The position numbers were made by a program, and so were the translations under genes. The notes beneath the pieces are model-generated. The model searched no databases and was not told the origin of the DNA. It saw only the letters and a list, made by a program, of their open reading frames with translations. DNA of 38,669 nt from a virus: the IMG/VR virus record IMGVR_UViG_3300030090_006472, positions 1 to 38,669 of that record; one strand, written 5' to 3'. This document shows, in pieces, positions 1-38,669 of this stretch; position 1 is the stretch's first letter, and the number at the start of each line of letters is the position of its first letter.

Positions 1-44
1 GCCTTCTAAGCCGCAAGTTGCAGGTTCGAGTCCTGCCAGGCGTG
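1..44 (+). tRNA. tRNA-Arg(UCU), 3' part only
   Basis: The window opens inside a tRNA. Visible parts are the last two bases of the anticodon stem, a 7-base anticodon loop CTTCTAA (anticodon TCT at 5-7), the 3' anticodon stem GCCGC, a 5-base variable loop, a perfect T arm (GCAGG, loop TTCGAGT, CCTGC at 20-36) and the 3' acceptor strand. The anticodon reads AGA, the arginine codon favoured by the phage structural genes here. The 5' half lies outside the window, so the acceptor pairing cannot be checked. Confidence 0.85.
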
Positions 45-50
45 TTTGTT

Positions 51-434
51 ATGACTATTACCCGAATCGAAAGACTTACCAATATCGCACTTCCGACGGC
101 GCTATCAATTCCTCGTCCGAAGAAGCATGTTTCCATCATCGTTCGTAAGAATGAGGTTGTTGCAGTTGGTACGAATAACTTTCGGACGCACCCGAAGGCG
201 AAGGAGTTAGGTTATAGATTTGATGAGGTGCATTCAGAACTGGATGCACTTCTTCGTTATAAAGGACCAAAGGATAATCTTAAATTGATTAACTACAGGT
301 TCAATCGTTTTGGAACAATGCGAATAAGTAAGCCATGTTGTAAATGTTTACCTTGGTGTGTTGCATTGTTCGATGATATATGGTATAGTACTAACACAGG
401 AATAGTTAATTTAAAGGAGACTAACAATGTATGA
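51..434 (+). CDS. Zinc-dependent cytidine/deoxycytidylate deaminase-like protein
   Basis: A 127-residue protein with the zinc-site signature of the cytidine deaminase superfamily: H61-S-E63 (zinc ligand and catalytic Glu) and P95-C96-x2-C99 (two zinc ligands), in the usual order and spacing. Family members hydrolytically deaminate cytosine or related bases in nucleotides or in nucleic acid. Which substrate applies here is not visible; dCMP in nucleotide metabolism is the usual guess for T4-like phages, but the protein is shorter than T4 dCMP deaminase. The start at 51 is chosen because an upstream in-frame ATG at 18 lies inside the tRNA-Arg; a GTG at 42 is also possible and no strong ribosome site precedes either. 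Its end overlaps the next gene by 8 bases, suggesting coupling. Confidence 0.75.
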   Translation: MTITRIERLTNIALPTALSIPRPKKHVSIIVRKNEVVAVGTNNFRTHPKAKELGYRFDEVHSELDALLRYKGPKDNLKLINYRFNRFGTMRISKPCCKCLPWCVALFDDIWYSTNTGIVNLKETNNV

Positions 435-609
435 TGTTGGCGAAAAAGTAGTAATTAAAGAATCAATGAAGCAGGGAGTCATATCAGAAGTAAATGAAGA
501 TAAGATTCGTGTAACATGTGAAGACGGTTCATCTATTGTGGTGAACAACGAACAGGTTGCAAAACTTCTACTCGATGATTCCCCACAGGGCAACTTTCTA
601 CAGGACTGA
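427..609 (+). CDS. Small hypothetical protein, possible SH3/KOW-like fold
   Basis: A 60-residue acidic protein preceded by a good ribosome site (AAAGGAG, about 6 bases before the ATG). It overlaps the deaminase by 8 bases. The pattern GEKVVIKES...GVISEVNEDKIRVTCEDGS alternates short hydrophobic strands with turns, as in small SH3/KOW or Tudor-like barrels, which often bind nucleic acid or protein tails. That fold is an inference from the pattern only. No function can be named. Confidence 0.65.
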   Translation: MYDVGEKVVIKESMKQGVISEVNEDKIRVTCEDGSSIVVNNEQVAKLLLDDSPQGNFLQD

Positions 610-612
610 AAA

Positions 613-939
613 ATGTTCTCAATAATCGGTATTCCGCTGGTGGTTTATGTGTGCTATAAGTTCGCTTGCAGTACAATTTATGATTTGTCTAATGAATCAA
701 AGGCACAGTTTGGACAAACTATGTTGGGTGTGATTACAGCACAGAATTTTTGTGCAGTGTTTTTGATTGTGCTTGATTTGTTTATGGGGTTTCCAAAATA
801 TCTTGCTATCACTGCTGTTTTGATTTGTTTTGTTTGCACTGCAATTCAGATTGCTCATGTGAAGAAAATACTCATGGGTGATATTCCCATGTTTGAAACG
901 AAAGAACAATTTCACAAAAGACTTAGAGAGCGAGTGTAG
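613..939 (+). CDS. Small three-helix membrane protein, function unknown
   Basis: A 108-residue protein with three likely membrane helices at about residues 3-20, 38-62 and 64-85, and a charged C-terminal tail (KEQFHKRLRERV), so it probably sits in the host inner membrane with the tail in the cytoplasm. It starts three bases after the previous stop. Its stop codon (937-939) lies inside the 5' end of tRNA-Leu, so the last ten bases of the gene are also tRNA. I do not recognise the family; phage membrane proteins of this size include holins and exclusion proteins, but nothing here decides this. Confidence 0.65.
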   Translation: MFSIIGIPLVVYVCYKFACSTIYDLSNESKAQFGQTMLGVITAQNFCAVFLIVLDLFMGFPKYLAITAVLICFVCTAIQIAHVKKILMGDIPMFETKEQFHKRLRERV

Positions 940-1003
940 CCCAATCGGCAGAGGCAACGGACTTAAAATCCGTCCAGTGTGGGTTCGAGTCCCACCACTC
1001 GTA
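930..1003 (+). tRNA. tRNA-Leu(UAA), compact with short variable loop
   Basis: A complete cloverleaf of 74 bases: acceptor stem GCGAGTG/CACTCGT (one G-U pair), D arm with GCC/GGC stem, anticodon stem ACGGA/TCCGT with loop CTTAAAA (anticodon TAA at 964-966), T arm GTGGG/CCCAC with loop TTCGAGT, discriminator A1003. The CCA end is not encoded. Bacterial tRNA-Leu normally carries a long variable arm; this one has only five bases (974-978). A73, which is important for leucyl-tRNA synthetase, is present. It overlaps the end of the upstream coding gene and is one base from tRNA-Ile. Confidence 0.85.
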
Positions 1004-1004
1004 T

Positions 1005-1079
1005 TGACCCGTAACTCAGTGTGGTAAGAGTGGGTGCCTTATAAGCGCCTGGTCGTGGGTTCGACTCCCGCCGGGTCTA
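1005..1079 (+). tRNA. tRNA-Ile(UAU)
   Basis: A complete cloverleaf: D stem ACTC/GAGT, anticodon stem GGTGC/GCGCC with loop CTTATAA (anticodon TAT), 5-base variable loop, T arm GTGGG/CCCGC with loop TTCGACT, discriminator A1079. The acceptor stem TGACCCG/CGGGTCT has six pairs and a U-U mismatch at the first position. It reads AUA, a codon common in AT-rich phage genes. It lies one base after tRNA-Leu and directly abuts the stop codon of the convergent gene that ends at 1080; no terminator is visible between them. Confidence 0.85.
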
Positions 1080-3941
1080 TTAATAACCAGAACTATAACC
1101 ACCTCCACCCATTGAACCTCCACTCATGGGTGGTTGTGTTGTGGATGGAGTATATGAAGGTGCTGTTGTTGTTCTAGGTCTTGGTGTGGTTGTTTGTGGG
1201 GTTGTTACCGTTCTAGGTCTTGGTGTGGTAGTGTTCATACTTCTTTCACTACGCTTCTGGTCTTCCAGACTAGGTGGATTTTCATTCGCACAATCAGAAC
1301 ATTGACTTGCACATCCAGGTATACTGCACATTGCAGATTTTACTTTATCCCAGTAGGTTTTTGCCCTATTACATGCATCTGTTCCTTCTGATGGGTCTGC
1401 ACCAGAACCCTGATAACAACAGTTTGGTTTTTCACAACACTGGTGTCCACATCTACCTTCCTTGTGCATCTTTGCCAAGTCTTCGCATGTGTAACAATCT
1501 TCATCATCCACCACTGGACCAGGTCCACTTCCTTCACATCTGCATGGACCACTACCTTGGTTTCTACTCCACTTTCTTTTCCAACAAGCCATTATCAGTT
1601 CGCTGAGTTCTTTCTTTTGTTGACAACATGCACTATCTCCCTCTGCACATCTGTTACACAAGATATCATGTGCATTTGCAGGAATATTACAACATGCTTG
1701 TACTCTTGGTGAACCTTTCTGGTAAATACCAGGAGTTGGACACAATCCTCTTGCATCCTTAGCAAAGTCAGGGAAAATTTGATATTGTCCACAACCAACT
1801 GCCGCACCACCAGGTCCAGGAGGACATTTAGGCCGGGGGTGTGCAGGGTCAGGATCCCCATTAGGTAAGTACTGAGGGTCATTTTTACAAGCATTGCATT
1901 GGTAATCATCGTCAGTGCATGGGGAGACCCCACCACAACTCTCTACTGCCATGATTGCTTGCATCAAACAATTGTCGCAATCACAACACTCGTTGATACC
2001 AGTTACTCCTCCACCACCACCAGGTCCTACTCCCGGTTCTACATCGGGATAAATTACTGGTCCCTCATCACTTCCTCGTTTCAACATTACATTTGCAACA
2101 TTACCCATTCCATTGTGGTTCTTACAGTAGTAATATATTTCTCTACCAGATGCAGGAACTTCAAAGTAAATGTAAGCACCTCTGTTACCAGGCTTCTTAT
2201 TTGTGCGGGTGATGTATCTCGATAATTCACTACCAGAGATGTTACCATCTGCACTGGCTGCAAAGGATAGAGGGTGTGTTCCTTGAAGTCCAAGTGAACG
2301 GTCTGTTAGACTGAATCTATAAACAACACCCTCTTCCAGCATTAACTCTGGTCTTGATTCTGTATTTTGTCCTGCACCATTGAATGCATATACTCTTTTT
2401 CCGTTTCGATATACAACACGAACACGAATTGTTTTTCTTCCTGTTTCATTCCACTTCTCTTCTGCGAGTATTCTTGCTTGAGTTTGTGTAGCATTTCTCG
2501 GAACTGTTACATTGTAAGAAGGAGAAGCATTCCTTGTTTGTGTGGTATTTGTTGTTGGTGTTGGTGTTGGTGTTGTTTGTGTGCTTCTATCTTGTTCTTC
2601 GTAAAAATGCCAGGTCCCACAGCAACTAGATTGGGATCCGACTTCACATCTTTGATCAGAATACCATGTACCCTCATTTGCATTACATTGCCATTCTGGC
2701 ATCGTTACACAATTTGCGTACGGCCAATCTGATCCTGGCGGACCGCACGAGCCGGATAGACAACAAGCACCTTCGGGTGGAGTCAAGTCTGGTCCATCGG
2801 GATCGTTTTCAGGTTCACATCCTGCATCTTCGCATGATACATTGTTTCCTTGATAAATTCCAAGCATTGAAGATGCACATTCTGAAGGCGAAGTTTCAGC
2901 ACACCATTCGTTATTAGGTCCCATACCATCGGGATAACAACAAGCACCAGTATAATCAGATGGTACACATTGTATTTCTTCACATGTCTTACCGTTATGC
3001 CATCTAGAAGTACCTTCTTCCCCAGCCGATGAGTTGCATGTTCGGCGACTCACATCATCTATACAATAATCAGCATCACCTTTTCCGTCTTCATTAACAC
3101 AACATGCACCATAACCAGGCGCGGGTGTTACTAAAACTGCGGGGTCTCGTTGACTTCGTTGATTACTTTTTTCTCTCCTAGAAACAGTTATGTAAATCTT
3201 TGAACCGAAATATGTGGTTCCATCTGCATCATTTGGTACAGGTTCATCGACAGATATAAATTCATGCCCTTCATCACTGATTCTTGTACCAGTCACAGTG
3301 AATGTGGATGTTTCCTTTTTATCGGGGAATTGAATTGTCAGTATATCTCCGACAAGAACTTCCCCTAATGTATTGGAAAATGAATTGGAAGAATTAATAC
3401 CTGCTCTATTTACAATAGAATTCTCCTCAATAACTCTTGTCATTGTAGTAGAACTCTCCGTCCATCTTAGATTATCAATCCAATAGTCAGAGAAATATTG
3501 AGAAATATAATCACTAAGATTGTTGGAAGTCACTTTTGTTGCAACTAAAATGCCACTTTCTTCGTCGAAACTGTTTATCGTGTAAGTTCCTGCGGCATCA
3601 AACACATCACCATTTCCTTGTTGTATTGGATTTGTGTAATTTGCATCTTTAAGTGTTAGTGTTTGTCCTACAACATTTTTGCTATTGAAGAATGATTGTA
3701 TTGATTTCTTAGAATCTTCTGAATGATTGTAAGCCAAACTATAATCTATAACAACATTATTCCCACTAAAAGTCATAGTGGGATTAATTGGACTTATGAA
3801 ATCTTCTTGGTCTACTACTTCTTCATAGTTATCGACAAAATGCAATAGTAAAAACTGCCCGTTTGCACCTGAAACATGGGAGATGGGTACATTCGATACA
3901 CGGTTAGATTTTTTTCGTGCATTATGGCGAGATGGTTGCAT
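1080..3941 (-). CDS. Large virion protein with Cys-rich modules, cupredoxin-like domain and i-type (destabilase) lysozyme domain
   Basis: 953 residues. Residues 1-270 are a non-cysteine virion-type region. About 278-440 hold three Cys-rich modules that begin GACC (278, 332, 391), plus a final SSCC. About 452-480 is a Thr/Pro/Asn linker. About 535-622 look like a type I copper cupredoxin: H556 in THPLSF and C606-x2-H609-x2-M612. About 651-882 match invertebrate-type lysozyme: CLMQ...VES with Glu667 at the catalytic Glu position, CGQYQI (717-722), TCEDLAKMH (818-826) and YWDKV. The catalytic Asp of the family cannot be placed with confidence because of an insertion. Residues 900-953 are a Thr/Pro-rich and Gly-rich tail. 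The gene follows the 3945-5396 gene by three bases. The likely role is a particle-borne cell-envelope- or polymer-degrading protein; the combination is unfamiliar to me. The i-type assignment rests on several aligned motifs, the copper site on ligand spacing only. Confidence 0.85.
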   Translation of the reverse strand: MQPSRHNARKKSNRVSNVPISHVSGANGQFLLLHFVDNYEEVVDQEDFISPINPTMTFSGNNVVIDYSLAYNHSEDSKKSIQSFFNSKNVVGQTLTLKDANYTNPIQQGNGDVFDAAGTYTINSFDEESGILVATKVTSNNLSDYISQYFSDYWIDNLRWTESSTTMTRVIEENSIVNRAGINSSNSFSNTLGEVLVGDILTIQFPDKKETSTFTVTGTRISDEGHEFISVDEPVPNDADGTTYFGSKIYITVSRREKSNQRSQRDPAVLVTPAPGYGACCVNEDGKGDADYCIDDVSRRTCNSSAGEEGTSRWHNGKTCEEIQCVPSDYTGACCYPDGMGPNNEWCAETSPSECASSMLGIYQGNNVSCEDAGCEPENDPDGPDLTPPEGACCLSGSCGPPGSDWPYANCVTMPEWQCNANEGTWYSDQRCEVGSQSSCCGTWHFYEEQDRSTQTTPTPTPTTNTTQTRNASPSYNVTVPRNATQTQARILAEEKWNETGRKTIRVRVVYRNGKRVYAFNGAGQNTESRPELMLEEGVVYRFSLTDRSLGLQGTHPLSFAASADGNISGSELSRYITRTNKKPGNRGAYIYFEVPASGREIYYYCKNHNGMGNVANVMLKRGSDEGPVIYPDVEPGVGPGGGGGVTGINECCDCDNCLMQAIMAVESCGGVSPCTDDDYQCNACKNDPQYLPNGDPDPAHPRPKCPPGPGGAAVGCGQYQIFPDFAKDARGLCPTPGIYQKGSPRVQACCNIPANAHDILCNRCAEGDSACCQQKKELSELIMACWKRKWSRNQGSGPCRCEGSGPGPVVDDEDCYTCEDLAKMHKEGRCGHQCCEKPNCCYQGSGADPSEGTDACNRAKTYWDKVKSAMCSIPGCASQCSDCANENPPSLEDQKRSERSMNTTTPRPRTVTTPQTTTPRPRTTTAPSYTPSTTQPPMSGGSMGGGGYSSGY

Positions 3942-3944
3942 ATT

Positions 3945-5396
3945 TTAACTACCGAGATAATAAACTTGTGTACGACTTGTTCCAGGTCCTGATGATGCAG
4001 ATTTAGCATATATTTTATTCAAGTTGTTGATTTCTAAGAACACAGATTCACCGGGTTCTAGTAAATAACCATTTGAATCGCCATTTACCAATGATGAATT
4101 TCCTACCAAAACATTTGAGTTGTTGTTTGGATCAGCCTTTACTGTTACCCCACTCTTGATTTCTAGATTTTGGTGAAGTGCAGCGGCGGTAGTTCTTAAT
4201 TGTTTTGTACCCGAACGAACCGCAGTTGGTTTCTGAATTTCAGAAATGCTTGCACTCATGGTTCCAGAAGTAATATCATTTCTGATTACTGAAAGCATGT
4301 CCGTTCCTGATTTAATACCAGTTAAGTTGGTATTAAGTGGTTTAGTGGAATCTTCCAGTGCAGAGACAATATCAGTGTCATTGATATCAAGAGAACTGTT
4401 AGTGATGTTTGCATTGATACCACTGGTTGAATATACTTCCAATGCACCTGCGTTTTCACCACGAACGATTACTGGGTCTGCACCTGCTCCCGCAGTATAT
4501 CCCTGTACTCTCAGAGGAGGCATAGTATCGTTTGTAACACCCATTGTGTTTTGTACTGCGATACTGAATGTAATACCTTCGGCTGCATTTACAATGGCAA
4601 CTTTCAGTGCATCACCAGAGAATCCTGCTGTTGCTCCGTCTTCACTTGCCTTTAGTGTGGTTATGACTCTGTTTTGTCCGTCGTGTCCGAATACTTTAAT
4701 AGAATCGGTGGAAGATGTTATTGTTCTACCACCATCTGTATCAACAGAACCAGTTACGGTAACTACATCCATAACTCCAAGTCTTCGTCCACCAGTGACT
4801 GCGATTGGAACACCAAAACCATAACCGGGATATACTTCACCGGCGACTGTTGCGGTTAATCCAGCATATCCACCTTGAACTATAATTCCTTCTCCAGATG
4901 TACCATACAATCCTCTCTGGGACACCATACTGTTTCGTAAATCCACACCACCAGTAACTCTAATCGGAAGTGCATCAGTATTGTTTACTGGTCCTTGAAC
5001 AGAACCAGTTACTGCAATCATTGCGCCTTCGCCTCTACCAGATGTGTTTCCCGCTACTGCTATGAAGTGGACCGCATGTCCATCACCTATTTGGTTATAT
5101 CCTACTACACCATCAGGAGGACCGAGGTTTTCTATGAAGTTCTTGGTCCACACTGCTTCACCAGATTCACCAGATATACGACCTCTGATTTCAATCGGTC
5201 CAGTAGAACCAGTTAACAGAACTGGCAGAGCATTACTTAGGGTTACTCTATTACCTTCTGTATGGTCACCCCAAACTATCTTCGAGATTCCGACATGTGC
5301 ATCACCTAGACTTACTCCAGATAATCCATAGTCTGTTGCCATGTTTGCGGTATCACCGCTAATGTCGATATTGATGTTTCTATTCGTGTCTGCCAT
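3945..5396 (-). CDS. Virion structural protein (fibre or particle-surface type), function unknown
   Basis: 483 residues, very rich in Gly, Thr, Val and Ser, without cysteine. Repeated short units of the type 'PI.VTGS/VTGG' occur (for example around residues 58-75, 124-135 and 145-150), giving a beta-rich, quasi-repetitive structure typical of virion fibre or surface proteins. The C-terminus (GESVFLEINNLNKIYAKS...VYYLGS) resembles the terminal beta domain seen in many tailed-phage virion proteins. A ribosome site (GGAGAA) precedes the ATG. It heads a minus-strand operon with the lysozyme/cupredoxin gene. I do not recognise a specific family; it might anchor or present the downstream enzyme-bearing protein, an inference from the three-base spacing. 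Confidence 0.7.
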   Translation of the reverse strand: MADTNRNINIDISGDTANMATDYGLSGVSLGDAHVGISKIVWGDHTEGNRVTLSNALPVLLTGSTGPIEIRGRISGESGEAVWTKNFIENLGPPDGVVGYNQIGDGHAVHFIAVAGNTSGRGEGAMIAVTGSVQGPVNNTDALPIRVTGGVDLRNSMVSQRGLYGTSGEGIIVQGGYAGLTATVAGEVYPGYGFGVPIAVTGGRRLGVMDVVTVTGSVDTDGGRTITSSTDSIKVFGHDGQNRVITTLKASEDGATAGFSGDALKVAIVNAAEGITFSIAVQNTMGVTNDTMPPLRVQGYTAGAGADPVIVRGENAGALEVYSTSGINANITNSSLDINDTDIVSALEDSTKPLNTNLTGIKSGTDMLSVIRNDITSGTMSASISEIQKPTAVRSGTKQLRTTAAALHQNLEIKSGVTVKADPNNNSNVLVGNSSLVNGDSNGYLLEPGESVFLEINNLNKIYAKSASSGPGTSRTQVYYLGS

Positions 5397-5421
5397 TTAT
5401 ATAATTCTCCAGAGAAAATGC

Positions 5422-5449
5422 TTGACCTTTATACCTATTAGGTTATACT
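5422..5449 (+). promoter_or_regulatory. Sigma70-type promoter for gp33
   Basis: TTGACC (5422-5427), a 16-base spacer and TATACT (5444-5449) lie in the divergent gap between the minus-strand structural operon and gp33. The spacing and both hexamers fit a host-type early or middle promoter. Confidence 0.6.
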
Positions 5450-5505
5450 ATATATAACAATTCGTGATGGTATTGCCATTGACAACTAATAAAAGAGGAG
5501 TCTCA

Positions 5506-5733
5506 ATGTTATTTAGCAAAGAAGTGCAAAAGAACTTCCTAAAAGAAGTCGAAAAATGTGTATTAAAAGGTGAAGATGGTTATATTGAAGCCATATTGTT
5601 CGCATGTGAAGAATTTGAAATTGAACCTAATGTTGCCGCAAAGTTTCTTCCAAAGCCAATTATTGAAAAGATTGAGCAAGAAGGAATTAAATTTAATATG
5701 CTACCAAGAAAATCTTCAGAATTACCTGTTTAA
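5506..5733 (+). CDS. 33: Late-promoter transcription accessory protein gp33
   Basis: 75 residues. The start at 5506 follows a strong ribosome site (AGAGGAG); an upstream in-frame ATG at 5464 has none. In T4, gp33 binds the RNA polymerase beta-flap and links it to the sliding clamp to activate late transcription. The C-terminal half (EFEIEPNVAAKFLPKPIIEKI, 'EGIKFNMLPRKS') matches the T4 gp33 segment that reads roughly NSIPETQFAKFIPSGIIEKI, with the same helix-turn layout. It is shorter than T4 gp33 (112 residues) at the N-terminus. Position directly before gp32 agrees with T4, where genes 33 and 32 are neighbours, and the TATAAATA late promoters in this window give it a target. Confidence 0.82.
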   Translation: MLFSKEVQKNFLKEVEKCVLKGEDGYIEAILFACEEFEIEPNVAAKFLPKPIIEKIEQEGIKFNMLPRKSSELPV

Positions 5734-5736
5734 TAT

Positions 5737-5775
5737 TTGCAATGGCAGGTATTATCAGTATAATGGGTATACATA
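5737..5775 (+). promoter_or_regulatory. gp32 promoter region: sigma70-type plus late-like box
   Basis: TTGCAA (5737-5742), 16-base spacer, perfect TATAAT (5759-5764). Four bases further on is TATACATA (5768-5775), one base from the T4 late consensus TATAAATA. Initiation from the late-like box would begin near 5782, just before the first leader hairpin. Two overlapping modes fit the known early/middle plus late expression of T4 gene 32; the late box is the weaker call. Confidence 0.5.
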
Positions 5776-5782
5776 GTTAAGT

Positions 5783-5825
5783 GGTAGGGAGGTCCTACCG
5801 ATTACTAGAACACGGGAGTTCCGTG
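5783..5825 (+). promoter_or_regulatory. Two tandem hairpins in the gp32 mRNA leader
   Basis: Hairpin 1 (5783-5799) is GGTAGG/CCTACC with loop GAGGT. Hairpin 2 (5811-5825) is CACGG/CCGTG with loop GAGTT. Both place GG-GAG(G/T)T-CC at the top, so the loops are near copies on different stems. They lie 17 bases upstream of the gp32 start, just before the ribosome site AAGGAG (5831-5836). T4 gp32 represses its own translation by binding a folded leader; a similar operator is the likely role here, by analogy. Confidence 0.6.
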
Positions 5826-5842
5826 AGAATAAGGAGCAAAAT

Positions 5843-6718
5843 ATGTCATTTGCAGATTTTAAGAAGCGTTCCCAATCAAGCATTGGTGACCTAACAAAGA
5901 AGATTGAACAACTGAATAAGAAGGATTCGTACAAAGATGACCGTTTCTGGCGTCCAGAGTTGGACAAGTCCAGTAACGGTTATGCTGTTATTCGGTTCCT
6001 TCCCGCCACTGAGGGTGAAGACTTGCCTTGGGCAAAGTATTACTCACATGGTTTCAAGGGTAAAGGTGGATGGTACATCGAGAAGTCTCGTACCACTATC
6101 GGTGAGAAGGACCCTGTGTCCGAAATGAACACCGAACTTTGGAACAGTGGTGTCGAAAAGGATAAGGATATTGCACGGGAACGAAAGCGTCGTCTTCACT
6201 ATGTTTCCAACATCCTTGTCGTGAGTGACCCTGCGAATCCTCAGAATGAGGGTAAGGTGTTTCTCTACAAGTTTGGTAAGAAGATTTTTGACAAGATTCA
6301 GGAAGCAATGCAGCCTGAGTTTGAAGACGAAGACCCAATCAACCCATTCGACTTCTGGAGTGGTGCGAACTTTAAGTTGAAGGTTCGTAAGGTTGCAGGG
6401 TTCATCAACTACGACAAGTCAGAGTTTGAATCATCCTCCGCACTTCTCGACGGTGATGATGCAAAGTTGGAAGAACTATGGAAGACTGAGTATGCTCTCA
6501 GTGAATTTACTGACCCTTCCACCTTCAAGACTTACGATGAACTAAAGAAACGACTCAACGAGGTTCTTGGTTCTGATATTCGACAGACTGAAGTTGCTGA
6601 AACTTCTACTGCCGAAAGCACTGAGTTTAGTAACGATGATTCTCCTTCAACTGGTGTTGAAGATTCACAGGAAGATACAGACGCTCTATCATATTTTGAA
6701 AAGTTGGCGAACGAGTGA
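5843..6718 (+). CDS. 32: Single-stranded DNA-binding protein gp32
   Basis: 291 residues, close to T4 gp32 (301). It coats single-stranded DNA in replication, recombination and repair. Visible parts: an N-terminal basic LAST-like motif (FKKRSQSS), the core with NGYAVIRFLP, SHGF...GGWYIE, NILVVSDPANPQNEGKVF and the segment YKFGKKIFDKI, and an acidic C-terminal tail (from about 255) for protein contacts. The T4 zinc site is lost: H69 remains, but the positions of the three cysteines are Ser or gaps, and the protein has no cysteine at all. Lys is mostly AAG and Arg mostly CGT, unlike the AAA/AGA-rich structural genes, as expected for a heavily translated gene. A leader with two hairpins precedes it and a terminator follows. 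Confidence 0.95.
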   Translation: MSFADFKKRSQSSIGDLTKKIEQLNKKDSYKDDRFWRPELDKSSNGYAVIRFLPATEGEDLPWAKYYSHGFKGKGGWYIEKSRTTIGEKDPVSEMNTELWNSGVEKDKDIARERKRRLHYVSNILVVSDPANPQNEGKVFLYKFGKKIFDKIQEAMQPEFEDEDPINPFDFWSGANFKLKVRKVAGFINYDKSEFESSSALLDGDDAKLEELWKTEYALSEFTDPSTFKTYDELKKRLNEVLGSDIRQTEVAETSTAESTEFSNDDSPSTGVEDSQEDTDALSYFEKLANE

Positions 6719-6743
6719 TTTGATATTAAATCTTGTGTGAAAA

Positions 6744-6771
6744 GGGAGTCCTTCGGGACTCCCTTTTTTTT
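6744..6771 (+). terminator. Intrinsic terminator, probably bidirectional
   Basis: An 8-bp stem GGGAGTCC/GGACTCCC closed by a TTCG tetraloop (6752-6755) and followed by eight T (6764-6771). Four A before the stem give a short T run on the other strand, so it can also stop the convergent minus-strand transcript, whose last gene ends at 6770. Confidence 0.92.
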
Positions 6772-7903
6772 ATCCCATCGTTTGTCTCCAAACGGGCATA
6801 CCCGCAGTACCTCTTAAGAAAGAACCACCCTTTCCACCCAAGTCGCCTTTTCTGTCTTTGTTTCCTGCTCCTTGGTCTGGATTCATTCCTTTGTTTCTTT
6901 CCAACATCATTGGAACCATTTGAAGATTGGACCTGCTCGAACTATCTGTTATTTGTTGTTGAAGTTTCAACCCTGCGTTTTGACCTAATGATTCTGTGGC
7001 ACTTGAAACAATATTAGTAGTCTGTTCCATAACTTTTGCATCTGCAAGAATGTTAGGAAGTTTGGATGGTTGTATCACCATCTCTCCTTCTGATTTACCA
7101 CTTGAATCTTTTGAATCACCTATTACTGCCAGTGTAGGAGTCCCCGCGAAACCGCCCTTCGCCAAAGATGGTATTGGTTTTATTTCTTTTCTTTTTATTA
7201 TGTTATCTACTTTATTGTTTAATGAGTGTAGATTTACATTTATAATCTTACTTGTCATTCTTTTATCATATTGATTAGATTTTCTATTTTCATTTACATT
7301 GGTATCTGATTTATTGTGTGTGTTATTGATTGTTGTGTCATATTCGTTGGTTCTATTTGTGCTATTTTCATTTACAGATTTTAATCTATTCGATACACTG
7401 TTTTGATTTAAATTCTTAAAGGTTTTAACTTTGTTCATATTCATGATGTTTGAAATGTTTTTATATTTGTTTACTACTGTGTTATTGTTGACACTGGTAT
7501 TGTTGTTTTCTTTTTGAATCGTATCGGACTTCTCTGCGGGTATTCTTATGATTTGAGGAACACTTATTTGATTTGTGAAGTTGTTCGCTATCAACTTTTC
7601 CTTGATGATAGTTGGTTTGGATACCAATGGTGTGTTGGTAATGTTTTGTATCTTATCCGCCAATTTTTCTAAAGATTCTCTATAGTCCACCGATTGAGTT
7701 TGTTCTGGTTGTGGAAATACTAATTTAGGTATCTTTAATGTGTCTGGATATATGGATGTTCTGTTAGCGAAAGAATAATTATTCAATATCCTTTTTTCCT
7801 TTTCAGTAGGTTTTACATCAGAGGAATCCGCATTTCCACTCTTTCTGGAGTCAAAATACGAGAGGACAGAGTTTCTTATAGACTTTGCTTTTCTTTTTGC
7901 CAT
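6770..7903 (-). CDS. Tape-measure-like tail protein (gp29 position)
   Basis: 377 residues. The N-terminus is basic (MAKRKAKSIRN). The middle (about 130-250) is a low-complexity, Asn/Lys/Ser-rich, probably extended or helical region. Near the C-terminus AKGGFAGTPTLAVIGDS...GEMVIQPSKLP matches the motif found near the end of many tail tape measures (GG...PTLA.VGE..PE.VIP). It starts four bases after the end of the frameshifted chaperone extension, so the order tube, chaperone with frameshift, tape measure copies lambda and P2. It is short for a tape measure (T4 gp29 is 590 residues); it could be a fragment of the system or another tail protein with the same C-terminal motif. The call is an inference from one motif and position. 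Confidence 0.5.
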   Translation of the reverse strand: MAKRKAKSIRNSVLSYFDSRKSGNADSSDVKPTEKEKRILNNYSFANRTSIYPDTLKIPKLVFPQPEQTQSVDYRESLEKLADKIQNITNTPLVSKPTIIKEKLIANNFTNQISVPQIIRIPAEKSDTIQKENNNTSVNNNTVVNKYKNISNIMNMNKVKTFKNLNQNSVSNRLKSVNENSTNRTNEYDTTINNTHNKSDTNVNENRKSNQYDKRMTSKIINVNLHSLNNKVDNIIKRKEIKPIPSLAKGGFAGTPTLAVIGDSKDSSGKSEGEMVIQPSKLPNILADAKVMEQTTNIVSSATESLGQNAGLKLQQQITDSSSRSNLQMVPMMLERNKGMNPDQGAGNKDRKGDLGGKGGSFLRGTAGMPVWRQTMG

Positions 7904-7907
7904 TTAA

Positions 7908-8129
7908 TTACCCATATGGTGTTGCTGATTTTTTGTTCTTCATTTCTAATTGTGCTAACTTTAATCTTTCGTTCTCACTTTCTATATATCCAATCAACTG
8001 TGCCACATAGACATCCCTTTCCCATGGCAACATATTTTCCATATCACTGAGATTATATTTGTGTATGTGAACCAATTGGAAATTTATCAGATAATAATCT
8101 TTAAGACTCAGATGGCTGAGTCCTAACCG
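7908..8129 (-). CDS. gp51/gpT-like chaperone extension read by -1 frameshift from gp26
   Basis: A 73-codon open frame, in the -1 frame of gp26, beginning at the slippery site and ending at TAA 7910-7908, four bases before the next start. Its sequence (DYYLINFQLVHIHKYNLSDM, then LPWERDVYVAQLIGYIESEN) has the 'Y..L.Q.....L..M.PWER..Y...L' pattern of small tail-assembly chaperone proteins. No ATG occurs before the middle of this conserved block (the codon at residue 30 of the 73), so independent initiation would lose half the domain. Frameshifting after Phe237 gives a 310-residue gp26-extension fusion, like lambda gpGT. Not previously listed as a gene because it lacks a start codon. Confidence 0.75.
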   Translation of the reverse strand, partial: RLGLSHLSLKDYYLINFQLVHIHKYNLSDMENMLPWERDVYVAQLIGYIESENERLKLAQLEMKNKKSATPYG

Positions 8130-8135
8130 AAAAAA
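8101..8135 (-). promoter_or_regulatory. Programmed -1 frameshift site: slippery heptamer plus hairpin
   Basis: Reading on the minus strand, the heptamer T TTT TTC (8135-8129) sits in the right register: zero-frame codons TTT-TTC, two codons before the gp26 stop. Two bases later an 11-bp stem starts: 8126-8116 pairs with 8111-8101 (one G-U pair), 4-base loop CCAT. Its GC-rich 7-bp core, GACTCAG/CTGAGTC, begins 6 bases after the slippery site. A -1 slip re-pairs both tRNAs as TTT-TTT and enters the 73-codon downstream frame. Confidence 0.8.
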
Positions 8136-8839
8136 TCCGATAACCCACTTAGAACCACCTCCCTCACCGTACCGTCTGATGTGGTGTATGGCACTTTCTT
8201 TTCTACTCTTGGAGAATCTAGAAAGAAATCTAGAACCTTTTCAAATTGTGTTCTTGTCATAGAATCAACAAACGAAGAAATTTCTTCCAAAGGCATTTGT
8301 GTTGCATCGATAGTTTCTTCTTTTGTCATCACCTTCTCTATACACGAAACCACAAGAGAATATAATGAACTAGGATCGTTGTAATCTATACCCTCACTTT
8401 GATTCATAAGTGTTTTTAGAGTAGGGTATTTTAGTTTTACTTTCACTGTATCCGAAATATCAACGGTGGTGTTTGCCAGTTCACCTTTTATTTCAATTTC
8501 GTCTAGATTTATATCCAATTCTATTTCTTCTTCTGTAAACGGACATATTATTTTTGGATTTACCTTTTCACTTACCGATTTGGACCTAAGTTTTAAAAAT
8601 AAGTATTCCACATCAAACAATGGCATAGAAGAAGCATCATCTATTTCATCAAAGCATACTTCTAATATGTTCTTAATCGCATTCAGGACTTCGGAATTGT
8701 TACCAGTCCCTTGTGCTAGAAGTAATATTTTTTCTTCTTTTACCAAAAAAGGACGAAAATTAGTCTTTTCGTTAGTTGATGGTATTGATGTTGTGTAAGT
8801 CGGAATATTCGCCGTCAAAAGATTTGATAATGTATTCAT
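8123..8839 (-). CDS. 26: Baseplate hub assembly protein gp26 (tail-assembly chaperone)
   Basis: 238 residues in the zero frame (T4 gp26: 208). The block TNFRPFLVKEEKILLLAQG, followed by MPLFDVEYLFLKLRSKSVSE and PFTEEEIELDI, is the signature of the T4 gp26 baseplate family. It is needed for hub assembly; by position between tube protein and tape measure it behaves like the lambda G chaperone. A ribosome site (AAGGAAA) precedes the ATG. The last codons carry the frameshift signal; most ribosomes would stop at 8123 and a fraction would make the longer fusion. It follows the tube-protein gene by 17 bases. Confidence 0.85.
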   Translation of the reverse strand: MNTLSNLLTANIPTYTTSIPSTNEKTNFRPFLVKEEKILLLAQGTGNNSEVLNAIKNILEVCFDEIDDASSMPLFDVEYLFLKLRSKSVSEKVNPKIICPFTEEEIELDINLDEIEIKGELANTTVDISDTVKVKLKYPTLKTLMNQSEGIDYNDPSSLYSLVVSCIEKVMTKEETIDATQMPLEEISSFVDSMTRTQFEKVLDFFLDSPRVEKKVPYTTSDGTVREVVLSGLSDFFG

Positions 8840-8856
8840 TGTATTTCCTTAATGTT

Positions 8857-9537
8857 TTATGAATTGTCGGGATCTGCGAGTCCACTCAGGTCTCCCCCTG
8901 TGTCAATTAAATTGCCTACTGATGAACTCAAGTATCCTGCACCTGCATATTTATAATCCCTATATTCAAATTGAACCTGAAGTCTTGCATAATCATTCAC
9001 CATGTTGAAACCATAATTCACAGGAAAAATGCTAATAGGGTAGCAGTCAGTAAATACATATGCAGCGGTATACTCATCAACGGAAGATCCACTCATGGTG
9101 TATACGATTAGGTTGTTGTTGTAAATATTTCCTCGACCTGCATTACTTCCATTTGCAATATTAACTTCTGAATCTACTAAACTGTCCATCCATGCCTCAA
9201 AGAAACTTCTTTCTCTAGAACCTTCGGACAGAGGGAATGTCATGACTAAACTGCTATCGAAAACTCTACCACAAGGAACATTGTGTGCAGGTCCATGAAA
9301 ATGTTCTTGTATTGCTGCCAAACTTCTTGATGGTAATATAACTGTTTCTGGTTGGTATAAATCTTCAATGTTGGCGGTATACTGTCTCATTTGAGGGTTT
9401 AATTCATCATTTGGGAGGCCCACGCCCGCATCGAATGACAAACCTGTATCCCAGAATGCCACATAATATCGTGAAGGTCTAGAAAGGCCTACTCTTGATA
9501 CTACATTTTGTTTGAAATCGTCAATTCCTGAAGACAT
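8857..9537 (-). CDS. Tail-tube-fold protein, gp54/gp19 type
   Basis: 226 residues. The segment RVFDSSLVMTFPLSEGSRERSF..WMDSLVD, later TDCYPISIFPVNYGF and LQVQFEYRDYKYAG, follows the layout of T4 tube-fold proteins: a beta sheet, an alpha helix near 'FEAWMDSL' and the late 'GC.PI......L.V.F.Y' strands of gp54. gp19 forms the tail tube and gp54 starts it on the baseplate. Size lies between T4 gp19 (163) and gp54 (320). Position before gp26 and the tape-measure-like gene suits either. A late promoter (9560-9567) and ribosome site (AAGGAAA) precede it. Confidence 0.75.
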   Translation of the reverse strand: MSSGIDDFKQNVVSRVGLSRPSRYYVAFWDTGLSFDAGVGLPNDELNPQMRQYTANIEDLYQPETVILPSRSLAAIQEHFHGPAHNVPCGRVFDSSLVMTFPLSEGSRERSFFEAWMDSLVDSEVNIANGSNAGRGNIYNNNLIVYTMSGSSVDEYTAAYVFTDCYPISIFPVNYGFNMVNDYARLQVQFEYRDYKYAGAGYLSSSVGNLIDTGGDLSGLADPDNS

Positions 9538-9559
9538 GTGTTTTCCTTTTATCTACTTT

Positions 9560-9567
9560 TATTTATA
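9560..9567 (-). promoter_or_regulatory. T4-type late promoter TATAAATA
   Basis: Reading on the minus strand the box is an exact TATAAATA, 22 bases before the ATG of the tube-fold gene, in the 44-base gap behind gp4. No -35 element is needed for T4 late promoters. Confidence 0.75.
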
Positions 9568-9581
9568 AGAAAAATAAACAA

Positions 9582-10016
9582 TTATGGCAAAATATCATCT
9601 TCAGTTAAGATAATAAAATCCCATCCTTTATTTACGCACACCTTATTTGCTGATTTCCACTTTGCTTCATTTACCGCAAATGTCATACATTCTCTAATAT
9701 ATGATTTTGTCTTCTTTTTCTTCTTTTCTGGTGCTTTAGTTTGTTTTTTTGGCTTCACTTCTATGACATATGTTTTTACTGAATTGTCTGATGATTTTAT
9801 TTCAGCAATGAAGTCTGGATAGTATCTGTGCATCTTTTTATCAACTGGTGAGTAGTATGGAATGGCAATTTCTTCACTTCCCCATCGAATAACATTTATG
9901 TTTTCGTCCAGATATTTACATACTCTTCTTTCCCATAAAGACCTACATACAATTTTTGTAGGGTCTCCTATATATTTTGATTTATTTTGGGGGTTGTATT
10001 TAGTTTTATATGGCAT
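9582..10016 (-). CDS. 4: Head completion nuclease gp4 (gp50/gp65)
   Basis: 144 residues (T4 gp4: 150). The N-terminus PYKTKYNPQNKSKYIGDPTK and the blocks RSLWER (E29), EEIAIPYYSPVDKKMHRYYPDF (D68) and YVIEVKPKKQTK (E86, K88) form a TnsA/PD-(D/E)xK nuclease core. T4 gp4 completes the filled head before tail joining and is thought to trim the packaged DNA end. A basic stretch (100-103 and before) may bind DNA. The ribosome site AGGGG precedes the ATG. It heads the minus-strand tail operon and is transcribed away from gp48. Confidence 0.92.
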   Translation of the reverse strand: MPYKTKYNPQNKSKYIGDPTKIVCRSLWERRVCKYLDENINVIRWGSEEIAIPYYSPVDKKMHRYYPDFIAEIKSSDNSVKTYVIEVKPKKQTKAPEKKKKKTKSYIRECMTFAVNEAKWKSANKVCVNKGWDFIILTEDDILP

Positions 10017-10035
10017 GATTATCCCCTAACATCGT

Positions 10036-10043
10036 TATATATA
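10036..10043. promoter_or_regulatory. Possible late promoter, palindromic TATATATA
   Basis: The only promoter-like box in the 45-base gap between divergent gp4 and gp48. TATATATA is one base from TATAAATA on either strand and is its own complement, so one box could serve both directions, about 18-20 bases from each start. Weak call. Confidence 0.3.
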
Positions 10044-10061
10044 TTGGTAAGGAGAACAAGC

Positions 10062-11030
10062 ATGACTTATTCGGGACAAAACCAAAACTGGACCACTGAG
10101 GGAACGGAAAATCATCCACAGGCGGGATTAGTATATCCCTTAGTGGGAGCAGGTAGTAAAGATTTACCTGTCATGATTCAGTTTGTTGCAAGACCTTACG
10201 AAAGCAAGACTTTGTTTAGAAGTGGTGGTGGTGATCCTAAAGATAGTACAAACATGGCAGTTATAACATTACCTCTACCAAGAGATATCAATAACAGTTC
10301 AAATGCATCATATAAAACTGCACAACTATCTAGAGGTGGACCCACTGACCCGAATCCTGGAGAAATTGCAGAGGATCTTCAAACTGGCGGAGGTGTCGTC
10401 GGTGCCCTTGGTCTTGCGGCAGGAATGGGTAGTATATATGATGTCGCTGGATATTTGGGTAAGAATCTATGGCTTGGTTGGTTAAAAGATTCTCTTGGTG
10501 TAGGTGAGTTCTTCGGTGAGTATCCTATGGATTTGAGAGACAATGTTTTTGCAGGTATGACATTTAGAAATCATCAATTTGCATGGACCTTTGTTCCTAA
10601 AACTGTAGATGAATGTAAAAGAGTGGCTGCTATTGGGGCCGCATTCACTACACTGTTGCATCCCACCAGAAATCCAAATACAAGTGCGGTATCTCAATTT
10701 GTCTCTAGAGTACTGCACCCACCCATGTGGAATATTTCGGTGTTTGATACCAGTGAAGGAAGTAAAGGAAATCGAAATAGATGGTTATTATATCCACAAT
10801 TATGTGTCTTATCGAGTTGTGTTGTTCGTACAAGACAAACTGAAAATGGACCTTGGATGGTAGCGGGTGAAGGAAGCAACGGACCTTGGCCGGCAGCGAC
10901 ACAAATCTCATGCAACTTCCTTGAGATTGAACCCAATATCAATATTGGAAGTAGAATTAGCAATAGAAGTAATTTCTTAAATTCATTCGATGTTGACGGT
11001 GGTTTTGCACCCGATGATTTGGGACTTTGA
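10062..11030 (+). CDS. 48: Baseplate tail-tube cap protein gp48
   Basis: 322 residues from ATG 10062, which follows a clear ribosome site (AAGGAG); an in-frame ATG at 9987 lies inside gp4 and is ignored. The middle block 'FAGMTFRNHQFAWTFVPKT, DECKRVAAIGAAFTTLLHP' is the typical gp48 pattern (F..R.H.F.W...PK...E.......F....P), and the N-terminus reads as a low-complexity linker followed by 'ITLPLPRDINNS', matching 'ILLPRS' of T4 gp48 (364 residues). gp48 caps the hub and together with gp54 starts tube assembly. It heads the plus-strand baseplate cluster. Confidence 0.8.
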   Translation: MTYSGQNQNWTTEGTENHPQAGLVYPLVGAGSKDLPVMIQFVARPYESKTLFRSGGGDPKDSTNMAVITLPLPRDINNSSNASYKTAQLSRGGPTDPNPGEIAEDLQTGGGVVGALGLAAGMGSIYDVAGYLGKNLWLGWLKDSLGVGEFFGEYPMDLRDNVFAGMTFRNHQFAWTFVPKTVDECKRVAAIGAAFTTLLHPTRNPNTSAVSQFVSRVLHPPMWNISVFDTSEGSKGNRNRWLLYPQLCVLSSCVVRTRQTENGPWMVAGEGSNGPWPAATQISCNFLEIEPNINIGSRISNRSNFLNSFDVDGGFAPDDLGL

Positions 11031-11054
11031 TTTTTAAATTAGAGGAAAATAAAA

Positions 11055-12116
11055 ATGTATTTTGAAAGTATGCCAAGAATCACATATCCCTTTCCTAACT
11101 TTCCAACTTTGGAAATGTTGGACATTTTCCGAAGAGTAGCATTCACTCAAAAAACATTGAACAATGCAGAAAATTGGACGAAGCACACTGTTGTTGAGGG
11201 ACAAAAACCAGAAGAGTTATCCACTCTATATTATGGTGATTCAAGATATTGGTGGGTAATTTTATTATCGAACAACATCATTGATTATAGAAATGAATGG
11301 CCAAAGACTTCAAAAGAAATTGCAAACATATTTGATAATTTTCTAAAAGGAAGAAGTTTATATGTCTTTGAGGATCTTCCTATTAAACAAGGAGATGTTG
11401 TTGTACGAAGAGATGTAACCGCTGAGGACGGAGACGGGAATCATACATCAAGTCTTGATATGAATTCATATGGTGTCGTGGACAACTACGATAGACTGCT
11501 TCATAAAATTGATGTTAAAAAGATAAGAGGAACGATATCCTCTGGTGATGAAATTTATATTTTCAGAAAAGGATTTACAGCACAAGGAAGTAGTGGTGCA
11601 TACCACCCAATAGCAGGATTTGGTCAAACTGGTTGTTATCAACCTTACTTTGGTGCTACTATGTGTGTCGAGATAACAGGACCTGAAAGTAATGATGTCC
11701 ATACACATTGGGGAACTTCTTGCAACACAGCAGGTAGCACTTTTGCAATCGTACAAAAAGCAACAGACATAAGAGATTCTGCCATAAAATTTAGATACAA
11801 ATCAGACGAAGCAAATCCATATGCATCGTACCCTGCATATGATGGTGGAGAATTACATGATGGACCAAGTGGAGACTTCTTCTCTTATAGCAATCTATGT
11901 GGTCTAACTGGTACAATTTTATATAACTATATGAAAGATAATCTCAGTGGTGAAATTACTGTAATTACAGTTTCTGAAGACATACTAGAAAAAAGTGATA
12001 AACATAGAACAATCAATATTCTTTCCCCCGGACTAATTGGACAATTACTGGATGAAGTAAAACTTCTATTAGGACCTGGTGTTCCAAGAGGAACGACAAG
12101 ACTTCTTGAGTATTAG
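11055..12116 (+). CDS. 53: Baseplate wedge protein gp53 with a large insertion
   Basis: 353 residues against 196 in T4. The N-terminal part matches gp53: TLEMLDIFRRVAFTQKT, then a LysM-like unit HTVVEGQKPEELSTLYYGDSR and 'WWVILLSNNIIDYRNEWP', as in T4 'PEELANAIYGNPQLYWVLLMCN'. The C-terminal helix (about 300-353, KHRTINILSPGLIGQLLDEV) is also gp53-like. Between them, residues about 115-295 form an insertion with several Tyr/Gly-rich strands and three Cys. gp53 closes the wedge and joins wedges to each other. Ribosome site AGAGGAAAA precedes the start; gp48 is 24 bases upstream and the next gene 8 bases downstream. Confidence 0.82.
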   Translation: MYFESMPRITYPFPNFPTLEMLDIFRRVAFTQKTLNNAENWTKHTVVEGQKPEELSTLYYGDSRYWWVILLSNNIIDYRNEWPKTSKEIANIFDNFLKGRSLYVFEDLPIKQGDVVVRRDVTAEDGDGNHTSSLDMNSYGVVDNYDRLLHKIDVKKIRGTISSGDEIYIFRKGFTAQGSSGAYHPIAGFGQTGCYQPYFGATMCVEITGPESNDVHTHWGTSCNTAGSTFAIVQKATDIRDSAIKFRYKSDEANPYASYPAYDGGELHDGPSGDFFSYSNLCGLTGTILYNYMKDNLSGEITVITVSEDILEKSDKHRTINILSPGLIGQLLDEVKLLLGPGVPRGTTRLLEY

Positions 12117-12124
12117 GATTTATT

Positions 12125-14284
12125 ATGGCAGATTCAGATGTACCAACAAAACAATTTGGACATGATATTAAGATTAATTCTATTATCATCGGTAAAATGG
12201 AAGTATCCGAAGGAGGGGTAATTCCTGGATTTAATATTGGTAATGCTCTTCAAATTTATCCAAATCCAGAGGGATTAGATGAGGCTGATCCTTTGCTTGG
12301 TTCATTTACAATTACATCGAGTATATTTACACCAGGAATGATAGGTAAGTTGAAGTTTCGAGATCCTGGAACAATGGGAGAAGCATTCAATATAAATGCC
12401 ACAGAGTATGTTCTTTTTGATGTAGAAACTCCAGGAAATCCAGATAGCAAAAAACAAATAAAAATGTGTGTGGAAGATGTTCACCATGTTGGTGATATGT
12501 CTTCAGAGCAACTTTCGGGTAAAGGTTCAAAGCAGGGTATTGGTTGGGAATTGAATTTAATTCCTTGCGAGTCATATTTACAAAACTGGGATGATTTAAA
12601 TTATCAAAAAGATGGTTTCATAGGAAAAATTGCTTCGGATGTTCCTTGGGAAACAAGTGGTGAAAAGGGTTTAGTGAATCAAATATTTGATAAGTATTTT
12701 TCACCGGGAGGAAAGTATAGCACATATTATGGTTCTGGAGGAGAAGGGGCTTCAGAAAACAAAATTGAAAATACTCTAAACACTGTTTGGTTAAAGAAAA
12801 ATCACAATCTATATCCTTGGGGTAAGGATGTATCACCACCAAATCTACTCCAGTTGTTAAATAGTTTAACGGAGTACGCAGTAACAGATGAACCAGATAG
12901 CAATGGTGTGAATTATGTATTTTATCAAGATATGGATGGTTGGCATTTTAAGTCCATAAGGTCAATTCTAAGAGAGGCTTCTGGGTTTATTGGAGAGGAC
13001 GATTCTGGAGATGTAAGTTCTGGTTTAAACAAATATTATATAACTGATTTTATCAATATTCCAACTACTGATGAAAACACACCAAATTACGATCCTAAAA
13101 TTTATTCTCTCATTTCATTCAACGAATGGAATCATTTGTCTTCTTGGGTGAGTGGAGCATATTCATGTTACTATGAATTGGTAAAACCAAACTATAGTGA
13201 TCCTTATTTTGATTATATGGACACGACTTCCATTCACCAAAGAAGAGGTGCTAATGAATGGGGTGATAGAGAAATTATAACTTATGATTATCACAGAGAT
13301 AGTCAAAAGTGGGGAGATATCAAGCAAGGCGGAAGAGTAGAAGAGTATAAACTATTAGCAGATCCAAGTGAAGATAGTATTTGGGATACATCAAAAACAT
13401 ATGAATCAAGAAAACACATATCAAATCCAATTTTTGGTTACTTCTCTCCCGCATATAACAAACAAGAAGAATTACCATATGACTTTATGGGAAGTGAATA
13501 TACTCAAGGAAAATATGGAAAAACAAACGATAAAATTTGGCAGACAATGCACGATTGTACAGACCTAGAGGCAAAAAATCTTTGGACAATACAAAACAAA
13601 ATTAAAAAACCAGTTAGACAAAATTATAAACAATATGTTGAAAAAAAGAATTTAAAAGAAAAATGGAATGTGTATAGACATTCAATTTGCTGTGACAAAG
13701 AAAATATAGAAAAGTATCAATTCCTTGCAGTCATTGATGATGCAAAATTAGTCCAAGATAATGATAGAGGTGGTATATACAATTATTCTTGGAGAGAAGT
13801 TGAGATGTGGCCTACTGATGATATTGAAACAATGAATCCAGATTCTGTTGTTTTAACAGACGAAGAAGCACCAATAACGATAGCAACTGTGCCGGGTGGG
13901 ATGGAAGGTAATATAGAAGACGAAGCAACAATGACGGCTGCATGGAACATAAATGAATTGTTCAACTCAATGGAGGGTGATAATGTTTTTGTTGGACCTG
14001 GTATAAATGTTGCTGATGACGATTTTAATGATTATCCCGAAGCATATCAAATGATGCCAGTTGGTGGGTACTTTAAGATAGATGATAACCCATGTGAAGT
14101 TGAAGACGGTGCAGATGTATATTTCCATAAACATCTAGTTCAAATGTATAAACTTCCAATGTATGTTTTAGAAGGTATGACAACAACAGGAGATGTAGAA
14201 AATAATTTCGGAGATGAACCAGTAGAAATCTTTTTCTTTGATGTGCCAAACGCACACGATGGTCTTTGCGATTGTCCATCATGA
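12125..14284 (+). CDS. Baseplate hub protein, gp27-like
   Basis: 719 residues. The segments PGFNIGNALQIYPNPEGLDE, 'LLGSFTITSSIFTPGMIGKLKFRDP', 'PWGKDVSPPNLLQLLNSLTEYAV' and 'GVNYVFYQDMDGWHFKSI' follow the plan of the T4-like gp27 hub in marine phages: first tube-like domain, then a long section ending in 'F..d.dGwhFrsl'. gp27 forms the trimeric torus on which the spike and tube sit. It is much longer than T4 gp27 (391); extra parts are an acidic C-terminal half ending DGLCDCPS. A partner carrying the last hub domain may be encoded at 16593-17441. Position between gp53 and gp25 supports a hub or wedge role. The family call is by pattern, not by strong identity. Confidence 0.65.
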   Translation: MADSDVPTKQFGHDIKINSIIIGKMEVSEGGVIPGFNIGNALQIYPNPEGLDEADPLLGSFTITSSIFTPGMIGKLKFRDPGTMGEAFNINATEYVLFDVETPGNPDSKKQIKMCVEDVHHVGDMSSEQLSGKGSKQGIGWELNLIPCESYLQNWDDLNYQKDGFIGKIASDVPWETSGEKGLVNQIFDKYFSPGGKYSTYYGSGGEGASENKIENTLNTVWLKKNHNLYPWGKDVSPPNLLQLLNSLTEYAVTDEPDSNGVNYVFYQDMDGWHFKSIRSILREASGFIGEDDSGDVSSGLNKYYITDFINIPTTDENTPNYDPKIYSLISFNEWNHLSSWVSGAYSCYYELVKPNYSDPYFDYMDTTSIHQRRGANEWGDREIITYDYHRDSQKWGDIKQGGRVEEYKLLADPSEDSIWDTSKTYESRKHISNPIFGYFSPAYNKQEELPYDFMGSEYTQGKYGKTNDKIWQTMHDCTDLEAKNLWTIQNKIKKPVRQNYKQYVEKKNLKEKWNVYRHSICCDKENIEKYQFLAVIDDAKLVQDNDRGGIYNYSWREVEMWPTDDIETMNPDSVVLTDEEAPITIATVPGGMEGNIEDEATMTAAWNINELFNSMEGDNVFVGPGINVADDDFNDYPEAYQMMPVGGYFKIDDNPCEVEDGADVYFHKHLVQMYKLPMYVLEGMTTTGDVENNFGDEPVEIFFFDVPNAHDGLCDCPS

Positions 14285-14290
14285 TAAATT

Positions 14291-16561
14291 ATGACAAGAA
14301 CTCATAGAACATGTTGTTGTAAATGTGCCAATAAACCATGTGATGGTAACGAATATCGTTATGCAGACACATCTGGAAATTGTCCCATATGTGCAATTGG
14401 TGATACAACATTTGTTGAAAACAGATATGAAGAACCTGCACCACTTTTTGATTTCATTCATTCCGATGCATGGCCGTTCAATCCTTCTAGAGATCCAAAA
14501 GCCTTATATGTTGGTAATAAATGTTTAGAGCCACTTACTCCAAATCAAACATGGCCATATCAATCCGAATGTGAATGGGCTTATGAAGCATACGAAGAAG
14601 ATTGCTGGTATTTGTTTCCGATGGATCCTCCAGAACTTACTTTCTACCAAACTGCATCACCTTGGGGATTTATGGCATGGAGTCCTCAAGTAATGGAAGA
14701 ATGGAGGAGGGACTTCGGAGGTCCTTTACTTCCAGCAGGTGATTGCACCATGCATTGCACAGAGGAAAACATAGGATGTCACGGTTTAGCATTTGTTGGG
14801 TCTCTGGGGAAAAATTATGATTGGTTGGATAGAGGAGATGAATATCCAAACTGCGGTTCGGATACTGTAACCCTTCCATCAAGAAATAGAGATGACTGGG
14901 AGTGGATAAGAAATTGGGTGATTTCTGGTGGTAAGTTGGTAATAATGGGAGAATCTAAAGGTTCTCAAATTGGTGGTATTCCTGCATGTCAAAATAACAT
15001 GAGATTCTTTAAACCGAGTAGATATTATTCGGCAAGGTCGTGTGGGTTGTCATGTGATGAAGTGGATGATGAAGAAAGAGAAGTAATAAGTGGTGCTGAA
15101 ATTGCTGAATTTTTAAAAGAGTTTGCAGAATATTGCGGAAGAAGAGAAGACGAAGCAGAACCAACCGAGTGGTTTGAATTTGAACCAGAGTTGCCCTTTA
15201 TTAATTACATTACATTTGATGAGGCGGATGATGGGAATTCATATCCAAAAACATGCTGTCAGAAAACACTTGAACCATTATTCACTAAATTTCAATATGA
15301 AGACGGTTATGAACCACCAGAACCACCAGAACCACCAGGAGACGATGATTACTTAATTGATGCACCAGGTCAGTATTTACCATTTGCTTTTGAATGTTCT
15401 GTTAGTGATGGGTTATATCCGAAAAGATCAAATGGTGGAAGATCGTTAGTTGGTAGTTGCGATGAACGACCTTGTACTGCGGTGTGGAAAGCAAACGGTG
15501 CCGGTGCTGTAATTGTCGTTTATGATTCTAATGTTTGGGGTGTCACGGCTACTCAACTTCCAGACGCTTGGTATGAACAAGAATCTTTAAATCCAAACTA
15601 TATTCGGTATGATGAAGAAGGAAATCCAATATTCATAACCCCCGAAGAATTGAAGATAAGAGATTGTAATAATGATTTTTGGAAGTTTTTATGCGAGGAA
15701 TTTGAGACAGGTTTAGATATTCCCGAAGGAATAGTACCGACAGAATGTCCACCAGAATATGAAAATCAACCCAAATTATGGGACTTGGATGATGGTATAA
15801 CCACTCTAAATCTTGGAGATAACTATAGAGAATCAGAACATTGGTGGCAAAATTACAGATTTAATGCATGTCTTCAGCAAGTGGATGCAGCGTGCTGTTT
15901 ACCTGATGGAAGTTGTGAGCAAACGAATGTCTGGGATTGTTTTCTTGCAGCGGGAAGATGGCAAGGTTCATGGTCAGTTCACCCAGAAGGAAAGTACAAT
16001 AGTTATTGTTGCCCTACTTGTGAAGAAGCAGAATGCGAACCTTTACAACTCGGTGCTTGTTGTGTAACTGTAGAACACGGAAGACAACCAAGATGTGATT
16101 CTGAATTTTGTGGTGAATTTTCACCTATGGGACAACCAGATAGAGGTTGTCCTAGATTTGCATGTTGTTCACAGGATGAAGATTTAACTTGGTATCCCGG
16201 CCGAGGTTGTAATCAATTCTGCACAACCACCGATAGACCACCAGACCCACCAGATCCTCCGGATCCACCAGACCCACCAGATCCTCCGGATCCACCAGAC
16301 CCACCTGACCCACCAGATCCTCCGGATCCACCAGATCCTCCGGATCCACCAGATGGTACAACAACAACAGACGCACCTGATCCTCCAACTACTACTACTA
16401 CTACAACAACAGATGCACCAGAGGATGATCCTGATGGTGATGGTGATTGTTGTGATGGACAAGACCCAAATGCTGATGCAAATTGTGTAGAGCAATGTAC
16501 GACTTGTTGTGGGTGTGCTACTAATTCAAGTGGAGATGTTCTGGGGTGTTATGTAGAATGA
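14291..16561 (+). CDS. Large Cys-rich virion protein with amidotransferase-like fold and (PPD)13 linker
   Basis: 756 residues. The N-terminus has a Cys cluster (TCCCKCANKPC, then CPIC). About 162-222 (HGLAFVGS...WEWIRNWVISGGKLVIMGE) and about 397-470 (AVWKANGAGAVIVVYDSNVW...FWKFLCEE) look like the two halves of a class I amidotransferase-like Rossmann fold as in ThuA/DUF4350 proteins, separated by an acidic insertion with a PEPPEPPEPP run. No catalytic Cys-His pair is evident, so it is probably a structural or binding domain. Residues 534-645 hold Cys-rich modules (AACC, GACC, FACC), followed by thirteen PPD units (650-688), a Thr-rich stretch and a final Cys-rich tail. No good ribosome site is seen; it starts six bases after the hub gene, so translation is probably coupled. 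Role unknown; baseplate location inferred from neighbours. Confidence 0.75.
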   Translation: MTRTHRTCCCKCANKPCDGNEYRYADTSGNCPICAIGDTTFVENRYEEPAPLFDFIHSDAWPFNPSRDPKALYVGNKCLEPLTPNQTWPYQSECEWAYEAYEEDCWYLFPMDPPELTFYQTASPWGFMAWSPQVMEEWRRDFGGPLLPAGDCTMHCTEENIGCHGLAFVGSLGKNYDWLDRGDEYPNCGSDTVTLPSRNRDDWEWIRNWVISGGKLVIMGESKGSQIGGIPACQNNMRFFKPSRYYSARSCGLSCDEVDDEEREVISGAEIAEFLKEFAEYCGRREDEAEPTEWFEFEPELPFINYITFDEADDGNSYPKTCCQKTLEPLFTKFQYEDGYEPPEPPEPPGDDDYLIDAPGQYLPFAFECSVSDGLYPKRSNGGRSLVGSCDERPCTAVWKANGAGAVIVVYDSNVWGVTATQLPDAWYEQESLNPNYIRYDEEGNPIFITPEELKIRDCNNDFWKFLCEEFETGLDIPEGIVPTECPPEYENQPKLWDLDDGITTLNLGDNYRESEHWWQNYRFNACLQQVDAACCLPDGSCEQTNVWDCFLAAGRWQGSWSVHPEGKYNSYCCPTCEEAECEPLQLGACCVTVEHGRQPRCDSEFCGEFSPMGQPDRGCPRFACCSQDEDLTWYPGRGCNQFCTTTDRPPDPPDPPDPPDPPDPPDPPDPPDPPDPPDPPDPPDPPDGTTTTDAPDPPTTTTTTTTDAPEDDPDGDGDCCDGQDPNADANCVEQCTTCCGCATNSSGDVLGCYVE
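16238..16354 (+). repeat. Tandem repeat coding for (Pro-Pro-Asp)13
   Basis: 117 bases in frame, thirteen 9-base units built on CCACCAGAC, CCACCAGAT and CCTCCGGAT variants. Synonymous changes between units are frequent at third positions. The product is a rigid, acidic polyproline-type rod between the Cys-rich modules and a Thr-rich tail. Confidence 0.95.
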
Positions 16562-16565
16562 TTCT

Positions 16566-16573
16566 TATAAATA
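16566..16573 (+). promoter_or_regulatory. T4-type late promoter TATAAATA
   Basis: Exact TATAAATA in the 31-base gap before the gene at 16593, 19 bases before its ATG. It would drive the second hub gene and probably gp25 and gp6 late in infection. Confidence 0.78.
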
Positions 16574-16592
16574 TCCTAGTGGAGATTCCCCA

Positions 16593-17441
16593 ATGTCATC
16601 AGTAAATCCAAAATTCATCGTAAACCTAAGTGAGTTTGCAAACAATGTATGGCCTCATATGAGAATAGGTCATTCTATATTGGCACAACACCCAAAATAT
16701 CGTTGTGCAAACCCAGAAGGACAGGTTGATAATTCTGAGTGTCCTGATGATGAACCACTCTGCAATTGTCCATGTCAAGAGTTGATGCCTAACTCTGATG
16801 AACAGGTAAATAGAATACAGACCGAGTACTACGCTGCGGCTCCTGAAGTTGATGGGTTTGTTAGTTTTGAGAATATACCCGAAATAACCAAAGAAGACTT
16901 GGCTGAACCAACGGAAGAAGAAATTGAAGAATTAAGAAAATCCATATCCGAATGTGATTTGATTAAATCTGAACTATCGGATGAGTGGTTAGGATGTTTG
17001 TGGTCCAATCAAGATCATCCAAGTAGTTGTTGTGATGAAGAATATGGAGGTCCTTGTGTTGGTCCAAAGTTCAAAGACTATATCGAATATACTAGAACCA
17101 GTTCTACATTTTGGGACACACCAAAAACTACTCCACTATGGAGACACGCACAAATGTCATTATTAAATGCACAAAAGTGTTTGATAGTTATAAATGGTGA
17201 TTTTACTCTTAAACCAGGAACAGTGATTGAAGTACATTCTAATGAAGTTGATTCGACACAACAAGGTTCTACACCATCAACAGAATCATCTAAAAAAAGA
17301 TTTTCTGGTAGGTGGTTGATAAACTCGATAGAACATATATGCACTGTTAGTACACATAGAATGGCAGTTGCACTCACTAGAGATAGTAGTTTTCTGGACC
17401 CCAATGAAGGAGATAGAAATCCTGCATTTGATTGGTTATAA
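16593..17441 (+). CDS. Baseplate hub-like protein with Cys-rich insertion
   Basis: 282 residues. The C-terminal third (FTLKPGTVIEVHSNE ... RFSGRWLINSIEHICTVS, then 'HRMAVALTRDSSFLD') is the typical last domain of gp27/gpD-type hub proteins: 'L.PG..I.V.....SG.WLI..I.H.......M...L.RD'. Residues about 38-65 and 135-155 add a Cys cluster (CNCPC, SSCC) seen also in the fibre proteins. It lies after an exact late promoter and before gp25. It might supply the C-terminal hub domain missing from, or duplicated in, the 12125-14284 protein. Function by domain pattern only. Confidence 0.65.
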   Translation: MSSVNPKFIVNLSEFANNVWPHMRIGHSILAQHPKYRCANPEGQVDNSECPDDEPLCNCPCQELMPNSDEQVNRIQTEYYAAAPEVDGFVSFENIPEITKEDLAEPTEEEIEELRKSISECDLIKSELSDEWLGCLWSNQDHPSSCCDEEYGGPCVGPKFKDYIEYTRTSSTFWDTPKTTPLWRHAQMSLLNAQKCLIVINGDFTLKPGTVIEVHSNEVDSTQQGSTPSTESSKKRFSGRWLINSIEHICTVSTHRMAVALTRDSSFLDPNEGDRNPAFDWL

Positions 17442-17456
17442 AGCCGAATTAATCGT

Positions 17457-17464
17457 TATACATA
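17457..17464 (+). promoter_or_regulatory. Possible late promoter variant TATACATA
   Basis: TATACATA, one base from TATAAATA, in the 46-base gap before gp25, 23 bases before the TTG start. The same variant occurs before gp32 (5768-5775). Confidence 0.4.
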
Positions 17465-17487
17465 CTAATAATATAAGGAAATAAAAA

Positions 17488-17892
17488 TTGGCTAAAAACT
17501 ACAAATATTCAGATATCGATTTCGACATGGGAAAGAATGAATTCATTGGTGATGTTGATGTCAAATACGATAGGAATTCTATAAAACAATCTGTTATGAA
17601 TATCATTTTAACACGAAAGGGAGAGAAACCTTTCAATCCAAATTTTGGTGTTGGTATACATGATTTGTTGTTTGAAAATATAGGTCCTTTTGAAATTGCT
17701 ATGTTAGAAAAAACAATCGCTGCTCAGTTTGATAAATACGAGCCAAGAGCAGGTTTAGAAAAAGTTGTCTGGTATACAGATAAACTTGATTCAAACCAAC
17801 TAGAATTTGAAATTCATTTTGTTGTAGTAAATGGACCAGATGAACCGCCAAAGAAAGAATCTTTAAGATTAAGTTTAGGAAAGGTAAGATAA
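17488..17892 (+). CDS. 25: Baseplate wedge protein gp25
   Basis: 134 residues (T4 gp25: 132). The start is TTG at 17488, supported by the ribosome site AAGGAA and by the family's N-terminal length; no ATG is available before residue 14. The core ILTRKGEKPFNPNFGVGIHD is the gp25-like signature (T..GE....P.FG), and the pattern continues to LRLSLGKVR. gp25 is part of the wedge core joining gp6 and, in T4, starts the sheath. It is followed after one base by gp6, the classical gp25-gp6 pairing in all contractile tails. Confidence 0.95.
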   Translation: MAKNYKYSDIDFDMGKNEFIGDVDVKYDRNSIKQSVMNIILTRKGEKPFNPNFGVGIHDLLFENIGPFEIAMLEKTIAAQFDKYEPRAGLEKVVWYTDKLDSNQLEFEIHFVVVNGPDEPPKKESLRLSLGKVR

Positions 17893-17893
17893 A

Positions 17894-19678
17894 ATGGCAG
17901 TAAATCCCTTACTTGGTAATTTAAACTTTGATGCTATTAAAGGTAGTATAAAAGAACATCTTAAACAACAAGATGCTCTTCTGGATTATGATTTTGAAGG
18001 TTCGGCTCTTAGTGCGTTACTAGATGTTCTTGCATACAATACAATGTATTATGCATATTACGCAAACATGGTTGCAAGTGAAATGTTTTTGGACACAGCA
18101 CAGAGAGACGAGTCTATAATCTCATTGGTAAAACCTTTAGGTTTTGTTGTTCCTGGTAAAACCTCTGCAAGAGGAAAAGGAAAGATAAGAGGTGGTGGTG
18201 CTTATGGACGAGTTCCCAAATATACAAAATTTACTGGAACAAATAATTCTGGAATTGTTTATGACTTTTATACCATTCAAGAATATTCATTAGATTTAGA
18301 TGGTGAAGCAATTGTTTCTCTTTCCGAAGCCAAAACATTAACAAAAGAACAACCACTTTTGATTGATATGGAAACTCAAAAGGGTTTCATTTCAGGCATA
18401 GAGACTGACATTAATACATTGACAGTTGAGGTTTGGGACGACACAATCAATGATGAAACAGAACAACAGTATGGATGGAGAGAATGGACTCGTGCAAGTA
18501 ATGTTGAAACTGGTTTGAATGATTCGAGTAGAGTATATTGGTTGGAGAGGTCTGAACTTGGTTTCTTTGTAGTATTTGGTGGAAACTTAGGAGGACAAAC
18601 TGTAACTCAAGTAGGACAATCCATATCGGAAGGACAGCAAGTTCGAGTTACATATTTAACAAGTAGTGGTCAAGACGGAAACAATGTAGGTAACTTTCAA
18701 ATTCAAACAAGTGGTCAATTAGGACTGGCATCAGTTGATACTGTAAGTCTTAGTTCTGGTGGTAGAGATAAACCAGATATTGAAATGATTCGTTTCTTCG
18801 CACCTAAATGGTTTGCGGCTCAAGACAGAGCAGTTACCGTTGATGATTGTAGAGCAATGCTTGCAAAGAACGGTTTTGTTGGTGGAGACCAAGACCCTTA
18901 TGCACAATTTAATGTTTGGGGTGGTGAAGAGATGGATCCTCCAAGATACGGAAGATTATTTGTAACACTCGCAGATACTGCCGAATCCGACCCAGTGGCA
19001 GCATCCACCGCAATTGAAATACTGGAAAAGAAAACTTGCGTTTCAATCTTACCAGAATTTGTAAATCCTGTAACATACCAAGTGAGAATTGCGGGGAATG
19101 TTACATGGGAACCTTTGAGAACAACATTAAGCAGGGCCCAGTTGCAAAATAAAATTTCAGAAACTTTATATACTGCATATCCTCAAAGATTTTCTCAAAT
19201 CATAACTGGTGTTGATGTTGCAGAGAGAATAAATCGTATTGATTCTGCACTCTCTGCATTGTCTTCAGATTTAAATATAACTTTAACTTCAGATTCTGTT
19301 CCAGAAGAAACTGGTAGATTGAAAACAATTCAATTTAAAAACAAATGTGAAGCAGGAACTTTAATTTCTGATGGTTTTATTGCACATTCGAGTCTTGATG
19401 TAGATGAACCAGTTTATCTTTATATTCCAGACGACGCACCATTAAAATATGATGGAAGTCAACCCATACGAGCAAGGTATTATGCTTCTGGACTTATGGT
19501 TGACTTAGGTTTGTTTGGTAAGTTTTTCCCAGAACGAGGTTTAGTAGAATTTTCAAATAAGGCATTATCCTCAGAACCTGTTAAGATATCAGTCCAACCT
19601 GCTGATTCTTCTCAGTACTGGAACTTGAAAGAAAATATGATGCCTTCACTAATAGTCGATATAAGTCTAGTTAGATAA
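17894..19678 (+). CDS. 6: Baseplate wedge protein gp6
   Basis: 594 residues (T4 gp6: 660). N-terminus: DFEGSALSALLDVLAYNTMY and YYANMVASEMFLDTAQRDES, the hallmark of gp6/gpJ wedge proteins; then a long beta section and the C-terminal dimer region. Two gp6 molecules form the inner ring that links six wedges. It follows gp25 by one base and leads to the gp7-like gene after ten, as in T4-like baseplate clusters. Confidence 0.93.
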   Translation: MAVNPLLGNLNFDAIKGSIKEHLKQQDALLDYDFEGSALSALLDVLAYNTMYYAYYANMVASEMFLDTAQRDESIISLVKPLGFVVPGKTSARGKGKIRGGGAYGRVPKYTKFTGTNNSGIVYDFYTIQEYSLDLDGEAIVSLSEAKTLTKEQPLLIDMETQKGFISGIETDINTLTVEVWDDTINDETEQQYGWREWTRASNVETGLNDSSRVYWLERSELGFFVVFGGNLGGQTVTQVGQSISEGQQVRVTYLTSSGQDGNNVGNFQIQTSGQLGLASVDTVSLSSGGRDKPDIEMIRFFAPKWFAAQDRAVTVDDCRAMLAKNGFVGGDQDPYAQFNVWGGEEMDPPRYGRLFVTLADTAESDPVAASTAIEILEKKTCVSILPEFVNPVTYQVRIAGNVTWEPLRTTLSRAQLQNKISETLYTAYPQRFSQIITGVDVAERINRIDSALSALSSDLNITLTSDSVPEETGRLKTIQFKNKCEAGTLISDGFIAHSSLDVDEPVYLYIPDDAPLKYDGSQPIRARYYASGLMVDLGLFGKFFPERGLVEFSNKALSSEPVKISVQPADSSQYWNLKENMMPSLIVDISLVR

Positions 19679-19688
19679 AGAGAATAAT

Positions 19689-21029
19689 ATGTTTTTTGGA
19701 ACACCAATATTTGGAAATTCACCACAGAACATTAACTACAAAATGCTCATATTGGGCGAGGAGTTAATGAGCATCGATGATTCTGTGGAGCAGGTAATTG
19801 ATGTTACTGAAAATTTTCCCTTTTGGTTAAATTCAAGAAATAGTTCTGAGGGTGGTGCTAGAATAATACCATTTACTCAGTCATATTATGATTGGCTTTA
19901 TAGTAAAGGTGGATACGAATTAAGTACTGCAACATTCAATACAATTGGATTACGAAGACTTATAGACTTAGACGAAACTCCTGTAGAATTTTTAAAACAT
20001 TTCACATACACATATGCAACTGGATTTCCAGAATGGTATGTTGGTGCTACCGCAGGACCTGGTGGAACAGATACTGGGCCGCAGATTCGCACATTTATAA
20101 AAAATATCAGACAGGGATTGTATCAAAGAAAAAGCACAGAAGAAGCATATCGGTACTTCTTTGAAACTTTATTCGAGGCCCCAGATATTGAATTAGCATA
20201 TCCGAAAAAGAATGTTCTAAGACTTAATGGCGGTAGATTTGCAGAATTGGATTGGGGAATCAATGTAATCCCAGGAAGTCCAACTGATCCTGCATGGGGT
20301 GGTGGTACTGGTTCGTATGATGGTGGTGAAAATACTGATGGTTTACCATACATGACTCAAAATTTAGGTGGTAGTTACCTAAACGGACCATATAAAATAC
20401 AGGATAGTAATTGGTATCAGGACTTTTCTTACCTCTTAAAGACAGGTGTTGAAGTCGTTGATAGCGAAACAGGATTACCTGTATATTATGATGCTCTTCA
20501 TAACATGTTGCATCCCGCAGGAATTAAAGCATTTTATGAAAAAACAGAATCAGATTATGTACCACCAGATGATTATGAAGGTGGGTATCAAGAGTGTCAA
20601 AGTCCGTTGCTAGGAAACTATTTCCCATACAGAATGGCTTCTGGTGAAGGTTTTGAACAATGTATTGGTTGTTCTGGTGGTGCTACATTTGCAGGTTATC
20701 AGGGTCCCACTGCAATGGTATTAGGATTTGAAGGTGGTTCAGTTGGAACAGAAGGAACAGTGGGATGGACATATGGTGATGCATGGGCAACCGTAGGACC
20801 AGGTTCTATTCCATTACCTGGTCCACAGGGTGCAGGGTTTGAAATGCCAACTCATGTATATCCTCATTGGGCCGATGGAATTTGTGGAGATTCGGCTCAC
20901 AGTGTACCTTTTAGAGAGATATATATTGGTGACTTCGTATATCTTTGTCCATTAGATAGAAGTCCAAACTTAGGAATTACTGGTTGTACTGCATATGACG
21001 ATACACTTGCAGGACCATGTTGGAGTTAA
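19689..21029 (+). CDS. Baseplate wedge protein, gp7-like
   Basis: 446 residues. Around residues 97-185 lie 'PVEFLKHFTYTYATGFPEWYV', 'QIRTFIKNIRQGLYQRKSTEEAYRYFF' and 'LFEAPDIELAYPKKNVLRLNGGRF', the marine T4-like pattern of a wedge protein (P.FL..F...Y....P.......K.I...Y..K.T..S..FLF..LF...VE..YP...L..S.G.W) usually labelled gp7 or a related wedge piece. It is far shorter than T4 gp7 (1032). The C-terminal part (after about 290) is Gly/Cys-containing and is not recognised. The gene starts ten bases after gp6 and its end is followed after three bases by the gp8-like gene. Confidence 0.65.
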   Translation: MFFGTPIFGNSPQNINYKMLILGEELMSIDDSVEQVIDVTENFPFWLNSRNSSEGGARIIPFTQSYYDWLYSKGGYELSTATFNTIGLRRLIDLDETPVEFLKHFTYTYATGFPEWYVGATAGPGGTDTGPQIRTFIKNIRQGLYQRKSTEEAYRYFFETLFEAPDIELAYPKKNVLRLNGGRFAELDWGINVIPGSPTDPAWGGGTGSYDGGENTDGLPYMTQNLGGSYLNGPYKIQDSNWYQDFSYLLKTGVEVVDSETGLPVYYDALHNMLHPAGIKAFYEKTESDYVPPDDYEGGYQECQSPLLGNYFPYRMASGEGFEQCIGCSGGATFAGYQGPTAMVLGFEGGSVGTEGTVGWTYGDAWATVGPGSIPLPGPQGAGFEMPTHVYPHWADGICGDSAHSVPFREIYIGDFVYLCPLDRSPNLGITGCTAYDDTLAGPCWS

Positions 21030-21032
21030 AAA

Positions 21033-22952
21033 ATGCCTATTTACGATAATCCATTAACCGCAGAATTAAGATCAAACGCTGTTGCAGAGTTTCTTAAAAA
21101 TGAAGGCCTGTGCCTATTCTTGGCAAATACAGATGAAGATGTGGTAAGAAATGAAAATAGTATCGAAGCATTCAACGATGTTAGTTCAATCGCTTGTGCA
21201 TTTAAGATTACTCCAAAGGATGTGAGAGTTGCAATCCCCACAGCAAAGGGAGAAAAGAATAGATGGGAGACTGGAAGAGATTTTGTTCCAGGAATCTATA
21301 CGGATAAAAGTGCTTCTAGATTAGCAAATCAAGGTCAACCATACTGGGCAGTTTCAAGTAAATCTGGTCCAGACATGCTTGCGTTAATTGTAGGTGCATC
21401 TGGTGTGAAGAATAGAATAGATTTGATATCATCAATGGGTAAACCAGAATATAATCTAGGATTAGAAAAAGTAAATGGTGATGTAGCAACAAGTAAAGAT
21501 GGTTGGGACTATTGTATTATTGGTGCATTACCTGACGGAGTTTCTGATTTAAGCAACAAGTACATACCATTAGAAACTGCACAAATGGCAAGTGATAATT
21601 TGTTTAAATATTCTGCTACAAGTTTGAAAGCAGAAGCGACGAACATCTGCGGGCCTGGTAATGAAAGTTCCACTGGAACATGTTGTCTGTATCACAGAGA
21701 GGGTGGATATGATTCAATTACCGAAACATCATTCTCTGCCGGAAAATTATATAAATGCGTAGAAACGAAATGTTATTCTTGTATTGAACTTGCAAAAAGT
21801 TTAAACAAAGAGTATAGATTTAATCGATGGGCTGGTGATACTGGAGAGAGATGTTTGGGTGGAACAGATACAGACAATTATCCAACAGACTGTGGTCCCT
21901 GTCCCTGTAACATTGATTGGAATGAAAAGAGTTATTTTCAAAATATCATAAACAATTCAAACATTCCTGTGACTTCATCGGCAGATATGAACTCAAGGTT
22001 AATTCAATATGGACAGGATAATCTTTCGGGTGCAGTTTCAAGTGCCATGATAGATTTAGGTGGTTTGACAAAAGATGACCTTTTAATGTCCTCTGAATTT
22101 TCTTCAGATACTAGTAGATGGACATTACCATTAACAGGAGATGGTACAGGTTGTGAGATTAGGTTTGCGACAGAAAAAGATGTAAACGGTAATGTAAGGT
22201 TAGTAGGTTTTGAAGCACCAACCAATCATGGTAAGAATTATTCTCAAGTTTCAGTAAATAAAACTTCATGGGAATCAATGTTCCCTAATATTAGTTATGA
22301 GAGGGTTGTTGTGAGTCTATTCCCCAAAGAAGGACCAGCAGGAGGAATAAGAAAAATAGTTCCACAACAAGTAATTGCTAAAGTAACATTAGATGCAAAA
22401 ACTATTAATGATGCAAGTGATGGTCAAAGAAAGTTTAATCGGTATGGTATTGCTAAATTTAAGACATCTGATGGAACAAACATTCTCTCTGGTGCAGCCC
22501 CAGAGCAATCAGTAAAGTTTAACACTGCTACTGTTATTCAATTCCAAAATGCTGATGCTAGTGGAGTCTCATCGGGAGACTTCGGTGGAAAAGGTGCAGA
22601 TCCTACACAAATGGAAGCAGACCCTGATTCGGTAGCGAATGCAAAGTTTGAAGATAGATTTATTACTGAAACCATAGTAAATGTTAACTCTACTACACTT
22701 AAGTCTGGTGTAAGAACGAAAGACTCTTCAAAATATGAAATAGGAAATAAATTTATAGATGACACAGGAACTGAATTTACAGTGACAGCAATAACTAAAC
22801 CATCATCACCGCTAAGTAGTGATTTAGAAATAGATTTAACAAATACAGAAGTCGTACAAAGAAATGTAACTAGTTTAGATTTAGATAAAATGGCAGCAAC
22901 TGGTAATGCGGCCGCACAACATACTATATCATTTGAAATTGTAATCGGATAA
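21033..22952 (+). CDS. Baseplate wedge protein, gp8-like, with a Cys-rich insertion
   Basis: 639 residues (T4 gp8: 334). The first half has gp8 order: VRVAIPTAKGEKNRWETGRDF, 'FVPGIYTD', 'GQPYWAV', then 'DGWDYCIIGALPDGVSDLSNKYIPL' matching T4 'GYVWEYLFEIPPDVSI...EYIVVP'. Next comes a Cys-rich module (STGTCCLYHREGG ... CVETKCYSC) and, later, a C-terminal beta section of its own. gp8 is a wedge dimer that bridges gp7, gp10 and gp53 in T4. Placed after the gp7-like gene. Family call by order and a few motifs; it could be a related wedge protein. Confidence 0.6.
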   Translation: MPIYDNPLTAELRSNAVAEFLKNEGLCLFLANTDEDVVRNENSIEAFNDVSSIACAFKITPKDVRVAIPTAKGEKNRWETGRDFVPGIYTDKSASRLANQGQPYWAVSSKSGPDMLALIVGASGVKNRIDLISSMGKPEYNLGLEKVNGDVATSKDGWDYCIIGALPDGVSDLSNKYIPLETAQMASDNLFKYSATSLKAEATNICGPGNESSTGTCCLYHREGGYDSITETSFSAGKLYKCVETKCYSCIELAKSLNKEYRFNRWAGDTGERCLGGTDTDNYPTDCGPCPCNIDWNEKSYFQNIINNSNIPVTSSADMNSRLIQYGQDNLSGAVSSAMIDLGGLTKDDLLMSSEFSSDTSRWTLPLTGDGTGCEIRFATEKDVNGNVRLVGFEAPTNHGKNYSQVSVNKTSWESMFPNISYERVVVSLFPKEGPAGGIRKIVPQQVIAKVTLDAKTINDASDGQRKFNRYGIAKFKTSDGTNILSGAAPEQSVKFNTATVIQFQNADASGVSSGDFGGKGADPTQMEADPDSVANAKFEDRFITETIVNVNSTTLKSGVRTKDSSKYEIGNKFIDDTGTEFTVTAITKPSSPLSSDLEIDLTNTEVVQRNVTSLDLDKMAATGNAAAQHTISFEIVIG

Positions 22953-22971
22953 TCAAGGAGATTATACAGAA

Positions 22972-24048
22972 ATGGCAGACGAACAAACAAGACATAAGCA
23001 GCCTCTTTACTACGGTGGTGATGAAACATCATTCCCGTTAAGGACTGCTCCATATTTTAGTAGAGTGGAAAGTCAAGAGGTAGATTTTATTGGTGGTATT
23101 GAGGACGATGTTCCAAAGAACTATCAGTTTGTTGCTTTCCGTCCCGGTTTCTCTTTGCAAGCATCCGAATTGAATGAAATGCAAGAGCATTTTCAAATGC
23201 AATTGACACTCAGTATTTCAATGATGCATAACTGGATAACATCTGGTGCAGGACACCTTTGGGAACAATGGAGTCCGAACTCATTAGGTTCGGAGGGTGG
23301 TGACCCTAGCAGTACTGATGAGATTGGTGGATTTGAAACTTCCATAGGACAAGGTGGTGGATTGAATACTGACGGAACAGCATTCCACGATTCGATGTTA
23401 CAAGTATCTGCTCCGGGATGGAGAGGTGCATGTCCATTACATCCCTATAGCAGTCCATATCAGGGAACTAGAAACTCAGCATCACCCGTTGGTGTTCAAT
23501 ATTTCCCAAATGGAAATTTTGTTAGATTGACTTTTTGGCCTGGATGGTGGTTAACTGAAGTGAGACATCCTTGGAATGGTACTAATAACAATCAACCCGA
23601 CCAAGTTAGTGGTTTAAAACACTGGGTATATTTAAACACAAGCACCGATTTTGAAGCAGATCCTAATTACACAGAGGACATTCCACTCGGAAACCTAAAT
23701 GGTCAAAAGGTCGTTGCTGGTTTGATAACAAACAGTGACTATTATGGTTGCTGTCCTGAAGAAGAAAGTACTGAGACATCTCCATGCGATTCAACACTGG
23801 CAGATAATGCTTCTGGCCTTCCTAACTCGGCTGCATGTGGTGCAACAAGATATGGTGTTTATCTATCTCGATCAAATCATGTCATTCCAGATACTGGAAA
23901 CTCTGCGGCTCCTTGGGGTTCGGAGTCAGATTATGATAATACAGATACAGCATTTTATCAAAAAGAAAGATTGTGTGCGGTTTGTAAGGTAGACCCTGTA
24001 GAAAGAACGGTTCGATATATGAATAACTTACTAATCGCTAGATTCTAA
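22972..24048 (+). CDS. Baseplate/tail-fibre attachment-type structural protein
   Basis: 358 residues. 'YQFVAFRPGFSLQASELNEMQEHF' followed by 'QLTLSISMMHNWITSG' is a motif that starts many phage proteins linking baseplate and fibres in marine T4-likes (F.PG..LQASELNE.Q). The middle contains 'FVRLTFWPGWWLTEVRHPW' and a beta-rich section; a Cys pair GCCPEE and the tail CAVCKVDPVERTVRYMNNLL close it. The ribosome site AAGGAGA precedes the ATG. It sits between the wedge genes and the fibre genes, so a gp9/gp10-like connector role is likely, by position. Confidence 0.6.
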   Translation: MADEQTRHKQPLYYGGDETSFPLRTAPYFSRVESQEVDFIGGIEDDVPKNYQFVAFRPGFSLQASELNEMQEHFQMQLTLSISMMHNWITSGAGHLWEQWSPNSLGSEGGDPSSTDEIGGFETSIGQGGGLNTDGTAFHDSMLQVSAPGWRGACPLHPYSSPYQGTRNSASPVGVQYFPNGNFVRLTFWPGWWLTEVRHPWNGTNNNQPDQVSGLKHWVYLNTSTDFEADPNYTEDIPLGNLNGQKVVAGLITNSDYYGCCPEEESTETSPCDSTLADNASGLPNSAACGATRYGVYLSRSNHVIPDTGNSAAPWGSESDYDNTDTAFYQKERLCAVCKVDPVERTVRYMNNLLIARF

Positions 24049-24077
24049 GGCATATATAAAGTAAAAGAGACAAACCT

Positions 24078-26552
24078 ATGGCAAATGTTGACGACAATAA
24101 TTACGACATCCCTTCATTAACTGGAAATGATACATTTCTTGATTGGGTAAACCACTATAATACAAATATGGTGAATAAACTCAATAAGATAAAAATGTAT
24201 GATGGTGTTTCTGGTGATGGTATTGTATTTACTTTAGGAACCACCGCTGCAAATGACCCAGTTGGAGGTCAAACTGCCGGTAGTGACCTAGAAGCAGGTA
24301 TTATTCGAGCGTCTATTGCAGAAGTTATTCCACACGGCATCACATTTGCAAAAGGTGTTTCTATCAGAGGTGTCTTGGATTATGATTTAAGTAAGAATGA
24401 ATTGTCTGCAATTAAAACTAGATTCCATCCATACGGTGGATATACTGCTACCACAGGATTTACTCTTGGTATGCCTGTTCGCATTGGTTCTATTAATGCG
24501 GCAGGTGAAGAAGGTTCAACAGGTGAAGCAAACTATTACCTTGCAAGAGCAGATAGTAAATCTTATGCTGAAGTTATTGGTGTTGTAGGTGGTGTAACTT
24601 GGCCTAACTTCTCTGGTACAAGTGGTCCTTATACTGCAACAAACACATACATTGATGTTACTACATCTGGTAAAGTGAAAGGTGATTTTAGCAGAGCATT
24701 AGCAAGAGAAGGAGAAGTTGCCAATCCTCCAAACAGAGGTTTGAGTGCGGGTTGTGTTTACTTCTTAAGTCCAGGAATCAGTGGTGGACTTACTAGAGAT
24801 GAACCTGTAATTGCAGGACAAGTAAGTAAACCAGTTCTTCTTGGTATAACTGGTGATGAGGGTCTTGTTCTTCAATATAGAGGACAATTCCTACAAGGAA
24901 GTGGTACTGGTGGTACTGGTGGTATTGACAATAATAGATTTATTGCTAAGGTTGATGCAGGTACGGATATCAGAAGAGGTCATGTTGTAGGATACTTACC
25001 CACAGACACTGATGGTGGTGAAGACGACACAGAGTATGGAACAGACGGATGGAAAATTGTAAGAAGTACAGACACTTGGATTGATAATGCAATTGGTGTA
25101 TGTGTTCAAGACCCATTCACATTAGATTCTCAAACATACATTGAGATAGTATCTACTGGATTCATATATGATTGTCCAGTTGCTGATGATGCATATGGTG
25201 TTGGTATTCTATATGTTAACCCAGATGGTAAACTTATAAGTGAAAGTGGTTCTATTCCAGGAACGAGAAAAGCATTTGCAATTGGTTGGAGAGATCATTC
25301 TGCCGGAACAATTACAGCAAACATCATTAACCAATCCGTTGGTGGTGGAGCCGCGGGAAGTGGAACACAAACTGCTGGTGCAGGGATGCCTAGAAACTTT
25401 GGTGGCGGAGACAACGAATCATGGGCGTATCGTTCCACATCATTAGGTGGTGCTACTTATGGTAGTGCAATCAACGAAAACATTATAATCAATGGTGGTT
25501 TTGATGTCTGGCAAAGAGGTGTCGGAGTCGAAAGTGCCGGTGGTGGAACTGGTTCTATGTACCTTGCAGATAGATGGGTAAGAATAGATGGTCTATCTGG
25601 AAATGGTGGTAGTGTCGTAAACAAGATGGAAGTGACTAGAAAAGAATTTACTAAGAACCAAACAGAAGTTTATGGTAATCCCACTTACTACATGAGACAT
25701 GAACACAATATCTCTGGAGCAAATTCTGCTAAGGGTGAATTTATTATTCTAGAAAATAGAGTAGAAGATGTTCGTACTGCAAGAAATGAAGATGTAACAA
25801 TGTCATTCTTTGCAAAATGTGGTGTTACTGGTTCTACTATGGATATCAATATCACTCAGTATGATGGCACTAATATAACTAACACAAAACCAGCATCGGT
25901 TCAGTTAGGAACACTTTGGGACAAGTATGAAATATCTTTTAATGTTCCAAATTGCACAGCAGTTCCTACTGGTAAACACTATGTTGGATTTGGTTTTGAT
26001 ATTGTAAGACTTGGAAACACCACTCTTGACTTAGCACAGGTTAAAGTGGAGAGAGGATTGGTTGCGACTAGAAATGCATCTTCGCCGGATCAAGGACAAA
26101 AAGAATTAGAAAAATGTAATAGGTATTATAGAAGAAGTTACACACTTGATGAAAGAACTGGTAAACCATCAATGTTAAATTCTCAAACACCTAGTATATC
26201 TTCTGTAACATTTACCTCTACTCCTGCACAAGACGAATATGAAAAATTCGATGTGCAGATGAGGAATACACCAAAAATTACATTCTACTCTCCCCAGTCT
26301 GGTTATACTGGAGATATCTACAACACATCTGCTCAAGTTGATGCCAGAAATGCATCAGGAACAGTTGGATATAATGGAGTAGTAAGAACAGGAACTCCTG
26401 GAGAAACTTGTGTAACAGCAACATATGCGACAAAAGATGGAATTTATATGTTCGTTCCATGTGGAACAGTTCTGTGGGATGACTTGGCAGTTCACTATGT
26501 CGCAGACGCAGATTTAGATGAAAACATGCCAAATAAGGCACCTAACGGATAA
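24078..26552 (+). CDS. Tail fibre/adhesin with C-terminal carbohydrate-binding-type domain
   Basis: 824 residues. N-terminal part (about 1-270): a virion domain with 'YYLARADSKSYAEVIGVVGG' and 'YFLSPGISGGLT..EP', shared with the next gene. From about residue 466, 'NENIIINGGFDVWQRGVGVES...LADRWVRID' is the start of a common phage fibre beta-sandwich that resembles carbohydrate-binding modules and is often found at receptor-binding tips. From about 675, 'KELEKCNRYYRRSYTLDE' is the helical piece that usually follows it, then a final beta domain. The protein should bind a surface glycan of the host or of an associated polymer. Ribosome signal is weak (AAAGAGA). Confidence 0.75.
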   Translation: MANVDDNNYDIPSLTGNDTFLDWVNHYNTNMVNKLNKIKMYDGVSGDGIVFTLGTTAANDPVGGQTAGSDLEAGIIRASIAEVIPHGITFAKGVSIRGVLDYDLSKNELSAIKTRFHPYGGYTATTGFTLGMPVRIGSINAAGEEGSTGEANYYLARADSKSYAEVIGVVGGVTWPNFSGTSGPYTATNTYIDVTTSGKVKGDFSRALAREGEVANPPNRGLSAGCVYFLSPGISGGLTRDEPVIAGQVSKPVLLGITGDEGLVLQYRGQFLQGSGTGGTGGIDNNRFIAKVDAGTDIRRGHVVGYLPTDTDGGEDDTEYGTDGWKIVRSTDTWIDNAIGVCVQDPFTLDSQTYIEIVSTGFIYDCPVADDAYGVGILYVNPDGKLISESGSIPGTRKAFAIGWRDHSAGTITANIINQSVGGGAAGSGTQTAGAGMPRNFGGGDNESWAYRSTSLGGATYGSAINENIIINGGFDVWQRGVGVESAGGGTGSMYLADRWVRIDGLSGNGGSVVNKMEVTRKEFTKNQTEVYGNPTYYMRHEHNISGANSAKGEFIILENRVEDVRTARNEDVTMSFFAKCGVTGSTMDINITQYDGTNITNTKPASVQLGTLWDKYEISFNVPNCTAVPTGKHYVGFGFDIVRLGNTTLDLAQVKVERGLVATRNASSPDQGQKELEKCNRYYRRSYTLDERTGKPSMLNSQTPSISSVTFTSTPAQDEYEKFDVQMRNTPKITFYSPQSGYTGDIYNTSAQVDARNASGTVGYNGVVRTGTPGETCVTATYATKDGIYMFVPCGTVLWDDLAVHYVADADLDENMPNKAPNG

Positions 26553-26564
26553 AAGGAATAGCAA

Positions 26565-27944
26565 ATGTCTTCATGTAATAATAGTTCAAATCTAAGCGGA
26601 AATCTAAACATCAATAACATCACTCATAGTGGTGCTAGACTGATGATGACTATTCCTCTGAGTGGTTTCTCTGGTGGTAGAATATCAGGATTACCTGGAG
26701 ATGATGGTATTACCGCAGGTGATGCCATTCGATATAATGCAGTTGCTTATAATGAAACTACAAATCCAAGTGGTGGTAAATATGTAAAGGCAAGATCAGA
26801 TATGTCACATACATCTGAAGTTGTCGGTATTGTAGAAAGTATTGACAACAATGGTAGACATTCGGATGGGACTATAAATGTCAATTCAAATGTCAATGTT
26901 GTTCTTTCTGGACAAATAAAATTCCCAGAAGATAAACTGGTGAGTGCTACTCACATTTATGATTTTACTCAGGATGATCCTGCATACATTGCAGGTGCTT
27001 CTGGTGGTAATGATATTTACTTCTTAAGTGAAGTTACTGGTGGTGTGATACAGAACTTGGCTCCTGTTGAACCCACTACAATTGCAAAACCAATATTCCA
27101 ATATGCACCTGATGGAGATTTTACAGGACAAGTTGTAAACTATATTGGATATCAGATTGGTGGAGAGATTGTTGGTACGGATGAAGATAATGATCCTGGT
27201 GGTTCCGCAACTACGGTTCTTAATTTTGGTGGTGGAGATTTAGATTTACCGCCAAACAATTTTAATCTTTCACATCCAAACACTCAGTTTCTTCCAGTAA
27301 ATACTGGCGACTTAAGGTATATTGCTGGACAAAGTACTTACTACACATCAGCACAACTTTTGAATCTTGGAGAAATGGGCATCCGAGTTCGTATAGAATT
27401 AAAAACAAATGTTCAAGTTAACAATATAGATAGATTGATGAACACAAGAACTGAAAGAGGAGCAGATAAGTGGAGTGGTAAAGTAGTTTCTGTTTCTCAG
27501 AAAACAGTTTACTTAGAAACCACTAACACAGATATTCCCAGTGCAGGAGAATTTTTATATGGAAAAAGTGGAGATAAATATGAAATCTCTGACTGCTACA
27601 CAACTGCGGTTGCATTAGGAAAGATTCCTGCAACAAGGAAAAAGGTTACAAACATTGATGGTCGTGTAATTAATGTACAACAAGATACTATCATGCACAT
27701 AAACTCAGATGCAAGTCCACAAGCACATGGTTCAGAATCATTAGGAACAAAAGGTGTAAGTGTTGTGTTACCACAAGAAGTATCTGTAAATAAATTAACA
27801 GTAAGAAAACAATGTGTCATTGGTTCTGATTCGGAAAATGTTACAGCAACCGATGTTGGTAGAATTTTAAATCAACTTAAATCTCGCACTGATAGTTCGG
27901 GAGACAAGTTGAGTATTTCCCAAGATGACTTAGACATAAAGTGA
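26565..27944 (+). CDS. Virion structural/fibre protein sharing a domain with the upstream fibre
   Basis: 459 residues. Residues about 70-190 ('YVKARSDMSHTSEVVGIVES', 'VVLSGQIKFP', 'DPAYIAG...YFLSEVTGGVI', 'IAKPIFQYAPDGDFTGQVVNY') align with the N-terminal half of the 24078-26552 protein, so the two genes carry related virion domains, probably by duplication. The later part has Asn-rich strands and ends in a coiled stretch. No Cys modules beyond single residues (MSSCNNSS). Likely a fibre or attachment protein; target unknown. Ribosome site AAAAGGAA precedes the ATG. Confidence 0.65.
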   Translation: MSSCNNSSNLSGNLNINNITHSGARLMMTIPLSGFSGGRISGLPGDDGITAGDAIRYNAVAYNETTNPSGGKYVKARSDMSHTSEVVGIVESIDNNGRHSDGTINVNSNVNVVLSGQIKFPEDKLVSATHIYDFTQDDPAYIAGASGGNDIYFLSEVTGGVIQNLAPVEPTTIAKPIFQYAPDGDFTGQVVNYIGYQIGGEIVGTDEDNDPGGSATTVLNFGGGDLDLPPNNFNLSHPNTQFLPVNTGDLRYIAGQSTYYTSAQLLNLGEMGIRVRIELKTNVQVNNIDRLMNTRTERGADKWSGKVVSVSQKTVYLETTNTDIPSAGEFLYGKSGDKYEISDCYTTAVALGKIPATRKKVTNIDGRVINVQQDTIMHINSDASPQAHGSESLGTKGVSVVLPQEVSVNKLTVRKQCVIGSDSENVTATDVGRILNQLKSRTDSSGDKLSISQDDLDIK

Positions 27945-27951
27945 ACATAAA

Positions 27952-30900
27952 ATGGTAGGAGTGATTCACGGTAGTAGTTTTTTTAGACCCATAGGAAATG
28001 AAGCAGCGACTGGTCCTACCGGTCCAACAGGTCCTACTGGTTCTACTGGTCCTAGTGGAACTGGACCTACAGGTGCAACAGGAATTACCGGCCCTAATCT
28101 TTCCGTCATGTATCTTGTTGACAATGACGGGAATCCTACCCACACAGGGGACAAACTTTTTCATATTTTCTATGGTGCTACCTATCATGGTGGTCCAATG
28201 TCACCAGTAGGTGTTACCACTGACTATACAACGAGTACAAAAATTCAAGGGCCCACAGGAGATGCATATATTGCAATCGATGGTGGTAACACTTTCGACC
28301 ATTCTCAACCAGAAGGTAGAGATGGTACAATGGGTGTGTTTTTAGAACAGAATGGTCCTAATAGTATTAAGTTGAAGTCTATAGAGGTTACTGGTGATTC
28401 GTTAACCTTAACTCAAAATCAAGATTTAAATACCATTGACCTTAAATATGATAGAGGAAGATTTGGTTATTTAAACACTGAAGGTAATGCTCAAGGTGCA
28501 TTGGTAGGAACTAATGTTGGTAATATTGCAATACATGGTTTTACTGGTGCATCATACGACAGTCAAATAGGTGCGATTGATGTTGCACTAAAAAGTTACA
28601 AAGAACAAACAAGATATTTGACTGTGGGTGACACAGTAGGTGATTTTGTAAACTTATCTTCTGGATTAGAACAAATTCCACACTATACAGGAACCATAAA
28701 CACAAATTCTGCAAAGGTATTTGTATTAAATATGAGACAACTTCCTGGTGTTGATTTTACACTAGAAGGAGATAACGAAATACCACCAAACATTGTAACA
28801 GGACACACTGGTGGTTTAGTAGTAAGACTTTCAGACGCTGAGTTTGGTTACACTGGAAATGGACCAATTAATGGTGCAGGACAAGATATATCCAAAGCAT
28901 TCACATTAATTGTGGATGGTGCGAAGATGGGCAATCCACCCGCAGAACAAGTTAGATTCACAAACACTATATGGCCTTTAGATAGACAACCTTGCTTTAG
29001 TGGTGGTACTGATATATTCAACTTCTTCTGGCTTCCTTGTTCATCCGAAGATTCAAGATGTCCAAATGGAAATGCATGGTATGGTAATGTAGTTCAATGG
29101 AAATCTCCAGATACAGAAATTGTTGCAGGTGGTGGAGAGGATGTAGATCCTTTCTATTGTCATGATGAATTTGGAGGTCTAAGAAACTATACTGGAAATC
29201 AAACAGATTATCCTGGTATTGAATTGAACTTTGATGGTTCTACTGGTGCAACTGGTGCATGTTGTATAGGTGATGGGAATTGTGTTCACACCACAAAGAA
29301 CAAATGCCTAGGTTACTTCTTAGGTTCTGGTGTTGCATGTGGAACCAAATGTTCTGAAGTTGGAGCATGTTGTATTTACTATGAAGATACTGATGAAACT
29401 GATTGCAGAATAACATCGGTAAGTGAATGCATTGACTTGGGAGATATTGACAGAATAACAACATCATTTGGTGGAATAGGAACCGAGTGTCAAGATGTAG
29501 ATTGTGTTTCTGCAAGAAGTAGTCTAGGAGCATGTTGTGACGGGAGAGGCGGTTGCACACAGAAAACAGAAGAAGAGTGTGAAAGAGTTGGTGGATTCTT
29601 CCAAGGTTCTGGTAAACCTTGTGATATAGTTTATGGTGATAACTTAATCAATGTCTGTTCTGGTGGTACTGGAGCATGTTGTCAAGGAGATGGAACATGC
29701 ATCGATGGTATTACTGGAGGAGAGTGTTTAACAGCAGGAAAAGTTTATGCAGGAGATAATATCAAATGTGTAGATATTTCTTGTTCTGAGAATGATGGAA
29801 AAAGAAGTATAGGTGCCGTCGCTGGTTTAGATTTAAAACCTGGCGATTTATACGGTGGTGGTATGGTAGTGGGTATATACCAACCATACGGTTCTCATAT
29901 GTTCGGTTCTACTGCCTTTGGTGGTGATAGAGATGTTCATTGGGAAACTTTGATGCAGGGCAATTCTGATGGAGCAACTTTAGATAGTAGTGGAATGCCT
30001 TGTGGAACTGTTCGTTCTCAATATGACTATCATGGTTATGGGTTTACCTCAGAAAAAGGATGTCTGGAACTTAATCGGTTTGATATAAACGATGACACAA
30101 TAAAAGCAGATGCATACTACATTATAACTTCAATGGTTCCGATGGCAATCACTGGAGATAGAAGTATCGCAAGTCCAATCGATCATCCGGGTGCGACTTC
30201 AGAGTTCTATTGGGGTAATCGAGGAAGTTCTTGGGGACCAATTTATAATAGAAAAACAGAACAATTGGATGACTTAAGTTCTGAATATGTTTCTAAAGTC
30301 TTCCCATATAGAGAAGGTTATTGGTATAATCAAGATTTAGGAAAGACTGGTTCCTTTAACAACATTCCGATTAACACATTTACTACATGTTCAAAGGCAA
30401 GAAGAAATGGAAATGGTGGTGTTAATAAACTTACCACACAACCACTACAAACAGCACATGGTTTCTGGAAAAGAAACTATGGTATCTACAATAACATTAG
30501 AGTAATTGGTGCAGACAATGCACTCTTTAGAGATTACAATGCTCCTGATTTTGAATCCAGTCAATTTGGACCTGGTCTAACTGCTGACTATGTTTCTGCA
30601 TTCCGTGCTTGTAGATTGTATGATGATAGAATTACATCTGCAACTGGTGCAACCGCTGGAGATAATACAAGGCTGTCTGGTTGGTTTATTCCTAGTCATG
30701 ATGAGATGGCATTTATTGCTCAGAATTGTTTGTCTGAAAACGAAGAGTTTAATTTAAATTCAAGTCTATTCCAAGAAGGTGGTATGCCATTTGCAGGTTG
30801 GCACTGGACATCTACTGGAGCATTCGATGAATTTAAAGGTTTCACTGCTGGACTTGGTACTGGAGAGGGTATTGCAAATGGTGCATCCGCTGATGCAGGT

Positions 30901-31113
30901 ACTTTGGCTTGGGCTATGAATTTTGATGTAAACGGAAATTCTGATGAGTTCCTTGTTGGGAAAAAACATAGAACCCATAATAAATACAAGGTAAGACCTA
31001 TCAGAATACTCAGAGTTGATGGTCAATATTCTACTGGTGGTTCCGAAAATGAAAAACTTTGGAAGTTACCAAAAGTACAAAGAGATTCTGATAAAGGAAT
31101 TAATCAGGATTAG
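27952..31113 (+). CDS. Collagen-like fibre with four Cys-rich modules and a DUF1566/C-type-lectin-like tip
   Basis: 1053 residues. About 19-48 are collagen-like Gly-X-Thr/Pro triplets (TGPTGPTGPTGSTGPSG). A beta-rich shaft follows. From about 434 to 613 lie four GACC modules (GACC, then Cys near +8, EC or KC, GG/FG turn, final C..C). From about 630 the 'GGGMVVGIYQP' start and, at about 873-1023, 'FRACRLYDD', 'LSGWFIPSHDEMAFIAQN', 'FAGWHWTST' and 'AWAMNFDVNG...YKVRPIRIL' form a DUF1566/Lcl-type C-type-lectin-like fold. Such folds bind receptors in many adhesins. A tail-fibre tip role is likely. The ribosome site is poor (GAACATAAA). Confidence 0.75.
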   Translation: MVGVIHGSSFFRPIGNEAATGPTGPTGPTGSTGPSGTGPTGATGITGPNLSVMYLVDNDGNPTHTGDKLFHIFYGATYHGGPMSPVGVTTDYTTSTKIQGPTGDAYIAIDGGNTFDHSQPEGRDGTMGVFLEQNGPNSIKLKSIEVTGDSLTLTQNQDLNTIDLKYDRGRFGYLNTEGNAQGALVGTNVGNIAIHGFTGASYDSQIGAIDVALKSYKEQTRYLTVGDTVGDFVNLSSGLEQIPHYTGTINTNSAKVFVLNMRQLPGVDFTLEGDNEIPPNIVTGHTGGLVVRLSDAEFGYTGNGPINGAGQDISKAFTLIVDGAKMGNPPAEQVRFTNTIWPLDRQPCFSGGTDIFNFFWLPCSSEDSRCPNGNAWYGNVVQWKSPDTEIVAGGGEDVDPFYCHDEFGGLRNYTGNQTDYPGIELNFDGSTGATGACCIGDGNCVHTTKNKCLGYFLGSGVACGTKCSEVGACCIYYEDTDETDCRITSVSECIDLGDIDRITTSFGGIGTECQDVDCVSARSSLGACCDGRGGCTQKTEEECERVGGFFQGSGKPCDIVYGDNLINVCSGGTGACCQGDGTCIDGITGGECLTAGKVYAGDNIKCVDISCSENDGKRSIGAVAGLDLKPGDLYGGGMVVGIYQPYGSHMFGSTAFGGDRDVHWETLMQGNSDGATLDSSGMPCGTVRSQYDYHGYGFTSEKGCLELNRFDINDDTIKADAYYIITSMVPMAITGDRSIASPIDHPGATSEFYWGNRGSSWGPIYNRKTEQLDDLSSEYVSKVFPYREGYWYNQDLGKTGSFNNIPINTFTTCSKARRNGNGGVNKLTTQPLQTAHGFWKRNYGIYNNIRVIGADNALFRDYNAPDFESSQFGPGLTADYVSAFRACRLYDDRITSATGATAGDNTRLSGWFIPSHDEMAFIAQNCLSENEEFNLNSSLFQEGGMPFAGWHWTSTGAFDEFKGFTAGLGTGEGIANGASADAGTLAWAMNFDVNGNSDEFLVGKKHRTHNKYKVRPIRILRVDGQYSTGGSENEKLWKLPKVQRDSDKGINQD

Positions 31114-31129
31114 CGGAGGATGAACATCA

Positions 31130-34102
31130 GTGCCAGAAATTTATGGTTCAAGTAGAATAAGAAATGTCAGTGGGATATCTACGCTAGTAGGTCCCACTGG
31201 TTCTACTGGCCCGGCCGGACCTACGGGTTCGACTGGTGCAACTGGAACTACTGGTGCAGGTGGAACTTTTGGTGTAGGTATATTCTCTGGTTTAACTGGC
31301 GCATCGGGTGGTGATGGTGTTCGATTCTTTCGTGAAGGTGAATATGGCGGAGACTTTATAACATTTTATCTCACTGACGGAACCACACTGGGAATTAGTG
31401 GCGCAAGGGGTGCAACTGGAGAAGCAGGTGATGATTTTATCATATCAAATACAATAACCGATGCAGGTTATGGTGGGGTATTTGATTACAAGAATGGAAT
31501 TACAGCATATTTCAGAAACTTAACGGTTAGTGGAAGAGATATAGAAATAGAGTCAAATGATTATAGTGTTCTATTAAGAGGTATAACATACGATAGTGGA
31601 ATCTTAGGAAACACTGGAGAACTTCTGTATCAGTTTGATGGATTATCAGCACAGGGTGCCAAGAACACATATTGGGACAATGCAAACAATAATCTTCTTG
31701 CAAGAATATTAGTTCACAAAGAGGCAGATGATAGTAACAATTTAACCGAGTCGGGGACTAATTACTCAACAGTTGTTTCACCAAGTAAACTTGAAGGTGA
31801 TGTTGTTCCATTTACATATCATTCTGAAACTGTAGAAAATATTGATGATCCTGATCCTAGTCAATTAGAAAAACCATTTGAAGGTTTTAGTTCAGTTAGT
31901 GGTTTACATTTAGGAAAGACGGCAGATGATGCTGGTGTAGAATATGATTGGGTTTATACTTTCCCAGGTCTGACATTTAGTGAAGGAATAACCGCTGCAA
32001 TTATTGGTTCTTGTTGTTATTGTGAAGATAAAGGCACAAACGATCAAGATGCACCGAATTGTATTGATTATGTTACAAAACAATATTGTTCTAATGTCGG
32101 TGGAGTCTTCGATGGTGTGCATACTTGCATCGAAAGACCAGAAGGACCTAATTGCTATGTTGATGGTGCTTGTTGTCTGTTTTCGGAAGAAGGAAGAACA
32201 TGTGTTCAAACTGTTGCAGAAAAATGTGAAAGGTTTGGTGGATTCTTTATTCCAGATTTGACATGCGATGAACTTGAAGTGTTAGGAGACGAAGACAATC
32301 CCATCGGTTGTCCAAATCCATGTAGAGTTGATGGTGCATGTTGCATTAATAATGTTTGTTTTGAAATGACAGAATATGAGTGTTCTTTAAATCCAAATGG
32401 TAGTTGGATACCAGATAGAACATGTGCAGAAGTTAACTGTTGTACCGAGGCACAGTTTGGTGCTTGTTGTTTAGATGAAGTCTGCTATAATACGACTCCT
32501 CTTGATTGCACAACATACAAATCTACAGATGGCTCTACAGGAATATACTGGGGACTTGGTTCAAAATGTGCAGGTCCGTTTGAGGAATCTAGATACTACG
32601 CATATGATTGTACAAATTCAAATGGAGAACTTGTAGGAAGATTGGATGAAAACGGATTGTGTGCTGATGGAAATCCTCCACCATGCACATCAGAATGTTT
32701 GGGTTGGACTCAGATAGTTCAAGACGAATGTGTAAATGAAGATGGTGTAGAAAACATTTGTAAGTGTCTTGAAGATGTTGGTGGACCATATCAATGTGAT
32801 TGTGATTGTAATGCATGTGGAGGTAGTGAGGAAGATGAACAATCTTGTGGTTCAATAAAACTTGCAGATGGTAGTTGTTGGGAATGCTGTTGCAGTTCAG
32901 ACAACTTACCAACAACCACCACTACTACGGCTGCACCAGTATCAGGTTCTTGTTGCTACTATGACCACATTCTTCGGGAATGGAACTGTGTTCCTGAAGG
33001 ATTCCAATTCGGTGAAGATTCACAACCTGTTGATGCATTCTATTGTCTTTCAGATTGGTCTGTGAATGAAAATGGTGATTATGTAGATCCACCAGATGGT
33101 TTAGATGGAACATGGAATGAAACTCCATGCAACGAAAGTTGTGATGAAGTTTATAGGTCGGGTGTGTGTTGTAAATTATTCCCAGGTTTTAATTTTGGTT
33201 ACGAATGTACAGAAACCGAAAATGAATTTTTATGTAACGAAGATGACATATTCTTAAATGATTGTGAAGAGTGTGCCGCCTTCGCGGATAGTATTGATTG
33301 GGATGGGGCTGGTTATGGTAATGGATGGAATTGGGATCGTAACGAGGCATGTTGTCCTGCTCAAATTTATAGAACAAGAGAGTGGTATCCCGGAAATTCT
33401 CAATTCGAGGGAGACGCGAGTGTTCGATGTCCTGATGGTTCTTTCCCATATCCCGGAAGTCCTTGTAAGAAATGTGTGAGGGATGATAGAGTATGTCCTT
33501 GTTGGAAACTCAAATGGAATGAAGATGGAAACTTCGATAGAGCAGATGAATGCGGATGCAGGTTATATGCAATTCCTCGACAACTCATGGTTGTAGCCAG
33601 TGCCTGGCAGCAGGCCCATCAGTGTCCAATCTATGGAGAAGATCCTCTCTGTAATTATGATGACAGTGTGTTTGATTGGTGGCATATGCAACACGAGTGT
33701 AAATTCTGTTTTGGTTGGTTTGGTACTTATGGGGGTGGTGGTATTGACTTTGATAATGTAGATGAAGGTATAGCAGGACCATTCTGTCAAATGGGTTCAG
33801 GAAATCGTGAAATTTGCGAATCAGATGCTCTTTGGGCAGTTGCAGAAAGAAGAAGACTTAAAAATATCTGTGAAGAACTGTATACCTCAATAGAATATAG
33901 TAGGTACAGATGTTGTGATTATGCAAGTGGAATTGACGAAAATTGTGATGGTTGTGGTTGGTGGCCTGGTGGAGCATTAGCGGGAACTGGTTCTGGTGGA
34001 GGAGGTTGCATGTTCGAGGGAGAACCTCTACCAAATGAAACATGTTGCACAACATATCAAATACCACCAGTGGAAGATCCTTGTGAAGAGTGGCAACCTT
34101 GA
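31130..34102 (+). CDS. Collagen-like fibre with Cys-rich modules, first of a tandem pair
   Basis: 990 residues. Start is GTG at 31130, supported by the ribosome site GCGGAGGA and by the identical N-terminus of the next gene, which uses ATG. Residues 19-45 are collagen-like (VGPTGSTGPAGPTGSTGATG). About 45-200 are a shaft domain shared almost word for word with the next gene. From about 293, at least seven CC-type Cys modules follow (GSCC, GACC x3, GSCC, GVCC, EACC), broken by a Thr-rich linker at about 592 (PTTTTTTAAP). The C-terminus is Cys- and Gly-rich. Cys content suggests many disulfides once exposed to oxygen; binding target unknown. Confidence 0.75.
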   Translation: MPEIYGSSRIRNVSGISTLVGPTGSTGPAGPTGSTGATGTTGAGGTFGVGIFSGLTGASGGDGVRFFREGEYGGDFITFYLTDGTTLGISGARGATGEAGDDFIISNTITDAGYGGVFDYKNGITAYFRNLTVSGRDIEIESNDYSVLLRGITYDSGILGNTGELLYQFDGLSAQGAKNTYWDNANNNLLARILVHKEADDSNNLTESGTNYSTVVSPSKLEGDVVPFTYHSETVENIDDPDPSQLEKPFEGFSSVSGLHLGKTADDAGVEYDWVYTFPGLTFSEGITAAIIGSCCYCEDKGTNDQDAPNCIDYVTKQYCSNVGGVFDGVHTCIERPEGPNCYVDGACCLFSEEGRTCVQTVAEKCERFGGFFIPDLTCDELEVLGDEDNPIGCPNPCRVDGACCINNVCFEMTEYECSLNPNGSWIPDRTCAEVNCCTEAQFGACCLDEVCYNTTPLDCTTYKSTDGSTGIYWGLGSKCAGPFEESRYYAYDCTNSNGELVGRLDENGLCADGNPPPCTSECLGWTQIVQDECVNEDGVENICKCLEDVGGPYQCDCDCNACGGSEEDEQSCGSIKLADGSCWECCCSSDNLPTTTTTTAAPVSGSCCYYDHILREWNCVPEGFQFGEDSQPVDAFYCLSDWSVNENGDYVDPPDGLDGTWNETPCNESCDEVYRSGVCCKLFPGFNFGYECTETENEFLCNEDDIFLNDCEECAAFADSIDWDGAGYGNGWNWDRNEACCPAQIYRTREWYPGNSQFEGDASVRCPDGSFPYPGSPCKKCVRDDRVCPCWKLKWNEDGNFDRADECGCRLYAIPRQLMVVASAWQQAHQCPIYGEDPLCNYDDSVFDWWHMQHECKFCFGWFGTYGGGGIDFDNVDEGIAGPFCQMGSGNREICESDALWAVAERRRLKNICEELYTSIEYSRYRCCDYASGIDENCDGCGWWPGGALAGTGSGGGGCMFEGEPLPNETCCTTYQIPPVEDPCEEWQP

Positions 34103-34108
34103 TAAATA
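34101..34108 (+). promoter_or_regulatory. Possible late promoter variant GATAAATA
   Basis: GATAAATA, one base from the TATAAATA consensus, overlapping the upstream stop codon and 16 bases before the ATG of the next fibre gene. Confidence 0.35.
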
Positions 34109-34124
34109 ATCAAAAGGAAATGTA

Positions 34125-37100
34125 ATGCCAGAAATTTATGGTTCAAGTAGAATAAGAAATGTCAGTGGGATATCTACGATAGTAGGCCCCACTGGTTCTA
34201 CTGGTCCCGCTGGTGCTACAGGTGCAACTGGTGGGACCGGTTCTACTGGTGCAGGTGGAACTTTTGGTGTAGGAATCTTTTCTGGACTTACTGGTGCTTC
34301 AGGTGGCGATGGTGTTCGATTCTTTCGTGAAGGTGAATATGGCGGAGACTTTATAACATTCTATCTTACCGATGGAACAACATTAGGAATTAGTGGCGCA
34401 AGAGGTTCTACAGGAGAAGCATCAAATGATGTTTATCAAATATCAAATACAATAACCGATGCAGGGTATGGTGGAGTATTTGATTTTAAGAATGGAATCA
34501 CTGCACATTTTAGAAATCTAACAGTCAGTGGCAGAGATATAGAAATAAATGCAAATGACTATAGTATTTTACTAAGAGGTGTTACTTATGATACTGGAAT
34601 CTTAGGAAACACTGGAGAACTTCTATATCAATTCGATGGACTATCGGCACATGGTGCCAAGAACACATATTGGGACAATGCAAACAATAATCTTCTTGCA
34701 AGAATATTAGTCCATAGAGAAGCAGATGATAGTAACACTCTACTTAAATTACCAACAAACGAACAAACGATAGTAAGAAAAGATTCGCCTGGTGCATCTG
34801 TTGCTTTTGAACATATGTTTAAAACATCTTCAAATCGAGCGGATGAAACAGATAACATGGATGCAAACATAGTTGGTATTCATTTAGGAAAGACAGCAGA
34901 ATCTGGAACTGATGTAGAATATAATTGGATTTATCATTTTCCTGGTTCAACATTTGGTAGTATTATAACACCATCAACATTGGGTTCATGTTGTTTCTGT
35001 GAAGACAAAGACGACCCTTATGCACCAGATTCTCCGGGATGTATTGATTATGTCACTGAGGCATATTGTTCTAGTATCGGTGGTAAATTCTCAACAGAAA
35101 CTTGTTTGAATAGACCAGAAGGTCCTAGTTGCTTATCTCAAGGTGCTTGTTGTATAAATGATATTTGTGTTGCATCATCTGAGGAAAAGTGTGTCGATGT
35201 TTATGGTGGATTCTTTGTTCCAGATTTAACCTGTGATGAACTTGAATTATTAGGTGATGAAGATAATCCTATTGGATGTCCGAATCCCTGTGCAGACAGA
35301 GGTTCTTGTTGTATCAATAATATTTGTTATGATTTAACAGAATATGAATGTTCATTACAACCAAATGGACTCTTCTTTCCAACTCCATGTTCAATTACAA
35401 ATTGTTGTCTAGAAGGTCATGTTGGTGCCTGTTGTATGGGTGAAGTTTGTTATGAAACCACCCCACTGACATGTTCAAATATGGGTGGAGTATTCTGGGG
35501 AATCGGTTCTGCATGTAGTGGACCTTACGGTGCATGGAAAGACAACCCAAATTATGTTGAAGGAAGATATGCTCCATATGAATGTGTTTTAGAAGACGGA
35601 ACCATAGGTGGTATTTTAAATGGTGGAAATTGTCCAGATGGAAATCCTCCACCATGTACATCAGAATGCATAGGATGGACTCAGGTAATATCAGACGAAT
35701 GTGGTGAAAATATATGTGCATGTGAATATGGTGGTTTAACTTGTCCTTGTGAAGATGCAACTGATGAATATGGTTGTAACATATGTGGTAGTAACACAGA
35801 GTCTTGTGGTGGCATAGTTCTTACAGATGGTAGTTGTTGGGAATGTTGCTGTGATTCATCAGATGCCACAACAACCACAACAACTGAGGCTCCAGATGAC
35901 ACCACTACTACTCAAGCACCATATGGATATTGTTGCGAACAGGGAGAAGGTGATTTCGGGAATGGGTGTTTATATTACGACGAAAATGGAGAGGTAAAAG
36001 GAAACTGCCTGTGGAGATGTTACTTGGGTATAGCGTGTGGGTGTGCATACCAGTTCGATGGAGAAGGTTATAACAATGCATGTAATGCCTCTCCAGGGTG
36101 TACTACTTATCAGGGATACCGTTGCACTTCCGTGTGGATTGACTTATTGAATCTGGTTGATTCAGGCCAAATGACATCGCAAGAGGCCGAGGACATATTC
36201 TTAACTGAGGAACCTTATGCTACTCAATGTGAAGGTTACTATGATCCGGGGATGATATACGACTCTTCACTGACAGATGGTTCTACTACACCCCTGAACC
36301 CTAGATATTCGTTTAGAATATTCGATTTTGTTGATGACATCCGCGTCCCAACATGTATGGTAGGACACACACCGGGTGTGACATGGTATGATCATTGTGT
36401 TGAAGCCGCTGGTGGAGATTATTTCCCATGTAACAATAATCTCCCAGGCACTCCAATGGACTGTCCCCAAGAATCTTGGATGGACGGAAATCCATGTATA
36501 AATCCTGATTGTTGTCCAATTGAACCAGAGGAACCACCGTTCCCCGGCGCACCCGATGGAGGAACTCGTCAAGTAAATGAACCACTCATGCAACGGCCCG
36601 GCTACCTCACCGGCGACGAAGCCCGAAGAAGTAGTTCTCCTCGTGGGGGAGGAGCATCATGTTTACTTACATTAGAAGCAGATTGCATTGGTACTTGGTA
36701 TGAGGATTATAATGACTGTCAAACTAATTGCATAAGTCTAGACAATGCTTGTTGTCACCAAGAATCAGGAAATTGTTATCATGTAGATACTTGCGGTGAT
36801 TGTCCTGAAGGAAACGAATGCACACCCAATGAAACCTGCATGGATGTAGGATGTGGTGGTGACGGTCAAGGGTGTACATCTGATGATGATTGTATAGACA
36901 ATTATTGTTGTGACCCAAATCTAGAAGTATGTTTACCATGTGGGTGGCAAGATGATTGTTGCACAAATCCTGATATTTGTCCAGAAGGTTGGGAATGTAA
37001 TACAAGTATGTGTGCTTGTATTCAAACTGGTGGCCCAGGCGATCCCGATGATGACAGTGGTGGTGGTCCAGGTCCCGACGAGGGAACGATAGGTGAAGGA

Positions 37101-37430
37101 GTTTGGTGTTGTAATGGTGGAATGCTCGGTGGTAGTGGATGTGATTGTGCATCATGGCCAACCAACTTCTGTTGTGTTTATGTTCCGATTGATTTAAATC
37201 CAGAGTGTATTGGATATGATTCTGGACCTCATGGGACTGAAGAGGAATGTTATCAATCATGTTGTGGTTTTGAAACTGAAGGAGCAACTTGGAATGGGCC
37301 TCGTCCGTGTGAGAAAGAAACAGATTGTAATGGAGAACAATGTTGTTGTGCCGGATACTGTACTAATTGTATTCAAGATGCAAATGATCCCGCGGGCGGT
37401 TGGATATGTCCTCCGAAGTTTTATGGATAG
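34125..37430 (+). CDS. Collagen-like fibre with Cys-rich modules, second of a tandem pair
   Basis: 1101 residues, paralogue of the gene before. The start and first 40 codons are nearly the same even at DNA level (bases 34126-34176 match 31131-31181), and the shaft (about 45-205) stays highly similar; the sequences then diverge. From about 287, CC-type modules follow (GSCC, GACC, GSCC, GACC), then two Thr/Pro linkers near 580-605 (TTTTTTEAPDDTTTTQAP) and a second Cys-rich part with 'ACC' and 'CCNGG' units unlike those of the first copy. An Arg-containing break (GEARRSSSPRGGG, near 825) separates them. It is preceded by a weak late-promoter-like box and ribosome site AAAGGAAA. Probably a distinct receptor-binding fibre from duplication and tip divergence. 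Confidence 0.75.
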   Translation: MPEIYGSSRIRNVSGISTIVGPTGSTGPAGATGATGGTGSTGAGGTFGVGIFSGLTGASGGDGVRFFREGEYGGDFITFYLTDGTTLGISGARGSTGEASNDVYQISNTITDAGYGGVFDFKNGITAHFRNLTVSGRDIEINANDYSILLRGVTYDTGILGNTGELLYQFDGLSAHGAKNTYWDNANNNLLARILVHREADDSNTLLKLPTNEQTIVRKDSPGASVAFEHMFKTSSNRADETDNMDANIVGIHLGKTAESGTDVEYNWIYHFPGSTFGSIITPSTLGSCCFCEDKDDPYAPDSPGCIDYVTEAYCSSIGGKFSTETCLNRPEGPSCLSQGACCINDICVASSEEKCVDVYGGFFVPDLTCDELELLGDEDNPIGCPNPCADRGSCCINNICYDLTEYECSLQPNGLFFPTPCSITNCCLEGHVGACCMGEVCYETTPLTCSNMGGVFWGIGSACSGPYGAWKDNPNYVEGRYAPYECVLEDGTIGGILNGGNCPDGNPPPCTSECIGWTQVISDECGENICACEYGGLTCPCEDATDEYGCNICGSNTESCGGIVLTDGSCWECCCDSSDATTTTTTEAPDDTTTTQAPYGYCCEQGEGDFGNGCLYYDENGEVKGNCLWRCYLGIACGCAYQFDGEGYNNACNASPGCTTYQGYRCTSVWIDLLNLVDSGQMTSQEAEDIFLTEEPYATQCEGYYDPGMIYDSSLTDGSTTPLNPRYSFRIFDFVDDIRVPTCMVGHTPGVTWYDHCVEAAGGDYFPCNNNLPGTPMDCPQESWMDGNPCINPDCCPIEPEEPPFPGAPDGGTRQVNEPLMQRPGYLTGDEARRSSSPRGGGASCLLTLEADCIGTWYEDYNDCQTNCISLDNACCHQESGNCYHVDTCGDCPEGNECTPNETCMDVGCGGDGQGCTSDDDCIDNYCCDPNLEVCLPCGWQDDCCTNPDICPEGWECNTSMCACIQTGGPGDPDDDSGGGPGPDEGTIGEGVWCCNGGMLGGSGCDCASWPTNFCCVYVPIDLNPECIGYDSGPHGTEEECYQSCCGFETEGATWNGPRPCEKETDCNGEQCCCAGYCTNCIQDANDPAGGWICPPKFYG

Positions 37431-37432
37431 TG

Positions 37433-37440
37433 TATAAATA
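37433..37440 (+). promoter_or_regulatory. T4-type late promoter TATAAATA
   Basis: Exact TATAAATA in the 34-base gap before the last gene, 24 bases before its ATG. It overlaps nothing coding. Confidence 0.75.
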
Positions 37441-37464
37441 GTGTAGCAGAAGGAACACAAAAAT

Positions 37465-38669
37465 ATGCCAGTATTAGGAAGCAGTGCAATCCATCCTTTA
37501 CCAGCAGTCGGACCTCAAGGTCCGACCGGGGTAACTGGTCCACTAGGCCCGATGGGTAATCGTGGTGCAACTGGTGCGACTGGATTCACTGGCCCTACTG
37601 GAACCTATGTAAAAGAGAGTTTATTCTATAAAGATGGTGCTGATGATCCAAATTTATACTTAGTACTATCAGACGATACCGAAATTAAAATTCAAGGACT
37701 TCGTGGTAACACAGGGGATGTGGGGGACGCTGACGGGTTAAGTGCGAGTGATGGACACGGAATATTTAAAGAAATAGTAGATGGACTTACCTTCTGGTTC
37801 AAAGGAATAACTGCCGAAGGAAACTTGATTGTTTATCAAAGAGTTGGTGAAGATGCAGAGTTCAGAGAAGTTCTCGGAGTAAGTGGAGATAAATTATATC
37901 AAGAAGGTCTGACTGGACCTAACTTAGAGAACTATCGATTCCTATATTTGTCAACACCTTATACCGCAGAGGCATCAGGACTTACTTATGACTATCAAGA
38001 TTCATCGATGGTGTTTGGTCATGGTAGAACTGGCAACAGATGGACACTTGATACAGAAGAAAATGTAGTACATGTTCCTGAAGTTTTAATAGATGAAACA
38101 GTAAACATATATGGTCATGAATGGACACATGGTCCCCAAGCAGGTCAAGGTGTTGGTATTCAGTTGGCTGTTACCGCTGGTTCTGTTTTCGATGTTCAGA
38201 CTCCAATTGGTATTGCAGGATTTACTGGTGATTTTGTAGAGAAAGATGAAGTTTTTAATTTCACAATGATTATTCGAGGAAATTCTATATGGGAATGGCC
38301 TAGCAATGTTTTAATAGACAAAAATGATAGGTACTTTACCTGCGGTACGGATATCATGAATTTATGGACCAAGAACGGCGGGAAAACTTGGTATGCTACC
38401 ATGACCTCAAGAGGTTATGAAGTTACTGGGTGTGAGTCTGTTTATGGTTTGGGTTCTTGTTGTTGGATTGATGATGCTCAACAGGAAAGATGTCAAGACT
38501 TAATATCAGAATCAGATTGTCAATTAAAGAACAATTCATTCTGGAACCCGCTATCAACTTGTGCGGATAACTGCGGTCAACTTGGAGATGGAGTGTGTTG
38601 TAGTGCAGGTGGTAACTGGGGATTGTGGCCAGATGAAGCACTATGCAATAACAATGTTGGTCCAGTAGA
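37465..38669 (+). CDS. Collagen-like fibre with Cys-rich modules, truncated by the window end
   Basis: At least 401 residues, open to the last base; the stop lies outside. The start at 37465 follows AGAAGGAACA. Residues 12-48 are collagen-like (VGPQGPTGVTGPLGPMG). The shaft with LRGNTGDVGD, 'GHGIFKEIVDGLTFWFKGIT' and 'GVSGDKLYQEG' parallels the shaft of the two preceding genes, so it is a third, more distant relative. From about residue 331, 'GSCCWIDDAQQERCQDLI' and 'GVCCSAGGNW' start the same Cys-rich module series, cut off by the end of the window. Late promoter TATAAATA upstream. Confidence 0.75.
   Translation, partial: MPVLGSSAIHPLPAVGPQGPTGVTGPLGPMGNRGATGATGFTGPTGTYVKESLFYKDGADDPNLYLVLSDDTEIKIQGLRGNTGDVGDADGLSASDGHGIFKEIVDGLTFWFKGITAEGNLIVYQRVGEDAEFREVLGVSGDKLYQEGLTGPNLENYRFLYLSTPYTAEASGLTYDYQDSSMVFGHGRTGNRWTLDTEENVVHVPEVLIDETVNIYGHEWTHGPQAGQGVGIQLAVTAGSVFDVQTPIGIAGFTGDFVEKDEVFNFTMIIRGNSIWEWPSNVLIDKNDRYFTCGTDIMNLWTKNGGKTWYATMTSRGYEVTGCESVYGLGSCCWIDDAQQERCQDLISESDCQLKNNSFWNPLSTCADNCGQLGDGVCCSAGGNWGLWPDEALCNNNVGPV

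Follow-up and report, generated by a model that had tools for sequence, protein, structure and literature searches.

Tail assembly genes reportedly share a widely conserved −1 frameshift, as described by Xu, Hendrix and Duda in 2004. In phage lambda, the slippery heptamer is G GGA AAG. It lies just before the stop codon of G, downstream of the tail-tube gene, and low-level −1 slippage yields the fusion GT alongside the short form. Lambda gpG and gpGT, which carries the T extension, both attach to the tape measure protein, and recruitment of the tube protein falls to the T part (PMC5009743). Atkins et al. 2016 described G-T frameshifting as conserved in long-tailed phages “except T4” (PMC5009743). 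As cited in two later papers, Vladimirov, Gautam and Davidson 2022 (Virology 566:9-15) identified gp26 and gp51 as the tail assembly chaperones of T4-like phages (PMC10885494, PMC12846349). These two papers, on PRFect and on phage Adele, respectively, credit Vladimirov et al. 2022 with T4-like chaperones that are encoded by two genes, one short and one long, and with polyT slip signals in T4-like short genes. In Pakpunavirus Adele and Vandenendeviridae, the short chaperone gene carries a polyT −1 slip (GTTTTT) at its 3′ end, and the authors likened this shift to that of T4-like phages (PMC12846349). The section of Sullivan et al. 2010 on gp51 reported a “truncated gp51” in cyanophages, with ~ 200 N-terminal residues fewer than T4 gp51, of which it makes up ~ 20%, and offered no explanation there (PMC3037559).

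The window analysed here comprises 38,669 nucleotides (positions 1 to 38,669 of IMG/VR record IMGVR_UViG_3300030090_006472). In this marine T4-like phage, the gp26 locus (Table 1) very probably encodes a tail assembly chaperone (TAC) and yields a fusion through a −1 slip on T TTT TTC, with the help of a hairpin, which makes it the T4-family counterpart of lambda G/GT. We favour this assignment because the slip site is conserved, the hairpin covaries, T4 has an in-frame long gene, and the gp26 model matches an HK97 chaperone fold; on these grounds, the proposal of the sequence-only reading that gp26 and a gp26-gp51-like fusion correspond to G/GT is supported. Like lambda G/GT, the locus combines a short form with a predicted low-level −1 fusion, a slippery site just before the stop and a tail-tube gene upstream, and its fold is likewise related to HK97 chaperone 2ob9; it differs in its Pfam family (PF12322), its heptamer and its marked hairpin. 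T4 gp26 and gp51 share with it the PF12322 family as well as short and long forms with a common C-terminal domain, but they are two duplicated genes without a slip site, whereas here there is one gene with a −1 slip. The resemblance to the Adele and Vandenendeviridae chaperone is one of slip arrangement; those are different phage families.

Table 1. Features of the gp26 locus in the window.
Feature	Position	Strand	Basis or remark
Downstream gene in tape-measure position, 377 aa	6770..7903	−	starts 4 bases past −1 stop
−1 frame extension (gp51 C-terminal domain; TAC-C, putative lambda T counterpart), 73 codons + stop	7908..8129	−	phrog_634
Predicted long product gp26-gp51C, 310 aa; putative equivalent of T4 gp51 and lambda GT	7908..8839	−	collinear at the junction with long genes that are in frame (T4, phiAS4, phage 31, RB43 and others)
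Putative stimulatory hairpin: 11-bp stem 8126-8116/8111-8101, loop CCAT, 7-bp perfect core 8122-8116/8111-8105	8101..8126	−	folding, covariation
0-frame stop TAG	8123..8125	−	one codon past heptamer
Short chaperone gene gp26 (TAC-N, putative lambda G counterpart), 238 aa	8123..8839	−	PF12322 E 3e-55; phrog_150 E 2e-56
Slippery heptamer T TTT TTC	8129..8135	−	in register with gp26 frame
Tail tube-like gene directly upstream	8857..9537	−	phrog_45 tail tube E 1.8e-20

The minus-strand end of gp26 reads ...TCG GAT TTT TTC GGT TAG, with an X XXY YYZ heptamer (8135-8129) in the 0-frame register before the stop, as in −1 programmed ribosomal frameshifting. The earlier reading of the sequence was accurate to the base; its wording needs one minor adjustment, as a single sense codon (GGT) separates the heptamer from TAG. 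The −1 frame (CGG TTA GGA ...) stays open from 8129 up to a stop codon at 7910-7908; the following ATG lies at 7903, in agreement with the earlier description of 73 open codons ending four bases ahead of the next gene. Its earliest possible start is a TTG at 8075, 18 codons in and already within the conserved block, so the window indeed lacks a −1-frame start codon ahead of that block. The 0-frame product scored 187.6 bits against PF12322 (cut-off 24.5), and the −1 product matched positions 58-117 of the phrog_634 profile (E 2.8e-21), which is annotated as “baseplate hub assembly catalyst”; for the −1 extension, 579 phage records had a match.

Relatives were collected from isolates and IMG/VR and dereplicated at 90% nucleotide identity to 151 entries, which represent 150 loci because the window is present twice (WIN and L087). 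T TTT TTN stood in register at the junction in 149/150 loci, so the conservation of the heptamer, which the sequence-only reading had proposed to check, was borne out. The second slip codon was TTC in 116 of the 149 loci, TTT in 25, TTA in 7 and TTG in 1 (window duplicate removed); in the eight TTA/TTG loci Phe is replaced by Leu and the slip is retained. The stop was one codon past the heptamer in 115/150 entries. Away from the junction, T TTT TTN was in register at 24 of the remaining 33,735 codon positions of these genes, and among 154 further Phe-Phe pairs only 9 were written T TTT TTY; the heptamer at the junction is therefore commoner than expected by chance. The loci are phylogenetically linked, so these counts show consistency rather than independent trials. 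The sole relative without the site (L073:1893) has lost the whole C-terminal gp26 segment that normally bears it (KSIETFF...EGLAAF in L077), which looks like a deletion or an assembly error. T runs at the junction were also seen by eye in 33 more loci from contigs of bacterial and archaeal genomes, which presumably reflect contaminating viral DNA or infected cells.

A downstream structure is located a few nucleotides past the site, as in known −1 frameshift signals. The stem begins 2 nt past the heptamer and its perfect core 6 nt past it; the hairpin folds with − 13.4 kcal/mol (z − 4.15), and thus the 11-bp hairpin with the 7-bp core previously described was recovered. The 50 nt downstream of the slip in the window folded with − 14.9, compared to − 5.2 ± 2.2 in synonymous redraws that keep the −1 protein, none of which (0/100) was as stable. 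Across 150 entries, folding relative to dinucleotide shuffles was most negative exactly in the interval that starts at the heptamer end (mean z − 1.49, with 36% of entries below z − 2), and the signal dropped on either side. Mean folding 0-50 nt past the slip was − 7.87 vs − 4.47 in redraws keeping the −1 protein, whereas 48 and 96 nt further it hardly differed from the redraws (− 4.81 vs − 4.23 and − 7.22 vs − 6.35). In a set of 21 sequences that share Gly-Leu at residues 3-4 of the protein, a choice made without regard to structure, the window helix showed 32 double-change cells, compared to 16.0 ± 3.1 in shuffled data and 4-13 in slid registers. Close relatives retain the helix through compensatory changes; L094, for instance, has AGGGCTCAG/CTGAGCCTA where the window has AGGACTCAG/CTGAGTCTT. 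In other lineages the hairpin register varies, and the structure was weak (above − 3 kcal/mol) in 17/150. In a predicted larger fold, TTATCGGAT (8142-8134, immediately upstream of the slip site and overlapping it) could pair with ATCTGATAA downstream of the hairpin and so enclose the slip site, with − 26.1 kcal/mol for 8150-8070.

Sequences resembling a Shine-Dalgarno (SD) element were enriched 13-16 nt upstream of the slip, in 54/149 loci vs 31.3 ± 5.0 by synonymous redraw, and the Glu codon was GAG in 51/85 cases vs 24% in general. The element resembles the frameshift stimulator of dnaX. Inspection of the window slip site revealed no clear copy at the usual spacing, and hence we do not claim the element for this phage.

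Conserved coding in the −1 frame begins at the slip site. Counted past the slip, H6 was conserved in 136/150 loci, L9 in 147/150, N16 in 134/150 and F17 in 147/150. When aligned, the long proteins that T4, phiAS4, phage 31, phiP4-3, RB43, Va1 and three IMG/VR phages encode in frame cross the junction essentially gap-free (FF|RLGL vs VF|KLLV), with a single one-residue gap in Va1. The −1 frame is thus almost certainly translated from the slip site, and a fusion product is predicted; we infer the occurrence of slippage and its efficiency from these sequence features.

Alternatively, as many cyanophage records have it, gp51C might be a small gene in its own right whose start is used through translational coupling, the polyT run being incidental. 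A separate gp51 is indeed annotated in S-SSM7, Mosig, HTVC008M, P-HM2 and others, and an ATG occurs within codons 2-4 past the slip in 37/150 loci. Yet 72/150 loci, about half, contain neither ATG nor GTG nor TTG ahead of codon 18 although the residues in front of it are conserved. The refuting observation named by the sequence-only reading, relatives whose downstream gene starts from its own ATG, is made in part, as some relatives have an ATG a few codons past the slip and gp51 genes in databases were annotated from such starts; it is not general and does not overturn the frameshift. Moreover, the annotated gp51 genes begin at differing positions in the domain, the heptamer is nearly invariant, and T4 gp51 unites both parts in one frame, which makes a separate gene very unlikely. 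The gp51 genes of four cyanophage and pelagiphage records (L002, L003, L178, L192), annotated from internal starts in differing places, are probably mis-started.

Fusion-encoding mRNAs might also arise from slippage of RNA polymerase, and not of the ribosome, on the T run, for which the 7-9 T found in a few relatives (Cr30, HTVC008M, Melnitz; L233-L235) would be suited. Only six T followed by C are present in 116/149, however, the codon register is fixed, the stem a few nucleotides downstream is under selection as expected for ribosomal slippage, and about a third of the loci have the SD-like element upstream. We thus regard polymerase slippage as extremely unlikely. That T4-type phages carry the same domains in a single frame could also mean that the break is a decayed or mis-assembled single gene, but isolates that were cultured and sequenced independently share this break, as do ~ 150 diverse lineages, and in every case it is −1 and coincides with the heptamer. 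In loci with both domains, the −1 relation was found 194 times and the +1 relation never (isolates and IMG/VR), and the same-frame arrangement was confined to two-gene phages. The survey of relatives refuted decay or mis-assembly, which retains practically no probability.

The AlphaFold2 model of gp26 had a pLDDT of 93.4. Foldseek alone gave no significant match to solved structures (best E 0.23), and a sequence search of solved structures with the gp26 profile found no relative. With a second-look aligner, the best solved match of model residues 1-89 was the HK97 tail assembly chaperone 2ob9 (Z 7.7, rmsd 4.5, 88/107 residues aligned), a moderate match (Foldseek E 1.2) limited to the N-terminal 89 residues, but above the unrelated structures and thus indicative of the TAC fold. 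The next matches were the uncharacterised 3fgx (Z 6.6) and 5ir0 (Z 4.9), followed by lower-scoring unrelated structures. By analogy, we infer a tail assembly chaperone role for gp26 and the fusion. Most ribosomes would stop at TAG and release gp26, whereas a minority, aided by the hairpin, would slip back one base on T TTT TTC into the gp51C frame and produce the fusion (TAC-NC). On the lambda model, the abundant short form would cover the tape measure protein and the scarce long form would bring in tail tube subunits, with both gone before the tail is completed. In T4 and its closest relatives, a duplicated gene pair, 26 (short) and 51 (long, in frame), supplies these two proteins.

The PF12322 family includes T4 gp26 as well as T4 gp51, and the latter also carries the phrog_634 domain in frame; T4 gp51 therefore corresponds to the predicted fusion, and T4 gp26 to the short form. 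The two are duplicates. The term “gp26-gp51-like fusion” of the sequence-only reading was thus right as to the fusion, which nevertheless matches the whole of T4 gp51, itself a gp26-family protein with an added C-domain. Twenty of the 29 phage records examined had a single PF12322 gene, and all of these (20/20) had the slip site. The remaining nine (T4, RB43, Aeromonas and Acinetobacter types, Vibrio Va1) had a short gene and an in-frame long gene (gp51), with the slip site at the end of the short gene in 0/9. In the PF12322 domain tree, whose root is not fixed, the T4-type short genes formed one clade (0.988) and the long genes, including that of RB43, another (0.99); together with the RB43 short gene they formed a clade (0.917) apart from the frameshifting genes. 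The Va1 pair were sisters (0.953) and were placed elsewhere, with weak support (0.696), near the frameshifting Rhizobium/Sinorhizobium phages. The tree suggests that duplication may have replaced frameshifting at least twice, independently. We are more hesitant, leaning slightly against, about a wider reading in which a −1 frameshift with composite signals (heptamer, hairpin and, in some lineages, the SD-like element) is general and perhaps ancestral in the T4 superfamily and was replaced at least twice independently by duplication, in the T4/RB43 lineage and in Vibrio Va1.

The sequence-only reading named no earlier description of such a shift for T4-like phages, but the matter is not undescribed, as the papers citing Vladimirov et al. 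2022 already report two-gene T4-like chaperones and polyT slip sites (PMC10885494, PMC12846349). The locus is thus not wholly new, the general idea being in print; our data show that the slip is the rule in T4's marine relatives. The scope of the frameshift in the T4 superfamily and its replacements may not be in print. These data suggest that the exception to tail-gene frameshifting is the lineage of T4 itself and not the T4-like phages in general, and that gp51 is annotated from a wrong start in hundreds of records. As far as the description by Sullivan et al. 2010 goes, the truncated cyanophage gp51 is the same short gp51 as the −1 extension here, and the frameshift, which supplies the missing N-terminal part (gp26), explains its truncated look. 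Comparing phages that have one gene with those that have two provides a natural way to study how the ratio of short to long form is set.

The genes flanking the TAC gene are the tail tube-like gene upstream and the 377-aa gene downstream. For the latter, Pfam, PHROG and NCBIfam profile searches gave no match, no homologues were found in phage records, and tblastn detected weak relatives in L091 and L224 only. The protein is Asn-rich and contains KGGFAGTPTLAVIGDS...EGEMVI close to its C-terminus, a motif which we take to resemble tape-measure C-termini. On the minus strand, the gene at 9582-10016 is a head-closure gene that includes a TnsA-like endonuclease domain (PF08722 E 9.9e-21; phrog_218). 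A 953-aa Cys-rich protein (1080-3941, minus strand), for which there was no Pfam, PHROG or convincing NCBIfam match, has repeated GACC.. units and a Thr/Pro-rich tail. Its stretch YYYCKNHNGMG is, we presume, cupredoxin-like.
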